This document shows, piece after piece, positions 1 through 64,000 of a stretch of DNA of 64,000 nt. Within the stretch, counting starts at the first letter, position 1. Every line of letters begins with the position of its first letter. Made by a program: the position numbers and the translations under genes. Below the pieces are notes generated by a model. It saw nothing but the letters and a program-made list of their open reading frames with translations. It did no database searches and was not told the DNA's origin. The DNA comes from Methylocella silvestris BL2 (GTDB lineage: Bacteria; Pseudomonadota; Alphaproteobacteria; Rhizobiales; Beijerinckiaceae): positions 2,180,501-2,244,500 of the forward strand of contig NC_011666.1 of the NCBI RefSeq assembly GCF_000021745.1, read 5' to 3'.

Positions 1-390
1 GAACTGTACCGGATACCAAAGCAGGCTCTTCAGCTTCTGGAACACAGGCAGCATCGCCTTGCGGCTCGCCGAGGTCCAGCCGCCGAACACGGTGACGACG
101 CCATTGTCCTGCACGAGCTTGGTGGCTTTCTGGGCGAAGATCGCGGGATCGGAGGCCCCGTCCTCGACGATCGGCTCGATCTGCTTGCCGAGCACGCCGC
201 CGGCCGCGTTGATTTCGTCGATAGCCATCATCTCGGCGTTCTTCACCGTGACTTCGCTGATGGCCATTGTGCCGCTGAGGGATTGGAGCACGCCGACCTT
301 GACCGTTTCGGCGAAGGCGGGCGAGCTCAGCACGGTCGCGGCGAGCAGGGCGATAGACAATTGTGCGGCAGGCCGCTGCGTCGGCTTCAT
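1..390 (-). CDS. urtA: Urea ABC transporter substrate-binding protein UrtA (5' part, runs off window)
   Basis: This is the first 130 codons of a periplasmic binding protein; the rest lies beyond base 1. Residues 1-27 form a typical Sec signal peptide ending in S-S-P-A-F-A. The mature protein begins with [18 protein letters not shown] and continues through [15 protein letters not shown] and [16 protein letters not shown], which are hallmarks of UrtA/FmdD-type receptors for urea or short-chain amides. The ATG at 390 has an AGGA ribosome site seven bases upstream. The gene follows ureG in the same direction after 161 bp, so urea uptake and hydrolysis are neighbours; urtBCDE would be expected next. 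Family identity is strong, and urea as ligand is inferred from sequence and context. Confidence 0.88.
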
Positions 391-551
391 CAAGATCCTC
401 ATAGGTTGTGCGACAAAGGCCAAAGCCTGGACCCAAGCCCGAGGCCAGGCGAAGGAACACGGACCAAGGCTCGAGCGGCACAACACTAGGCGGATCCGGA
501 CCGCTCCGGTATGGGGCATTCGACGTATCTGCGATGCCACATCAGCGGCAG

Positions 552-1172
552 TCAGACGCCTGATAGGCCGCCCTGCCTTTCGATGAAGGCGACGATCTCG
601 GCTACGCCCAGATTCGTCTTCAGATTGGTGAAAAGGAAGGGCTTCTCGCCGCGCATTTTGCGCGAGTCGCGGTCCATCACTTCGAGCGAAGCTTCGACGA
701 GGGGGGCAAGATCGATCTTGTTGATGACGAGCAGGTCGCTGCGGGTGATGCCCGGGCCGCCCTTTCGCGGGATCTTGTCGCCGGCCGAAACATCGATGAC
801 ATAAATGGTGAGGTCGGCGAGTTCGGGGCTGAACGTCGCCGCGAGATTGTCGCCCCCGCTTTCGATGAAGACGAGGTCGAGGCCGGGAAAGCGCGCGTTC
901 ATCGCGTCGACCGCGGCGAGATTAATCGAGGCGTCCTCGCGGATCGCCGTGTGCGGACAGCCGCCGGTCTCCACGCCCATGATCCGTTCGGGCGCAAGCG
1001 CCGCCGAGCGGGTGAGAAATTCGGCGTCCTCCTTGGTGTAGATGTCATTGGTAATCGCAGCGATATTCCAGCGTTCGCGCATAGCCTTGCACAGCCGGTC
1101 GGTCAGCGCGGTCTTGCCCGATCCGACGGGGCCGCCGATGCCGATGCGGAATGGGCCGTTGGTCTCGCTCAT
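552..1172 (-). CDS. ureG: Urease accessory GTPase UreG
   Basis: UreG is the SIMIBI-class GTPase that drives nickel delivery into apo-urease with UreD, UreF and UreE. The 206-residue protein has the P-loop [10 protein letters not shown] near residue 15, the metal-binding CPH motif in [13 protein letters not shown], the [17 protein letters not shown] block and the NKIDLAP guanine-specificity motif. Length is normal. The ATG overlaps the ureF stop codon by four bases, so the two are translationally coupled. It is the last gene of the urease operon. Confidence 0.97.
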
Positions 1173-1858
1173 GACCGGAAAAGCCTTGTGTATTGCGTTT
1201 CATGACGCATGGAGAAAAGATCGATCGCGACCGCACTCGAACCTGCGTCCTCAATCGTCGAGGAGATTGCGCGCGCGACGACGACGGCAATTTTTGGATG
1301 CAGCGCGGCGAGGGCGCGCTGACCGTCGGTCTGGCCGAGCGGAATTAGCCTCACGCCAGCCGAGACGAGATTTGCCGCGATGCTATGCGCCAGCGCCACG
1401 AGCATTGCGCGCAGCGGCGTCCGCGTGGCGCAGGCTGCGCCGACCGCGATCGCATAGGCCAAGCCCTCAGGATGATCGCCCCGGACTGCGGCGTAAGCCC
1501 CGTCAGGCCAAGCGGCCGAGGTGGTTGCGGCGAAAGCCATGCCCTGCTGGAGCGATTCAAGGGCGAATTCGCTGGTTGGACGCAGAGCAAGAGCAAGCTC
1601 GGCGGCGGCCGCAAGTTCGTCGCGACGCCCGGCAACCACGGCGCGCCAGGCCGCCGCCGCGAGCACAAGATCGGACCATCCGCCGCCGATCTCGAGTACG
1701 GCGCCGACATAATCGCCAAGATCGTCGCGCGATAAAACCTCGCCCTGTTCGACCGCCCATTCAAGGCCATGGCTATAGCTGTAGGCGCCGACGGGATAGG
1801 ATGGCGACAACCAGGCCAAAAGGAGCGGCAGCCACTCGCCCTCATCCGTCATGGGCAT
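1169..1858 (-). CDS. ureF: Urease accessory protein UreF
   Basis: UreF is the adaptor that bridges UreD-bound urease and UreG in the nickel-insertion complex. The core starts at [20 protein letters not shown], the conserved UreF N-terminal motif, and the all-helical domain ends near the overlap with ureG. The frame is open up to 1930, but the extra N-terminus would be an antisense-like read of the ureE histidine tail (TEVTIIIVTVTAM), so one of the ATGs at 1864, 1858 or 1852 is the likely start; 1858 is given here. Any of them overlaps the ureE 3' end, as expected for coupled accessory genes. Confidence 0.93.
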
Positions 1859-2360
1859 GCGCATGGCGGTCACCGTGACTATGATGATCGTCACCTCCGT
1901 GCGCGTGACCGTGCCGTGGAACTCGGCCATAGGCGCCCTGCTCCGGCGAAAACGGACGCAGGGTCTTGCGGCAGTCGGCGCCGAGGCCGTTCAGCATGTC
2001 CTCAATCACCTGATCCTGTCGGATCAGGATCATCTCTCCCATAATCTGCGCCGGCAGGTGACGGTTGCCGATGTGGTAGGCGAGCTGCGCCAGGCTCGAG
2101 GCGCCTGCGCGCACCTCCAGTATCGGTTCTTGCGCCGCCCGGACGCAGACGACGCCGCCCGACTCAAGCCTCAGGCCGTCTCCTTCGGCGAGGCGGACAG
2201 CCTGCGGCAGATCGAGCAGAAACTCGCCGCGCCCGCCATCCATGGCAAGAAGGATGCGTCGACGGTAGCGGTCGTCGAAAGACAGCGTGACCGTGCCGAT
2301 CTCCTCAGCCGCCAGATAGGCGCCCTTTGCAAGCACGGCTATGGCGCGCGGCGTTTTCAT
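1842..2360 (-). CDS. ureE: Urease accessory protein UreE (nickel metallochaperone)
   Basis: UreE carries nickel to the urease activation complex. The 172-residue protein has the N-terminal beta domain (DDRYRRRILLAMDGG) followed by the ferredoxin-like metal-binding domain with LAYHIGNRHLPAQI, where the conserved histidine lies. The C-terminus is a histidine-rich tail with [20 protein letters not shown], a nickel-storage tail of the Klebsiella type. The ATG at 2360 lies one base past the ureC stop. The frame is open further upstream inside ureC, but that extension has no UreE similarity and was rejected. Confidence 0.94.
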   Translation of the reverse strand: MKTPRAIAVLAKGAYLAAEEIGTVTLSFDDRYRRRILLAMDGGRGEFLLDLPQAVRLAEGDGLRLESGGVVCVRAAQEPILEVRAGASSLAQLAYHIGNRHLPAQIMGEMILIRQDQVIEDMLNGLGADCRKTLRPFSPEQGAYGRVPRHGHAHGGDDHHSHGDRHAHAHDG

Positions 2361-2361
2361 C

Positions 2362-4074
2362 TCAGAACAGGAAATAACGCTGCGCCATTGGCAGCACATC
2401 GGCGGGTTCACAGGTCAAAAGTTCGCCGTCGGCGCGCACCTCATAAGTCTCCGGATCAACCTCCATCACAGGCGTCGCGTCATTGAGAATCATGCTCTTT
2501 TTCGAGATCGAGCCGCGCGTTCCCCGCACCGCTTCGAGCGGTCGCGAAAGGCCATAGCGCGCGCCGACGCCGCGCTCGATCGAAACCGCGCTGACAAAGA
2601 TAAGACTCGACTCAATGAGGCTCCGGCCGAAGCTCGCGAACATTGGCCGATAATGCACCGGCTGCGGCGTCGGAATGCTGGCGTTGGCGTCCCCCATCAA
2701 GGCGTAAGCGATCGAACCGCCCTTCAGCACAAGGTCGGGTTTGACGCCGAAGAAGGCCGGCGACCACAAGACGAGATCGGCGAGCTTGCCCGGCTCCACG
2801 GAGCCGACCACATGGGAGATTCCATGCGCGATCGCCGGGTTGATGGTATATTTTGCGATGTAGCGCCTGGCGCGAAAATTGTCGTTGCCTGATATGTCCT
2901 CCGGCAGCGCGCCGCGCTGTCGCTTCATCTTGTCGGCGGTCTGCCAGCAGCGGATGACGACTTCGCCGACTCGTCCCATCGCCTGACTGTCGCTCGAAAA
3001 CATCGACAGAGCGCCAAGGTCATGGAGGATGTCTTCCGCCGCGATGGTCTCCTTGCGGATGCGGCTCTCGGCGAAAGCTATGTCCTCCGCGATGTGCGGA
3101 TCGAGATGATGGCAGACCATCAGCATATCGAGATGTTCGTCAAGCGTGTTGCGGGTGAAGGGCCGCGTCGGATTGGTCGAGGAGGGCAATACATTCTGTT
3201 CTCCGACCACCTTGATAATGTCCGGCGCATGGCCCCCGCCGGCGCCTTCGGTGTGGAAGGCATGGATCGTGCGGCCCTTGAAGGCCGCGATCGTCGTCTC
3301 GACGAAGCCGCTTTCATTCAGCGTGTCGGAGTGCAGAGTCGCCTGCACGTCGAGGGCGTCGCAGACCGAAAGGCAACAATCGATCGCCGCCGGCGTCGTT
3401 CCCCAATCTTCATGCAGCTTCAGCCCGCAGGCGCCGGCCTCGACCATTTCAATCAGCGCCGCGGGTTTTGAGGCGTTGCCCTTGCCGAAGAAGCCAATGT
3501 TCATCGGCAGGCTTTCGGCCGCCTGCATCATGCGCATCATATGCCAGGGCCCGGAGGTGCAGGTGGTCGCCTTGGTTCCCTCCGCCGGGCCGGAGCCGCC
3601 GCCAAGCATTGTGGTGACGCCGCTGCACAGCGCTTCCTCGATCTGTTGCGGCGCAATGAAATGAATATGCGTGTCGACGCCGCCGGCGGTCAGGATCTTG
3701 CCCTCGCCGGCAATGATCTCGGTGCCCGGCCCGATGGTGATGGTGACGCCCGGCTGAATATCCGGATTGCCGCCCTTGCCAATCGCGGCGATGCGTCCGT
3801 CCTTCAGGCCGACATCGGCTTTTACGACGCCCGTATGATCGAGAATGACGACATTGGTGATCAATGTGTCGACCGCGCCCTCGGCGCGCGAGCGCTGGCT
3901 CTGCCCCATGCCGTCGCGGATCACCTTGCCACCGCCGAATTTCACCTCCTCGCCATAGATCGTAAAATCGCGCTCGACCTCGATCAGGAGTTCGGTGTCG
4001 GCGAGTCTGATCTTATCGCCGGTCGTCGGGCCGAACATGCCGGCATAAGCGCGGCGGCTCATCGTGACAGGCAT
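2362..4074 (-). CDS. ureC: Urease alpha subunit UreC
   Basis: This is the catalytic urease subunit that hydrolyses urea to ammonia and carbamate. At 570 residues it has the family's full length. Visible active-site features include the nickel-ligand pair HIH (about residues 137-139), the carbamylated lysine in GLKLHEDWG, the flap-region MVCHHLDP containing the conserved Cys-His pair, and the late catalytic Asp in [10 protein letters not shown]. The N-terminal [21 protein letters not shown] is canonical. It sits between ureB (three-base gap) and ureE in the standard order. No defect is seen. Confidence 0.98.
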
Positions 4075-4077
4075 GGC

Positions 4078-4392
4078 TCAGTCCTTGTCGAGCTTGCCCA
4101 TGACGGCGCCGGAAAATCCAAAAACCTCGCGCGCGCCGGCAAAAGGAACAAGCGCCACCTCGCGCGTCTGGCCGGGCTCGAAACGCACCGCCGTTCCGGC
4201 CGCAATATCGAGCCGCCGGCCAAGGGTCGCGGCGCGATCGAACGAGAGAGCGGCGTTGGTCTCGGCAAAATGATAATGCGATCCGACCTGGATCGGACGG
4301 TCGCCAAGGTTTGCGACGTTGAGCGTGATGGCGTCACGATCCGCATTGAGGGTGATGTCGCCCTCTGCGACGATGATCTCGCCGGGGATCAT
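4078..4392 (-). CDS. ureB: Urease beta subunit UreB
   Basis: This is the small structural subunit of the (UreA-UreB-UreC)3 urease. At 104 residues it has the normal length. It shows the conserved [14 protein letters not shown] start, the [21 protein letters not shown] core and the [16 protein letters not shown] region. The ATG overlaps the ureA stop by four bases and the stop lies three bases before ureC, so the three structural genes are tightly coupled. Confidence 0.97.
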
Positions 4393-4691
4393 CGGATCGG
4401 CTCGTGAACGGTGACGAGCTTCGTTCCGTCGGTAAAGGTCGCCTCGACCTGGATTTCGTCAATCATCTCGGCGACGCCTTCCATCACCTGCTCGCGGCCG
4501 ATCACGGCGCCGCCTCGCTCCATCAGATCGGCGACGCTATGGCCGTCGCGGGCGCCTTCGACGACGAAATCGGTGATCAGGGCGACCGCCTCCGGATAGT
4601 TGAGCTTGACGCCGCGTTCGAGACGGCGCCGCGCGACCACGGCGGCCATGGCGACGAGAAGCTTGTCTTTTTCTCGCGGACTGAGATTCAT
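4389..4691 (-). CDS. ureA: Urease gamma subunit UreA
   Basis: This is the 100-residue gamma subunit of urease. The sequence has the canonical [16 protein letters not shown] start, [14 protein letters not shown], the GREQVMEGV helix and the [18 protein letters not shown] terminus. It is coupled to ureD upstream (overlap of four bases) and ureB downstream (overlap of four bases). Length and residues are ordinary. Confidence 0.97.
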
Positions 4692-5536
4692 GCGGCGTCC
4701 CGGCTATGCGTCGTTGCGATTTCGAGGCTCAGTTCATCGAGGAATTCGGCCGCGGCGCCGCGCAGCCGCGTTTCATCGGGATGCAGGAAACGTGCAAGGA
4801 GAATTCCGTTGACGAGGGTCGCGCCGCCGCAGCGCTGCTCCGCCCGCGCGCGCGCAAAGGGCAAAAGCCGGGCCGCCCCGGGACCGAAATAGAGGATGCT
4901 GGCAAGCCCTGCCGAGCCGCCAAGGCCAAAGCGGGCGTGGCGCAGCGCGGCGACCTCGCCGCCCAGGCGCAAACGATCGGCGAAGAGCAGCCGGCCGCCG
5001 CAGCGCACGGTGACGGCGTCGCGCAATTCGCCATGGGCAAAGGTTTCGCCGCGGGCGATACGGCCGAAAATCACGACCTCTCCGGAGAGAAAGCGCGAAT
5101 CCGCCTCGACGACGAAACTCTGGCTGCGCGAGAGCCGCGCGCCGTCGAAGAGAATCGCCTCCTGCGGACGCCAGTCCAGAAAGCCGCCGCGCCCGATGAC
5201 AAGCTCGGTCGCGATCACTGTTTCGCGCGTCAGGGAGCGGTAGATTTTTTCGGCCGCCTGCGTCCTCATGATCACCGTGGCGCCGCAGCCGACCTCGACC
5301 GAAATCGAGATGCGGTCGCCTTCAACAAGACCGCCGCTCGAATTGACGAGGATCGCCTCCAGGACAGCCGGATCGTTCCGGCGCGGGAAAAAAATCCGGC
5401 ACGGGGAGGTTTGTCGCAGCGCATGGAGACGCGTGCCCCCCGAAATCCAACGCGCCGAAAGCCTCGCGCCCCCCTCCGAGCGCTGCAGCGGCGCCGAGGT
5501 CCCGATGGCGCGGCGCCCGGGCTCGACAAAGTTCAT
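4688..5536 (-). CDS. ureD: Urease accessory protein UreD (UreH)
   Basis: UreD binds apo-urease and, with UreF and UreG, channels nickel to the active site. Visible family blocks are [46 protein letters not shown] and [19 protein letters not shown]. It is the first gene of the operon. The ATG at 5536 gives 282 residues, the usual size. The frame stays open to a TTG at 5611, but that extension has no conserved sequence. Confidence 0.93.
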
Positions 5537-6149
5537 CCGCCCGCGTCCGCAATATGATCGAGGTCCAAACCAATCCCTCCTGGCGGCCTGTGACGGATCG
5601 AAGGCGCACAATCATCGAGGGGCTGCATCATTTCGACAATACGCATTTTTGAGCATTGACCCGCCCCATCACTGGAAAAGGGGCCGCTCGTGCGCAGCAA
5701 CCTCGTTTTCGCATGAACCATGGGCAATTTGAAAAAACCAATCCTCTCAAAGGTTCTTTTGGCGCGTTGGCAAAAAATGCGGCGCCACAACGCGCCGTCT
5801 TTTAAGGGGGACGCCTATCGCGTTTTCGACTCACGCGGTTCGCGTTAATAGCGAGCGCAGCATCGGCAATGCGCGCACGCGTGGCGCGAGCTGTCAGGTC
5901 CCGCCGGATTGACATGACTGTCTCCCGCTATCCGGTTACGGGACACCGTAAACTTGTCGGTTCGGTGTTCGATTTGGATCGATCCGACTATCTGTTCCTG
6001 ACGCCGCGAGATGGGTTTTGGAAATCCCCGCCCCATGACAAAGGTCCGCTTGCGCAGTGCGGGCTAGGCATTGGCAGTAGTGTGTTCAGGATAAGTGATG
6101 TCCGAACAGGTTCGCGGTTTGATCATGAACGGATAGGAACTTTGGACCC
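5537..6149. other. Gene-poor stretch upstream of ureD
   Basis: No convincing gene is seen. It must contain the urease promoter on the minus strand, but no clear -24/-12 or -35/-10 pair stands out. An inverted repeat is present at 5761-5796 (listed separately). A 37-codon minus-strand frame at 5802-5915 and a 95-codon plus-strand frame at 5869-6156 have no recognisable similarity. Given the recombinase and IS debris next door, this may be worn mobile-element flank. Confidence 0.4.
5761..5802 (+). terminator. Inverted repeat with T-rich tail
   Basis: GGCGCGTTG at 5761-5769 pairs with CAACGCGCC at 5788-5796, and the second arm is followed by GTCTTTT. A 9-bp GC-rich stem with a short T run resembles a plus-strand factor-independent terminator, although no plus-strand gene upstream of it is known. 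It could equally be a regulatory hairpin in the ureD leader. Confidence 0.3.
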
Positions 6150-6322
6150 GACTTGAAGTACTTTCCGCACGAGATCATCGATGCAAAGACCCGCGAGGCT
6201 TTGCTCCACGCCATCGCCCGTTCGCGCCGCTGGGTTGATACGATCGTGACCGGCGCGGCGGCGTAATTCGACGACGTCGCCGCCACCAAAAACCTCGCCG
6301 AACGCCGCGTCCGCCCGCTTTG
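6150..6322 (+). pseudogene. Serine-recombinase C-terminal fragment, disrupted
   Basis: Reading plus-strand codons through this stretch gives EIIDAKTREALLHAIARSRR, then WVDTIVTGAAA, an in-frame TAA, then FDDVAATKNLAERRVRPL and a stop. This pattern (REALLxAIARxRRWxxxxxxG followed by a small HTH-like segment) is typical of the C-terminal part of large serine recombinases/resolvases. The in-frame stop and absence of a catalytic domain show it is a remnant. It abuts the left end of the IS element at 6330. The assignment rests on pattern recognition only. Confidence 0.45.
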
Positions 6323-6363
6323 ATCGCTCTGGCCTGTCCCCGAGGGGTGATCCAGTTTCAATG

Positions 6364-7292
6364 TTAGTGCATGGCGGGCTCTGACGCCATGGTTGGTGTG
6401 GGCGAGCGCGCGGCTCCCACAGCTGGCGCGCTCGCCCATGGCGCGATGTTTCCGCCGCAGGGAATAATTGTCTCAGGCGCTGGCGATCGGTAACCGAGCG
6501 AGCTGTGTGGGCGCACGGCGTTGAAATGCCGCCGCCAGGCCTCGATCATCGCCTGAGCCTCGGCCAGACTGAAGAACATCTCACCATTGAGCAGCTCGTC
6601 GCGGAGCTTCGAATTGAAGCTCTCGCAGGCGCCATTCTCCCACGGGCTGCTGGGCTCGATATAGGCCGTCTGGGACCCGACGGCGGCGATCCATTCGCGC
6701 CGGGCCAGGGCGATGAACTCGGGCCATTGTCCGACCGAACATAGGCCGGCGTTCCGCGCCGGATCATCAGATCGGCCAAGGTCTCCAGCACGTCGGTGGA
6801 GTCGAGCCGGCGTTTGACCCGGATGTCCAGGGCCTCGCGGGTGAACTCGTCGATCACACAGAGCATACAGAACTTCCGTCCATCTTGGGTCCGATCCGCG
6901 ACGAAGTCATAGGACCAGACATGGTTGGGCCGCTCGGCGCGCGGGCGCACGCAAGAGCCGTCGTTCAGCCAGAGCCTGCCGCGTTTTGGGTGTTTCTGTG
7001 GGACTTTCAGCCCCTCGCAGTCGCGCTGTTGCGCAGACTGCGTGAACTTGTCTGCGCGCCAGATCCGCTGCACCCGCTTGGCGTTCACGACCCAGCCAGC
7101 ATGGCGCAGCAAAGCCGTGATCCGCCGATAGCCGTAGCGGCCATAAGCCTTGGCCAGCTCGACGATGTCGGCGGTCAGAGCCGCCTCGTCATCGCGGCCG
7201 CGGGCTGGCTTGCGCTGTGTGGAGCGGGGCTGCCGGAGCGCCGCGCAGGCGCGACGCTCCGACACTCTCAGCTCGGCTTTGACCTTGTCCAC
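6364..7292 (-). pseudogene. IS3-family transposase OrfB (DDE), frameshifted
   Basis: This is the catalytic OrfB of the IS3-family element. The N-terminal part has the HTH_21-like helix and YGYRRITALLRHAGW; the rve integrase core starts with the first Asp in HVWSYDFVAD and the second in YVRSDNGP. At about position 6720 the frame shifts: a single base appears to be missing in what should read GPEFIALARREW. The remainder (PSSPWENGACESFNSKLRDE with the catalytic Glu, then RPHSSLGYRSPAPE) continues in the next frame down to the stop at 6364. The enzyme is therefore split between its second Asp and its Glu and should be inactive, unless a sequencing error is responsible. Confidence 0.8.
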
Positions 7293-7315
7293 GCAGGCGC
7301 GGCGACGGGCGGGGC

Positions 7316-7594
7316 TTAGAAGTGTCCCCGCGTGGCTTCGGTCAAAATCAGCTTGTCCAGGGTCAGGTCCGACGCCGCCCGCCGCAGCCGGGCGTTCTCC
7401 AGCTCCAGATCCTTCAGCCGCTTGACCTGGCCGCTCTTCAGGCCGCCATACTCCGCGCGCCAGCGGAAGTACGTCGCCTCCGTCACAGCGATCGTTTTCA
7501 CCGCATCGGCAATCGACTTGCCTTGCGCCGTCAGGACATCAACCTGACGCAGCTTGGCGACGATCTCCTCCGGCTTGTGCCGCTTTATTCCCAT
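7316..7594 (-). CDS. IS3-family transposase OrfA
   Basis: This 92-residue OrfA is the DNA-binding part of the IS3-family transposase. It has an N-terminal helix-turn-helix (KPEEIVAKLRQVDVLTAQGK, then VTEATYFRWRAEYGGLK) followed by a leucine-zipper-like stretch (KRLKDLELENARLRRAASDL). The frame is intact. OrfB lies just downstream in another frame, as expected for programmed frameshifting, but OrfB itself is broken. Confidence 0.85.
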   Translation of the reverse strand: MGIKRHKPEEIVAKLRQVDVLTAQGKSIADAVKTIAVTEATYFRWRAEYGGLKSGQVKRLKDLELENARLRRAASDLTLDKLILTEATRGHF

Positions 7595-7661
7595 CGCTCC
7601 ATCCCTCCAAAGGGTCCGCGGACCAACATACGGGATGGATCACTTCAAGGGGCGCAGACCA

Positions 7662-8257
7662 ATGAGGGCATCCGTGACGAGCTGGGCCGTCATGCCCGCG
7701 CTCATCGACCATCCAACAACGCGGCGCAAGAACAGATCGACGACCGCCGCTATATATAGCCAGCCCTGAGCTGTCCAGGTGTAGGTGAAGTCGGCGGTCC
7801 ACTTCTGGTTCGGTGCTAACGCTTCGAACGCTCGATCGAGGATATTGGACAATGCCGCATGACGCTGGCCGCCATCCTTTGGCAGGGCTCTGCGCCATGG
7901 CCGTGCCCGTAGGCCCTGCTAGCGCATCAGCCGCTCGATGCGATGCAGACCGGCGTCGAGCCTGTCGGCGAGAATGTCATGCCAGACCCGACGAGCTCCG
8001 TAGGTCCGGTCGCTGCCAGCAAAGCTCGACCGGATCCCGGCAACAAGCACTTCGTCATACCTGGCCCGTTGGCCGGGCGAGCGATCGAGCCAAGCATGAG
8101 AGCCCGAGCTAGAGACACCGAGCGCCTCGCAAATCCACGCAACCGGCCAGATCCCTCGGTGCTTCGCGACGAACCCGAACTTCGTATCGAGACGCTGCCA
8201 AAGCAGGCCGCGGCTTTTTTTAGACGTCGCGCTCCGCCTTGCGCTTGGCGACTTCAC
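7662..8257 (-). pseudogene. IS3-family OrfB remnant with nonsense codon and truncation
   Basis: The reading KFGFVAKHRGIWPVAWICEA, YGARRVWHDILADRL and IERLMR is the start of an IS3-type OrfB. A TAG at 7919-7921 interrupts it, after which the same frame continues with LSNILDRAFEALAPNQKWTA and WLYIAAVVDLFLRRVVGWSM, then LVTDAL, and stops being homologous at the IS junction near 7661. The first catalytic Asp region is present, the rest of the DDE core is lost. Confidence 0.75.
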
Positions 8258-8466
8258 GCCGCAGCTTCTCGATCTCGAGCTGCTCCTGGCGTCATCTGAC
8301 CATGGCCGGGAAACGCCTGTTGCGGATCGGAGGAATGCGCTCGCACCCGTTTGCGCAGCACATTGACATGCAGGTCGAGATCAAGGGCCGCCTGCGCAGC
8401 AGAAACACCCCGCCACCAGCTTCACTGCCTCGAGCCTGACTCACGGCTGAGCTTCCGTCTCTCCAT
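8200..8466 (-). pseudogene. IS3-family OrfA remnant with frameshifts
   Basis: Starting from an ATG at 8466 the pieces MERRKLSRE, LEAVKLVA, VSAAQAALDLDLHVNVLRK, SSDPQQAFPGHGQMTP and EQLEIEKLRREVAKRKAERD can be joined only by moving between frames at least three times. Together they match a typical IS3-group OrfA. No intact product is possible. Confidence 0.7.
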
Positions 8467-8773
8467 CAACACTCTCCAATTCCAAAACACCTTACCTCGG
8501 TGTCCTCAAAATCGGCAGCAGCTCACGTCGGCCAATCTTTCAGCTATGGCGTCGCCGCTTGCGGCGACAAGTTCTGGCTTCGGCTAGATTACAACGTGAA
8601 GGCCGGCACTCAATTTTTGCGTGCGAGTTGTAAATAGCTCAAGAAGCGATTGCTGATTTGGTCATCGGGTAAGATCATCCTTTGCCATCGTCGGCGCGCG
8701 CCGCAGGAGTTGAAACCGACGTCCTTGCGTCATACACTCTTATGCGGGGGCTTCTGCAAATTCGGAGACGATC

Positions 8774-8848
8774 ATGGGACTTGTGATCTGGGTTTGGATT
8801 TTATGCGCGCCAGTTGCGGCTATTGCACTGACTTACCCGCGCTCCTGA
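8774..8848 (+). CDS. Possible 24-residue single-span membrane peptide
   Basis: An ATG at 8774 preceded by GGAGA six bases upstream opens a 24-codon frame. The peptide starts MGLVIWVWILCAPVAAIAL and ends with a short polar tail (TYPRS), i.e. one transmembrane helix with a positively charged end. A 9-bp hairpin begins ten bases after the stop. The ribosome site, hydrophobic profile and hairpin fit a small membrane protein or toxin-like peptide, but such short frames arise by chance and no homologue is recognised. Confidence 0.3.
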   Translation: MGLVIWVWILCAPVAAIALTYPRS

Positions 8849-8857
8849 CGCATTTTG

Positions 8858-8887
8858 GGCTGCCGAGTTTAATCTGATTCGGCAGCC
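8858..8887 (+). terminator. 9-bp perfect stem hairpin
   Basis: GGCTGCCGA at 8858-8866 pairs perfectly with TCGGCAGCC at 8879-8887 around a 12-base AT-rich loop. No T run follows on either strand, so it is only a weak terminator candidate; it may instead be an RNA-stabilising or protein-binding element. Confidence 0.35.
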
Positions 8888-8953
8888 AGCACGGCTAAGA
8901 GAGCGTTAGCGCGTTGCTCAGATGCGATACCTTCCCTTCTAGTTAGCTGGAAC

Positions 8954-9244
8954 CTAACAGCTAGCAAACTGAGGTGGCGACTTACCATTGCGCAAATGGA
9001 CTGCGAGTGCGTGAAGCGCCTTCACGCTCAAGATCACGGGATCACGCTCACCGCGCTCCGCCTCATTGAAGATTGCCTGCGCGAGATAATTGCGAAAGGA
9101 CAGGATCTCGGCTGATCCGAACTCTTTTAGTTCGCCCTCCAGCATGGCCCAAGCCTGGTCAAACGCCTTCTGACGCACACTCGCACCATTATCCTCAATT
9201 CGGTTAATGGGCGCCGCTTCAACTCGCGGAAGAATGTCGGACAT
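8954..9244 (-). CDS. Hypothetical protein (96 aa)
   Basis: The ATG at 9244 has GGAG five bases upstream, supporting translation. The product is a soluble, probably all-helical protein (ASVRQKAFDQAWAMLEGELK; FRNYLAQAIFNEAERGERDP; LSVKALHALAVHLRNG) with no signal peptide or membrane segment. No domain is recognised. It lies downstream of the phytochrome response regulator in the same direction but is separated by about 240 bp, so co-transcription is uncertain. Confidence 0.6.
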   Translation of the reverse strand: MSDILPRVEAAPINRIEDNGASVRQKAFDQAWAMLEGELKEFGSAEILSFRNYLAQAIFNEAERGERDPVILSVKALHALAVHLRNGKSPPQFASC

Positions 9245-9482
9245 CAATACTCCAGTCTAATAAACAGTATTTGCGCCACATTACTTTCGCGAAAAAAGTC
9301 TTGAGACAGACGTCAAGGCGCGGGTTCTCCGGAACCGTCATTGCCCGAGAAGATCGTCCACCGGGTTAAGGGCTGAAATCACAGTAGAATTCGCTCATGG
9401 CCCGGCAAAGGAGGAAAATCCCCGCTCCGTGTCGATAAAATACCTACATGTCAGTGAAATTGCTGACAAGGCGAAGCTTCGG

Positions 9483-10154
9483 CTAAGATTCGCCGAGCCA
9501 GCCTTTGCCAGCCGCGTAGCGCACCAGCTGCACCCGGCTGTCGAAGCCAAGCTTTTCCATCGCCCGCGCCTTATACGTCTCCACCGATTTGACGCTGATG
9601 CGGAGTTCGGCGGCGACCGCTTTGTGGCTGTGTCCTCCAGCCGTCAATCGCAAAACCTCTGTTTCCCTCTCGCTGAGGTCAGCAATGGCGCTGAGCGCGA
9701 CGACGGTTGCCTTTTGTGGTATGCCGCCGAGCACTTTTCCAGCGATCGCCGGATCGAGATAGATCCCGCCCGCGGCGACGGCTCGTATCGCCCTAATGAG
9801 TTCCTCCGCGGCTGAACGCTTCAGAACATAGCCCGCAACGCCAAGTTCAAGGAGCTGGCGCAAATATCCCCGATCTTCGTGAACCGTCAGCGCGAGAATC
9901 TTGCTTTGAGGACAGGCCGCACGCAAAAGCTCGGCGACTTTCGTTCCATTCAGGCCGGGCATCGAGATGTCCAAGATTACGATATCCGGCTTAAGCTCCG
10001 TCGCCAAGCTGAGCGCGCTGCGCCCGTCGCAAGCGTCTCCGACGATGGTCATTTCTGGATCCGCGCCGATCAGCGCCTTGACGCCAGCAAGAACGACAGG
10101 GTGGTCGTCGGCGAGAAAAACGCGAAGGGAGATGGGCGCCGCCGCAAGGCTCAT
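9483..10154 (-). CDS. NarL/FixJ-type response regulator partnered with bacteriophytochrome
   Basis: This 223-residue regulator has an N-terminal receiver domain with the acidic pair in FLADDHP, the phospho-acceptor Asp62 in VILDISMPGLNG and the conserved Lys in GYVLKRSAAEEL. A LuxR-type HTH follows (LSERETEVLRLTAGGHSHKA; ISVKSVETYKARAMEKLG). Its ATG overlaps the bphP stop by one base (TAATG), so it is almost certainly the cognate output of that kinase and acts as a DNA-binding transcription factor. Targets are unknown; the nearby photosynthesis genes are one possibility. Confidence 0.92.
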   Translation of the reverse strand: MSLAAAPISLRVFLADDHPVVLAGVKALIGADPEMTIVGDACDGRSALSLATELKPDIVILDISMPGLNGTKVAELLRAACPQSKILALTVHEDRGYLRQLLELGVAGYVLKRSAAEELIRAIRAVAAGGIYLDPAIAGKVLGGIPQKATVVALSAIADLSERETEVLRLTAGGHSHKAVAAELRISVKSVETYKARAMEKLGFDSRVQLVRYAAGKGWLGES

Positions 10155-12469
10155 TAGAGCGGAACATGAATGAAGAGGGTCGCGCCATGCCCCGGGCTGG
10201 TTTCAATCTCCAGTTTGCCTCCTACAAGGGACAAGCGCTCACGCACGCCAAGAAGCCCAAGGCGGGAGGAGGGCTTTGTCGCCGAGTCGACGTCATCCCA
10301 GAGAAAGCCCCTGCCGTCGTCCTCCACAATCATGATCGCCTCGCTCGACGTCGCCTTCAGAATGACGCCCGCTTTTTTTGCCTGTGAATGCTTGACGACA
10401 TTCGTGATCGCTTCCTGAAGAATGCGATAGAGCGTCGTCTCGACAATAGGCGGTAGTCGCCGATCGCTCAAGGCGAGGTGCAAATCAAACTGCAGCCCCG
10501 ATTTCTGGCCCCATTCCTCTAAAAATTGCTGAATTGCCGTCTGAAGGCCAAGATCGTCCAGGGCCGTCGGCCGGATTTCCCAGGCGAGGCGATTGACCTC
10601 TTTGCCAAGATTCGCCGTCAGGTTCTTGAGATCCGCCACGCGTCGCTTCACTGCTGGAGATGAATCGACGTCACGGCCGATCCCGTCGAGATCGAGTTGC
10701 ATTACAGTCAGATATTGCCCGAGACTGTCGTGTAATTCGCGCGCAATCCGCTGTCGTTCCGCTTCCTGATTGATGACCGTGCTGCGCAAGACTTCGGACA
10801 GCTCGGCCTCTACAACGGCGCGGCGATCCGATTCGATCTTCAGTTGCTGCGCCGTCGTCTCCCATTGACGGATCCGATGGTCAAGCGCCACAAGCAGGGC
10901 GTCCTGACGCTGGCGCGCAGTCTCACGCTCGCGCGCAATTTGGTCGACGCGTCGCAGCACAACCTCGAGCAGCGAAACCCTGAGCGCCTGCGCGGTCTGA
11001 ATTGCGACGCTGCTCCACGGGCGCGACTGCAGTCGGACCTCCTGCTTCCACGCGGCGAAGCTCTTTCGCGGCGACAGGCGTTGCCCATCGGGCTCGGCGC
11101 TCACCGACTTATCGGGGTTGCCAGCCCAGGTCACAGTCTCGATGATTTCCGGCCGGAACCAGATGACATAATCACGCGGAGTCTTCGACACCGAAAGCGC
11201 GATGATTCCGCTAGCCACATCTGCAAAGTCGACGGCGGGCGCATAGAGCTTAGGCAGCGCCGAAGTATGGAAAACGCCGTCCTCCGCGGTCTCGTTTAGC
11301 CAGCCCACGAGCCCGGCCGCCTGATCCGCGTCCGGCGCCCGTCCGAGATGTGTATAGCGGCCCTCGATCCAGAGCCCCAGTCCATCAGCGGATATAATGT
11401 CGAGCAAGCTCGGACGCAGCTTTTCCAGAGCGTCCGCAAGTTCCCCAACCCCCGCAAGATGCGTCAAAAGTCTGTCGTGCAGGACTTTGGACCGGGATCT
11501 AAGCTCGAGCTCGGCGGCAGTGATTTTGGTCTCGAGAAGGAACGAAGCCATCTGGCTGAAAAGTTCGAGCGCGACGCGCAGGCGATGCGCGACAAAACGC
11601 GGCGTCCGTGAATGGCAGGCCACCAGGCCCCACAATTTGCCGTCGAGAATGATCGACAGCGACATGGTCGCGGCGACGCCCATATTTCCCAGATATTCAA
11701 GATGAATTGGCGAGACGCTGCGCAATGCGCTCTGGCTCAGATCGAGCGGGCGCCGTTCCTGCGCGTCGAATACCGGTTCGAGCGGGGCCGGTTCATAGCG
11801 CGCGTCGGCGATCAGCCTGATCCAGTTGCGCAGATAGAGATCGCGGGCCTGCTTTGGAATGTCGGACGCCGGGTAGTGCAATCCGAGGAAAGGCGCCAGC
11901 GCCGGGTCTTTGGCTTCCGCGTCGACCGCGCCGCTGCCGTCGGGCAGAAAGCGGTAGACCATGACGCGGTCGAAATTCGTCGCCTGACGCACGACGTCGG
12001 CGACGGATTGGCAGAAAGCCGCGACAGAATCGGCCTCCTGCACGCTGCGGATCATGGTCTGAACGAGCGCCAGCGAATCATCGACAATGTCCTCATAGAC
12101 CGGCTCGAATTCGAGAATGAGCGATCCGTCGCTGAAATGCGCGGTGACGTCGACGCCACGGTTGCCACCCACGGCGTTCATGCGGAAAGCATGCAAGGGG
12201 CGGATCATCGCCCCCTCATTATCCAACAAGTCCCGCAGCCGGCCGATCCGCCCGGCCGAGAGCCAGTCTTCGATCGGTTTGCCGATCAGATCGCGCGGCG
12301 CAAAGCCGAGGAGCTGTCTTGTATTGCCGCCTGCCTGCGCCACCGTCAGACTGTCGGCGTCGAGCGCCAGCAAGGCGCCATGGGGCTGAATCGACCCTGG
12401 AATATGGATTGGCTCGCGGTCGCAGTTTGACAGGTCTGCGGCGCCGAAAGCGGGCGTCTCGTCATCCAT
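10154..12469 (-). CDS. bphP: Bacteriophytochrome histidine kinase (PAS-GAF-PHY-HisKA_3-HATPase)
   Basis: This is a red/far-red photoreceptor kinase of 771 residues from the ATG at 12469. The biliverdin-binding Cys16 is in the N-terminal motif SNCDREPIHIPGSIQPHG; the GAF domain has the chromophore-pocket motif PASDIPKQARDLYLRNWIR; the PHY tongue has PRKSFAAWKQEV. The output module is of the NarX/DegS type, with the phospho-His in ERQRIARELHDSLGQY and an ATP-binding end with DDGRGF and GLLGVRERLSLVGGKLEI. The frame extends upstream into bphO, but the conserved start is at the ATG that overlaps the bphO stop. Coupling to heme oxygenase upstream and a LuxR regulator downstream makes a complete light-sensing unit. 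Confidence 0.95.
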   Translation of the reverse strand: MDDETPAFGAADLSNCDREPIHIPGSIQPHGALLALDADSLTVAQAGGNTRQLLGFAPRDLIGKPIEDWLSAGRIGRLRDLLDNEGAMIRPLHAFRMNAVGGNRGVDVTAHFSDGSLILEFEPVYEDIVDDSLALVQTMIRSVQEADSVAAFCQSVADVVRQATNFDRVMVYRFLPDGSGAVDAEAKDPALAPFLGLHYPASDIPKQARDLYLRNWIRLIADARYEPAPLEPVFDAQERRPLDLSQSALRSVSPIHLEYLGNMGVAATMSLSIILDGKLWGLVACHSRTPRFVAHRLRVALELFSQMASFLLETKITAAELELRSRSKVLHDRLLTHLAGVGELADALEKLRPSLLDIISADGLGLWIEGRYTHLGRAPDADQAAGLVGWLNETAEDGVFHTSALPKLYAPAVDFADVASGIIALSVSKTPRDYVIWFRPEIIETVTWAGNPDKSVSAEPDGQRLSPRKSFAAWKQEVRLQSRPWSSVAIQTAQALRVSLLEVVLRRVDQIARERETARQRQDALLVALDHRIRQWETTAQQLKIESDRRAVVEAELSEVLRSTVINQEAERQRIARELHDSLGQYLTVMQLDLDGIGRDVDSSPAVKRRVADLKNLTANLGKEVNRLAWEIRPTALDDLGLQTAIQQFLEEWGQKSGLQFDLHLALSDRRLPPIVETTLYRILQEAITNVVKHSQAKKAGVILKATSSEAIMIVEDDGRGFLWDDVDSATKPSSRLGLLGVRERLSLVGGKLEIETSPGHGATLFIHVPL

Positions 12470-13103
12470 CTGCGCCGCCCGGTGAAATCGTCGCGCCGCC
12501 GCGCTCCAGGCCGGCGAACCAGGCGCCGAACAGGTGAAACGCGTCGATCGCCGCACGTTCGATCTCGGCGACGGCGCCCTCGTCGCCGCCGAGATTTTCG
12601 ACCGCCGCGACATAAGCCCGCCACATCCGTCCGACGTCAGCTCCATAGCTGGCAAAGAAGCGTCCGCCAAAAGTCGGACTGAGCCCGAGTTTCGGGCCAA
12701 GCCGGCGCAGGATCAACTGACCGCCCAAAGTCGAGCCTTCCACGACATAAAGAACGCCAAGACCCGCGGCGATCGATCCCGGCCGGGGCAGACTTTTGCG
12801 CTGCGGCAGCGCCGCGCGTGCGCCGGCGTCGAGGCCGAAATCGGCAAGGTCGGCGGCGATCCAGGGAAGTTTGCGGCGCGCCTCGAAATCGAGGCCCGTC
12901 GGCGTCCAGTGGAGCTCCGACAATGTCTGTTCCAGCGGAGCATAGAGTCCGAAGAATCGGATCAGCAGCGCAATATAATCGTCGCGCCCCATGTCCCGAT
13001 CGAGGTCGAGGTGCTGCTCCACACGCTGGTGCAAAGCCTCAGTCGCAAGCCGCAAGCGGCCCCTCACGCCAATGCCGGAAAGCTCAGTCACCGCATCCAT
13101 CAT
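12462..13103 (-). CDS. bphO: Biliverdin-producing heme oxygenase
   Basis: The enzyme cleaves heme to biliverdin, the chromophore of the adjacent phytochrome. The proximal His lies in RLRLATEALHQRVEQHLDL and the distal helix in AAGLGVLYVVEGSTLGGQLI, both characteristic of BphO-type oxygenases. Size from the ATG at 13103 is 213 residues; ATGs at 13136 and 13100 and a TTG at 13154 are alternatives, none with a clear ribosome site. The 3' end overlaps bphP by eight bases, so synthesis of chromophore and apoprotein is coupled. Confidence 0.92.
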   Translation of the reverse strand: MMDAVTELSGIGVRGRLRLATEALHQRVEQHLDLDRDMGRDDYIALLIRFFGLYAPLEQTLSELHWTPTGLDFEARRKLPWIAADLADFGLDAGARAALPQRKSLPRPGSIAAGLGVLYVVEGSTLGGQLILRRLGPKLGLSPTFGGRFFASYGADVGRMWRAYVAAVENLGGDEGAVAEIERAAIDAFHLFGAWFAGLERGGATISPGGADG

Positions 13104-13259
13104 GTCTGGCAAATCGATTTTCAGACGCCGGAGCATATTCGCGTAACACGCCAAGCCGCTCCGCGGCCGCTCTTTGTAACACGCCGGACGCCGCGGCGCC
13201 GATTCGGAGAACCGCGCCGAGACGGCGCCGCACTGTGATGCGGGGGGTCAATTCGACCC

Positions 13260-13757
13260 CTACTCGTCCCGGGCGCCCCGGCGGGCCTTGTTTTTCGCGG
13301 CCCTGGCCGACCATTCGTTCGGAGACGCCGGAGTGTCCTTGACCGGCTCCTCCACTTCCCCATCACAGATATGGACACCCTCGGCGAAATGCTCTCGCAA
13401 AAGCTTGATCAATCGATCGACGGCGGGGTCCAGCATCCTGACCCAGATTGTCTCCTCCTCCGATCCCAGCTCCCGCATCTCGGCGATCCGGGCGAGCGAG
13501 GTCTCTCCGTCTTCCATCATCAGCGAAGCGGCAACGCGCGCCGCGCTGAGCAGGGCTGAAACGGCGGGATCGCTTTTTCCCTGGATCATCAGGCGAGGAA
13601 TGATCTGCGTTTCGATCATCCGCCTCAGTCGGGCGTTTCGATCGCCGTCTTCACCGGTCCCCGCGCCGTTCGAAGATAGGGCGTAACCGTGCGCCGCAGC
13701 CGACCGGTCGCCACGTTGCGCCGGAGCGCGAATTTTCAGGTGCGCCTCAAATTTCAT
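13260..13757 (-). CDS. Short AerR/PpaA-like protein lacking the B12-binding fold
   Basis: The 165-residue product resembles the N-terminal part of the window's own AerR protein. Residues 43-58 read RLRRMIETQIIPRLMI against RLARTIESEIIPRLMI in AerR, and residues 102-117 read ETIWVRMLDPAVDRLI against ETIYMDLLAPAARRLG in its helical cap. The sequence then ends in a charged tail, with no HxxG corrinoid motif and no Rossmann-like half. It sits 105 bp upstream of bphO in the same direction. A light-related adaptor or anti-repressor role is inference from the paralogy and location; a decaying pseudogene is possible. Start chosen at the ATG 13757. Confidence 0.65.
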   Translation of the reverse strand: MKFEAHLKIRAPAQRGDRSAAAHGYALSSNGAGTGEDGDRNARLRRMIETQIIPRLMIQGKSDPAVSALLSAARVAASLMMEDGETSLARIAEMRELGSEEETIWVRMLDPAVDRLIKLLREHFAEGVHICDGEVEEPVKDTPASPNEWSARAAKNKARRGARDE

Positions 13758-13998
13758 ATCCCGCACGCGCCGCCTCCCCGGATCGATACGATGATATTCT
13801 TCTTGTCCGGCCCCTTTTCCCGAGAACAGTCCCGCGAGCCGAAAGCCGTCGCAAACTGCCATGTTTCGCGCGCTTGGCAAACCTCGATCGCGCGAAAATT
13901 GGAATTTCCCGAAGCACAATCCGCAGCGGCGTAGCTTCTCTGTGCCGCTCCTCAAGCAGCGCGCGCCGCAAATCGCCGCTCACAAACCAGCGAAGGCT

Positions 13999-15252
13999 CT
14001 ACAATAGCCGCGATTTCGCCGGCGCGGCGACCGACCGAGAGAGCACATAAAGCCCAACATCCGTCGCGCCGCTCCGGAAGCCGCCCTCGCAATAGCCAAG
14101 ATAATATTCCCAAAGTTTCCTGAACCGGTGATCGAAGCCGAGCGTCTCGATCGTCGGCCAGTTTTTCTGAAAACGCCTCGCCCATTCGGCGAGAGTCGCC
14201 GCATAGCTCTCGCCGAACGCCCGGATCGCAACGAGATCGAGGCCGCCGTCCGCGATGTGTTTGCGAAGGAGGCCCGGCGATGGCAGCATGCCGCCCGGGA
14301 AGATATAATGCTGGATGAAATCCGAGGCGCTTTCATAGGAGCTGAAGCGCGCGTCCTCGATCGTGATGACCTGGATCGCGGCGAGCCCCTGACCGTCTAG
14401 GCGCGCGCGCACAACGTCGAAATAGGCCGGCCAGAAACGTTTCCCGACGGCCTCGAGCATCTCGATCGACACCACCCTGTCGAATGTGCCAGTCACATCG
14501 CGATAGTCCTGCAGGCGTATGTCGGCGCGGTCAGCGAGCCCCCCGCGTGAGAGACGCGCCATGGTATAATCGCGCTGCGCCGGCGAGAGGGTAAGCCCGG
14601 TGACCTCGCAGCCGCGTTCGATCAGCTTCTGCGCCAGGCTGCCCCAGCCGCAGCCGATTTCGAGCACGCGTTCGCCGCCGGAGAGAGCCAGCTGGTCGAG
14701 GATGAAATTCTGCTTCGCTTCCTGCGCCGATTCAAGCGTCAGATTCGGCTCGTGAAAAAGAGCGGACGAATAATTCATGTCCTCATCGAGCCAGAGCCCG
14801 AAAAACTCATTGCCGAGATCATAGTGATCCATGATGTTACGCCGGCTGCCGCGCCGCGTGTTGGCCCGCAGCGCGTGACGCAAACGGTTGAACACGCGGA
14901 CTGGAAAAAAACCGCTCATGGCGTTTTGCAAGCCCGAATCATTGCGCGCGGCGAGTTCGATCAGCGCCGCCAGATTCGGGGTTGTCCAATCGCCCTCAAG
15001 ATAGGCGGCGCCAAATCCGGTGTTGCCTTCGAGGATAAGGCGGCGGATCGCCCTCCAGTGGCGCACATGAATCTCCGCGCCAGGACCAGGCTGCGCGCCG
15101 CGATGTCGAATCATTTCGCCGCCTGGCGTGATGATCGTCAGGCTGCCGATCGTCATATTGCGCAAAAGCGTGTGCAATATGAGATGGCGGACGTTGGCGC
15201 GGACATCCCGCGGCGCAAGGAGGCGCTCTCCTTCGTTAATCTCATTCGTCAA
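13999..15252 (-). CDS. cfa: Cyclopropane-fatty-acyl-phospholipid synthase-family methyltransferase
   Basis: SAM-dependent enzyme acting on unsaturated phospholipid acyl chains. Of 417 residues, the N-terminal lipid-binding part leads into IMDHYDLGNEFFGLWLDEDM, the SAM motif VLEIGCGWGSLAQKL, the IEMLEAVGKRFWPAYFD block, YIFPGGMLPSP and the late YYLGYCEGGFRSG with the conserved Cys. The start is a TTG whose last bases overlap the DUF1365 stop (TTGA), preceded by GAGG. In Rhodobacter, relatives in similar gene sets methylate cis-vaccenate on the way to furan fatty acids and respond to singlet oxygen; whether this one does so is inference. Confidence 0.9.
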   Translation of the reverse strand: MTNEINEGERLLAPRDVRANVRHLILHTLLRNMTIGSLTIITPGGEMIRHRGAQPGPGAEIHVRHWRAIRRLILEGNTGFGAAYLEGDWTTPNLAALIELAARNDSGLQNAMSGFFPVRVFNRLRHALRANTRRGSRRNIMDHYDLGNEFFGLWLDEDMNYSSALFHEPNLTLESAQEAKQNFILDQLALSGGERVLEIGCGWGSLAQKLIERGCEVTGLTLSPAQRDYTMARLSRGGLADRADIRLQDYRDVTGTFDRVVSIEMLEAVGKRFWPAYFDVVRARLDGQGLAAIQVITIEDARFSSYESASDFIQHYIFPGGMLPSPGLLRKHIADGGLDLVAIRAFGESYAATLAEWARRFQKNWPTIETLGFDHRFRKLWEYYLGYCEGGFRSGATDVGLYVLSRSVAAPAKSRLL

Positions 15253-16046
15253 GGACGGACCTCATCTCTTTCGGGCAGCGGGACAACACTTGGCGATGTC
15301 TCCGGCGGACCTGGAGAAGGCCGAAGACGAATGCCTTTCAGCCACAGGCGCAGAGCCTCGAAGTGAATGCCGGCGATCACTTTCACGGTCATCAACGGAT
15401 AGGCGACGATGAGTCCAAGCAGCTTGCCGCCGGTAAATTCGACGCGCCGCCCGGAAAAGCTCGTGGCGAGCATCACGCCTTCCGAATCGACCGCGTTCAC
15501 GTTGAAGGCCATCCGGGCGCCGGGAAGCCGAATGGTGAATTTATAGGTTAGCTCCATATCCATGAAGGGAGACACATGCAGCCGCTTCGGGCAATGTTGC
15601 AAGATACGCCCCTGTTGACCGCGCGCGTCGAACAGATAGACATGTTTCTCGCCGAACGTATTGTTGACCTCATAGAGGATCGCGACCAGATCGGTGCCCG
15701 CGCCGTAGCAGAAATACACGCTTATCGGATTGAACACGTAGCCGAAAACACGCGGCATGCATAAGAGCCGTATGGAGCCGCCATCGGCTGAAAGCCCGGC
15801 GAGCCGCAACGTACCCTCGACTTTTGCGCGCAAGGATTCGGCGCCTGCCAATAAATGATCATTGTCATAGAAGCTGATCACATTGGCGCGGTTATAGCCG
15901 AACAGCCGAAGCTCATCGTCGAGGGCGGCGAGCTCGTCGATGTCGAAAAGAGCAAGAAAAATCCCGTAGCGGAACCTGTGGCGCCGCGGCCTCAGGCGCC
16001 GATGCATGACTATGCCAGGATAAAAACAGGAAGCCCGCGCCTTCAT
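15249..16046 (-). CDS. DUF1365 family protein
   Basis: The 265-residue protein has the DUF1365 signature: SCFYPGIVMHRRLRPRRHRF at the start, the CMPRVFGYVFNPISVYFCY core, YEVNNTFGEKHVYLF, and HVSPFMDMELTYKF. The family almost always sits between a flavin amine oxidase-like gene and a CFA-type methyltransferase, exactly as here, with ATGA overlaps on both sides. Its biochemical role is not established; a part in modifying fatty-acyl chains is inferred from this conserved linkage. Confidence 0.9.
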   Translation of the reverse strand: MKARASCFYPGIVMHRRLRPRRHRFRYGIFLALFDIDELAALDDELRLFGYNRANVISFYDNDHLLAGAESLRAKVEGTLRLAGLSADGGSIRLLCMPRVFGYVFNPISVYFCYGAGTDLVAILYEVNNTFGEKHVYLFDARGQQGRILQHCPKRLHVSPFMDMELTYKFTIRLPGARMAFNVNAVDSEGVMLATSFSGRRVEFTGGKLLGLIVAYPLMTVKVIAGIHFEALRLWLKGIRLRPSPGPPETSPSVVPLPERDEVRP

Positions 16047-17386
16047 TGCAGCGCCGTCTCCGCATCGTGAAGCCTGAGCGAGGGGATACGCCCGGATTCA
16101 TCCGGCACGCTCCAGGGGCGCCGGACGCCGCCAATTTGTTCGGCGACGGCCAGTCCGGCCTGCAATCCATCCTCGTGAAATCCGGCGCCGAAATAGGAGC
16201 CGCAAAACCAGATGTTGCGCTTGCCCTGCAGGCTCCAGAGCAGCCTTTGCGCGTCCAGCGCCGCGGCGTCGAAAACGGGATGATGAAAGATTTCACTGTG
16301 CAGGATGAAGTTGGGGCGCGGCGGATTCGGCGGGTTGAGCGTCACGAAAATATTCTCAAGCGGAGGCAGATCCTGCAGCCTGTTCATCCAGTAGGTGACG
16401 CAGAAGCTATCCGCACCGCCCTCGCGCTTAGTCAGATAGTTCCAGCTGGCCCAAGCCTTGCGCCGCTTCGGCATCAGCGTGTCGTCGGTATGGAGCACGG
16501 CCGCATTGGCGCTGTACCTGAACGCGCCGAGCAGCCGCCGCTCCTCGGCGCTGGGGTCCGCCAGCATTGCAAGGGCGTCGTCGGCGTGTGCGGCGATGAC
16601 GACGCGATCGAAATGCTCGACACCCCCGTCCGACGACCGGACTTCCACGCCTCCGGCCTCATGCCGGACGGTCAGCGCGGGACTTTCATATCTGACCTCG
16701 ATATCGCGTAAAATCCGTTCGACATAGGCGCGGCTGCCGCCGGCGACTGTGCGCCAGACGGGCCTTCCGATCAGCTTCAGGAGTCTGTGATTGTCGAAGA
16801 ATTTTATGAAGGCTTCCGCCGGAAAATCGAGCATGGTTTTGGCCGGAGCCGACCAGATCGCGGCGGCCATCGGCAGAATGTGATCGTCGCGGAAGGCCTC
16901 GCCAAACTTCTCCCGTGTGAGATAGGAGCCAAGACTGACGTCCTGCAACGCGCCGAGATGACTCGGGGCGTTGGCGTAGAAGCGCCGCAGATCCCGCAGC
17001 ATCGACCAGAAGCGAGGGCTCAAGATGTTGCGGGGCTGCGCGAAAAGTCCGGTGAGATTGACGCCGCCGCTATATTCGAGACGGCCGCCGTCAAGGGACG
17101 CCGCAAACGACATTTCCGACGGTTGCGTCCTTACCCCAATATGGTCAAACAGCGCCGTCAGATTGGGATAGGTCAGCGTATTGTAAACGATGAAGCCGGT
17201 GTCGACCGGCACAACGCCCGAAGCAGTTTTTACGTCTACGGTGTTGCTATGCCCGCCCGGGCGCACCGCCCGCTCGAACATCGTGACGCGATGAGCGCTG
17301 CTCAAGAGCCACGCCGCAGCCATCCCGGAAATTCCGGTCCCTATCACGGCGATATTGCAGCCGCTCTCGCGGTCCCCTTGAGTCAT
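16043..17386 (-). CDS. FAD-dependent amine oxidase/desaturase-like oxidoreductase
   Basis: This 447-residue flavoprotein has a Rossmann dinucleotide-binding N-terminus (NIAVIGTGISGMAAAWLLSS), the second FAD motif around FERAVRPGGHSNTV, and the C-terminal FAD contact in WFCGSYFGAGFHEDGLQAGL. The ATG at 17386 is fixed by GGGAGGG six bases upstream; a longer frame to 17464 was not used. It heads the oxidase-DUF1365-CFA operon. In phototrophic relatives this trio belongs to the singlet-oxygen response and to unusual fatty-acid formation, so a lipid-desaturase role is plausible but inferred. Confidence 0.88.
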   Translation of the reverse strand: MTQGDRESGCNIAVIGTGISGMAAAWLLSSAHRVTMFERAVRPGGHSNTVDVKTASGVVPVDTGFIVYNTLTYPNLTALFDHIGVRTQPSEMSFAASLDGGRLEYSGGVNLTGLFAQPRNILSPRFWSMLRDLRRFYANAPSHLGALQDVSLGSYLTREKFGEAFRDDHILPMAAAIWSAPAKTMLDFPAEAFIKFFDNHRLLKLIGRPVWRTVAGGSRAYVERILRDIEVRYESPALTVRHEAGGVEVRSSDGGVEHFDRVVIAAHADDALAMLADPSAEERRLLGAFRYSANAAVLHTDDTLMPKRRKAWASWNYLTKREGGADSFCVTYWMNRLQDLPPLENIFVTLNPPNPPRPNFILHSEIFHHPVFDAAALDAQRLLWSLQGKRNIWFCGSYFGAGFHEDGLQAGLAVAEQIGGVRRPWSVPDESGRIPSLRLHDAETALQ

Positions 17387-17468
17387 AGATTTCCCTCCCA
17401 TTTTATATACGGCCCGCGAAGGCAAAGGTTTCAAGCCCGAAAAGAAATGATTTTCAGGACGCATCGAG

Positions 17469-17494
17469 GGAACTTATCGCCCGTATCCGGCGTA
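17469..17494 (+). promoter_or_regulatory. EcfG-like promoter candidate
   Basis: GGAAC at 17469-17473, a 17-base spacer, then CGTA at 17491-17494 resembles the alphaproteobacterial general-stress consensus GGAAC-N16/17-CGTT, with one mismatch. It lies 40 bp upstream of the hydrolase ATG at 17534. This is suggestive only. Confidence 0.3.
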
Positions 17495-17533
17495 TTCCGG
17501 CGACACCGCGCGCTCTAGCGTCCGAGCTTTTGA

Positions 17534-18370
17534 ATGTTTCGTCTGGACGAGCGCCTTGGCCTTAATTTCCTCAATTTACCATTCGTGTCGGGCGCGAAAG
17601 CGGTCGCGCTCGACGTCGCCTACGGCGTGGAGCCGCGCCACCGTCTCGACGTCTACGCTCCAGCTGCAGCGTCATCGGCGCCGGTGGTGATCTTTCTGCA
17701 CGGCGGCGGCTGGGAGACCGGCGCGAAGGAGGACGACCGGTTCGTCATGGGCGGGCTTGTCGGGCGAGGCTTTGTCGCGATCACGCTGAACTATGGGCTC
17801 TACCCGGCTGTGCGTTATCCGGTCTTTCTCGAGGACGCCGCGATGGCTGTCGCATGGGCGAAGGACCATGCGCGGGGGTTTGGCGGAGATCCGGCGCGTG
17901 TCGTGCTTCTCGGCCATTCCGCGGGCGCCTACATTGCGGCCATGCTTAGCCTCGATGTGCGTTGGCTCGGCGGCGTCGGACTCGATCCTGCGAGCGATAT
18001 AGCGGCGGCCATCGGGCTTGCCGGCCCTTATGATTTTCTTCCTTTGCGAAGCCCATCGCTCAAAGCCATTTTCGGACCGCCTGAAAGCTGGCCGCAGACG
18101 CAGCCGATGGCCTATGTGACAGGCAAGCGGCCATTCATGCTGCTGGCGACCGGCGATAATGACGACGCTGTCGATCCCGCCAACACAAGCCGGCTCGTAA
18201 ATAAAATTCGCCAATCCGGCGGCGGCGTACAAACGATCGTTTATCCTGGCTTGTCGCATCGCGGCATACTGGCGGCGCTCGCCTGGCCTCTGCGTTTTCT
18301 GGCGCCTGTGCTTGACGATATCGCCGGCTTCGTCGCACGGCGCTGCCCCCCAACATCGGATCAGCCGTGA
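17534..18370 (+). CDS. Alpha/beta hydrolase (esterase/lipase, HGGG type)
   Basis: The 278-residue hydrolase has the oxyanion-hole motif FLHGGGWETGAKED, the nucleophile elbow GHSAGAYIAAM, an Asp in the ATGDNDDAVDPANT region and the catalytic His in YPGLSHRGI. There is no signal peptide, so it is probably cytoplasmic. It is divergent from the flavin oxidase gene (147 bp apart) and coupled by a GTGA overlap to the DUF1295 gene, which suggests a shared role in lipid turnover. The substrate is unknown. Confidence 0.85.
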   Translation: MFRLDERLGLNFLNLPFVSGAKAVALDVAYGVEPRHRLDVYAPAAASSAPVVIFLHGGGWETGAKEDDRFVMGGLVGRGFVAITLNYGLYPAVRYPVFLEDAAMAVAWAKDHARGFGGDPARVVLLGHSAGAYIAAMLSLDVRWLGGVGLDPASDIAAAIGLAGPYDFLPLRSPSLKAIFGPPESWPQTQPMAYVTGKRPFMLLATGDNDDAVDPANTSRLVNKIRQSGGGVQTIVYPGLSHRGILAALAWPLRFLAPVLDDIAGFVARRCPPTSDQP

Positions 18371-19176
18371 CTCGCATCGTGTTCATCCTATTATGCGTCG
18401 CTCTTCTCAATTGCGCTATCATGGGATTTGCCGCGGCGGCGCAGCGCGTCACAGGCAAGTCAGGATGGGCCGACGCGTTCTGGACGTTTGGCGTCGGCGT
18501 TTCGGGCGCCATATTCGCCCTTGCGGCGTTGGCCTCCGGCGAGGGCCCGCCGGCGCGGGGGCTTCTCGTCGCGGTCATGGTGTTTTTCTGGGCGGCGCGG
18601 CTTTGCGTCCATATCGCGCGGCGCGCCATAAAGGGGCCGGACGATCCGCGTTATGCCGCCTTGCGGCGCGAATGGGGCGAGGCGGCGGCGCGCAAGATGT
18701 TCTGGTTTCTGCAAACACAGGCCTTTTTCGCCGTCTTCCTCGCGTTGAGCGTCTGGGCCGCCGCCGCCAATCCACGGCCCGGCCTTGATCCGAGGGATTA
18801 CGCCGGCGCGCTGCTGCTTGTCATCGCCGTCATCGGAGAGGGCGCGGCCGATCGCGCCGTGCGGAATTTCGGGCGCGATCCGGCCAATCAAGGTCGCATC
18901 TGCGATATCGGACTCTGGCGCTGGTCGCGGCATCCGAATTATTTTTTCGAATGGCTCGGTTGGCTCGCCTATCCAATCATCGCCATCGATTTTTCTGGCT
19001 CCTATCTGTGGGGCTGGTTCGCCTTGACGGCGCCCGCGGCGATGTATTGGCTGCTTGTTCACGTATCGGGACTGCCGCCTCTGGAAAAACACATGCTGGA
19101 GAGCCGCGGCGCGGCGTTTCGAGCCTACCGCGACCGCACGAGCGCATTTTTCCCGTGGCCGCCGAAATCCGTCTAG
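18367..19176 (+). CDS. DUF1295 membrane protein (steroid 5-alpha-reductase-like)
   Basis: This integral membrane protein of 269 residues with about six to seven hydrophobic segments starts at a GTG overlapping the hydrolase stop. The C-terminal signature RICDIGLWRWSRHPNYFFEW and the ending GAAFRAYRDRTSAFFPWPPK are those of DUF1295 proteins, which are related to steroid 5-alpha-reductase and isoprenylcysteine methyltransferases. These proteins frequently accompany DUF1365 and CFA-type genes. Reaction unknown; a reductase acting on an acyl or isoprenoid lipid is inferred. Confidence 0.88.
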   Translation: MTRIVFILLCVALLNCAIMGFAAAAQRVTGKSGWADAFWTFGVGVSGAIFALAALASGEGPPARGLLVAVMVFFWAARLCVHIARRAIKGPDDPRYAALRREWGEAAARKMFWFLQTQAFFAVFLALSVWAAAANPRPGLDPRDYAGALLLVIAVIGEGAADRAVRNFGRDPANQGRICDIGLWRWSRHPNYFFEWLGWLAYPIIAIDFSGSYLWGWFALTAPAAMYWLLVHVSGLPPLEKHMLESRGAAFRAYRDRTSAFFPWPPKSV

Positions 19177-19574
19177 CCATGCAGCGCGCGCGTGACGTGA
19201 AATCCGGCGGAGGCGGCGGCCGCCGTCAAAACCGCGCCCCATGACATATCAACGAGGCTAAGCGTCCATGTCCAGTTGCGGATCGTCGCCTGGCTGGTCA
19301 GATCATAGGTTGCATAACAAAAAAAGCCGAACAAGGCGCCGTAGAGGATCGCGGTGGAGACGCGCCCGCTGGCCAGCGCCGGCAGCACAGCGAAGATCAC
19401 AACGCCGACGACGAAAAGAGCGTAGAAGGTGAGCGCCGGCGGCAGGTCGAAGCCAGCCCGCAAAACGTCCTGAAGCGTAGCCCTGTAGAGCCTGTCGCCC
19501 ATAAAGCTTAGCCAGACGAAATCAATCCCGAGAAATACAACGGCGGTCGACGCATAAGCGATCACATAGCGCAT
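19173..19574 (-). CDS. DUF2177 family membrane protein
   Basis: The 133-residue protein has about four transmembrane helices and DUF2177 features: FLGIDFVWLSFMGDRLYR near the start, ILYGALFGFFCYATYDLTSQ in the middle and WTLSLVDMSWGAVLTA late. It is convergent with the DUF1295 gene (four-base overlap). Members occur in the same stress and lipid gene sets as DUF1295 and DUF1365; function is unknown. Confidence 0.88.
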   Translation of the reverse strand: MRYVIAYASTAVVFLGIDFVWLSFMGDRLYRATLQDVLRAGFDLPPALTFYALFVVGVVIFAVLPALASGRVSTAILYGALFGFFCYATYDLTSQATIRNWTWTLSLVDMSWGAVLTAAAASAGFHVTRALHG

Positions 19575-19653
19575 GTCGAAGATCCTTCGCCGGAACGCGT
19601 TGCGCCGGCCTCATTATTTTGCTTCAACCTTGTCGCATCCGCTTCGTTCCTTT

Positions 19654-19667
19654 GCTAGCATGCTAGC
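19654..19667. promoter_or_regulatory. 14-bp perfect palindrome upstream of crtI
   Basis: GCTAGCATGCTAGC is a perfect palindrome 39 bp upstream of the crtI start codon. It may be a repressor or activator site; it does not match the PpsR pattern seen upstream of other photosynthesis genes in the window. Confidence 0.3.
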
Positions 19668-19705
19668 TGCAATGACTAGAACGCGATGCAGGCGAAGACG
19701 ATGAC

Positions 19706-21196
19706 ATGAACGACTGTCCCTCGGCCATCGTTATTGGCGGCGGATTTGGCGGGATCGCCGCCGCGCTGCGGCTGCGCGCCAGGGGCTGGCGGGTTGTCCT
19801 GTTCGATCGCGCCCCGATGCTCGGCGGCCGCGCGCAGGTGTTTGAACGTGAGGGCTTTCGCCACGACGCCGGACCGACCGTCATCACCGCCCCCTTCCTG
19901 ATCGATGAATTGTTCGCGCTTTTCGGCAAGCGCCGCGAAGACTTTGTCGAATTCATCCCGCTCTCGCCCTGGTACAGATTCCGATTCGCCGATGGCGACG
20001 TCTTCGATTATGGCGGCAGCGTCGAAGACACGCTTGCCGAGATCCAGCGCATAGAACCTTCGGATGTGGCAGGCTATATGAATTTGCTCGAGCATTCCCG
20101 GCGGATGTTCGACACGGCGTTTACCGCTCTTTCCGACCAGCCGTTTCACGAACTCCCGACCATGTTGCGGCAGGGCGCAGCTCTTGCCCAGCTGCGGGCC
20201 TACAAGACGGTATGGGGCATGGTCTCGCATTATCTGACGAACCCCAAGCTGCGACAGGCATTTTCCATTCAGCCTCTGCTTCTTGGCGGCGACCCGTTCG
20301 AGACGACAAGCATTTACAGCCTTATTCATTATCTCGAACGCCAGTGGGGCGTCCTGTTCGCAAAAGGCGGCGCCGGCGCGATCATCGCAGCCCTAGCGAA
20401 GCTGATGGCGGATCAGGGCGTCGACATCCGCCTCAATTCCACCGTCGAGCGCGTGCTGATCGAAAACGGCGCAGCCCGCGGGGTGAGGCTTTCGAGCGGC
20501 GAAATCATCGCGTCCGACATCGTCGTCTCCAATGCCGACCCTATGTATCTTTATCGTAAAATGATCGACGAATCAGCGCAGCCGCTGTCGGTTCGCCTGA
20601 AGAAGCACGCGAAGCTTTCGATGGGCCTGTTCGTTCTCTATTTCGGGACGCGGCGACAATACAAGGATGTGGCGCACCATACAATCTGGCTCGGGGCACG
20701 CTACAGGGAGCTGCTCGCCGACATTTTTCAACGACGCATCCTGCCGGAGGATTTTTCGCTCTATGTGCATCGGCCGACGGCGACGGATGAAAGCTTTGCG
20801 CCGCCCGGATGCGACAGCTTTTACGTTCTGTGTCCGGTTCCCAATCTTCTGGGCAAGATTGACTGGGCGGTTGAAGGGCCGCGGCTTCAGGCGCGCATCG
20901 TCAAGGCGCTCGGCGCGACTCTGCTGCCCGGCCTCGGGGAGGTTATGACAGCTGATTTCTTCATGACGCCGGAGGACTTCGCTTCGCGCTATCTGAGCTT
21001 CGCCGGGACAGGGTTCTCGATCGCGCCGCTGTTTTCGCAGTCCGCCTGGTTTCGCTTTCACAATCGAGCCGAGGGGGTCGCAAATCTTTATCTTGTCGGC
21101 GCGGGAACGCATCCAGGCGCCGGAATTCCCGGAGTGCTCTGTTCGGCGAAAGTGCTCGACCGCCTGATTCCGCCAGCCGCGGCTTTCGTGCGATAA
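19706..21196 (+). CDS. crtI: Phytoene desaturase CrtI
   Basis: CrtI inserts double bonds into phytoene to give neurosporene or lycopene. The 496-residue protein has the FAD-binding AIVIGGGFGGIAAALRLRAR, the GPTVITAPFLIDELF substrate region and the C-terminal family signature NLYLVGAGTHPGAGIPGVL. It lies at one edge of the photosynthesis cluster, separated from crtB by 44 kb and convergent with hemA. No ATP-like or membrane-domain anomalies; length is typical. Confidence 0.95.
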   Translation: MNDCPSAIVIGGGFGGIAAALRLRARGWRVVLFDRAPMLGGRAQVFEREGFRHDAGPTVITAPFLIDELFALFGKRREDFVEFIPLSPWYRFRFADGDVFDYGGSVEDTLAEIQRIEPSDVAGYMNLLEHSRRMFDTAFTALSDQPFHELPTMLRQGAALAQLRAYKTVWGMVSHYLTNPKLRQAFSIQPLLLGGDPFETTSIYSLIHYLERQWGVLFAKGGAGAIIAALAKLMADQGVDIRLNSTVERVLIENGAARGVRLSSGEIIASDIVVSNADPMYLYRKMIDESAQPLSVRLKKHAKLSMGLFVLYFGTRRQYKDVAHHTIWLGARYRELLADIFQRRILPEDFSLYVHRPTATDESFAPPGCDSFYVLCPVPNLLGKIDWAVEGPRLQARIVKALGATLLPGLGEVMTADFFMTPEDFASRYLSFAGTGFSIAPLFSQSAWFRFHNRAEGVANLYLVGAGTHPGAGIPGVLCSAKVLDRLIPPAAAFVR

Positions 21197-21208
21197 TGCG
21201 CGCGCCGC

Positions 21209-22435
21209 TTATTGCGCGGCAATCGCCATCGCCTGCGACATCGGACACCGCGACCAGAGATGTGACAGCGTGTCGACGAGATAGTCCATCTGGGCGTCCG
21301 TATGCACCGGCGACGGCGTCAGCCTTATGCGCTCCGAACCGCGCGCGACGGTCGGGTAGTTGATCGGCTGCACATAGATCGCATAATCGTCGAGCAACAG
21401 ATCGGTGATCGCCTTGCAGTGCACCGGATCGCCGACGATCACCGGCACGATGTGGCTTTGGCTTCTCATGACCGGCAAGCCGGCGTCGGTGAGGCGCTGC
21501 TTCAATGTGATCGCGCGCTGCTGGTGAAGTACGCGCTCGGCGCTGCTGGCTTTCAGGTGGCGGATGCTGGCCCTCGCGCCGGCGGCGATGACGGGCGCGA
21601 GCGAGGTCGTGAAGATGAAGCCCGCCGCATAGGAGCGGATTGCGTCGCAGCAGGCGCGGCTGCCCGCGATGTAGCCGCCCATCACGCCGAAGCCCTTGGC
21701 GAGCGTGCCATTTATGATGTCGACCTGATCCATCGCGCCGTCGCGCTCGGCGACGCCGGCGCCACGCGCGCCATAGAGGCCGACGCCATGAACCTCGTCG
21801 AGGTAGGTCAGCGCGTTATATTTCTTCGCCAGCGCGCAGACCTCCGCAATCGGCGCAATATGGCCGTCCATCGAATAGACGCTTTCAAAGACAATCAATT
21901 TCGGCGCGTGCCTTGGATATTTGCTGAGTTTGGCCTCAAGATCCTTGATGTTGTTGTGGCGCCAGATTTCCTTCTGGCCGCCGCCGTGACGAATCCCCGC
22001 AATCAGAGACGCGTGATTTTTCTCGTCGGAAAAAATGACGCAGCCCGGGAGCAATTTGACCAACGTCGCGATCGCGGCATCATTGGCGACATAGGCGGAC
22101 GTAAACAACAAGGCGGATTCCTTGCCATGCAGGTCAGCCAGCTCGGCCTCGAGTTCGACGTGATAATGGGTGGTGCCGGAAATATTCCGCGTTCCGCCCG
22201 ATCCTGCGCCGGCCGTATCGAGGGCCTCATGCATCGCCGCGAGCACGACGGGATGCTGCCCCATGCCGAGGTAATCATTGGAGCACCAGACCGTCACGCT
22301 GCGATGCGCGCCGCCCCGTAAATGCTCGGCTTTGGGAAAGGCTCCGCGCTGGCGGATGATGTCGGCGAAGACGCGGTATCGCCCCTCCGCATGCAGGGCG
22401 TCGATCCGGACCTGGAAGCCTTGTTCGTAGTTCAT
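21209..22435 (-). CDS. hemA: 5-aminolevulinate synthase
   Basis: This PLP enzyme condenses glycine and succinyl-CoA to 5-aminolevulinate, the first committed step to heme and bacteriochlorophyll. The 408-residue sequence has [33 protein letters not shown], the PLP-Asp region [17 protein letters not shown] and the Schiff-base Lys in [13 protein letters not shown]. It lies downstream of puhE at the end of the minus-strand superoperon but has its own upstream region with tandem PpsR-type operators, so precursor supply appears to be co-regulated with pigment genes. Confidence 0.97.
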
Positions 22436-22504
22436 GATCGGCTACCCTTAGGAGCTGGTCTCATGGCAGCACGGCAAGCGCGAATGCCGCCCCCGTTTCT
22501 CAGT

Positions 22505-22548
22505 TGTAAGTCTATCTTGTCATTTCTTTGTGTCAACTTATATTGACA
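22505..22548. promoter_or_regulatory. Tandem PpsR/CrtJ operators upstream of hemA
   Basis: The site at 22531-22548 reads TGTCAACTTATATTGACA, an exact TGT-N12-ACA. A second, imperfect copy, TGTAAGTCTATCTTGTCA, lies at 22505-22522. The two are separated by exactly 8 bp, the spacing seen at three other promoters in this window. They lie 70-113 bp upstream of the hemA ATG. PpsR is encoded at 38313-39755. Confidence 0.75.
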
Positions 22549-22731
22549 CCAAAAGGGTCCTCATGCGCCGGCGGCGCTGCCCGACCAAGAGCGTGCGGCC
22601 TCACATTTCTTCGCGAGGCGAAGCGAAAAATGAGAGCGATCGGACAGAGCGAAAAATTCGCGCGAGAAGAGGGCGGCGCAAAGATTGAAAAGGGTCGGCG
22701 GGCCTGCGCCAGGCGCTGGATCTGCGAAGCC

Positions 22732-23577
22732 TTATTCGCCTGCGCCGGCGAGTGGTTCGAGGACCAGGGCTTGAATCCGCGCGTCTTGCGCCGGGCCCGG
22801 CGCAGATTTTCTCTCGGTCCGGCGCGCTTTGAGGCTCCAGCTCCATAGCTTTTCGGCGGGAAGCGGCAAAACCAGGAACCAATGCTCCACGATCGCAAGA
22901 ATCATCAGGCTGGCAAGAAAAGCATAGCCCGCCCGCTGGAAATCGGGCGCGCCCGGCGCAATCGCATGCTGCGCAAGGAGAACAGCTGCTACTGTAGACG
23001 CCGTGACCGAAACCGGGAACAGCAGATTCATCGGCGACTTCTTGAAGTAGCTTTTCAGATATTGAATCGGCGCTGGCAGGAAGTTTTCCGTCAAATTGAG
23101 CACGCCAAAAAATATGTTGAGTTTGGCGCTGAGCCGCATCACCCACAGGATCATAAAGGTCGCGGCGCCGATTTGATTGGGCCCGCCGGCGGTTGCCGCG
23201 ACCACACATAGTGCGGTGACGAGAATCGCCAGCTCATGATAGAGGACGGCCTCAAACGAAAAGCGGAAGCGCTGAAAACCTGCGGCGCCTTCCGGGCAGG
23301 GGGTGCGGCGGGGGCCGGTCACGACCCCCATGAGAAAGCTCATCTCATGCCATGCCCAGATCATCAGGGCGCAGCTGAAGGCGAGATAGGCGCCGCCGAT
23401 CGTCGTATCAGCGCTGCTTCTCGCCAGTCCGTAGAAGGACAGGCCCATGAGCGCCGTTGCAGCCAGCAGGCTCCAGCGAAATGTATGCGATGGCAGGCCA
23501 TTGACATAGATCACAAGGCCTGTGCTGAACCACCAGACGAACAGGCAATACAGAATGGGCAGGCCGTAATCGCTCAT
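22732..23577 (-). CDS. puhE: Photosynthetic complex assembly protein PuhE
   Basis: This 281-residue membrane protein has about eight hydrophobic segments. The WAWHEMSFLMGVVTGPRR block, FEAVLYHELAILVTALCVV, and MRLSAKLNIFFGVLNLTENF with LPAPIQYLKSYF are the family signature of PuhE, which affects assembly of the reaction centre/LH1 complex. It is downstream of acsF by 13 bp in the bchFNBHLM-puh superoperon. The charged C-terminus is not conserved. Confidence 0.9.
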   Translation of the reverse strand: MSDYGLPILYCLFVWWFSTGLVIYVNGLPSHTFRWSLLAATALMGLSFYGLARSSADTTIGGAYLAFSCALMIWAWHEMSFLMGVVTGPRRTPCPEGAAGFQRFRFSFEAVLYHELAILVTALCVVAATAGGPNQIGAATFMILWVMRLSAKLNIFFGVLNLTENFLPAPIQYLKSYFKKSPMNLLFPVSVTASTVAAVLLAQHAIAPGAPDFQRAGYAFLASLMILAIVEHWFLVLPLPAEKLWSWSLKARRTERKSAPGPAQDARIQALVLEPLAGAGE

Positions 23578-23590
23578 TGCGCCGCTCCGG

Positions 23591-24652
23591 CTACCACACG
23601 GGGGACAGGCGGATGTTCGCCGGCATGTCGTTGCGTATCGCCGGCACGAGATAGAGCCGCACGAACGCCAGGCCGGCCGCGCCGGTCAGGGACAGTTTTT
23701 GCATCCGGCCCAGAACGCCGCCGCGCTTCTCGGCGCGCGTCATCGCCTCGCCGATGCGCCGCAGGCGATCCAGCCCGGCGTGGAAGGCGGGATTGTCGAG
23801 ATCGAGCGCGAGCGGAAAGGTCTGGCGGGAAATTTCGGACGTGATCCTGAAGACGGCAAAATCATACTCGTCCGGGGTCAGCCCGAGAGCCTTGTGAAAT
23901 TCCGGCCTTGCATGGTCGCGCACATACATTGTTGCGAAGACAGCGATCAGGAAGAATTTCACCCAGTAGACGTTCATGCCGCTCAGCAGCTTCGGATTCG
24001 CGCGCATCAGCAGCGCAAAAGCCTCGCCGTGCCGGAATTCGTCATTGCACCATTTATCGAACCATTTGAAAATCGGATGAATGCGCCGCTCGGGGTAGCG
24101 CTCCAGCTGCCGAAAGATGGTGATATAGCGCGCGTAGCCGATCTTCTCCGAAAGATAAGTCGCGTAGAAGATGAACTTGGGCTTGAAGAAGGTGTATTTC
24201 TTGGCTTTCGTCAGAAAGCCGAGATCGACCCCGATCTTGAGGTCCTTCAAAGTGGCGTTGATGAAGCCGGCGTGGCGCGCCTCATCCCGGCTCATATATC
24301 CGAACAGCGCGCGAATGTCGGGATTGCTCGCGCGCTTGCGCAATTCAGCGTAGAGCACACAGCCAGAAAATTCCGCCGTCACGGAGCTCACGAGAAAATC
24401 CACAAACTCCTTGCGCAGCGCTTCCGGCAGATGCGACAGATCGGTATCGAATTCGTCGGTGCGGACGAAATGGCCCTGGTTGGGATCGCGCGCCATTTCG
24501 TCAATCAGGGCGTCCCATTCGGTGCGCACCGGGCCGACGTCGATGCGATCGATTTCGGCGAAGTCGGTTGTGTAGAATCGTGGGCTGAGCACGGTGTCGG
24601 CCGTCGCCATGGCGGTCGTTTCGTTCGGCGCGCTCTTGCGGTCTGCGGTCAT
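23591..24652 (-). CDS. acsF: Aerobic Mg-protoporphyrin IX monomethyl ester cyclase AcsF
   Basis: This diiron, oxygen-dependent cyclase forms the fifth (E) ring of bacteriochlorophyll. It has 353 residues and the two diiron motifs DEARHAGF and DEFRHGEAF, plus [20 protein letters not shown] near the start. The ATG at 24652 has GGAGGG upstream. It overlaps the preceding small gene by ATGA. No bchE (the anaerobic cyclase) is found in this window, which suggests an oxygen-requiring route unless bchE lies elsewhere. Confidence 0.96.
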
Positions 24653-24954
24653 AGCGCCCTCCATGAGGAAAAGCTGACGTCGAAGAGTTGGGTGAGTTCG
24701 AATTGCGACTTGATGCGCGTCGCGATCCTGTCGAACCAGCCGGGCTGAACGATTGTCGCGCGCCGACGCAGGACGAGACGCGAGCCGAACGGCGCCTCGA
24801 TCGCCTCGCCATGCACGATGACCTCGGCGCCGGGTCCGATGATCGCGTCGCCATCGAGGGTCACATGGGCGTGCAGACTGTCGAAACTATGCTCTATTTC
24901 GATCGCGCAGGGCGCTTCAAAGCGCCTGCGGCCAAGCAGCCAATCCGCGTTCAT
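24649..24954 (-). CDS. Conserved hypothetical protein between puhC and acsF
   Basis: The 101-residue, soluble, mostly beta-predicted protein ([40 protein letters not shown]) ends with a helix. Similar small genes are found at this position, between puhC and acsF, in other purple bacteria. ATGA overlaps on both sides place it firmly in the superoperon. A role in complex assembly or the cyclase reaction is inferred from its position only. Confidence 0.85.
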
Positions 24955-25424
24955 GGCGCGCTTCCTTTCTCCGTCAGAAGCTTCGCGAAAGCTCCCGAAT
25001 TGGTCTCGCCGAATGCGTTGAGCTCGACCACGCGTCCCGTCGCGCGATCCTCGATCGACAGTGCGCTATCTTCGCCAAGTTGTAGGCGGAAGGGCGGCCC
25101 GGCGGTCGCCGTGGTGATCGCCGCATCGTCGGCGCGGCGCTCTCTCGCGAAGGAGCGAAGCACCCCCCGGATGAAGCCGTTGGCGCCTGCCGAAAGCACG
25201 GTAACCTCAGTGTTGTTGCTGGCGTCGAACACGGCGACTGATCCGTCGGCGCGATCTTCGAAGCGCAAATCGCGCGAAATGCCTGCAGCGGGCGCCGGCG
25301 CGTGATAGACGCCAGCGCCTGTCAGCCGACCGATCGAGACCAGGAGAAGCGCGAAAACAACCAGGCCGCCGGCTGCAAAAAGCGGCAGACGGGGAAACGG
25401 GCGATAGCCGACAAACTGGTTCAT
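24951..25424 (-). CDS. puhC: Photosynthetic complex assembly protein PuhC
   Basis: PuhC has 157 residues with one N-terminal membrane anchor (FAAGGLVVFALLLVSIGRL) and a periplasmic domain with RDLRFEDRADGSVAVFDA, GFIRGVLRSFARERR and LTDxG-like GRVVELNAFGETNSGAF elements. PuhC helps LH1/reaction-centre assembly. It overlaps puhB and the small downstream gene by four bases each, in the conserved puhABC order. Confidence 0.9.
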   Translation of the reverse strand: MNQFVGYRPFPRLPLFAAGGLVVFALLLVSIGRLTGAGVYHAPAPAAGISRDLRFEDRADGSVAVFDASNNTEVTVLSAGANGFIRGVLRSFARERRADDAAITTATAGPPFRLQLGEDSALSIEDRATGRVVELNAFGETNSGAFAKLLTEKGSAP

Positions 25425-26119
25425 GACGCTTTTTCCTGCATCGCCGCGCTATCCTGATCGGCGCAGCCGCAGGCGTCCCTGTTGGGACGAGAGCCCTCAT
25501 AGACCTTGAGGCCAGGCGCCGAACGCTTGGTTGCTGAGGAGAAGCTAGTGAGCGCTCCGGCGAGAATGGCGGAAACGCGGGCGGCCTGCGGCACGGCGCG
25601 CAGCATCGGCTCGGGCTTCGCCCAGCGCCACGGCCGCGCATGCGGCCAAAGAATGAGATAGGCGAATTTGTCTGTTCCGGACAGGGCCAGCGCAATGTCG
25701 CCAAAACCCTCCGCATCCGCCTTGAGCGCGGCGGAGTCGACGATTGTGAAGGGGAAGTTGATGGTGATCGGCAACGCGACGCCGATGCGCATGACGATCC
25801 GTTTGCTGGTGATCGAATAGACCGTTGTTTTCGCCGTAAGCCAGGCGATCAGCGTCAGCATCCCGCAGGACAACATTGCGAGTGAGACGAGCCAAAGGAA
25901 GGATTGCGCGGCGCCCCGCAGTCCAAGGCCGTCCGCCGCCGCGGAGCCGACGCCCCACGCAAGAAGAAGCGCGAAATAAACAGCGACAGCGCGCACATGG
26001 AATACGCTGCGCGTCAATCGTCCCCAGTCGGGAGCGCCCTGCCAGAGCAACTTCTCGCCGTCCGGCAGGGGCTGCGGCAGGCCGCGGATGGGTTCGAACT
26101 CGAAATCATCCTGGATCAT
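25421..26119 (-). CDS. puhB: Photosynthetic complex assembly protein PuhB
   Basis: PuhB has 232 residues, with two to three transmembrane helices and a C-terminal PH-like domain (TTVYSITSKRIVMRIGVALP; INFPFTIVDSAALKADAEGF). The N-terminus EFEPIRGLPQPLPDGEKLLW is typical. PuhB promotes reaction-centre assembly and binds bacteriochlorophyll-related partners. The gene overlaps puhA and puhC by four bases. Confidence 0.93.
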   Translation of the reverse strand: MIQDDFEFEPIRGLPQPLPDGEKLLWQGAPDWGRLTRSVFHVRAVAVYFALLLAWGVGSAAADGLGLRGAAQSFLWLVSLAMLSCGMLTLIAWLTAKTTVYSITSKRIVMRIGVALPITINFPFTIVDSAALKADAEGFGDIALALSGTDKFAYLILWPHARPWRWAKPEPMLRAVPQAARVSAILAGALTSFSSATKRSAPGLKVYEGSRPNRDACGCADQDSAAMQEKAS

Positions 26120-26877
26120 GCGAACGGCTCCGCGCGCTGGGGCGTGGCGTAGAGCTTGCCGCCGCCGTAATAGCCATAGATCTTGTCTTCTTCGAGCAAG
26201 GTCACCTGATCCGGGTTGCGATGACCCGGAACATTGGCGAACTGGGACGCCAGGATGGCGTCGACCCGGACTTTTCGCGCCCGGCGGTCGATGCGCGCGA
26301 GGCCCATCGGCAGCAGAACGCTCCCGGCGCCGACATCAACTTCAAGGTAGCGAATGACCACCTCGGAGCGATCGACCCATATGTCGCCCACGGTTCCAGC
26401 GGCGGCGCGGTCGGCGCCGATCACGGTCATGCCGCGAGGATCAGGATCGCGGCTGTCAAGTCCGAAGGACGGATCCACGCGGAGCGGAACGATCCGGGGC
26501 TCGCCATTGATGGTCACATCGGGAATGTCGCGCCTCAGCGCGTAGGATCCCGGCCCGACGCCGCCGCCCATCGGATCGCCGTTGGGCAGCAGAGGCGCTC
26601 CCGGCCAGACCGCGGCGGGCCGCGCCGAGAACTCGGGCTGGTTCGCCGCGCTGCTCGGCGCCGACATGCTGTTGCCGTCCGCGAGGCGGAAGATTTTCGG
26701 CCGCGGCAGCGGAGTCACGCCGTCGCTCGTGGCGTTACGGGGGCCCTCGACGAGCGGATATCCCTCGCGCTTGTCCTCGCCCCGCAAATACAGGATTAAA
26801 AGCGCGAAAAAGATCCAGAACGTGTAAAGCACGACCTGAGCGACGTCGATGTTGCTTGTGATGGATCCGGCATTCAT
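26116..26877 (-). CDS. puhA: Photosynthetic reaction centre H subunit PuhA
   Basis: This is the cytoplasmic-face subunit that stabilises the reaction centre and guides protons to QB. It has 253 residues: one N-terminal transmembrane helix (VVLYTFWIFFALLILYLRGE) with the KREGYPLVEG linker, then a beta-rich domain with GDPMGGGVGPGSYALR and VTINGEPRIVPLRVD. A clear GGAGGATCG ribosome site precedes the ATG at 26877. It is downstream of lhaA in the superoperon. Confidence 0.96.
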   Translation of the reverse strand: MNAGSITSNIDVAQVVLYTFWIFFALLILYLRGEDKREGYPLVEGPRNATSDGVTPLPRPKIFRLADGNSMSAPSSAANQPEFSARPAAVWPGAPLLPNGDPMGGGVGPGSYALRRDIPDVTINGEPRIVPLRVDPSFGLDSRDPDPRGMTVIGADRAAAGTVGDIWVDRSEVVIRYLEVDVGAGSVLLPMGLARIDRRARKVRVDAILASQFANVPGHRNPDQVTLLEEDKIYGYYGGGKLYATPQRAEPFA

Positions 26878-26901
26878 GGACGATCCTCCAAATCCGTGAG
26901 G

Positions 26902-28332
26902 TCAACCAGCACTCTTGCCGAGCTCGAATGCGCCTGCCGCACCGCCCTCTCGTGCGTCGTGGCGCACGAGAGGGCCGATTGCGACAAGGGTCACGAACAT
27001 CAGCATGAGCTCGATCATATAAACGGCTATGTAACCCGTGGCCGGACCGGCGACAGTCGGCCCGAACGCTCCTTGCGCGGCGAACGTCGATACCCCGTCG
27101 GCGATGGCGCCTCCGAGCGCGATCGCGAGCCCGGCGGCGCTCGCCTGCGCCGCCCCCCAGGCGCCGAGCGCCATTCCGGCGGCGTCGCGCCTGGCCTGGT
27201 TCATTGTCGCGGTCAGCGTGCCATGGGCGAACAGTCCGGCGCCGAAGCCGATCAGCACTGTTCCCACGCCGAACAGGCGGGCGGAGTCGAGCGGGGCGGC
27301 GAAGATCACAGCGCTGAAGGCGGCGAGCCCCGCGAGCAGCCCATAGGCCGACACGCGGTGCGGATCGGCGCCCCCGCCAAGAAGCCGCGCGGCGAGCCAA
27401 AGGCCGCAAATGCTTCCGATCGCCAGCATCGCGGTCAGCGCGGTCGTCGCGCCAACCGGCAAGTGCAGCACCTGCCCGCCATACGGTTCAAGCAGAATGT
27501 CCTCCATGCTGAACGCCGCCGTGCCAAGCGCGATCACAAGGAGCCGGCGTTTGGCGCGCTCGCTCTGGCGCAGGTAGGCGTTCCAGGAGGCGGCGAAGGA
27601 CGGGCGCGGCATGATGAGCGGCTGAAGCGCCCGGCGCGGCTCCTGCTTCCACAAGGCGATCATGTTGAGGCCCATGGTCAAGACGGCGGCGCCCTGAACC
27701 ACCCTGATCAGGCGAAGTTCGCTGAAGTTGGCGAGAAGCGCTCCGAACGCGAGGGCGCTCGCAAGCATGCCAACGAGAAGCATCATGCAAAGCAGGGCGA
27801 CGACGCGCGGACGCGCGTGGGCCGGAGCCAGATCTGTCGCAAGCGCGAGCCCCACCGTCTGCGTTGTATGCAGGCCCGCGCCAACCAGAAGAAAGGCGAG
27901 CGCCGCCGCGACGTGGCCGACCCAGACGGGTCCATTGGAATCGCCGGAAAGAACAATCAAGGCGAAGGGCATGATCGCCAGCCCGCCGAACTGGATGAGC
28001 GTCCCGAGCCAGAGATAAGGCACCCTGCGCCATCCGAGCGCGGAACGATGGGCGTCGGAGCGGAAGCCGACGAGGGCGCGAAACGGAGCGAAAACCAGAG
28101 GCAGCGAAACCATCAGCGCGACGAGCCAGGCCGGAACGCCAAGCTCGACGATCATGACGCGGTTCAACGTGCCGACCAGCAGAACAATGGAAACGCCGAC
28201 GCTGACTTGAAACAGCGAAAGCCGCAACAGCTGGCCAAGCGGCAACTCCACAGTGGCTGCGTCGGCGAAGGGGAGAAGGCTCGGGCTGAGCCGCTTCCAG
28301 TTGCGCGCGAGCTTTTCGTTCAGCTTCGTCAT
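26902..28332 (-). CDS. lhaA: LH1 assembly factor LhaA (PucC-family MFS protein)
   Basis: This membrane protein of the BCH2/PucC family has about 12 helices and 476 residues from the ATG at 28332. The signature stretches LGQLLRLSLFQVSVGVSIVL, GTLNRVMIVELGVPAWLVAL, and FRALVGFRSDAHRSALGWRR are clear. LhaA is needed for LH1 assembly and may deliver bacteriochlorophyll. It overlaps the bchM stop by ATGA; an upstream extension of the frame into bchM was rejected. ORF428 at 54661-56028 is a paralogue. Confidence 0.93.
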   Translation of the reverse strand: MTKLNEKLARNWKRLSPSLLPFADAATVELPLGQLLRLSLFQVSVGVSIVLLVGTLNRVMIVELGVPAWLVALMVSLPLVFAPFRALVGFRSDAHRSALGWRRVPYLWLGTLIQFGGLAIMPFALIVLSGDSNGPVWVGHVAAALAFLLVGAGLHTTQTVGLALATDLAPAHARPRVVALLCMMLLVGMLASALAFGALLANFSELRLIRVVQGAAVLTMGLNMIALWKQEPRRALQPLIMPRPSFAASWNAYLRQSERAKRRLLVIALGTAAFSMEDILLEPYGGQVLHLPVGATTALTAMLAIGSICGLWLAARLLGGGADPHRVSAYGLLAGLAAFSAVIFAAPLDSARLFGVGTVLIGFGAGLFAHGTLTATMNQARRDAAGMALGAWGAAQASAAGLAIALGGAIADGVSTFAAQGAFGPTVAGPATGYIAVYMIELMLMFVTLVAIGPLVRHDAREGGAAGAFELGKSAG

Positions 28333-29029
28333 GTCCGGCGAAGCTCCTGGGCTTGCGAGACATAGAAACCGTTGGTCACTCTTTGGGTGCGCCCCGCGCG
28401 CCAATCGGCGAGTCCTGGGTCGGCCGCGATCACGCGCCGCAGGGCGGTCTCCGCGAGGGGCGATATTGCGGGCGCGCGATCTTTGCGCGGGAACAGCCGC
28501 CCGACCGCGTGCATGATCGCCAGCGCCGGCGTCCTCGGCGCAAAGGTAAAAAGCATTGACGCGCGGGTCCGGGCGCCGAGCTCTCCCAGCGCCTGCACCA
28601 TTTGCGCCTGAGGATAATGGATGAGGCAATCCATGCCGACCACATGATCAAATGCGCCCAGGTGTGGATCGAGCATATCGCCGGCGATGAATTCCACCTT
28701 GCCGCGGCCAAGACCCTGCGGCGTGCGCTCGCGCGCCAGCTCGATCAGCGTCGGCGACAGATCAATCGCGACGACTGTGGCGCCGCGCCGCGCCGCCTCG
28801 ACGGCGAACGCGCCAGAGCCACAGCCGGCGTCAAGCAGCCGCAGGCCGGAGAGATCGTCGGGCAGCCAGGACAACAGCGTCTGGCGCATCGAATCGCGCC
28901 CGGCGCGTACGCTCGCCCGAATGCGCCCGAGCGGGGCGTCCGATGTCAGGCGCGCCCAGGCCTCGACGGCGGTTCGGTCGAAATAGGTTTCAATCGCCGA
29001 GCGGCGTTCGAGATAAGAAAGGCCAGCCA

Positions 29030-29030
<1 letters not shown>
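28329..29030 (-). CDS. bchM: Mg-protoporphyrin IX methyltransferase BchM
   Basis: BchM transfers a methyl group from SAM to the C13 propionate of Mg-protoporphyrin IX. The 233-residue protein has the SAM motif LRLLDAGCGSGAFAVEAARR, VVAIDLSPTLIELARER, GAFDHVVGMDCLIHYP and the late RVTNGFYVSQAQELRR. It is the next enzyme after Mg-chelatase, and its gene overlaps bchL by one base. Confidence 0.96.
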
Positions 29031-33655
<4,625 letters not shown>

Positions 33656-33684
<29 letters not shown>

Positions 33685-35182
33685 AAAGCGTCTCGATGGT
33701 GATGAGCGGGAGACCGCGCTCCTGCGCGTAGCGCTCGGTGTTGCGCCGGGCCTTTCCGCGCACAAAAAAGGGAATGGATTTCAGCTCGCGTTCGGCGCCC
33801 GCGTCCCACGCCAAAATTGCGGGCGTGTGAGTCGCCTGGGCAGTCGCAACCGCAACGCCGAGATGGGATGGCGCAGCCTCATCGTGAAATTCCTCGTCTC
33901 CGCGAAACATCGTCAACAGATGTTCCTCAAGGCCCATCATCAAAGGATGGACCCAGCTGTCGAAGATCACATTGGCGCCCTCAAAGACCATTTGCGGCGA
34001 ATGGCGCGCGGGAAAATCCTGCACATGCACCGGCGCGGAGATCACCGCGCAGGGGATGCCAAGACGCTTGGCGATATGGCGCTCCATCTGCGTGCCGAGC
34101 ACCAGCTCCGGCTGCAGTCTCTCGATCTCTGCCTCGACTTCGAGATAGTCGTCGGTGATCAGCGCGTTGAGCGAATAGAGCGCCGCCGCCGCGCGCATCT
34201 CGCGGGCAAATTCGCGGCTGTAGGAACCCAGCCCTGCGACCGTAAATCCAAGCTCCCGCGAGGCGACGCGCGCCGCCGCGATAGCATGGGTGGCGTCTCC
34301 GAAAATAAACACGCGCTTGCCGGTCAGATAAGTCGAATCGACAGAGCGCGAATACCATTCGAGGCGCGACTCGGCTGGTCCCAGAAGCGGGCGCGGATCG
34401 AGACCAGCAAGGCGCGCCACCTCCTCGATAAAGGCGTGGGTCGCGCCAACTCCGATCGGCTGCGTCTTGACAAGAGGCTGGCGATGCGTCCGCTTCAGCC
34501 ATTCAGCCGCCTCGAGCGCAACCTCGGGATAAAGCACGATGTTGAAATCGGCCTCCGGCAGGCGCGCGAGATCGTCGGGCGAAGCGCCAAGCGGCGCGCA
34601 GATATTGACCCCGACGCCGAGCCGGTCGAGCAGCAAGGTCACTTCACGGATATCGTCGCGATGCCTGAATCCGAGCGCGGTTGCGCCGAGCAGATTGCAG
34701 CTTGGCCTTGCTGCCGAGCGCGTCGCGCGCGGCGTGGCGAGCGCCTTGGCGAAGGCGCGCACGAGATTGTAGAAGGTGAGCGAAGCGCCGAAGTTTTCCT
34801 TGCGCTGATAGGCGGAAAACTCAAGCGGGATGACCGGAACCGGCAGGCCGAGCCCGCGGGCGAGCCCGCCCGGATCATCCTGGATGAGTTCGGCCGTGCA
34901 TGAGGAGCCGACAAGCAGCGCCTTCGGCTTGAAACGCTCATAGGCCTCTTGCGCCGTTCTCTGGAACAGCGCGGCGGTATCGCCGCCAAGGTCGCGCGCC
35001 TCGAATGTGGTGTAGGTCACCGGCGGGCGGCTCTCGCGCCGCTCGATCATGGTGAACAGCAGATCGGCATAGGTGTCGCCCTGCGGCGCGTGCAGCACGT
35101 AATGCACATCCTTCATCGCGGCGGCGACGCGCATGGCGCCGACATGAGGAGGACCTTCATAGGTCCAGAGCGTCAGCTGCAT
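33656..35182 (-). CDS. bchB: Dark-operative protochlorophyllide reductase subunit BchB
   Basis: With BchN, BchB forms the heterotetramer that reduces ring D of protochlorophyllide. The 508-residue protein starts [20 protein letters not shown] and has the cluster region [18 protein letters not shown] and [20 protein letters not shown]; the C-terminal domain ends around [14 protein letters not shown]. Length is normal. The gene sits three bases from bchN. Confidence 0.97.
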
Positions 35183-35185
35183 CTC

Positions 35186-36996
<1,811 letters not shown>

Positions 36997-37313
36997 GGGA
37001 GATCCTCGTCGGATTCTGGACTTCGACAGGCTATGCGTCGCCTCAAAAAGTGTCAACAAAAGATTACGTCATTATTTATTGACAATAGGCCGCCTCAGGA
37101 GTTGGATGGCGAGAACACGGGATTGCCTAGCCATTCGAAACATGTTTTTTTAGGATTGGGCGCATTCGAAGACCCGCAATGCGAGATCAACGACCACGAC
37201 AAGGCCGCAATCGGCCCTCTCTCATTGCACGATCATAAGGGCGCATAAGCGTCCGCCGTCCGGGGGGAAACCGGGTCGGGCTCATTCCCGGCCAACGGTC
37301 AGGGAGCGGGGCA
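36997..37313. promoter_or_regulatory. Divergent bchF/aerR control region
   Basis: These 317 bp separate the bchF superoperon from aerR-ppsR. A pair of imperfect PpsR-type sites overlaps at 37051-37084 (listed separately). The remainder, towards aerR, holds no gene; GGGAG precedes the aerR ATG. The arrangement lets a single repressor region control the main pigment operon and possibly its own regulators. Confidence 0.6.
37051..37084. promoter_or_regulatory. Overlapping PpsR/CrtJ-type sites at bchF
   Basis: TGTCAACAAAAGATTACG (37051-37068, TGT-N12-ACG) and CGTCATTATTTATTGACA (37067-37084, CGT-N12-ACA) each miss the consensus by one base and overlap by two bases. The outer halves TGTCAA and TTGACA are perfect. 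This differs from the 8-bp tandem arrangement at the other promoters in the window. Confidence 0.6.
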
Positions 37314-38282
37314 ATGCCGACTGTCAATCGGAGGCTTCACGACGACTGTTCAGCGCCCGGGGAGTGCGCCGATCCCCGCGGTCTGTTCCCATGGGGCGAT
37401 CTGTTCGAAAGCAGAACGCATAGCTCCGCGCCTAACAGCGCCGCGTCGGGTGGGGCCCAGCTTGCGCCGGCGAAGTCATCGGGAAAGGGGTCTCGGACAA
37501 CGCGGCTCGCGCGCACCATCGAGTCGGAAATCATCCCCCGTCTGATGATCGCCCATAGCGAGGAGGCGCCGCGTGCTTGGCCGGTTGAGCCCCCCTCTCG
37601 AATCAAAATGCCTGACGTCGAACGCTTCGCCGAGCTGGTCGTGACGCAGGACGCCGCTGTCGGCTATTCCTGCGTCGCGGCCGTGCTGGATCAGGGCGTC
37701 TCCGTGGAGACGATCTATATGGATCTGCTGGCTCCGGCGGCGAGGCGGCTCGGGGATCTTTTTGACGAAGACCTCTGCTATTTCACGGACGTCTCTATCG
37801 GCCTCGCCCGGCTCCACCAGATCATGATGAACGTCGCCGAGTTCATGCGATCGCGGAGCTTTCCGCCCGCCGGCGCCCGACGCGCGCTACTTGTTTCCTT
37901 GTGCGAGGAGAAGCACAATTTCGGACTCTTCATGGCGGCGAACTTTTTTCGCAGGGCCGGCTGGGACGTCTTCGGCTGGCCCTTGATGGCGCCTCAGGAG
38001 CTCGCCGCCATCGTCTGCAATGAGTCTTTCCATCTTGTCGGGATTTCGGTAAGTTGCACCGATCATTTGGATCGTGTGCGGCGGGCTATTAGTATGGCCA
38101 GAAAAGCCTCCCGCAACAGGGCCGTAAAGATCATGGTGGGCGGCCTTCCGTTCTGCGATCATCCAGAAACCGCCGCCGAACTCGGCGCTGACGCGGCTTC
38201 ATCGGATGGGCTGCAGGCTGTGCAGATCGCAAACAGGCTCGTCGGGTCCGTCCCGGGCGCCGGCCGCACCGGGATCTTTTAG
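37314..38282 (+). CDS. aerR: AerR/PpaA: B12-binding antirepressor of PpsR
   Basis: AerR is a photosynthesis regulator that binds cobalamin and counteracts the repressor PpsR. The 322-residue protein has an extended low-complexity N-terminus (1-62), the helical region starting RLARTIESEIIPRLMIAHSE (64-83), the cap with VETIYMDLLAPAARRLG (131-147), and a B12 domain with EEKHNFGLFMAANFFRRAGW, where the H201-xx-G204 motif replaces the usual DxHxxG, as in other AerR proteins. It is directly upstream of ppsR in the same direction. Confidence 0.92.
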   Translation: MPTVNRRLHDDCSAPGECADPRGLFPWGDLFESRTHSSAPNSAASGGAQLAPAKSSGKGSRTTRLARTIESEIIPRLMIAHSEEAPRAWPVEPPSRIKMPDVERFAELVVTQDAAVGYSCVAAVLDQGVSVETIYMDLLAPAARRLGDLFDEDLCYFTDVSIGLARLHQIMMNVAEFMRSRSFPPAGARRALLVSLCEEKHNFGLFMAANFFRRAGWDVFGWPLMAPQELAAIVCNESFHLVGISVSCTDHLDRVRRAISMARKASRNRAVKIMVGGLPFCDHPETAAELGADAASSDGLQAVQIANRLVGSVPGAGRTGIF

Positions 38283-38312
38283 GCCCTCAGAAATGGGGCT
38301 CTCATAGCTGAC

Positions 38313-39755
38313 ATGGACATGGCCGCCGCGCGCACGCAACATCGTCAGTTGAAGGATCCAAAATCCTCTCTCGGAGCATTGAACGCGTTCGACACGGCGA
38401 AATTGATCACCGCCGCATCGGACGTCACGCTCATCCTGGACAACGACGGCCTTATTCGCGACGCCGCGTTCGCCGCCGACCTTGTCGGGGAGCCGCAGAC
38501 CCGTGATTGGGTCGGCCGCCGCTGGTCGGATGTTGTTTCGAGCGACAGCAAGACAAAGGTCGAAGAGCTTCTGCGCGACGCCGCCGCGAAGACAGACCTG
38601 CGGTGGCGGCACGTCAATCATGTCGCCGCCGGAGCCGCCGAGGATCTGCCGATCCGCTATTGCGCCCTTCAGGTTGGCCAGAAAGGCCGAATCGTTGCGC
38701 TTGGCCGCGATCTGCGCGCGATAGCCAAATTGCAGCAGCGCCTTTACGACGCGCAGCTCTCCCTTGAGCGCGAATATTCGAGGCTTCGTCTTTCGGACAC
38801 GCGCTACAGGCTGATGTTCGAAGTCATTTCCGATGCCGTCCTGATCGTCGACGCTGGAACGCTGAAGATCGTCGAGGCCAATCCGGCGGCGCTGCGGCTT
38901 ATCAACAGGACGACGCGGCGCACCATCGGCCGATCCTTTCTCGATCTCTTCGACGCCGGCTCAGCGCCGGTCGTCAACGGGCTGATCGCCGCGGTCCGGG
39001 TCGCGGGTCGCGCCGACGAGGCGATCGCGCTGCTTGCCGACCGCGCCGGCGAAGCCGCCATCTCCGCGACGCTGTTCCGGCAGGAAGCGCTTTCGCATAT
39101 CCTCGTCCGGCTGACGCCGACCCGGCCGGACAACGCGGCCGAGGCCTTGCCGAAATCCAAATCGACGCTACTCCGGATGGTCGAAAAACTGCCGGACGGC
39201 TTTGTCGTCACCGGCTCCGACTGGCGCATCATGAGCGCCAATCCAGCCTTCCTCGACATGGCGAACCTGGCGAGCGAGGACCAGGCGCGCGCTGAATCTC
39301 TTGAGCGTTTCGTGGGACGCGAGGGCGTCGCCTTCAGCGTGCTGACCTCGCATCTGCGCGAGCACGGGCTCGTGCGTAATTTTGCAACGACGCTCAACGG
39401 CGATTCCGGAACCTCGGAAGAAATCGAGATCACCGCCGTGTCGGCTCCCGATGAGGATCAGGCCTGCTACGGCTTTACCTTCCGGTCTGTGCGCGGCCGC
39501 CTCGTCCAGCCGCCGCAGGCGGGCGGCAGCGGTCCGCGCTCAGTCGAGCAATTGACCCAACTGGTCGGCCGCGTGTCGCTGAAGGACATCGTGCGCGAAT
39601 CGACCGACATCATCGAACAACTCGCGATTAAAGCGGCGTTGCAGTTGACCGGCGACAACCGCGCCTCGGCCGCCGACATGCTCGGCATGAGCCGGCAGAG
39701 CCTTTATGTGAAGCTGCGGCGCCACAGCCTCGGCGATCTCGATCCCGAATATTGA
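38313..39755 (+). CDS. ppsR: Photosynthesis repressor PpsR/CrtJ
   Basis: PpsR represses bch, crt, hem and puf/puc genes through TGT-N12-ACA sites. The 480-residue protein has an N-terminal PAS-like region, a coiled linker (LQQRLYDAQLSLEREYSRLR), two more PAS domains (about 155-275 and 290-400) and a Fis-type HTH (DNRASAADMLGMSRQSLYVK). Only two cysteines are seen, near residue 117 and at 385; the HTH lacks the redox/persulfide Cys found there in Rhodobacter PpsR/CrtJ. Candidate operators for it occur at five places in this window. Confidence 0.95.
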   Translation: MDMAAARTQHRQLKDPKSSLGALNAFDTAKLITAASDVTLILDNDGLIRDAAFAADLVGEPQTRDWVGRRWSDVVSSDSKTKVEELLRDAAAKTDLRWRHVNHVAAGAAEDLPIRYCALQVGQKGRIVALGRDLRAIAKLQQRLYDAQLSLEREYSRLRLSDTRYRLMFEVISDAVLIVDAGTLKIVEANPAALRLINRTTRRTIGRSFLDLFDAGSAPVVNGLIAAVRVAGRADEAIALLADRAGEAAISATLFRQEALSHILVRLTPTRPDNAAEALPKSKSTLLRMVEKLPDGFVVTGSDWRIMSANPAFLDMANLASEDQARAESLERFVGREGVAFSVLTSHLREHGLVRNFATTLNGDSGTSEEIEITAVSAPDEDQACYGFTFRSVRGRLVQPPQAGGSGPRSVEQLTQLVGRVSLKDIVRESTDIIEQLAIKAALQLTGDNRASAADMLGMSRQSLYVKLRRHSLGDLDPEY

Positions 39756-39797
39756 CGCTGCGGCCTCTTACGCCCTAGCGCCGCGTGAGGCCTCCCA

Positions 39798-39959
39798 ATG
39801 AGCCCGAAAATATTCGGCATTCTCGATATGGCGCTGAGCTTTGGCGGCGTCGTCGCTTTCGGGCTCTGGCAACTGGCTTGCCTGTGTCGGGGCGGGCGGG
39901 AGGTGCCGTCGGAGCGGCCAACGAAAACGACTGCATCCGATCACGATCCCCGCGCCTGA
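39798..39959 (+). CDS. Small single-span membrane protein, convergent with crtC
   Basis: The 53-residue product starts MSPKIFGILDMALSFGGVVA, continues with a transmembrane segment to FGLWQLACLC, and has a hydrophilic C-terminus. GAGG lies seven bases before the ATG at 39798. It follows ppsR by 42 bp in the same direction and overlaps the 3' end of crtC. Comparable tiny membrane proteins occur beside crtC or ppsR in other alphaproteobacterial clusters as far as I can judge from the pattern; function is unknown. Confidence 0.6.
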   Translation: MSPKIFGILDMALSFGGVVAFGLWQLACLCRGGREVPSERPTKTTASDHDPRA

Positions 39960-41029
39960 TCGGCCCCGGGGCCTACGTCCCATGGCGCGCGCGGCATCTT
40001 GAACGGCAGCAGCGCCTTGACCCAATTCGTGGCGAAGCGATCGAGCGACAGGCTTTCGTGGACCATGAGCATCGGCTCGCCCGACAGCCGTACGGACACG
40101 AGCGACCTTGCATAAAACGGAGCATCTTCAAGAGTGCGCAAAACCGCCGCCTGCGCCTCGCTCCGTACCCAGCGCGTCATGCGCCAGAGCGTTTGCTTAA
40201 GTTTTACGCGCGGCAGCGCGCCAATCGGATAACTCCGCCCGCTGGCGTCGATGGCGAGCGCGAGGTCGAGCCGCCCGCCGTCCCGATGCAGCACATCATA
40301 GAACACGAACGCGCCGTCGGCCGTCTTTGCGCGCGACCAGTCCCAATGCGAGAAATCGTCCTCGAGCGGCGCGTCGCCCCAATTGGCGTCGAAATAGCCC
40401 TCGCCGCTCCAGCGCAGCAGCGGATGCTCCATCTCGACCTCGACCCGCGCGGCCGGGGCGATGGGGCGCCAGAGATGACGCCCGCCGGCGTCGAGCATGA
40501 AGGATTGGGCGCCGAACATGCGCGGCGCGACCCGGACGACGCCGCGCAGCCGTTTGGGAAAGGGCGCGGCGATTTCATCGATGACGATGGTCAAGGCGTC
40601 GCCGTTCCAACTCATCGAGCTCGGACCGACGGAAAGATGCGAGGTCTCGCAGCGGACGTCTTCCCGGCCGCGCTCGGTCATCGCCCAGCGGCGGGCGCGC
40701 TCGCCATAGAGCGCGACGTTGAAGGCGCAGTGATTCAGCGGATCCTTGCGGCCGGACCAGGCGTAATAGGGCGAGAAAACACTGCCGATCATGGCGATGA
40801 TCGCGAGGCAGAAGCGGCCGTCGTCGCTTATCGCGTCAAGGTAGCGCCAGGCGTAACCGCCCGGCGGAACGGGCGCGTCGAAAGGCGGTCCGCGATCAGG
40901 CTTTGCGCGGCCAGTCTCCCCGACAGCGCCGCCATCGGCACGCCCGGCCCCGGATGCGCGCTGCCGCCCGCCAGATAAAGGCCGGGAATTTTCGAGCGTG
41001 ATCCCGGCCGCTGGAACGAGGCCATCCAT
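39941..41029 (-). CDS. crtC: Acyclic carotenoid 1,2-hydratase CrtC (start uncertain)
   Basis: CrtC adds water across the 1,2 double bond of neurosporene or lycopene derivatives in the spheroidene/spirilloxanthin route. Family sequence begins around PVPPGGYAWRYLDAISDDGR and continues with IAMIGSVFSPYYAWSGRKDP, HCAFNVALYG, and GYFDANWGDAPLEDDFSHWD. No ATG, GTG or TTG occurs in frame between the conserved start (about 40890) and an ATG at 41029, so the coordinates use that ATG. The result overlaps the crtD 3' end by about 200 bp, which is unusual; a non-standard start codon is the alternative. Confidence 0.88.
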   Translation of the reverse strand: MDGLVPAAGITLENSRPLSGGRQRASGAGRADGGAVGETGRAKPDRGPPFDAPVPPGGYAWRYLDAISDDGRFCLAIIAMIGSVFSPYYAWSGRKDPLNHCAFNVALYGERARRWAMTERGREDVRCETSHLSVGPSSMSWNGDALTIVIDEIAAPFPKRLRGVVRVAPRMFGAQSFMLDAGGRHLWRPIAPAARVEVEMEHPLLRWSGEGYFDANWGDAPLEDDFSHWDWSRAKTADGAFVFYDVLHRDGGRLDLALAIDASGRSYPIGALPRVKLKQTLWRMTRWVRSEAQAAVLRTLEDAPFYARSLVSVRLSGEPMLMVHESLSLDRFATNWVKALLPFKMPRAPWDVGPGADQARGS

Positions 41030-42375
41030 CCATGGCTCGCGCGCCCGTAGAGGGCGCCCCCTGTTGCCGGAAACAGCCTGTCGAAATCCCGCGGCGTCGC
41101 TGTCGCCGTCGAGTTCGCGGAATGCCCGATCTCGAGGCCGCACTGGTTGAGGAGCGCAAAAACGCGGCGTCTGCATTGGTCAATCTCCGCTGCGTCGAAT
41201 GGATCGGAATCGCCGGTCGCCGGCGCATTGATGAGAATGAGCAGCCGCTCGGGAAGATTCCCCTCGCCTCCAGGCCCCGCGCCGCAATCGTCGCGGTCCT
41301 GCGCGCAGACATAGACCGTCGGCTGGAACGGCGTGCGCCCGCGCCGGAACAGGGCGTCGAACTCGGCGGCGTAATCGATCGAGAAAAACACATTGTGCCG
41401 GACCAAGGGAAATCCCGCGGCCGGCGCGTTCATCATCCATGTCACGGCGGACAGGGAGCGCTGGGCGCGCGGCGCCGGAGTTGCCGCGACGGCGGCCTCC
41501 GCGCCGAAAAGACCTGAGGCCAGCGCCGCAACGTCGGCGTTGACGATCACCGCGCTCGCCTCGATCGTCTCGCCCGTTGAAAGAACGACGCCGGCGGCGC
41601 AGCCGTTCCGGAGCAGAATGCGACGCGCCTCGGCGCCGTACCGGAATTCCGCGCCGCGCCGAACGGCAAGCGCGCTCACGGCGCGGGCCAGCGCATGCAT
41701 GCCGCCTTCGACCAGAAAAACGCCGTCGCGCTCGACATGCGCGATCAGCATTAGGGTCGCGGGCGCAAGGAAAGGGGACGATCCGCAATAGGTTGCGTAG
41801 CGCCCGAACAATTGCCTGAGGCGAGGATCGTGGAAATAGGCGCCGAGCCGGCTCCACATCGTCGCAAAGGGATGGATGCCCGCTAGATCGCCAAGGCCCG
41901 AAAGCCCGGCGCGTCCGACAAGGCCCGCGGGGCTCGGCCGCTGCGCCCGGATGAAGTCTTTTTCCAGCGTCGCATAGATGCGCTGCGACTCGGCGCAAAA
42001 GGCGCCATAGCGGCGCGCTTCCGCCGCGCCGGCGAAGGCGCCGATCGCTTCGACCGACCGGGTCATGTCGGCGAACAGGTCGAGCCGCTCGTCCGCGCTC
42101 CAGGCGTGCCGGGCGATGATCTCGGCATTTTTCAGCGTCACATGTTCGGCGAAGCAATCGCCGGCGCTGGTGAACAGTTCGTCGAACACCCAGCGCATCG
42201 TGAACAGCGTCGGGCCGGCGTCGATGTGTGCGCCATCGACCTCTACGGTGCGGATTTTTCCGCCCGGCGCGTCGGCCTTTTCGAGGACGATGACCTCGCA
42301 ACCACGCGCCGCGAGATCGGCGGCGGCGGAAAGGCCGCCGATCCCGGCTCCGATCACGATGATTTTTTCGCCCAT
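40828..42375 (-). CDS. crtD: 1-hydroxycarotenoid 3,4-desaturase CrtD
   Basis: CrtD is the FAD-dependent methoxyneurosporene/hydroxycarotenoid desaturase. From the ATG at 42375 it has 515 residues: IIVIGAGIGGLSAAADLAAR, FEADAPGGK-like EKADAPGGKIRTVEVDGAHI, DAGPTLFTMRWVFDELF and the C-terminal GLYLAGGSAHPGPGVPMAAL. A longer frame reaching 42441 would start inside a PpsR operator and was not used. It is divergent from crtE across that operator region and is followed by crtC. Confidence 0.94.
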   Translation of the reverse strand: MGEKIIVIGAGIGGLSAAADLAARGCEVIVLEKADAPGGKIRTVEVDGAHIDAGPTLFTMRWVFDELFTSAGDCFAEHVTLKNAEIIARHAWSADERLDLFADMTRSVEAIGAFAGAAEARRYGAFCAESQRIYATLEKDFIRAQRPSPAGLVGRAGLSGLGDLAGIHPFATMWSRLGAYFHDPRLRQLFGRYATYCGSSPFLAPATLMLIAHVERDGVFLVEGGMHALARAVSALAVRRGAEFRYGAEARRILLRNGCAAGVVLSTGETIEASAVIVNADVAALASGLFGAEAAVAATPAPRAQRSLSAVTWMMNAPAAGFPLVRHNVFFSIDYAAEFDALFRRGRTPFQPTVYVCAQDRDDCGAGPGGEGNLPERLLILINAPATGDSDPFDAAEIDQCRRRVFALLNQCGLEIGHSANSTATATPRDFDRLFPATGGALYGRASHGWMASFQRPGSRSKIPGLYLAGGSAHPGPGVPMAALSGRLAAQSLIADRLSTRPFRRAVTPGATLTR

Positions 42376-42420
42376 GGCGTCGATCCCTAGCGGCGATTGC
42401 GTTGCCCGGGCCCGTTCTGG

Positions 42421-42464
42421 TGTCAATATAAATTGACACATAAAAATGACAATATAAACTTACG
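42421..42464. promoter_or_regulatory. Tandem PpsR/CrtJ operators between crtD and crtE
   Basis: TGTCAATATAAATTGACA at 42421-42438 is an exact TGT-N12-ACA palindrome. Eight bases on, 42447-42464 reads TGACAATATAAACTTACG, an imperfect copy with one mismatch in each half. The pair lies between the divergent crtD and crtE starts (46 bp and 28 bp away), so it can control both. Confidence 0.78.
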
Positions 42465-42491
42465 ATCGGGAAACGCCGCAGGAGCTCCAAA

Positions 42492-43361
42492 ATGGACGCC
42501 ATCATGCACATCGAATCGGCGCTGGAGACAGCGGCCGCTCTCGCCGCTTCCGACGACGCGCCGCCTCGCCTCGCCGCCGCGATCCGTTACGCCATTTTCC
42601 CCGGCGGCGCCCGGATCCGTCCGCGCCTGTGCCTTGCTGTCTCCGCCGCCTGCGGCGCGCAAAATCTTGGCGCCAGCGCCGCCGCTGCGGGCGCGATCGA
42701 GCTGTTGCACTGCGCCTCGCTGGCGCATGACGATCTGCCCTGTTTCGACGATGCGCCGACGCGGCGCGGCAAGCCGTCCGTTCACGCCGCCTTCGGCGAA
42801 GCGCTGGCCGTCCTCGCCGGCGACGCGATGATCGTCATGGCGTTCGAGGCCATCGCCCGCGCCTTCATGGACCGGCCGCATCTGCTGCCGCCCCTCGTGC
42901 AGACCATCGCGCGGGCCGCCGGAATGCCGAGCGGCATCGCCGCCGGTCAAGGGTATGAAAGCGAGCCGCAGCTCGCCCGCAGCCAGTATCAGCGCGCGAA
43001 AACCGGCTCGCTCTTTGTTGCAGCCACCGTCGCCGGCGCTCTCGCCGCGGGCGCCGATGGCGCGCCTTGGCGCATGCTCGGCGAGGGATTGGGCGAGGCC
43101 TATCAGATCGCCGACGACATCCGCGATGTGGCCTCCTCGCCGGAGGCGATCGGCAAGCCCGTCGGGCGCGACGCCGCGCTGGGACGGCCGAGCGCGGCTC
43201 TGGAGCTCGGCGTCGACCGCGCGGTGGCGCTGTTGAAACGATTGACGCGCGAGGCGGTGGATTCCATCCCGGCCTGCCCCGGCGCCGACTGGCTCAAGGC
43301 GCAAGTGTTGATCGAGACCCTGCGCGTGCTGCCGGAAGAGCTGCTGCGGCGCGCCGCCTGA
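42492..43361 (+). CDS. crtE: Geranylgeranyl diphosphate synthase CrtE
   Basis: CrtE supplies C20 diphosphate for carotenoids and for the bacteriochlorophyll tail. The 289-residue protein has the first Asp-rich motif SLAHDDLPCFDDAPTRRGKP and a second one, YQIADDIRDV, slightly varied from DDILD. AGGAG precedes the ATG. It is the first gene of the second superoperon (crtEF-bchCXYZ-puf...). Confidence 0.94.
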   Translation: MDAIMHIESALETAAALAASDDAPPRLAAAIRYAIFPGGARIRPRLCLAVSAACGAQNLGASAAAAGAIELLHCASLAHDDLPCFDDAPTRRGKPSVHAAFGEALAVLAGDAMIVMAFEAIARAFMDRPHLLPPLVQTIARAAGMPSGIAAGQGYESEPQLARSQYQRAKTGSLFVAATVAGALAAGADGAPWRMLGEGLGEAYQIADDIRDVASSPEAIGKPVGRDAALGRPSAALELGVDRAVALLKRLTREAVDSIPACPGADWLKAQVLIETLRVLPEELLRRAA

Positions 43362-43390
43362 GGCCGCGCCGCGCGCTTTGCGGGGCTCAC

Positions 43391-44587
43391 ATGAAGTTGC
43401 ATGCGCCAAAACTCGGTACGCGGATTGAGACGCCGCCATATGCGCACCGGAGCGTGAGCGCTGATGAGCAGGCGAGCAGTTTTGTTGACCGCATCTTTGC
43501 TCTGCGCGATCGCCTGCTCGGCAATCCCCGCTTCCATGACTGGATGAGTGCCTTTCCACCGACCCGTCCGATCGTGCGCGATCGCGCCGGCGCCCTGTTC
43601 GATCTGTGCTCGGGATTCGTCTACACCCAGATCCTGCTGGCGTCGATGCGCGTCGGCCTCCTCGAACGCCTCGCCGCCGGTCCGCAGACCGCAAGCGTCC
43701 TGGCGGCGCAGCTTTCTCTGTCGCCCGACGCAACCCTGCGCCTGCTGAATGCGGCCGTCGCATTGGGGCTCGCGTCAAAACGCAGCGGCGGCCGATATGG
43801 TCTCGGCGTCACCGGCGCAGCGCTGCGTGGAAATCCCGGCGTCGCCGAGATGATCGAACATAACGCCATGCTGTATGCCGATCTCGCCGACCCCGTCGCC
43901 TTGCTGCGGAACCAGCGTCCGGCCGGCGAGATAGCGCGTTTCTGGCCCTATGCGCGGGCGGCGCGGCCGGGCGATCTGCCGGCCGAAGAGGTTGGCGCCT
44001 ATAGCGCGCTGATGTCGGCCTCGCAATCCTTCATCGCGCCGGACATCGCTGCGGCGTGGCCGTTCGAGCGGCATCGGCGTCTGCTCGATATCGGCGGCGG
44101 CGAGGGCGCCTTTATCTGCGCGATCGCCGCGCGCGTAAAAACCAATCTGCGCTTTACCCTGTTCGATCTGCCGGCCGTGTCGGCGCGTGCGAAAGACCGT
44201 TTGGAGGCGGCCGGCCTCGGGCGCCGCGTCGAAACTATCGGCGGCGATTTTCTGGAAGGCCCACTGCCGCAAGGCGCCGACCTGGTGACGCTGGTCCGAA
44301 TCATTCACGATCATGAGGATGAAGCCACGCTCAAACTGCTTCGCAACATCGCCGCGGTGTTGCCGCCGGACGGCACGCTGCTGATTGCCGAGCCGATGTC
44401 GGGAACGCCCGGCGCCGCGCGCGCAGCCGACGCCTATTTCAGTTTCTTTTTCCTCGCGATGGGCGGCGGAAGGCCGCGCACGCCGGCGGAGATCGCGCGG
44501 CTTCTGCGCTCGGCGGGATTTCGTCGCATCCGCCGGATCGCAACGCGCCGGCCTTTGATGACGAGCCTGATATCTGCCTCGCATTAG
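43391..44587 (+). CDS. crtF: Hydroxyneurosporene O-methyltransferase CrtF
   Basis: CrtF is the SAM-dependent methyltransferase that makes the 1-methoxy group in spheroidene/spirilloxanthin carotenoids. The 398-residue protein has an N-terminal dimerisation/winged-helix part (SGFVYTQILLASMRVGLLER) and the methyltransferase domain with RRLLDIGGGEGAFICAIAAR, VETIGGDFLEGPLPQGADLV and VRIIHDHEDEATLKLLRNI. The frame is open upstream through crtE, but homology begins at this ATG. Confidence 0.93.
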   Translation: MKLHAPKLGTRIETPPYAHRSVSADEQASSFVDRIFALRDRLLGNPRFHDWMSAFPPTRPIVRDRAGALFDLCSGFVYTQILLASMRVGLLERLAAGPQTASVLAAQLSLSPDATLRLLNAAVALGLASKRSGGRYGLGVTGAALRGNPGVAEMIEHNAMLYADLADPVALLRNQRPAGEIARFWPYARAARPGDLPAEEVGAYSALMSASQSFIAPDIAAAWPFERHRRLLDIGGGEGAFICAIAARVKTNLRFTLFDLPAVSARAKDRLEAAGLGRRVETIGGDFLEGPLPQGADLVTLVRIIHDHEDEATLKLLRNIAAVLPPDGTLLIAEPMSGTPGAARAADAYFSFFFLAMGGGRPRTPAEIARLLRSAGFRRIRRIATRRPLMTSLISASH

Positions 44588-44593
44588 AGGATG

Positions 44594-44637
44594 TGTAAAG
44601 AATGATTGACAATCTGGATTGTCATTTTAAACTTACA
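44594..44637. promoter_or_regulatory. Tandem PpsR/CrtJ operators upstream of bchC
   Basis: Two exact TGT-N12-ACA sites: TGTAAAGAATGATTGACA (44594-44611) and TGTCATTTTAAACTTACA (44620-44637), separated by 8 bp. A third palindrome, TGACAATCTGGATTGTCA (44607-44624), lies across the spacer and overlaps both. The bchC ATG is at 44677. This is the best match to the operator pattern in the window. Confidence 0.85.
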
Positions 44638-44676
44638 TTTGTTCCGGGCCAGAGCCCGGCGCAAGTGGGGCTCCGC

Positions 44677-45624
44677 ATGGATACTCTCGCGGTCATTCTC
44701 GAAGAGCCGGAACATCTCGTCCTCGGGCGGCTCGATATCGCCGAGCCTGGCGAGGAGGATGTCGTCGTCGACATTGAATGGAGCGGGATCAGCACCGGCA
44801 CCGAACGGCTGCTCTACACCGGCCGCATGCCTGAATTTCCCGGCATGGGCTACCCTCTCGTGCCCGGATATGAATCCGTCGGGCGCGTCGTCGCGGCGGG
44901 CCCTCGCTCGGGCGCCACGGCCGGAGCCCGCGTCTTCGTGCCGGGCGCGCGCTGCTTCGGGTCTGTGCGCGGCCTGTTCGGCGGCGCAGCCGCGCGGGTG
45001 GTTCTCCCGGGCAAGCGCGCGACGCCGATCGGAGAGGCGCTCGGCGAGCGCGGCGTGCTGCTCGCTCTGGCGGCGACCGCCTATCACGCCACGGCGTCTG
45101 GCGACGGCGCCGAACAGCCGGACCTCATCATCGGACATGGCGCGCTGGGGCGTATCATGGCTCGTCTTGCGCTCGCCGCGGGCGCCATGCCGCCGCCGAC
45201 CGTGTACGAAACCAACCCTGCCCGGCGCGACGGAGCGTGCGGTTACAGCGTGCTCGATCCGGCCGATGACGATCGTCGCGACTATCAATGCATCTGCGAC
45301 GTTAGCGGAGATCCCGCGATTCTGGACAGCCTGATCGCGAGGCTCGCCCCCGGCGGCGAGATCATTCTCGCGGGCTTTTATGAGGCTCCGCTATCATTCG
45401 CCTTTCCGCCCGCCTTCATGCGGGAGGCGCGCATCCGGGTCGCCGCGCAATGGCTGCCGGCCGATCTTTGCGCGGTCCGCTCTCTGGCTGAATCCGGCGC
45501 GCTCGATCTTGGCGGCCTCATCACCCATCGCCGTGCCCCCGACAATGCGGGTGAAGCCTACCGGACGGCTTTCGGCGATCCCTCCTGCCTCAAAATGGTC
45601 CTGGACTGGAGACAACATTCATGA
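44677..45624 (+). CDS. bchC: 3-hydroxyethyl bacteriochlorophyllide a dehydrogenase BchC
   Basis: BchC oxidises the C3 hydroxyethyl group to acetyl, completing the bacteriochlorophyllide a ring. The 315-residue protein has the MDR-like [38 protein letters not shown] and [20 protein letters not shown] blocks. A longer frame starts at 44602 inside the operators; the ATG at 44677 is the family start. Stop overlaps bchX (ATGA). Confidence 0.95.
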
Positions 45625-46673
45625 ACGCTCGCCCGGCCGAGGCTTCTCCCGCAGGGCGCGTCGAGGCGCGTCCCATTGAGGATATGGCGCTGAAGCTTCG
45701 CGCCGAGGCCGCGCTTGAAGCGGAAGCCGCGCTTGAAGCGGAAGCCGCGCCCGCCGCCGCGCCGACGAAAGCGACACAGATCATCGCCATCTACGGCAAG
45801 GGCGGCATCGGCAAGAGCTTCACCCTCGCCAATCTCTCCTACATGATGGCGCAGCAGGGCAAGAAAGTGCTGCTCATTGGCTGCGATCCCAAAAGCGACA
45901 CCACCTCTCTCCTTTTCGGCGGCAAGGCCTGCCCGACAATCCTTGAAACCTCGAGCCGCAAGAAACTTGCGGGCGCGCAGGTCGAGATCGGCGATGTCTG
46001 CTTCAAGCGCGACGGCGTGTTCGCGATGGAGCTCGGCGGCCCGGAAGTCGGCCGCGGCTGCGGCGGCCGCGGCATCATTCACGGCTTCGAGCTACTTGAA
46101 AAGCTCGGCTTCCACGAATGGGATTTCGACTATGTGCTGCTCGATTTCCTCGGCGACGTGGTCTGCGGCGGCTTCGGCCTGCCGATCGCGCGCGACATGT
46201 GTCAGAAAGTGATCGTCGTCGGATCGAACGATCTGCAGTCATTATATGTCGCTAATAATGTTTGTTCCGCCGTCGATTATTTCCGCAGGCTCGGAGGCAA
46301 TGTCGGCGTCGCCGGCCTCGTCATCAACAAGGACGACCATACCGGAGAGGCGCAGGCTTTCGCAAAATCCGTCGGCATTCCGGTTCTGGCCTCGATCCCG
46401 GCCGACGACGACATCCGGCGGAAGAGCGCCAGCTACGAGATCATTGGCCGGCCTGGCGGACAATGGGCGTCCGTGTTCGAAGAGCTCGCCCGCAACATCG
46501 CCGAGGCGCCGCCAGTGCGGCCGTCGCCACTGACGCAGGACGGGCTGCTCGAATTGTTCTCCGGCGACGCCGTCGGCAGGGGCGTCGTGCTCCAGTCGGC
46601 GAGCGCGACCGACATGATGGGCGCGGCCCGCCTTGAGAAGAAATCGCTCGAAATCATCTACGACGCCGTTTGA
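45621..46673 (+). CDS. bchX: Chlorophyllide a reductase iron protein BchX
   Basis: BchX is the Fe-protein-like ATPase that feeds BchYZ, which reduces ring B of chlorophyllide. It has 350 residues: an N-terminal extension with a repeated EAALEA segment (about residues 28-44), the P-loop [40 protein letters not shown], and cluster cysteines in [13 protein letters not shown] and [17 protein letters not shown]. It is coupled to bchC and followed by bchY. Confidence 0.96.
45705..45749 (+). repeat. 18-bp tandem repeat in bchX
   Basis: Two and a half copies of an 18-bp unit (gaRgccgcgcttgaagcg) lie at 45705-45722, 45723-45740 and 45741-45749. They encode an EAALEA repeat in the variable N-terminal extension of BchX, upstream of the P-loop. 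A unit of 18 bp keeps the frame, so copy number could vary between strains without loss of function. Confidence 0.8.
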
Positions 46674-46718
46674 CGATAAACCCGCAAGCCGCCCCAAAAT
46701 TCCGCGCAGCGAGCCGCA

Positions 46719-48260
46719 ATGAACAAGACGCTCCTTCCCTCCGACAAGACCGCGCTCGAAGCCGGGGCGCCCGTCGCGCATGGCGATGGCCTCGGTTGCC
46801 ACGCGGGCGCCGGGGAGATGCGCCGCGCCGCCGCGGCGGCGGGCAAGAGCGAGACGCTGGATCGCTACGCGGCCGACTATCCGGCCGGCCCGCACGACCA
46901 GCCGCAAAGCATGTGCCCGGCGTTTGGCTCGCTGCGCGTCGGGCTGCGCATGCGCCGCACCGCCACCGTGCTCAGCGGCTCGGCTTGTTGCGTCTACGGA
47001 CTGACCTTCACCTCGCATTTTTACGGTGCGCGGCGCACGGTCGGCTACGTGCCGTTCAACTCGGAATCGCTTGTCACGGGAAAGCTGTTCGAAGACATTC
47101 GCGGCGCTGTGTTTGGCCTCGCCGATCCCCAACTCTACGACGCCATCGTGATCATTAATCTGTGCGTTCCGACCGCCTCCGGCGTGCCCCTGCAGATCCT
47201 GCCGAAGGAAATCAATGGCGTTCGCATCATCGGGATTGACGTGCCGGGATTCGGCGTTCCGACCCACGCCGAAGCCAAGGACGTTCTCGCCGCGGCCATG
47301 CTGCGCTACGCCCGCGTGGAGGCGGAACAGGGCGCCGTACAGGCGCCGCGCGCCGGCCGCAGCGAGCGGCCGACGATAACGCTTCTCGGTGAACTGTTCC
47401 CCGCCGATCCCGTACAGATCGGCATGATGCTGGAGCCGCTCGGCCTTGCCGCCGGTCCTGCCGTTCCGACGCGCGAATGGCGCGAGCTCTACGCCGCCTA
47501 TGACTGCGCTGCGGTCGCCGCCATTCATCCCTTTTATCGCGCTTCGATCCGCGAATTCGAGGCCGCCAGCCGCAAGATCGTAGGCTCTGCCCCAGTGGGC
47601 AGCGAAGGAACGGAAAGCTGGCTAAACGCCATCGGCGAGGCCTGCGGCGTCCCGCGCGCAAAGATCGACGCCGCCAACAACCGGCTGCTACCGATCATCC
47701 GGGCCGCGCTCGCCGCAAGGCCGGTCAAGGGGCGCATTACGCTTTCGGGCTATGAGGGTTCCGAGCTTCTCGTCGGACGGTTGCTCGTGGAGAGCGGCGC
47801 CGATGTCCGCTATGTCGGGACGGCGTGTCCGCTGACGCCCTGGTCGGAGCAGGACCGGCAATGGCTTGAGGCCAAGGGCGTCAAAGTTCAGTTCCGCGCC
47901 TCGCTGGAGCACGACCTCGCCGCGCTCGCCGAATATCAACCGGACCTTGCGATCGGCACGACGCCGGTGGTGCAGAAGGCCAAGCAGGGCGGCACGCCCG
48001 CGCTCTATTTCACCAATCTCATTTCGGCGCGGCCGCTGATGGGGCCGGCAGGGGCGGGCTCGCTCGCCGAGGTCGTCAACGCTTCGCTCGCGGCCAAGCC
48101 GCGCTTCGACGCCATGCGCGAATTTTTCGAGGATGTCGGCGAAGGCTTTGCCGCGGGCGTATGGGAGAAGAAGCCGACGGACCGGCCGGAATTTCGCGCG
48201 CTCTACAAGCGCCGCGTCGAGGCGAACGCCAAGGCGCGTCAGGGCGAGGATATCAAATAA
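46719..48260 (+). CDS. bchY: Chlorophyllide a reductase subunit BchY
   Basis: BchY, with BchZ, is the catalytic part of chlorophyllide a oxidoreductase. The 513-residue protein has [20 protein letters not shown], the Cys-rich [40 protein letters not shown] and [17 protein letters not shown]. The stop codon and the bchZ ATG share one base (TAATG). Confidence 0.96.
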
Positions 48261-49717
48261 TGCTCGTTCTGGATCATGATCGCGCCGGCGGCTATTGGGG
48301 CGCCGTCTATGTGTTCAGCGCCATCAAGGGGCTGCAAGTCATCATCGACGGTCCCGTCGGCTGCGAAAACCTGCCGGTTACGTCGGTTTTGCATTACACT
48401 GACGCCCTTCCGCCGCATGAATTACCGATCGTCGTCACGGGCCTCAGCGAGGATGAGCTCGGTCAGACCGGGACGGAAGGCGCCATGAAGCGCGCCCATC
48501 GCACGCTTGATCCGGGTCTGCCCAGCGTCGTCGTCACCGGCTCCATCGCCGAGATGATCGGCGGCGGCGTCACGCCGGAAGGCGCCAACATCCAACGCTT
48601 TCTGCCGCGCACGATCGATGAAGATCAGTGGCAATGCGCCGACCGCGCCATGAACTGGCTGTGGACGGAGTATGGTCCGAAGAAAGTCCCGCAACTAAAA
48701 CCGCGCAAACCCGACCAAAAGCCTCGCGTCAACATCATCGGGCCGTGCTATGGCGTGTTCAACAGCCCGAGCGATCTTGCCGAAATCCGCCGGCTGGTCG
48801 ACGGCATAGGCGCCGAAATCAACATGATCTTCCCCCTCGGCAGCCATCTCGCCGATGTGGCGAGGCTAGCCGACGCCGACGCCAATATATGCCTCTACCG
48901 CGAATTCGGACGGCTGCTCTGCGAGGGGCTTGAGCGGCCCTATCTGCAGGCTCCGATCGGGCTGCATTCCACGACCAGCTTTCTACGCACGCTCGGCGGA
49001 CTGCTTGAGCTCGACCCTGAACCTTTCATTGACCGCGAGAAGCACACGACGATCAAGCCGCTGTGGGATTTGTGGCGCTCGGTCACGCAGGATTTCTTCG
49101 CGACCGCGAGCTTCGCAATCGTCGCCAATGAAACCTATGCGCGGGGCGTTCGTCATTTTCTTGAAGAGGAAATGGGACTGCCCTGCGCCTTCTCGATGTG
49201 CCGCAGGGCCGGCGTAAAGCCCGACAACGCGGCGGTGCGCGAGGCCATCGGCAAGAAGGCGCCGCTGATCGTATTCGGCAGCTTCAATGAACGCATGTAT
49301 CTCGCCGAGACCGGCGCCCGCGCGATCTACATCCCGGCGTCGTTCCCCGGCGCGATCATCCGTCGCCATACCGGCACGCCTTTCATGGGCTATGGCGGGG
49401 CGACCTACATCGTCCAGGAGGTATGCAACGCGCTGTTCGACGCGCTGTTCAATATCATCCCGCTCGCCGCCGACATGGACCGAGTCGAGGCGACGCCGGC
49501 CCGCCTTGGACTCGCGGCGTCGACGCCCTGGGACGAGGCGGCGCATCGCCTTCTCGAACAATATGTCGAAGCCGAGCCGGTTCTCGTGCGCATCTCGGCG
49601 GCAAAGCGCCTGCGCGACCGCGCCGAACAGGAGGCCCGCTCGGCCGGAGAAGCAAGCGTAACGGCCGAGCGCGTTAGCCGCGCGCGCGATCAGATCGCGC
49701 AAGGGAGGGCGGCATGA
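48260..49717 (+). CDS. bchZ: Chlorophyllide a reductase subunit BchZ
   Basis: This is the second catalytic subunit of chlorophyllide a reductase. It has 485 residues from the ATG at 48260: [20 protein letters not shown], the Cys region [39 protein letters not shown] and a proto-chlorophyllide-reductase-like C-terminal tail. A longer frame from 48161 inside bchY was rejected. Its stop overlaps a 23-codon ORF preceding pufQ. Confidence 0.96.
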
Positions 49718-49785
49718 AGGCGTCAGACGACAGCCTTACGCCCCTCAACGAGGCGTTCGGGCTGCATCCATTGGCAGGAGGATGA
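49714..49785 (+). CDS. Possible 23-residue leader peptide between bchZ and pufQ
   Basis: An ATG at 49714 overlaps the bchZ stop (ATGA) and is preceded by GGGAGGG at good spacing. It opens a 23-codon frame that begins [20 protein letters not shown] and ends in a TGA lying only four bases before the pufQ ATG. The GGAGG serving pufQ lies within its last two codons, so translation of this peptide would overlap initiation of pufQ. It is a candidate coupling peptide; no homologue is recognised. Confidence 0.45.
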
Positions 49786-49789
49786 CGAC

Positions 49790-50023
49790 ATGAGTCTCGG
49801 GGCGCCTTCACATCACGGGCCGGTTTTCGCGCAAAGGCGGCGCAGCGGCTTCAACCGCCTGTTCACGCCGATTTTGGTCGTCTGTTTGATCGGCGCCGCC
49901 TTCGACATCATCCTTCCCCGGCAATGGCGGCTTCTGCCGCAGCCGGATGGCGCCCGCAAGCCATTCCTCGATCATGTCGTTGACAAGGCGGAGGCGCTGA
50001 CAGCGTTCGCCTTCCTGGAGTAA
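49790..50023 (+). CDS. pufQ: PufQ, bacteriochlorophyll-delivery protein
   Basis: The 77-residue protein has one transmembrane segment (RLFTPILVVCLIGAAFDIIL) after a basic N-terminus (HHGPVFAQRRRSGFNRLF), at the position of pufQ between bchZ and pufB. PufQ is thought to carry or regulate bacteriochlorophyll supply for complex assembly. Sequence conservation in this family is low, so identity relies partly on size, topology and position. Confidence 0.78.
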   Translation: MSLGAPSHHGPVFAQRRRSGFNRLFTPILVVCLIGAAFDIILPRQWRLLPQPDGARKPFLDHVVDKAEALTAFAFLE

Positions 50024-50122
50024 GGGAGAGACCTTTTCGACGCCGCGCCGCGGCGCGCATAAATCCCCGCCGCGCGGGAAAGGCGCGGCAATGGCGAAAG
50101 CCGCTGCAATGGAGAAGATAAT
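50024..50122 (+). promoter_or_regulatory. pufQ-pufB intercistronic leader with GC palindrome
   Basis: The 99-bp spacer holds a perfect 14-bp palindrome (CGCGCCGCGGCGCG, 50044-50057) followed by a second GC-rich CCGCCGCGCGGG stretch. Structured leaders before pufB are known to influence puf mRNA processing. GGAGAAG precedes the pufB ATG. Confidence 0.4.
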
Positions 50123-50353
50123 ATGATTAACGACATCGACGGGCGGAGCTCGCTATCGGGGCTCAGCGATTCAGAGGCGAAGGAGTTTCACAAACTCTTC
50201 GTAACGAGCTTCTTGATTTTTACCGGAATCGCGATCGTCGCGCACATTCTAGTATGGATGTGGCGCCCCTGGATCCCCGGCCCGAACGGCTATTCGTCGC
50301 TCATCGACAGCGCAAGGGACGTTGCGATGAGCGTCATCCCGCATATCGTCTAG
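50123..50353 (+). CDS. pufB: Light-harvesting 1 beta chain PufB
   Basis: This LH1 beta polypeptide of 76 residues has the N-terminal LSDSEAKEFHKLFVTSFLIF, the transmembrane helix, and the bacteriochlorophyll-ligand His41 in IAIVAHILVWMWRPW. After the WRPW end of the usual beta chain there is a further stretch of about 26 residues (IPGPNGYSSLIDSARDVAMS and so on), longer than classic LH1 beta chains of about 50 residues. Confidence 0.95.
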   Translation: MINDIDGRSSLSGLSDSEAKEFHKLFVTSFLIFTGIAIVAHILVWMWRPWIPGPNGYSSLIDSARDVAMSVIPHIV

Positions 50354-50362
50354 GAGGGGGTC

Positions 50363-50575
50363 ATGGAACTGTACAAAATCTGGCTCGTATTCGATCCGCG
50401 CAGGGCGCTGATCGGACTGTTCGTCTTCCTGTTCGGACTGGCGATTCTGATTCACTTCATTTTGCTCAGCACCGACCGCTTCAACTGGCTCGAAGGTCCA
50501 CGCGTCTCGCGGGTGAAGGCGAGCGAATTGATCGCGCCGCCCGCGCCGGCTCTCGATTTCGTCAGATTCGGCTGA
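50363..50575 (+). CDS. pufA: Light-harvesting 1 alpha chain PufA
   Basis: This LH1 alpha polypeptide of 70 residues starts with [20 protein letters not shown], and His31 in the helix ([20 protein letters not shown]) is the bacteriochlorophyll ligand. GGAGGGGG is placed directly upstream. The C-terminal tail ([17 protein letters not shown]) is extended relative to short forms but of the usual character. It follows pufB by nine bases. Confidence 0.96.
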
Positions 50576-50597
50576 CGGGACCGCACGCTAAACGCCA

Positions 50598-50663
50598 ATG
50601 GGCAGGCCGTTCAGACCTGCCCGTCACCCCCTCTCTGCCGACGCGCGGCTTGTCGCGCCGCGC
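50598..50663 (+). promoter_or_regulatory. pufA-pufL intercistronic hairpins
   Basis: Two stem-loops lie between pufA and pufL: GGGCAGG (50600-50606) pairs with CCTGCCC (50616-50622), extendable by two base pairs; and GCGCGGC (50643-50649) pairs with GCCGCGC (50657-50663). In other purple bacteria hairpins at this position protect the pufBA message from 3' decay and raise LH1 over reaction-centre synthesis; the same role is inferred here. Confidence 0.7.
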
Positions 50664-50690
50664 CCGCCTTTCGTTGAGGAGGCTCCGCCG

Positions 50691-51515
50691 ATGGCGATGT
50701 TGAATTTCGAAAAGAAATATCGGGTTCGTGGCGGCACGCTGATCGGCGGCGATCTGTTCGACTTTTGGGTCGGGCCGTTCTTCGTCGGCTTTTTCGGCGT
50801 AACGACGATCTTCTTTGCGACGATCGGGACCGCGCTCATCATTTATGGCGCGTCGCTCGGACCGACATGGAACATCTGGCAGATCAGCATCGCGCCGCCG
50901 GACCTTTCCTACGGGCTGGCCTTGGCGCCGCTCAAGGAAGGCGGCCTCTGGCAAATCATAACGATGTGTGCGCTCGGCGCCTTCATCTCATGGGGACTGC
51001 GAGAGGTCGAGATATGCCGCAAGCTCGGCATCGGTCTTCACGTTCCCTTCGCATTCTCGGTGGCGATTTTCGCCTACGCCACGCTCGTGGTGTTCCGGCC
51101 GCTCGCCCTCGGCGCGTGGGGTCATGGCTTCCCATACGGAATCATCAGCCATCTCGATTGGGTGTCGAACGTCGGCTATCAATATCTGCACTTCCACTAC
51201 AATCCGGCCCATATGATCGCCGTCAGCTTTTTCTTCACGACGACTTTCGCGCTCGCGCTGCATGGCGGCGTGATCCTGTCCGCCATCAACCCGGGTCGCG
51301 GCGAGACGGTGAAGACGCCCGAGATCGAGAATGCCTTTTTTCGCGACGTGATGGGCTATTCGATCGGCACCATCGGCATTCATCGGCTCGGCCTCTTCCT
51401 GTCCCTTTCTGCAGGATTCTGGAGCGCCGTCTGCATCATAATCAGCGGGCCCCTTTGGACCCACGGCTGGCCCGAGTGGTGGGGCTGGTGGCTCAATCTT
51501 CCGATTTGGCGATAG
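50691..51515 (+). CDS. pufL: Photosynthetic reaction centre L subunit PufL
   Basis: This is the five-helix reaction-centre subunit binding the accessory and special-pair bacteriochlorophylls and the quinone QB. It has 274 residues from the ATG at 50691, preceded by [53 protein letters not shown]-like [20 protein letters not shown] and [11 protein letters not shown] at the end. An upstream extension to 50598 is spurious. Confidence 0.97.
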
Positions 51516-51602
51516 AGCATGACGCCAAGACGTCGCAAATTCTTCGGACAGACATCATCCTCTAAATACTTGGAGTCGATCACATTTATGGTTTTTGACT
51601 GG
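51514..51602 (+). repeat. Dispersed palindromic repeat element between pufL and pufM
   Basis: AGAGcATGA at 51514-51522 and TCATcCTCT at 51555-51563 form a 50-bp imperfect palindrome, followed by an AT-rich tail (CTTGGAGTCGATCAC near 51573). The pattern resembles the small dispersed palindromes with a gagcatga...tcatgctc frame that are frequent in Hyphomicrobiales genomes. It fills most of the 126-bp gap between pufL and pufM, genes that overlap or nearly touch in most purple bacteria. The family assignment is from memory of the pattern, not from a search. Confidence 0.55.
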
Positions 51603-51641
51603 TAAGCCAGAACCATCGTGATCCAGGCGAGGAACGCCGCC

Positions 51642-52607
51642 ATGGCAGAATATCAAAACATCTTCACGCAGGTTCAGGTCCGCACGGCGCATGAGTTCGA
51701 ACCGGCCCTTCCGGTCGGCGCGTTGCCGCGCGAAGGCAAGCCATTCCTGTCCTACTGGCTCGGTAAGATCGGCGACGCGCAGGTCGGCCCGATCTATCTT
51801 GGCTACAGCGGCGTCATTTCGCTGCTGTTCGGCTTCATCGCCTTTGAAATCATCGGCCTCAACATGTGGGCTTCCGTGAACTGGAGTCCCATACAGTTCA
51901 TTCGGCAATTGCCCTGGCTCGCGCTGGAGCCGCCGTCGCCCAAATACGGCATTCACATTCCGCCGATGAGCGAAGGCGGATGGTGGCTTCTCGCCGGATT
52001 CTTCCTCACGCTTTCCATTCTCATCTGGTGGGCGCGCATTTATTTGCGGGCGCGCGAAATGAAGATGGGAACGCATGTCGCCTGGGCCTTCGCGGCGGCG
52101 ATCTGGCTGTACCTCGTCCTCGGCTTTATCCGTCCGCTGATGATGGGCAGCTGGTCGGAAGCCGTCCCGTTCGGCATCTTCCCGCACCTAGACTGGACCG
52201 CAGCCTTTTCCATCCGCTACGGCAATTTGTTCTATAATCCGTTCCACATGCTTTCGATCGTATTCCTCTATGGTTCGACGCTGCTGTTCGCCATGCACGC
52301 GGCGACCATCCTCGCGGTCAGCCGCTTCGGCGGCGAGCGCGAAATCGAGCAGGCGGTCGATCGTGGAACCGCCGCTGAACGGGCGGCGCTGTTCTGGCGC
52401 TGGACCATGGGTTTCAACGCCACAATGGAGTCCATTCACCGCTGGGCGTGGTGGTTTGCGGTCCTATGCCCGCTCACCGGCGGCATCGGCATTCTGCTCA
52501 CCGGCACGGTCGTAGACAATTGGTATCTTTGGGCGATCAAGCACGGCGTCGCTCCATCTTATCCGCATATCTTCCCGATCGTGCCAGATCCGGCTCTGAC
52601 GCAATAG
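51642..52607 (+). CDS. pufM: Photosynthetic reaction centre M subunit PufM
   Basis: PufM is the reaction-centre subunit holding QA and the non-haem iron site with PufL. It has 321 residues from the ATG at 51642: [80 protein letters not shown] and [20 protein letters not shown]. It is separated from pufL by an unusual 126-bp insert. GAGGAA lies about ten bases before the start. Confidence 0.97.
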
Positions 52608-52615
52608 GCGCGGCA

Positions 52616-53632
52616 ATGAAAACAACAGCTCTTCTCTCGATTGCTGCGTTGACGATCTGCCTGTCGCTCGGCCTTGGCGGCTGCAAGGAGGATCGGCTGA
52701 CAGTAAAACAGACCGGCTTTCGCGGCCTCGGCATGGTCCAGATCAATGAGACGGCAGCTCTCGACGCAATCGCAGAGAGGAATCAGCTGCCTGATCCGAT
52801 CGATCCGGTGGAAAAAAGCGGAACACCGTCCTCCAAGGAATATCAGAACGTCAAGGTTCTGGGCGATCTCGACTCCAATGAGCTGATGCGCCTGATGACG
52901 GCGATCACGCAATGGGTCGCGCCGGAACAGGGCTGCAACTACTGCCACAATCCGGAAAATCTCGCCTCCGACGAGCTCTACACCAAGGTCGTCGCGCGGC
53001 GTATGATCCAGATGACCCAGCATATCAACGCTGACTGGACCAAGCATGTCGATGGCGTCGGCGTCACCTGTTATACCTGCCATCGCGGACATCCCGTCCC
53101 CGCCAATCTCTGGTTCAGCAATTCGGTCGCGGAAGCTCATGGCTTTTTCGGCTACAGTCCTGACGCAAAGAATCATCCGGGAAGCTTCATCGGTCTAGCC
53201 TCGCTGCAGAATGATCCATTCACGAAGCTTCTCGACTACTCTCAAGAGATCCGCGTGATCGGCAATACCGCGCTTCCGCAGAAGCCGGAGCGCCCCTCAA
53301 TCAAGCAGACCGAATTAACCTACGGGCTGATGATGCATATCTCGAAGGCGCTCGGGGTCAATTGCACCTTCTGTCACAACAGCCGCTCTTTCTTCGCCTG
53401 GGATCAGAGCACGCCGCAGCGCGCCACCGCCTGGTACGGCATCAGGATGGTGCGCGATCTCAACCACAATTTCCTGGAGCCGCTGAAGGCGAGTTTTCCG
53501 CCGGAGCGGCTCGGCGCTGGCGGCGACGTTCCTAAAATCAATTGCGCCACCTGCCATCAGGGCGAGAGCAAACCGCTCAACGGGGCGAGCATGATCAAGG
53601 ACTTTCCGGAACTGGCAGTCGTCGGCAAGTAA
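52616..53632 (+). CDS. pufC: Tetraheme reaction-centre cytochrome subunit PufC
   Basis: This membrane-anchored periplasmic cytochrome re-reduces the special pair. It has 338 residues. A lipoprotein signal ends in LGLGGC, so Cys23 is probably acylated. Four CXXCH haem sites are visible: CNYCH, CYTCH, CTFCH and CATCH, with Met ligands in neighbouring helices such as RRMIQMTQH. The ATG at 52616 lies eight bases after the pufM stop; a frame starting inside pufM was rejected. The presence of pufC and absence of pufX fit Rhodopseudomonas/Rhodoblastus-type clusters. Confidence 0.96.
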   Translation: MKTTALLSIAALTICLSLGLGGCKEDRLTVKQTGFRGLGMVQINETAALDAIAERNQLPDPIDPVEKSGTPSSKEYQNVKVLGDLDSNELMRLMTAITQWVAPEQGCNYCHNPENLASDELYTKVVARRMIQMTQHINADWTKHVDGVGVTCYTCHRGHPVPANLWFSNSVAEAHGFFGYSPDAKNHPGSFIGLASLQNDPFTKLLDYSQEIRVIGNTALPQKPERPSIKQTELTYGLMMHISKALGVNCTFCHNSRSFFAWDQSTPQRATAWYGIRMVRDLNHNFLEPLKASFPPERLGAGGDVPKINCATCHQGESKPLNGASMIKDFPELAVVGK

Positions 53633-53656
53633 CCCTACTCTTCGAACCTTTATTTT

Positions 53657-53700
53657 GACGCATGATGTTGGTCGCAAGAAGTCTGCAACATTTAGGCGTC
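53657..53700 (+). terminator. Two-step hairpin after pufC
   Basis: GACGC (53657-53661) pairs with GCGTC (53696-53700) and, inside it, ATGTTG (53665-53670) pairs with CAACAT (53686-53691). It lies in the 99-bp gap between pufC and bchG. It could stabilise the 3' end of the puf message or attenuate transcription into bchG. There is no T run, so it is not a classic terminator. Confidence 0.35.
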
Positions 53701-53731
53701 GCGCTCCAGCGCAAACTAAACGGCGGACCGT

Positions 53732-54661
53732 ATGACCATCGAACTGCCACATGGCGACGAAGCCAGCGCCGCAACAGCTCTGCCTCGCCCCGGGGCGGTG
53801 CTTGAACTGCTGAAGCCCGTCACCTGGTTCCCGCCCATGTGGGCGTTTGGTTGCGGGGTCGCCTCGCAGCCTGGCCCGGTCGGCGCCAGAATTGGCGTGA
53901 TCCTCTCCGGGATCGTGCTAGCGGGACCGCTTGTGTGCGCGACCAGCCAGGCTGTCAATGATTGGTTCGACAGACATGTCGACGCCATCAACGAACCTGG
54001 CCGTCCGATCCCGTCAGGACGCGTGCCGGGGCGTTGGGGCCTCGGCATCGCCTGCGGCTGGACCCTTCTTTCTCTGTTCGTCGCCGCGCTGATCGGGGTT
54101 TGGGTTTTCGTCGCCGCCGCGCTTGGGCTTGCGCTCGCCTGGGCCTATAGCGCTCCGCCGCTGCGGCTGAAGCAGAATGGCTGGTTCGGCAATAGCGCCT
54201 GCGCGCTCTGCTATGAGGGCCTCGCCTGGGTCACGGGCGCCGCGGTCATGGCCGACGGCGCCTTGCCGGACTGGCGGATTTTCATCATCGCCTTTCTCTA
54301 CAGCGCCGGCGCGCATGGCATCATGACGCTGAATGATTTCAAATCCGTCGAGGGCGACCGCCGGATGGGAATCGGTTCGCTGCCTGCGCTCCTCGGCGTC
54401 GAGCGGGCGGCCCGCGTCGCCTGTATTTTCATGGCGATCCCGCAGATCTTCGTCGTCGCCCTGTTGACGCTTTGGGGGTGCCCGGTCCACGCCATCATCA
54501 TCCTGCTGGCGCTGATTGCTCAATGCCTGCTGATGCCGCGGCTGCTTGAAAATCCCCGCGCGAGGGCGCCCTGGTACAATGGGACCGGCGTCACGCTTTA
54601 TGTTCTCGGCATGCTTGTCAGCGCCTTCGCCTTGCGCTCCATTCTGGCCGGAGGCGCATAA
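53732..54661 (+). CDS. bchG: Bacteriochlorophyll synthase BchG (geranylgeranyl/phytyl transferase)
   Basis: BchG esterifies bacteriochlorophyllide a with geranylgeranyl diphosphate. The 309-residue UbiA-family membrane protein has the diphosphate-binding motif VNDWFDRHVDAINEPGRPIP, the helix LAWAYSAPPLRLKQNGWFGN and the second Asp-rich motif MTLNDFKSVEGDRRMGI. Stop and next start overlap (TAATG). It opens the bchG-ORF428-bchP tail of the superoperon. Confidence 0.96.
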   Translation: MTIELPHGDEASAATALPRPGAVLELLKPVTWFPPMWAFGCGVASQPGPVGARIGVILSGIVLAGPLVCATSQAVNDWFDRHVDAINEPGRPIPSGRVPGRWGLGIACGWTLLSLFVAALIGVWVFVAAALGLALAWAYSAPPLRLKQNGWFGNSACALCYEGLAWVTGAAVMADGALPDWRIFIIAFLYSAGAHGIMTLNDFKSVEGDRRMGIGSLPALLGVERAARVACIFMAIPQIFVVALLTLWGCPVHAIIILLALIAQCLLMPRLLENPRARAPWYNGTGVTLYVLGMLVSAFALRSILAGGA

Positions 54662-56028
54662 TGAACGCGGGGCTTGGCTGGCTCAAGATCATGCGGCTTG
54701 GCCTCGTGCAGGCCTCCCTCGGCGCCCTCGTGGTACTGACGACCTCGACCATGAACCGCGTGATGGTGGTCGAACTCGCCTTGCCCGCGATGCTGCCCGG
54801 CGCGCTTGTGGCTTTGCATTATGCATTGCAGGCGCTGCGGCCGCGCTGGGGGTATGGCTCGGACCTTGGCGGCAGGCGCACGCCGTGGATTGTCGGAGGC
54901 GTCGGTCTGCTTGCTCTTGGCTGCGTCGGCGCCGCGCTCGCCATCTGGCTGATGGCGATCAATCTTGTCCTCGGCGCGGCGCTCGCAGTCATCTGCTTTG
55001 CCTTGATCGGCGTCGGCGTCGGCGCCGCCGGCACCTCCCTCCTGGCGCTGCTGGCGGCGGAGACCGCGCCGGAGCGCCGCGCGGCGGCGGCGACTATCGT
55101 CTGGATCATGATGATTTTCGGCTTCGTCGTCACGACCGTCAGCGTCGGACATTGGCTCGATCCCTATACGCCGGAGCGGCTCCTCGCCGCTGCCTCTTGC
55201 GTCGCTGCGGCGGCGATCATCGTCAGCGCGCTCGCCATGTGGCGGATCGAGCCGCCCCGGAGGCCCTTTACAGGACGGTTCGTTGAGAGCAAGCCGCCCG
55301 CGATGCCGTTCCACCACGCCCTCGCGGATGTGTGGTCCGAAGCAGAAGCACCTCGCTTCACTATCTTCATTTTCGTCTCGATGCTCGCCTATAGCGCGGA
55401 AGAATTGATCCTCGATCCGTTCTCCGGCGCAATATTCGGCTATTCGCCAGGCGCCTCGACAAAGCTCTCAGGCGTGCTGCATGGCGGCGTGCTCGCTGGC
55501 ATGATCCTTGTGGCGCTGGCAGGAAGCGGATTTGCCGGAAAGCGGCTGCAATCGCTACGCGGATGGTCGATTGGCGGCTGCATCGGATCGGCGCTCGCGC
55601 TGATCTCCCTCGTCTTCGCCGCTCTTTCCGGCGGAGACTGGCCTCTGCGGACCTCGGCCTTCGCGCTTGGCATGGCCAACGGCGCTTTTTCGATCGCCGC
55701 GATCGGTTCGATGATGAGTCTCGCCGGACTCGGACGTCCCGGTCGCGAGGGCGTCCGCATGGGGCTTTGGGGCGCCGCGCAGGGACTTGCGTTCGGGCTC
55801 GGCGGACTGTGCAGCGCGGGCGCGAGCGATTTTTTCCGCGCCATATTCGCCTCGCAGGGATCAGCCTATGCGCTGGTTTTCGCAGCGGAGGCCGTCTTGT
55901 TCCTGTTCGCCGCCGCAATCGCCGCGAGCTTGCAGGCGAACGCGCCGGGACAAAAAACGAAGGCGTCCGGCTTCAATTCCTTTCGGACTCTTTCTGGCGC
56001 GGCGCCGAGGGCCGTCAATCAACGGTGA
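54661..56028 (+). CDS. BCH2/PucC-family MFS protein (ORF428 type)
   Basis: This membrane protein of about 12 helices and 455 residues is a paralogue of LhaA: LKIMRLGLVQASLGALVVLT, STMNRVMVVELALPAMLPGA and RPRWGYGSDLGGRRTPWIVG match the family's helix 1-3 region. Between bchG and bchP this position is always held by the ORF428/BCH2 gene, once called a 44.5 kDa bacteriochlorophyll synthase subunit. It probably handles bacteriochlorophyll or its precursors in the membrane. Confidence 0.92.
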   Translation: MNAGLGWLKIMRLGLVQASLGALVVLTTSTMNRVMVVELALPAMLPGALVALHYALQALRPRWGYGSDLGGRRTPWIVGGVGLLALGCVGAALAIWLMAINLVLGAALAVICFALIGVGVGAAGTSLLALLAAETAPERRAAAATIVWIMMIFGFVVTTVSVGHWLDPYTPERLLAAASCVAAAAIIVSALAMWRIEPPRRPFTGRFVESKPPAMPFHHALADVWSEAEAPRFTIFIFVSMLAYSAEELILDPFSGAIFGYSPGASTKLSGVLHGGVLAGMILVALAGSGFAGKRLQSLRGWSIGGCIGSALALISLVFAALSGGDWPLRTSAFALGMANGAFSIAAIGSMMSLAGLGRPGREGVRMGLWGAAQGLAFGLGGLCSAGASDFFRAIFASQGSAYALVFAAEAVLFLFAAAIAASLQANAPGQKTKASGFNSFRTLSGAAPRAVNQR

Positions 56029-56030
56029 GC

Positions 56031-57233
56031 ATGATGAAAGAGCTTGAAACCTTTGACGTCGTCGTGGTCGGAGGCGGCCCTTCAGGCGCTACCGCCGCGC
56101 ATGATCTCGCCTGCGCCGGGCGCAAGGTTCTGCTGCTCGACCGGGCCGGCCGCATCAAGCCCTGCGGCGGCGCGATCCCGCCGCGCCTCATGCGCGATTT
56201 TGACATTCCAGCTCACCTTCTCGTCGCCCGCATCAATTGCGCGCGCATGGTGTCGCCTTCCGGCAAGCGCGTCGATATGCCGATCGAAGGCGGCTATGTC
56301 GGCATGATCGATCGCGAAGTCTTTGACGAATGGCTGCGCGCGCGCGCCGAAGCCGCGGGCGCCCTGCGGCGCACGGGCGCGTTCGAGCGCTTTTCGCGCG
56401 GCGAGGACGACGTCGCCATTGTTCAATTTCGCACGCGTGACGCGAAGGGCGCCGAGACCTTCGAGCGCGTGCGGGCGCAAAGCGTGATCGGCGCGGACGG
56501 CGCCCTCTCGCTCGTCGCGCGGCAGGCGGTTCCGCACGCCGGCCAGCCGAAATATGTGTTCGCCTATCACGAGATCATCCGCTCTCCGGAGAAGCGGAGC
56601 GAGGATTACGATGCGGCGCGCTGCGACGTCATCTATCGCGGCGCGATCTCCCCGGATTTCTATTCCTGGATTTTTCCGCATGGCGCCACCGCCAGCGTCG
56701 GAACCGGAACGGCGCGCAAGGGCCTTTCGCTCAAGGATGCCGTGAAAACGCTGCGGCAGGCGACAGGGCTTGGAGGCGCCGAGACGCTGCGCCGGGAAGG
56801 CGCCCCCATTCCGCTGCGTCCGCTGCGCCGCTGGGACAATGGCCGCGACGTGGTTCTTGCCGGAGACGCCGCAGGCGTCGTCGCACCGGCCTCGGGCGAG
56901 GGCATCTACTACGCCATGGTCGGCGGACGCTACGCCGCCGAGGCGGTCGAAGCGCTTCTGGCGACGGGCGACGCGCGGGCGCTGAAACGCGCCCGCAGCC
57001 GCTTCATGAAAGAGCACGGACGAGTGTTTTGGATTTTGGGAATCATGCAATATTTCTGGTACGGCAGCGATAAGAGGCGCGAAAGCTTCGTCAAGATCTG
57101 CGAGGATCGCGACGTTCAAAGGCTGACATTCGACGCCTATATGAACAAGCAGCTGAGGCGCGCCGACCCGATGGCGCATGTGCGCATCTTCTTCAAGGAT
57201 CTCGCCCATTTGTTCGGCCTGGCGCGCGCATGA
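56031..57233 (+). CDS. bchP: Geranylgeranyl reductase BchP
   Basis: BchP reduces the geranylgeranyl tail of bacteriochlorophyll to phytyl. The 400-residue flavoprotein has VVVGGGPSGATAAHDLACAG, GAIPPRLMRDFDIPAHLLVA, GADGALSLVARQAVP and the C-terminal FAD motif VVLAGDAAGVVAPASGEGIY. The start is the ATG ATG at 56031, two bases after the ORF428 stop. The stop overlaps tspO. Confidence 0.95.
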   Translation: MMKELETFDVVVVGGGPSGATAAHDLACAGRKVLLLDRAGRIKPCGGAIPPRLMRDFDIPAHLLVARINCARMVSPSGKRVDMPIEGGYVGMIDREVFDEWLRARAEAAGALRRTGAFERFSRGEDDVAIVQFRTRDAKGAETFERVRAQSVIGADGALSLVARQAVPHAGQPKYVFAYHEIIRSPEKRSEDYDAARCDVIYRGAISPDFYSWIFPHGATASVGTGTARKGLSLKDAVKTLRQATGLGGAETLRREGAPIPLRPLRRWDNGRDVVLAGDAAGVVAPASGEGIYYAMVGGRYAAEAVEALLATGDARALKRARSRFMKEHGRVFWILGIMQYFWYGSDKRRESFVKICEDRDVQRLTFDAYMNKQLRRADPMAHVRIFFKDLAHLFGLARA

Positions 57234-57787
57234 GCTGGACAGTGGGGCGAGACGCGGACCAACAGATGAGCGAGCCTCTTGGCCAATCGTCGGCGGGTTT
57301 CCCGCGCTGGAAGCCGGTCCTCGTCGCGGGCCTTGCCGGCGCGCTTGTTCTTTTTATCGGCGGCACAATCACCGACATCGGGCCCTGGTATCACAGCCTG
57401 CGCAAGCCCTCCTGGCAACCGCCGGACTGGCTGTTCGGTCCGGCCTGGACGGTGATTTTCATTCTCGTCACGCTCGCCGCCGCGAAGGCGTGGCAGGGCG
57501 CGGGCGGGCGCGAAAACCGCCACTGGGTTCTCGGCCTCTTCGCCCTCAACGGCTTCCTCAACATCATGTGGAGCGTGTTCTTTTTCCGGCTTCAACGTCC
57601 GGATTGGGCGCTTCTCGAAGTAGCGTTGCTGTGGCTTTCGATCCTGATGCTGATCGTGTTTTTCTGGCGGCGGACGCAGGCCGCGAGCCTGTTGCTCACG
57701 CCCTATCTGGCTTGGGTCAGTTTCGCAGCGGCGCTTAACCTTGCGGTCGTCATGCTTAACGGCGCCGGCGCCGCGCATGTCTCATAG
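57230..57787 (+). CDS. tspO: TspO/MBR family tryptophan-rich sensory protein
   Basis: This five-helix membrane protein of 185 residues has WYHSLRKPSWQPPDWLFGPA, the tryptophan-rich signature, and NFLNIMWS-like NGFLNIMWSVFFFRLQRPDW. TspO binds porphyrins and in Rhodobacter modulates photosynthesis gene expression and porphyrin export in response to oxygen. The ATG overlaps the bchP stop; an ATG at 57266 is an alternative start that removes 12 non-conserved residues. Confidence 0.92.
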   Translation: MSWTVGRDADQQMSEPLGQSSAGFPRWKPVLVAGLAGALVLFIGGTITDIGPWYHSLRKPSWQPPDWLFGPAWTVIFILVTLAAAKAWQGAGGRENRHWVLGLFALNGFLNIMWSVFFFRLQRPDWALLEVALLWLSILMLIVFFWRRTQAASLLLTPYLAWVSFAAALNLAVVMLNGAGAAHVS

Positions 57788-57795
57788 GACGCCAT

Positions 57796-58065
57796 ATGGC
57801 CGATTTATTTTCGAGCGGGCGCCTCGCCGATCTGATCCTGATCCTGATGGCGGGCGAGGCGGCGTTTTTTCTTCTGTACCGGCGGGCCGGCGGCGGGGGC
57901 TTCCTGTTGAACCTCCTGTCCGGCTTTTGCCTGATCCTCGCACTGCGCGCCTCCCTGTCCGGCCTGTGGTGGGGCTGGATGGGGATTTTTCTGGCCGCGG
58001 GCGGACTTGCCCACGCCGCCGACGTGGCGCGCTGGTGGCGCAGGCGGGAAAACGGAAGGAGCTAG
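57796..58065 (+). CDS. Small membrane protein (89 aa), antisense to the bchO tail
   Basis: The 89-residue protein has about three hydrophobic helices (LADLILILMAGEAAFFLLYR; LLNLLSGFCLILALRASLSG; WWGWMGIFLAAGGLAHAADV). It follows tspO by eight bases in the same direction. It lies entirely opposite the C-terminal tail of the bchO frame; since that tail is low complexity, this gene is likely the real one. Similar small membrane proteins at this spot have no assigned function. Confidence 0.7.
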   Translation: MADLFSSGRLADLILILMAGEAAFFLLYRRAGGGGFLLNLLSGFCLILALRASLSGLWWGWMGIFLAAGGLAHAADVARWWRRRENGRS

Positions 58066-58959
58066 CGACGCTGACCCGGCCTGATACTGTTCGATCGCCG
58101 CCACGATGAGGTCGAACGCTTCTTCCGGACGCTCCTCATGCAGAAGATGACCGCCGCGGCGCAGGATGATCTTGCGCGATCCCGGAACGAGGCCGGCGGC
58201 GGCGTGGGCGTCCCTGACCGGTATCGCGCGATCATCCTCAGTCGCGACAAGCACGAGGTGGGAGTCGAGCCGCGGCAGGTCGCGCCGCAAGCTTTTGAGA
58301 TCCCAATGCGCCATCATGCCGAGCGTCGCGCCGACGTGGCCGGCATTACGGAACAGACGTGCGTAGAACTCGACGCCGCGCCTGTCGAGATGGGCGCCGA
58401 CGTTTCTGAGCGTGCGCTCCACCGAGCTCCGGTCCGACGCCAGCCACGCGAAAAGTCTTGGCGCTGGAATGAGCGTGTTTTTGAACATCATTTTCGCCAG
58501 CGGCGAAAACACCCGGCCGGCAAAGCCGTCGAACGGCAGCAGCGCGCCATTGAGGCTGAACAGGAGCCGCGGCTCGATCGCGCGCTCAAGGCGCATGCGG
58601 CACAGGATCGCCGCCCCCGCCGAATGGCCGGCGGCATATGTTGGGTCCACGTCCAGCGCGGCGACAAGGGACGAGACCGCTTTGGCCATGCCGTCCGTCG
58701 ACATGTCGCGCGGGCGAGGCGCCTGCGTGAAGCCATGGCCGGGAAGGTCGGGCGCGACGATCGTAAAACGGCGCGCCAGCAAAGGCGCGAGATCGCGCCA
58801 CGAATGCGTCGAGGAGCCCGCGCCATGCAACAGCAGCAGAACAGGGCCATCGCCCATTATTTGCACGTGCCAGCGCAACTCTCCGGCCGTGACGAAGCGG
58901 CTCGTCGCACGGTTCGGCCAGTCGGCGCCGTCCTTGTCCCAGTCCAGTCGGTCCGACAC
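57805..58959 (-). CDS. bchO: BchO, alpha/beta-hydrolase-fold protein of the Mg-chelatase locus
   Basis: BchO is an alpha/beta-hydrolase-fold protein linked to magnesium chelation, of uncertain reaction. Recognisable blocks are LLLLHGAGSSTHSWRDLAPL, VAPDLPGHGFTQAPRPRDMS, the elbow YAAGHSAGAAILCRM, ATEDDRAIPVRDAHAAAGLV and GGHLLHEERPEEAFDLI. Homology ends near residue 300 (about 58060), but no stop codon follows until 57805, giving 384 residues with a Pro/Gly/Gln-rich tail. The start is a GTG. It is downstream of bchID, separated by a plus-strand gene. Confidence 0.88.
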   Translation of the reverse strand: MSDRLDWDKDGADWPNRATSRFVTAGELRWHVQIMGDGPVLLLLHGAGSSTHSWRDLAPLLARRFTIVAPDLPGHGFTQAPRPRDMSTDGMAKAVSSLVAALDVDPTYAAGHSAGAAILCRMRLERAIEPRLLFSLNGALLPFDGFAGRVFSPLAKMMFKNTLIPAPRLFAWLASDRSSVERTLRNVGAHLDRRGVEFYARLFRNAGHVGATLGMMAHWDLKSLRRDLPRLDSHLVLVATEDDRAIPVRDAHAAAGLVPGSRKIILRRGGHLLHEERPEEAFDLIVAAIEQYQAGSASLAPSVFPPAPPARHVGGVGKSARGQKNPHPAPPQAGQGGAQCEDQAKAGQEVQQEAPAAGPPVQKKKRRLARHQDQDQIGEAPARK

Positions 58960-59042
58960 CGCGCTTCAGCCTCCCGCATCGCCGCGAGGCCAGCCTGCAT
59001 CATCCGCGATCATTCGCCAAATTCCCGCGCCCGACCCGCCGC

Positions 59043-60563
59043 ATGATGAAGCCGGACGGGATCATCGCCGCCCTTGCGTTCACGGCCATTGTGGTCGCCC
59101 TGACGCATCTGTTCGGTTTCCGCGCCGACCTTGACGTCGAACGAACCAGCGTCGCCGGGACGCCGGTGACGATCTTTCGCAAGGCGGGCGACGGCCCGGC
59201 CCCGGCCGCTGTCATCGCGCATGGATTTTCCGGCTCGCAGCAGCTGATGGAGCCCTTCGCCGAAACCCTGGCGCAGAACGGCTATGTCACTGTCACTTTC
59301 GATTTTCTCGGACACGGCCGCAACCCCGCCGCCCTGCCCGGTGGCCTCACGGATCAGGAGGCGAGCATGCGCGCGCTGCTCGCCGAGCTTGGCGCGGTCG
59401 CCGATTTTGCGCGCCGGCTGCCCGCCAGCGACGGCCGCCTCGCCGTGCTCGGCCATTCCATGGCGGCCGATATCGTCGTGCGCTACGCCAATGAAAATCC
59501 GGCTGTGGCGGCGACAGTCGCGCTGTCGATGTTCTCGCCGGAGGCCTCGGCGCGCTCACGCAATCTTCTCGCCATTACCGGGGCGCTTGAGCCGGGGGCG
59601 CTGAAAGAGGAAGCCCTGCGCGTCGCGCGCGACGCGGCGCCGGGCGCCGCCAAAGAGCGCGTGACCTATGGCGATTTCGCGGACGGGTCAGCGCGGCGGA
59701 TCGCCTTCGCGCACGGGGTCGAACATATCGGCGTGCTCTACAGCGCCGAGAGCATGACCGAGGCGCTCTCGTGGCTGAACGCGGCCTTCGCGCGCCATGG
59801 CTCCGGCTTCATCGAGGCGCGCGGCGCCTGGCTCGGCCTGCTGTTTCTCGGTCTCGTCCTGCTCGCCCGCCCTTTGACGCGCCTCCTGCCGCAGGTCGCG
59901 ACATCGCCGGTCGGGCGCGGATTGCGTGGCCGCGCCTTTGCCCTTGCCGCTATCGCGCCGGCCGCGCTGACGCCGCTCATTCTCTGGAAAGCGCCGACAG
60001 CATTCCTGCCGCTTCTGCTCGGCGACTATCTTTTATTGCATTTCGGCCTTTACGGCCTCCTGACAGCGGGCGCACTGGCGCTGGCGCCGGCGCCGGCGAA
60101 AACGCCCTCTGGCGGCGTGATCGTCTCCAAGGCCCGGCTGGCGCTCGCCGCCGCGCTCGTCGCAGCTTACGCCTGTGGCGCGATCGGCCTCGCGTTCGAT
60201 CGTTTCGTCACTGCGTTTTTTCCGCTTGGCGGCGCCCCTCTGGCGCTCGCGCTCGCCTGCGGCACGCTGCCGTTTTTCATCGCCGACGAATATTTGACCC
60301 GCGGCCTGGCGGCGCCGCGCTTCGCCTATGCGCTGACCAAAATCTGCTTTCTCATCTCCCTCGCGCTGGCGATCGCGCTCAACCCGGCAAGGCTCTTTTT
60401 TCTCATCATCATCGCGCCGGTGATTTTGATTTTCTTTGTCATCTTCGGGTTGATCAGCGGCTGGACTTACCGGCAGACCAATCATCCGCTGCCCGGCGCG
60501 CTGGCGCTAGCGGCGGCCTTCGCCATGGCCATCGCCGCCGTCTTTCCCGTCGTCAGCCCGTGA
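59043..60563 (+). CDS. Alpha/beta hydrolase fused to a multi-helix membrane domain
   Basis: The 506-residue protein has an N-terminal membrane anchor (IIAALAFTAIVVALTHLFGF), then a hydrolase domain with the oxyanion region VIAHGFSGSQQLMEPFAETL, VTFDFLGHGRNP and the nucleophile elbow AVLGHSMAADIVVRYA, followed by a likely His near AFAHGVEHIGVLYS. From about residue 265 to the end it has seven or so hydrophobic segments. It lies between bchO and bchD, facing bchD with an 11-bp 3' overlap. Substrate unknown; its position suggests activity on a lipid, ester or tetrapyrrole side chain. I do not recognise it as a named photosynthesis gene. Confidence 0.8.
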   Translation: MMKPDGIIAALAFTAIVVALTHLFGFRADLDVERTSVAGTPVTIFRKAGDGPAPAAVIAHGFSGSQQLMEPFAETLAQNGYVTVTFDFLGHGRNPAALPGGLTDQEASMRALLAELGAVADFARRLPASDGRLAVLGHSMAADIVVRYANENPAVAATVALSMFSPEASARSRNLLAITGALEPGALKEEALRVARDAAPGAAKERVTYGDFADGSARRIAFAHGVEHIGVLYSAESMTEALSWLNAAFARHGSGFIEARGAWLGLLFLGLVLLARPLTRLLPQVATSPVGRGLRGRAFALAAIAPAALTPLILWKAPTAFLPLLLGDYLLLHFGLYGLLTAGALALAPAPAKTPSGGVIVSKARLALAAALVAAYACGAIGLAFDRFVTAFFPLGGAPLALALACGTLPFFIADEYLTRGLAAPRFAYALTKICFLISLALAIALNPARLFFLIIIAPVILIFFVIFGLISGWTYRQTNHPLPGALALAAAFAMAIAAVFPVVSP

Positions 60564-62316
60564 ACCGCGCCGGCGGGCGGCGCGCCGCCTGCGCCAGTGC
60601 GGACGCATCGGCGAACGGTAGCGGCAGATAGCGCGCGTTCATTTCCGCCGCGAGCCGCTCGGCGTCGGGCTGGGGCCGCGGCGAAATATCGATCAACGCC
60701 GCCTCGAGGCCGGCCGCGCGGGCGAGCCGTGCGGCGTCGAGCGCGTCTTCCTTTGCCCGTTTTCGTCCGGCCGCCATGCCGCCGGCTGAAATATTTGCGG
60801 CGCCGTCCGTCATCAGGACGATGAAGGGCGAGCGGCCCTTGCGCTTTTCGTCCTCCGCAAGGCGCACCGCAGCAGTAATTCCATCAGCAAGCGGAGTCGC
60901 GCCGCCGCCCGGCATGTCCGAGAGACTTCGTTTGGCGCGAAGCAGCGAACGCGTCGGCGCCAGCAACAACTCCACGCGGTCGCCGCGAAACGCCAGCAAT
61001 GCCACTTCATCGCGGCGGACATAACATTCGGCGAGAAGCAGTTCGACGGCGCCCTTGGCTTCCGCCAGCCGGTTCAGCGCCGAGGACCCCGACGCGTCGA
61101 CCACAAAAATTGTTACGGTCTGCGAGCGCTGTTTGACGCGCGTGACGCGAAAATCCTGACGCTCGATCGGCAGGCGCCCCTCGCCTCCGGCGCGCGCGCC
61201 GCCGCGGAGCTTGCGCCAGGGCGCGGCGGCGCGCAGCGTCTCGATGACGTTGAGTCGCTGTCCGTCTTTCGGCGCGCCCTCGACGGCGCCGGCGGGGCGG
61301 CCACGCAGGCCTGACCGTTTGACGCCGCCGGATTTGCCGCCAGAGCCGCGCGGTCCGCTGGAGGCGCGCTGCAGGCGCTCCATCATGCCGGGCGGAACGG
61401 CGGCGCGGGCCGCCTCGACGACGAGTTCTTCGGCCGATGGATCGACAGTCTCACCGTCGCTATCGGGCGGCGCATCGCTGTCGCCGTCATCCTGTTCCGG
61501 CGCCTGCGGCGGATCGTCGGAGGATGGCGAGGTTTGCGCGCGCGGCGCAAGCACCAGGGCGGCGGCACAGGCCGCGTCCGCGGTCGAAACCTGTGTCCGG
61601 CCGGCAAGCGCCGCCGCCGCCCTGGCTGATTGCGCGGCAAGCAGCAGCGCGCGCAGCGATTCAACGCCGAGGGCCATCGCCGCGGCGTTGAGATGCGCGA
61701 TCGTCGCCGCATCGATATCGACGGCGCCCAAGCGCGCCCGCGCCGCCGCGATGTCCGCCGCGGTCCAGGGCGGCTCAATGAAGTCGCGGAGCGCATGCTC
61801 CGAAAGGTCCACGAGAAAGCCGAGGCGGTCGGTCAGCGCGGCAGGCGCGCGCTCATCGTGGGAGGCGCCTTCATCCAGCGCCACGACGCCGAACCGCGCG
61901 GGCGCCTTCAGCGCCAGGCCGTCGCGCTCGATGCTCACTTCCGCCGTGTCGAGCGTTGCGGCGATGCGCGCAGCCGCGACGGGTTCAAGGCGCTCGGCCA
62001 TGGCGAGCAGGATGATTCCGCCGTCGCTTTCGGCAAGCAGGCCGCGCTCGGCGACGGGACGGCCGAGACGCAGAGTTTCGGTGAGATCAAGGCCGCCGAG
62101 AAGGCGGCTGTCCGGAACGCCGATCGGAACGCGGCGTAGCGGCGTTGCTTCTGGGAGCAGGCGGGTCAGCCAGGACAAAAACGCCTCCCGCGCGGGCCCG
62201 CTCCTGGCGCGAAGCACGATCCCCCGCAGTCCAGCCGGATCGATTGCGAACAGCGCCGCGGCCAGCAAGGGGTCGCGCCATGTGTCGCCGCCGCCGCAGG
62301 CGCCAGTCTCGCTCAC
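60553..62316 (-). CDS. bchD: Mg-chelatase subunit BchD (GTG start)
   Basis: BchD is the AAA+/integrin-I-domain subunit that forms a ring with BchI and activates BchH. The 587-residue protein starts at a GTG that overlaps the bchI stop (GTGA). It has a degenerate AAA+ region, an acidic-Pro linker (SSDDPPQAPEQDDGDSDAPP), and the C-terminal VWA domain with the MIDAS motif VVDASGSSALNRLAEAKG and LMTDGAANISAGG. A much longer in-frame extension through bchI was rejected. Confidence 0.94.
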   Translation of the reverse strand: MSETGACGGGDTWRDPLLAAALFAIDPAGLRGIVLRARSGPAREAFLSWLTRLLPEATPLRRVPIGVPDSRLLGGLDLTETLRLGRPVAERGLLAESDGGIILLAMAERLEPVAAARIAATLDTAEVSIERDGLALKAPARFGVVALDEGASHDERAPAALTDRLGFLVDLSEHALRDFIEPPWTAADIAAARARLGAVDIDAATIAHLNAAAMALGVESLRALLLAAQSARAAAALAGRTQVSTADAACAAALVLAPRAQTSPSSDDPPQAPEQDDGDSDAPPDSDGETVDPSAEELVVEAARAAVPPGMMERLQRASSGPRGSGGKSGGVKRSGLRGRPAGAVEGAPKDGQRLNVIETLRAAAPWRKLRGGARAGGEGRLPIERQDFRVTRVKQRSQTVTIFVVDASGSSALNRLAEAKGAVELLLAECYVRRDEVALLAFRGDRVELLLAPTRSLLRAKRSLSDMPGGGATPLADGITAAVRLAEDEKRKGRSPFIVLMTDGAANISAGGMAAGRKRAKEDALDAARLARAAGLEAALIDISPRPQPDAERLAAEMNARYLPLPFADASALAQAARRPPARFTG

Positions 62317-63338
62317 GCCGCCGCCGGAAGTTCGCTCATCGCCCGCTCGACGCGCCGCGTCGAGCCGGATTCGTCCAGCGGATTGCGCCGCAGCCGGTGC
62401 CGCAGGGCGGCGGGCGCGATCTGGCGCAGATGGTTTTCCGTGACGCTCAACGAGCCTTCGAGCGCGGCGATGGCGCGTGCGGCGCGGATCAGCGTCAGCT
62501 CGCCGCGCAACCCGTCGGCGCCGAGCCGCATGCACAGCCGCGCCGCCCATTCGATCACGGCGTCGGGCGCCTCAACGGCGGCGAGCCGCTTGCGCGCGCC
62601 GATGATTTTCGCGCGCAGGCGCCGTTCTTCCTTGCGCCAGAGCGCCGCGAAACCTTCGCGGTCGCGGTCGAAGGCCTCGCGCCGGCGCACCGCCTCGACG
62701 CGCGATTTGACGTCGGACGGCGTTTTCACCTCGACCATGAGGCCGAAGCGGTCGAGCAGCTGCGGCCGCAACTCGCCCTCTTCTGGATTTCCGCTGCCGA
62801 TCAGCACGAAACGCGCTGGATGGCGCAGGCTGAGGCCCTCGCGCTCGACGAGATTTTCGCCGGAGGCGGCGACGTCGATCAGGAGATCGACGAGGTGGTC
62901 CTCGAGCAGATTAACTTCGTCGATATAGAGAAAGCCGCGATGGGCGCGACAGATAAGCCCCGGCTCGAAGGATTTTTGTCCGAGCGTCAGCGCCTTTTCG
63001 AGATCGAGCGCCCCGACGAGCCGGTCCTGCGTCGCGCCGAGCGGCAGATCGACCACCGGCGTCGGCGAAAACCGGGTCTTCAGGCCGCCGGCCGCCTTGC
63101 GGGCGCGGCAGGCGGGGCAAAGCTCGGCGCTGGATGGATCGCAGCCGTAGCGGCATCCCTCGACAGTGCGGATCGGCGGCAGCAGCGCTGCCAGCGCGCG
63201 GACCGCGGTCGATTTGCCGGCGCCACGATCGCCGAAGACGAGCACGCCGCCAATGGTCGGGTCGACCGCGGCACAGATAATGGCAAGTTTTAATTCTTCC
63301 TGCCCGACGATCGCCGTGAAGGGGAAGGCAGTCGGCAT
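62313..63338 (-). CDS. bchI: Mg-chelatase ATPase subunit BchI
   Basis: BchI is the AAA+ ATPase of Mg-chelatase. The 341-residue protein has FPFTAIVGQEELKLAIICAA, the Walker A VFGDRGAGKSTAVRALAA, a Cys-rich insert (CRYGCDPSSAELCPAC), Walker B RGFLYIDEVNLLEDHLVD, and LRPQLLDRFGLMVEV. GGAGG six bases before the ATG at 63338 fixes the start. Divergent crtB shares an upstream region with two PpsR-type operators. Confidence 0.95.
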   Translation of the reverse strand: MPTAFPFTAIVGQEELKLAIICAAVDPTIGGVLVFGDRGAGKSTAVRALAALLPPIRTVEGCRYGCDPSSAELCPACRARKAAGGLKTRFSPTPVVDLPLGATQDRLVGALDLEKALTLGQKSFEPGLICRAHRGFLYIDEVNLLEDHLVDLLIDVAASGENLVEREGLSLRHPARFVLIGSGNPEEGELRPQLLDRFGLMVEVKTPSDVKSRVEAVRRREAFDRDREGFAALWRKEERRLRAKIIGARKRLAAVEAPDAVIEWAARLCMRLGADGLRGELTLIRAARAIAALEGSLSVTENHLRQIAPAALRHRLRRNPLDESGSTRRVERAMSELPAAA

Positions 63339-63393
63339 TTGCGCCTCCATTGGCCTCGATCGCCGCAGCTGCGCCGAAAGGAATGCCATTTGC

Positions 63394-63437
63394 TGTCAGC
63401 AAAAATGTACGTTACCGTATGTCAATTAAAATGTACA
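63394..63437. promoter_or_regulatory. Tandem PpsR/CrtJ operators between bchI and crtB
   Basis: TGTCAATTAAAATGTACA at 63420-63437 is an exact TGT-N12-ACA site. TGTCAGCAAAAATGTACG at 63394-63411 matches in five of six consensus positions. The two are 8 bp apart, and both carry the half ATGTAC. The pair lies between the divergent bchI (start 63338) and crtB (start 63468), so it can control both. Confidence 0.8.
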
Positions 63438-63467
63438 CCGACGTAAACCATCTGGGGGAGAGTTTCG

Positions 63468-64000
63468 ATGGCATTCGGGCTTGAGGCTGTGACCGCCACG
63501 CATGAAATCGCGACCCTGCCATGCGCCCAGTCCGCGTTTCACCCGGAGGCCACGCGCCGGGAGCGCGCCGCCGCGCCGGATGAAATTGTCCTCCTCGCGC
63601 GCGAGCGGCTGAAAAAAGGGTCCACCAGCTTTTTCAAAGCCGCCCGCCTATTTCCCAAGAGCCAGAAGGCGAGCGCGTTCTTGCTCTACGCCTGGTGCCG
63701 CCATTGCGACGACGAGATCGACGGCCAAATCCTTGGAGCCGCGCCAGACATAACACGCCCACCCTGCCAACGAAGCCTTGAGGCGCGCGAGCGCACGCTC
63801 GCAACTTTGCGTGAAAAAACCGTCGCCGCGCTCGCTGGACAGGCCGACGAGCCGGTCTTCGCCGGATTGCAGCGCGTCGTCGTCTCTCATCAAATTCCCC
63901 ACCGCTACCCGCTCGACCTTATCGAGGGCATGGCGATGGATGTGCGCGGACGAAGCTACGCCTGCCTCGAGGATACGTTGAGCTATTCCTATTACGTCGC
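63468..64000 (+). CDS. crtB: Phytoene synthase CrtB (5' part, runs off window)
   Basis: CrtB condenses two GGPP to phytoene. The first 177 codons are present; the remainder lies beyond 64000. The region KKGSTSFFKAARLFPKSQKA leads to the first Asp-rich motif in YAWCRHCDDEID, followed by HRYPLDLIEGMAMDVRGRSY, the second metal-binding region. A strong GGGGGAG ribosome site precedes the ATG. crtI, its usual partner, lies 42 kb back at 19706. Confidence 0.95.
   Translation, partial: MAFGLEAVTATHEIATLPCAQSAFHPEATRRERAAAPDEIVLLARERLKKGSTSFFKAARLFPKSQKASAFLLYAWCRHCDDEIDGQILGAAPDITRPPCQRSLEARERTLATLREKTVAALAGQADEPVFAGLQRVVVSHQIPHRYPLDLIEGMAMDVRGRSYACLEDTLSYSYYV

Follow-up and report, generated by a model that had tools for sequence, protein, structure and literature searches.

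In Rhodobacter capsulatus, AerR with an N-terminal extension (LAerR) makes CrtJ an activator, and AerR that does not carry this extension (SAerR) makes CrtJ a repressor (PMC6199135, PMC9144470). In the published models, helix 4 of AerR docks on the Q-linker of CrtJ/PpsR (PMC9144470); the switching of CrtJ/PpsR by the 40-residue extension has, in the literature covered here, been addressed by modelling only. Among the papers listed on AerR/CrtJ/PpaA and on bacteriophytochromes, no title or opening abstract line describes an AerR relative without its ligand domain, and a text search of PMC10734443 for a truncated or paralogous form gave none. Methylocella is listed among the aerobic phototrophic Rhizobiales (PMC6920907), and here we describe, in a 64,000-nucleotide stretch of DNA (referred to as the window) from Methylocella silvestris BL2, a methane-consuming bacterium with photosynthesis genes, a small gene that appears to be a divergent copy of aerR. 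We propose, with about as much doubt as confidence, that its product is now a B12-independent modulator acting through one conserved segment, motif 1. The features of the window that bear on this proposal are as follows.

13260..13766, minus strand: AerR-derived small gene (open reading frame, AerR homology, ortholog in M. silvestris TVC, dN/dS, start context)
13584..13631, minus strand: motif 1, RLRRMIETQIIPRLMI, residues 43 to 58 counted from the ATG (profile match)
13389..13568, minus strand: region matching AerR cap helices 1 to 3, residues 64 to 123 (alignment, profile)
13263..13388, minus strand: C-terminal tail, residues 124 to 165, in which AerR similarity is absent and which lies where AerRs have cap helix 4 and their Rossmann domain
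13244..13260, no strand: perfect palindrome GGGGTC-N5-GACCCC, GGGGTCAATTCGACCCC, between the small gene and bphO
12462..13154, minus strand: bphO, heme oxygenase (PF01126)
10154..12475, minus strand: bphP, bacteriophytochrome histidine kinase of the HisKA_3 type (Pfam/NCBIfam)
9483..10154, minus strand: response regulator with receiver and LuxR-type HTH (Pfam/NCBIfam)
37314..38282, plus strand: full-length AerR with cap and B12 domain (PF02607, PF02310; matches the AerR structure 7te2)
38313..39755, plus strand: PpsR (TIGR02040, above cut-off)

BLASTP aligned the small protein with the AerR of the window over 129 positions at 31% identity (E = 4e-11 in a single comparison), and in its own genome (4,305,430 bp) that AerR was the only other match at E ≤ 10, with E = 3.6e-6. 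Motif 1 of the small protein is identical at 12 of 16 positions to its counterpart in the window AerR, residues 64 to 79. Against an AerR profile built from 34 AerR-like frames of the fetched loci, with the short copies left out, residues 41 to 60 alone scored 18.8 bits, and residues 60 to 123 alone, which include the second AerR-like segment (ETIWVRMLDPAVDRL, residues 102 to 116), scored 18.1 bits; of 300 shuffled versions of residues 60 to 123, 81 gave a reported hit, the top one scoring 8.0 bits. When the two Methylocella AerRs were also removed from the profile, the same segments scored 18.1 and 17.3 bits, respectively, and the best shuffle 8.9. Since each segment matches the AerR profile separately, both are real; residues 1 to 40 and 123 to 165 did not match it. 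Pfam, NCBIfam, and PHROGs contained no family for the small protein, PDB sequences gave no match up to E = 10, and a plasmid collection searched with tblastn gave none up to E = 1. In a tree, the branch to the short copies has 3.76 changes per column, and because of this long branch the tree fails to place them. A structure predicted from a three-row alignment only (mean pLDDT 42, pTM 0.23) has helices at residues 36 to 59, 64 to 79, 84 to 95, 101 to 123, and 147 to 160, in agreement with motif 1 and cap helices 1 to 3, which at this confidence proves nothing. Judged by homology, the AerR family is the source family of the small gene. A preliminary description of this locus had presented the gene as an AerR paralogue without a B12 domain, with two AerR-matching segments and a place upstream of bphO, bphP, and a LuxR-type regulator, and all of this is upheld by the BLASTP and profile results and by the Pfam/NCBIfam identification of the neighbors.

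In the alignment, the small protein keeps motif 1 and the region of cap helices 1 to 3 and then continues into an unrelated tail, and it is without helix 4 of the four-helix cap. Neither the B12-binding Rossmann domain nor the lower axial His is present (no PF02310 match), and no remnant of this domain was detected in positions 8000 to 18000 of the window. Absent as well are the B12 lid residues Trp and Phe, each of which occurs in 32 of the 34 AerRs; the window AerR itself has Phe in place of the lid Trp and aligns to chain 7te2_A with the lid residues in register. Lacking helix 4, lid, and Rossmann domain, the small protein therefore has no B12 site. The loss of the corrinoid-binding half reported earlier thus stands as far as the Rossmann domain is concerned and has to be extended to cap helix 4. 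The lid spacing of 7 in AerRs agrees with that between W94 and F101 in the SAerR of R. capsulatus (PMC9144470). Counting back from the lid as placed by 7te2_A, on the assumption of no gaps, we infer that motif 1 corresponds to about residues 8 to 23 of LAerR, inside the 40-residue extension that is absent from SAerR. A His after motif 1 is found in 32 of the 34 AerRs, with Gly or Ala in the short copies; its equation with the upper ligand of LAerR, His10, was dropped because the spacing disagrees, His10 lying 84 residues before Trp94 and the conserved His 69 before the equivalent residue.

The frame at 13260 to 13757 (minus strand) encodes 165 amino acids from the ATG at 13757 and forms part of a longer listed frame that begins with TTG. 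The likelier start, a GTG in the same frame at 13766 and 6 nucleotides after GGGGAGG, gives 168 amino acids. The small gene lies upstream of bphO, bphP, and the response regulator gene, all on the minus strand, and BphP has the domain order PAS_2-GAF-PHY-HisKA_3-HATPase. On its other flank is a gene at 13999 to 15252 (minus strand) that we take to encode a cyclopropane-fatty-acid-synthase-type methyltransferase (cfa), and aerR and ppsR (37314 to 39755) are located about 24 kb away. Between the small gene and the bphO ATG at 13136 there are 123 nucleotides, and co-transcription of the two genes is possible, with the palindrome in between; its arms are kept in M. silvestris TVC, it has no second exact copy in the window, and it is a candidate for either an operator or a hairpin. 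Promoter and terminator scans gave results near chance, Rfam gave no match in positions 8000 to 16000, and no tRNA was found in the window. Downstream of the response regulator gene, an open reading frame of 97 amino acids (8954 to 9247, minus strand) has no Pfam family of note and is 42% identical over 65 amino acids to one at the same place in another genome of the genus (G003, see below); at the edge of the cluster, the frame at 7919 to 8257 (minus strand) is presumably a piece of an IS3-type transposase gene.

A search with the single protein covered 60 genomes, its own included, of which 5 had a match at E ≤ 0.01. Besides its own genome, only M. silvestris TVC (G008) carried the short gene, 94% identical and at the same place. 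Wider searches, in overlapping samples and with a profile of AerR N termini and the short copies, gave matches in 124 of 397 genomes of the family (E ≤ 0.001), 64 of 397 of the order (E ≤ 0.01), and 23 of 385 of the class (E ≤ 0.001). Among the matches listed from these samples, no intact short copy was found other than those of the genome itself, G008, and G003; in the family, the matches listed reach down to about E = 1e-7, and weaker short copies are possible. With the exception of these three genomes, the unbroken frames among the listed family and class matches have at least 253 amino acids, the G003 exception being a 108-amino-acid open frame (E = 9.9e-8). Shorter frames at the order level were judged to be broken or spurious, with G468, G620, G528, and G494 left out; the first of these has one TGA in its listed frame. 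A second match in G034 (L008) was judged on reading to be due to chance, and a match in G037 (L083) was rejected as an AerR relative, as it does not match the full AerR profile. The short frames of G525 and G754 are frame-shifted full-length AerRs, and those of G532, G581, and G426 were set aside because a TGA interrupts motif 1 and the B12 domain follows as an open frame. The latter three (L080, L081, and L082; genus g73 of the same order, with G468 as a candidate fourth genome) are second AerR-like copies that have this TGA at the same place (LAKR*EGETIS) and an open cap as well; by their frames, they are S-type AerRs that lack the extension and mirror the Methylocella gene.

Within the genus, AerR-like matches among those listed are found in 3 of 15 genomes (G000, which carries the window, G008, and G003). 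The same three have the window-type BphP at E ≤ 1e-60, and in the 12 others neither AerR, among the matches listed, nor a window-type BphP was found. Phototrophic Methylocella are so far the only bacteria in which the AerR-derived short paralogue has been seen. In G300, of the same family, bphO has a full-length AerR gene as its neighbor, in a ppsR-bphP-bphO-aerR group, and hence the position of an aerR gene next to a phytochrome gene is not new; what is unusual in the Methylocella small gene is the loss of the B12 domain and not the adjacency.

The G003 gene (L040:3221-3505, plus strand) encodes 94 amino acids, with motif 1 and its His followed by unrelated sequence, and a search of all frames of L040 revealed nothing else resembling AerR. 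It stands at the downstream end of the bph operon and is convergent with it, the operon being inverted and on the other side of a block of genes that, by our presumed labels, runs from an amine oxidase gene to cfa. An Arg at position 3 and a Met at position 5 of the motif are common to the G003 gene and the short copies and occur in none of the 34 sampled AerRs. At the DNA level, motif 1 of G003 agrees with the two short copies at 37 and 38 of 54 positions and with the four AerRs compared at 29 to 36 of 54; upstream of motif 1, the similarity between the short gene and G003 is not above that of shuffles (68 of 300 as high). We take the G003 gene to be an ortholog of the small gene. The G003 bphP gene is 75% identical to the window copy, and the response regulator gene 79%. 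The bphO gene of the window (12462 to 13154) and its G003 counterpart (L040:7323-8141) are about 30% identical over the aligned part, and by this comparison the heme oxygenase gene may have been replaced between the two lineages. Recurrence of a gene of this kind beside bphO and bphP, suggested at the outset as a check, was seen in all three of the 15 genus genomes with the window-type BphP; in two of them it stands at one end of the operon and in the remaining one at the opposite end. That the gene stays beside the bph operon even where this is inverted and displaced, together with the loss of the features for B12 and for modelled PpsR docking, would suit a part of the phytochrome pathway, namely a small protein that partners with BphP, BphO, or the regulator and works outside the PpsR/AerR circuit. 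We consider such a role quite improbable: the best-kept part of the protein is the part most like AerR, and genus g58 has the same BphP and regulator in four genomes (BphP 57 to 60% identical), with no short-gene or AerR match in the 11.8 to 16 kb around BphP.

Selection was measured on one pair of close genomes, those of the window and TVC. Over 164 codons, the small gene shows 13 synonymous versus 10 nonsynonymous changes and a dN/dS of 0.239, compared with 0.267 for aerR, 0.477 for bphO, and 0.183 for cfa in the same pair. An open upstream frame that is probably noncoding has a dN/dS of 0.442 (5 synonymous and 7 nonsynonymous changes), and given this value and that of bphO, a low dN/dS is not peculiar to the small gene. 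In neutral simulations with four transition biases, 13 synonymous changes out of 23 were reached in 0.2 to 0.6% of the runs (P 0.002 to 0.006), and for this one genome pair the preliminary expectation of a dN/dS below 1 is confirmed. The frame is open in both genomes, with no stops, and its single internal indel is a whole codon (a deletion in TVC). The stop codon is not conserved, as the TVC gene is 4 codons longer at its end, which with the one codon missing makes 168 versus 165 amino acids from the ATG. The spacer towards bphO differs less (3 of 100 positions) than the small gene (24 of 495). Between the window and TVC there are thus no stops or frameshifts and the dN/dS is not neutral, the G003 relative being shortened, and from what can be read in these sequences the small gene is not an obvious pseudogene.

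The main rival explanation is slow decay. A second copy of aerR, located near bphOP, would have had its 3' half deleted and would now be eroding, with the low dN/dS reflecting residual constraint or chance. Such decay would account for the G003 copy, which is down to 94 amino acids with AerR similarity only in motif 1, and for the variation of the C terminus between copies; it is in keeping with AerR copies that have stops or frameshifts elsewhere in the order (L079, L080-L082, L084) and with a dN/dS that comes from one genome pair. It fits less well with a frame that is intact in both M. silvestris-type genomes despite its great divergence from AerR, with the synonymous excess over the neutral simulations, and with a motif 1 that was kept while the rest changed. 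We give it a substantial probability that is short of even. By the one pair of close genomes compared, altered function is a better fit than neglect for a copy that is old, has diverged fast, and yet remains open and apparently constrained.

The reading of the preliminary description, a PpsR adaptor through which red light would signal to PpsR, has in its favor the AerR ancestry and the place beside bphO and bphP. This role appears very improbable, as cap helix 4, the modelled contact with PpsR/CrtJ (PMC9144470), is missing and the known route from RpBphP1 to PpsR2 uses a BphP with a PAS9/HOS output and not a kinase (PMC6899989). The red-light input was deduced from adjacency, and the phytochrome of the window is a kinase whose own response regulator is encoded next to it. 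Moreover, of the 8 exact PpsR-type sites (TGT-N12-ACA) in the window, compared with 2.3 expected by chance, none is within 2.8 kb of the small gene, the nearest being at 10383 inside bphP. Sites of this type are also found at 22531 to 22548, 42421 to 42438, 44594 to 44637 (two close together), and 63420 to 63437.

According to the explanation that we prefer, a B12-independent modulator, an old aerR copy would have been stripped of its B12-binding Rossmann domain along with cap helix 4 and persisted as a small protein. Action through motif 1, which by its position would belong to an LAerR-type N-terminal extension, is proposed because it is motif 1 that the genes of M. silvestris and G003 share. 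Acting in trans and free of light or B12 control, the small protein would sit on the surface that the AerR extension normally contacts, with AerR itself, PpsR, or PpsR-bound DNA as candidate surfaces. It could in this way tune the switch between repression and activation, perhaps as a competitor of the extension or by supplying it in trans, and control of the gene by the phytochrome would be a guess from its position. A more specific version, in which a free LAerR-type extension, needing neither B12 nor blue light, acts in trans and shifts PpsR/AerR between repression and activation, from a gene beside a red-light phytochrome, strikes us as rather unlikely. If true, it would provide a naturally free-standing extension, without B12 domain and helix 4, with which the extension could be tested alone, and an AerR relative that escaped B12 by loss of its ligand domain and not, like AppA, by a change of ligand.

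Microproteins derive from larger regulators, of which they retain a single domain, and act on the parent protein. The small protein is similar to them in its derivation from a larger regulator by domain loss, and any partner or inhibitory action of it would be hypothetical. With AerR/PpaA (LAerR, SAerR, 7te2) it shares motif 1 and the region of cap helices 1 to 3, as well as the setting of a genome that has full-length AerR and PpsR; in contrast to them, it has no cap helix 4, Trp/Phe lid, Rossmann domain, or B12 site, and its gene adjoins bphO and not ppsR. Like the SCHIC domain of AppA from R. sphaeroides, it is related to AerR but independent of B12; however, AppA (PMC9144470) has retained the complete fold, with heme as its ligand, and the small protein has lost the ligand domain. 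The SAerR-like copies L080 to L082 are, like the Methylocella gene, second AerR-like copies with one end lost, but in them the cap and B12 domain remain and motif 1 is lost, and the small gene keeps motif 1 and loses the B12 domain.
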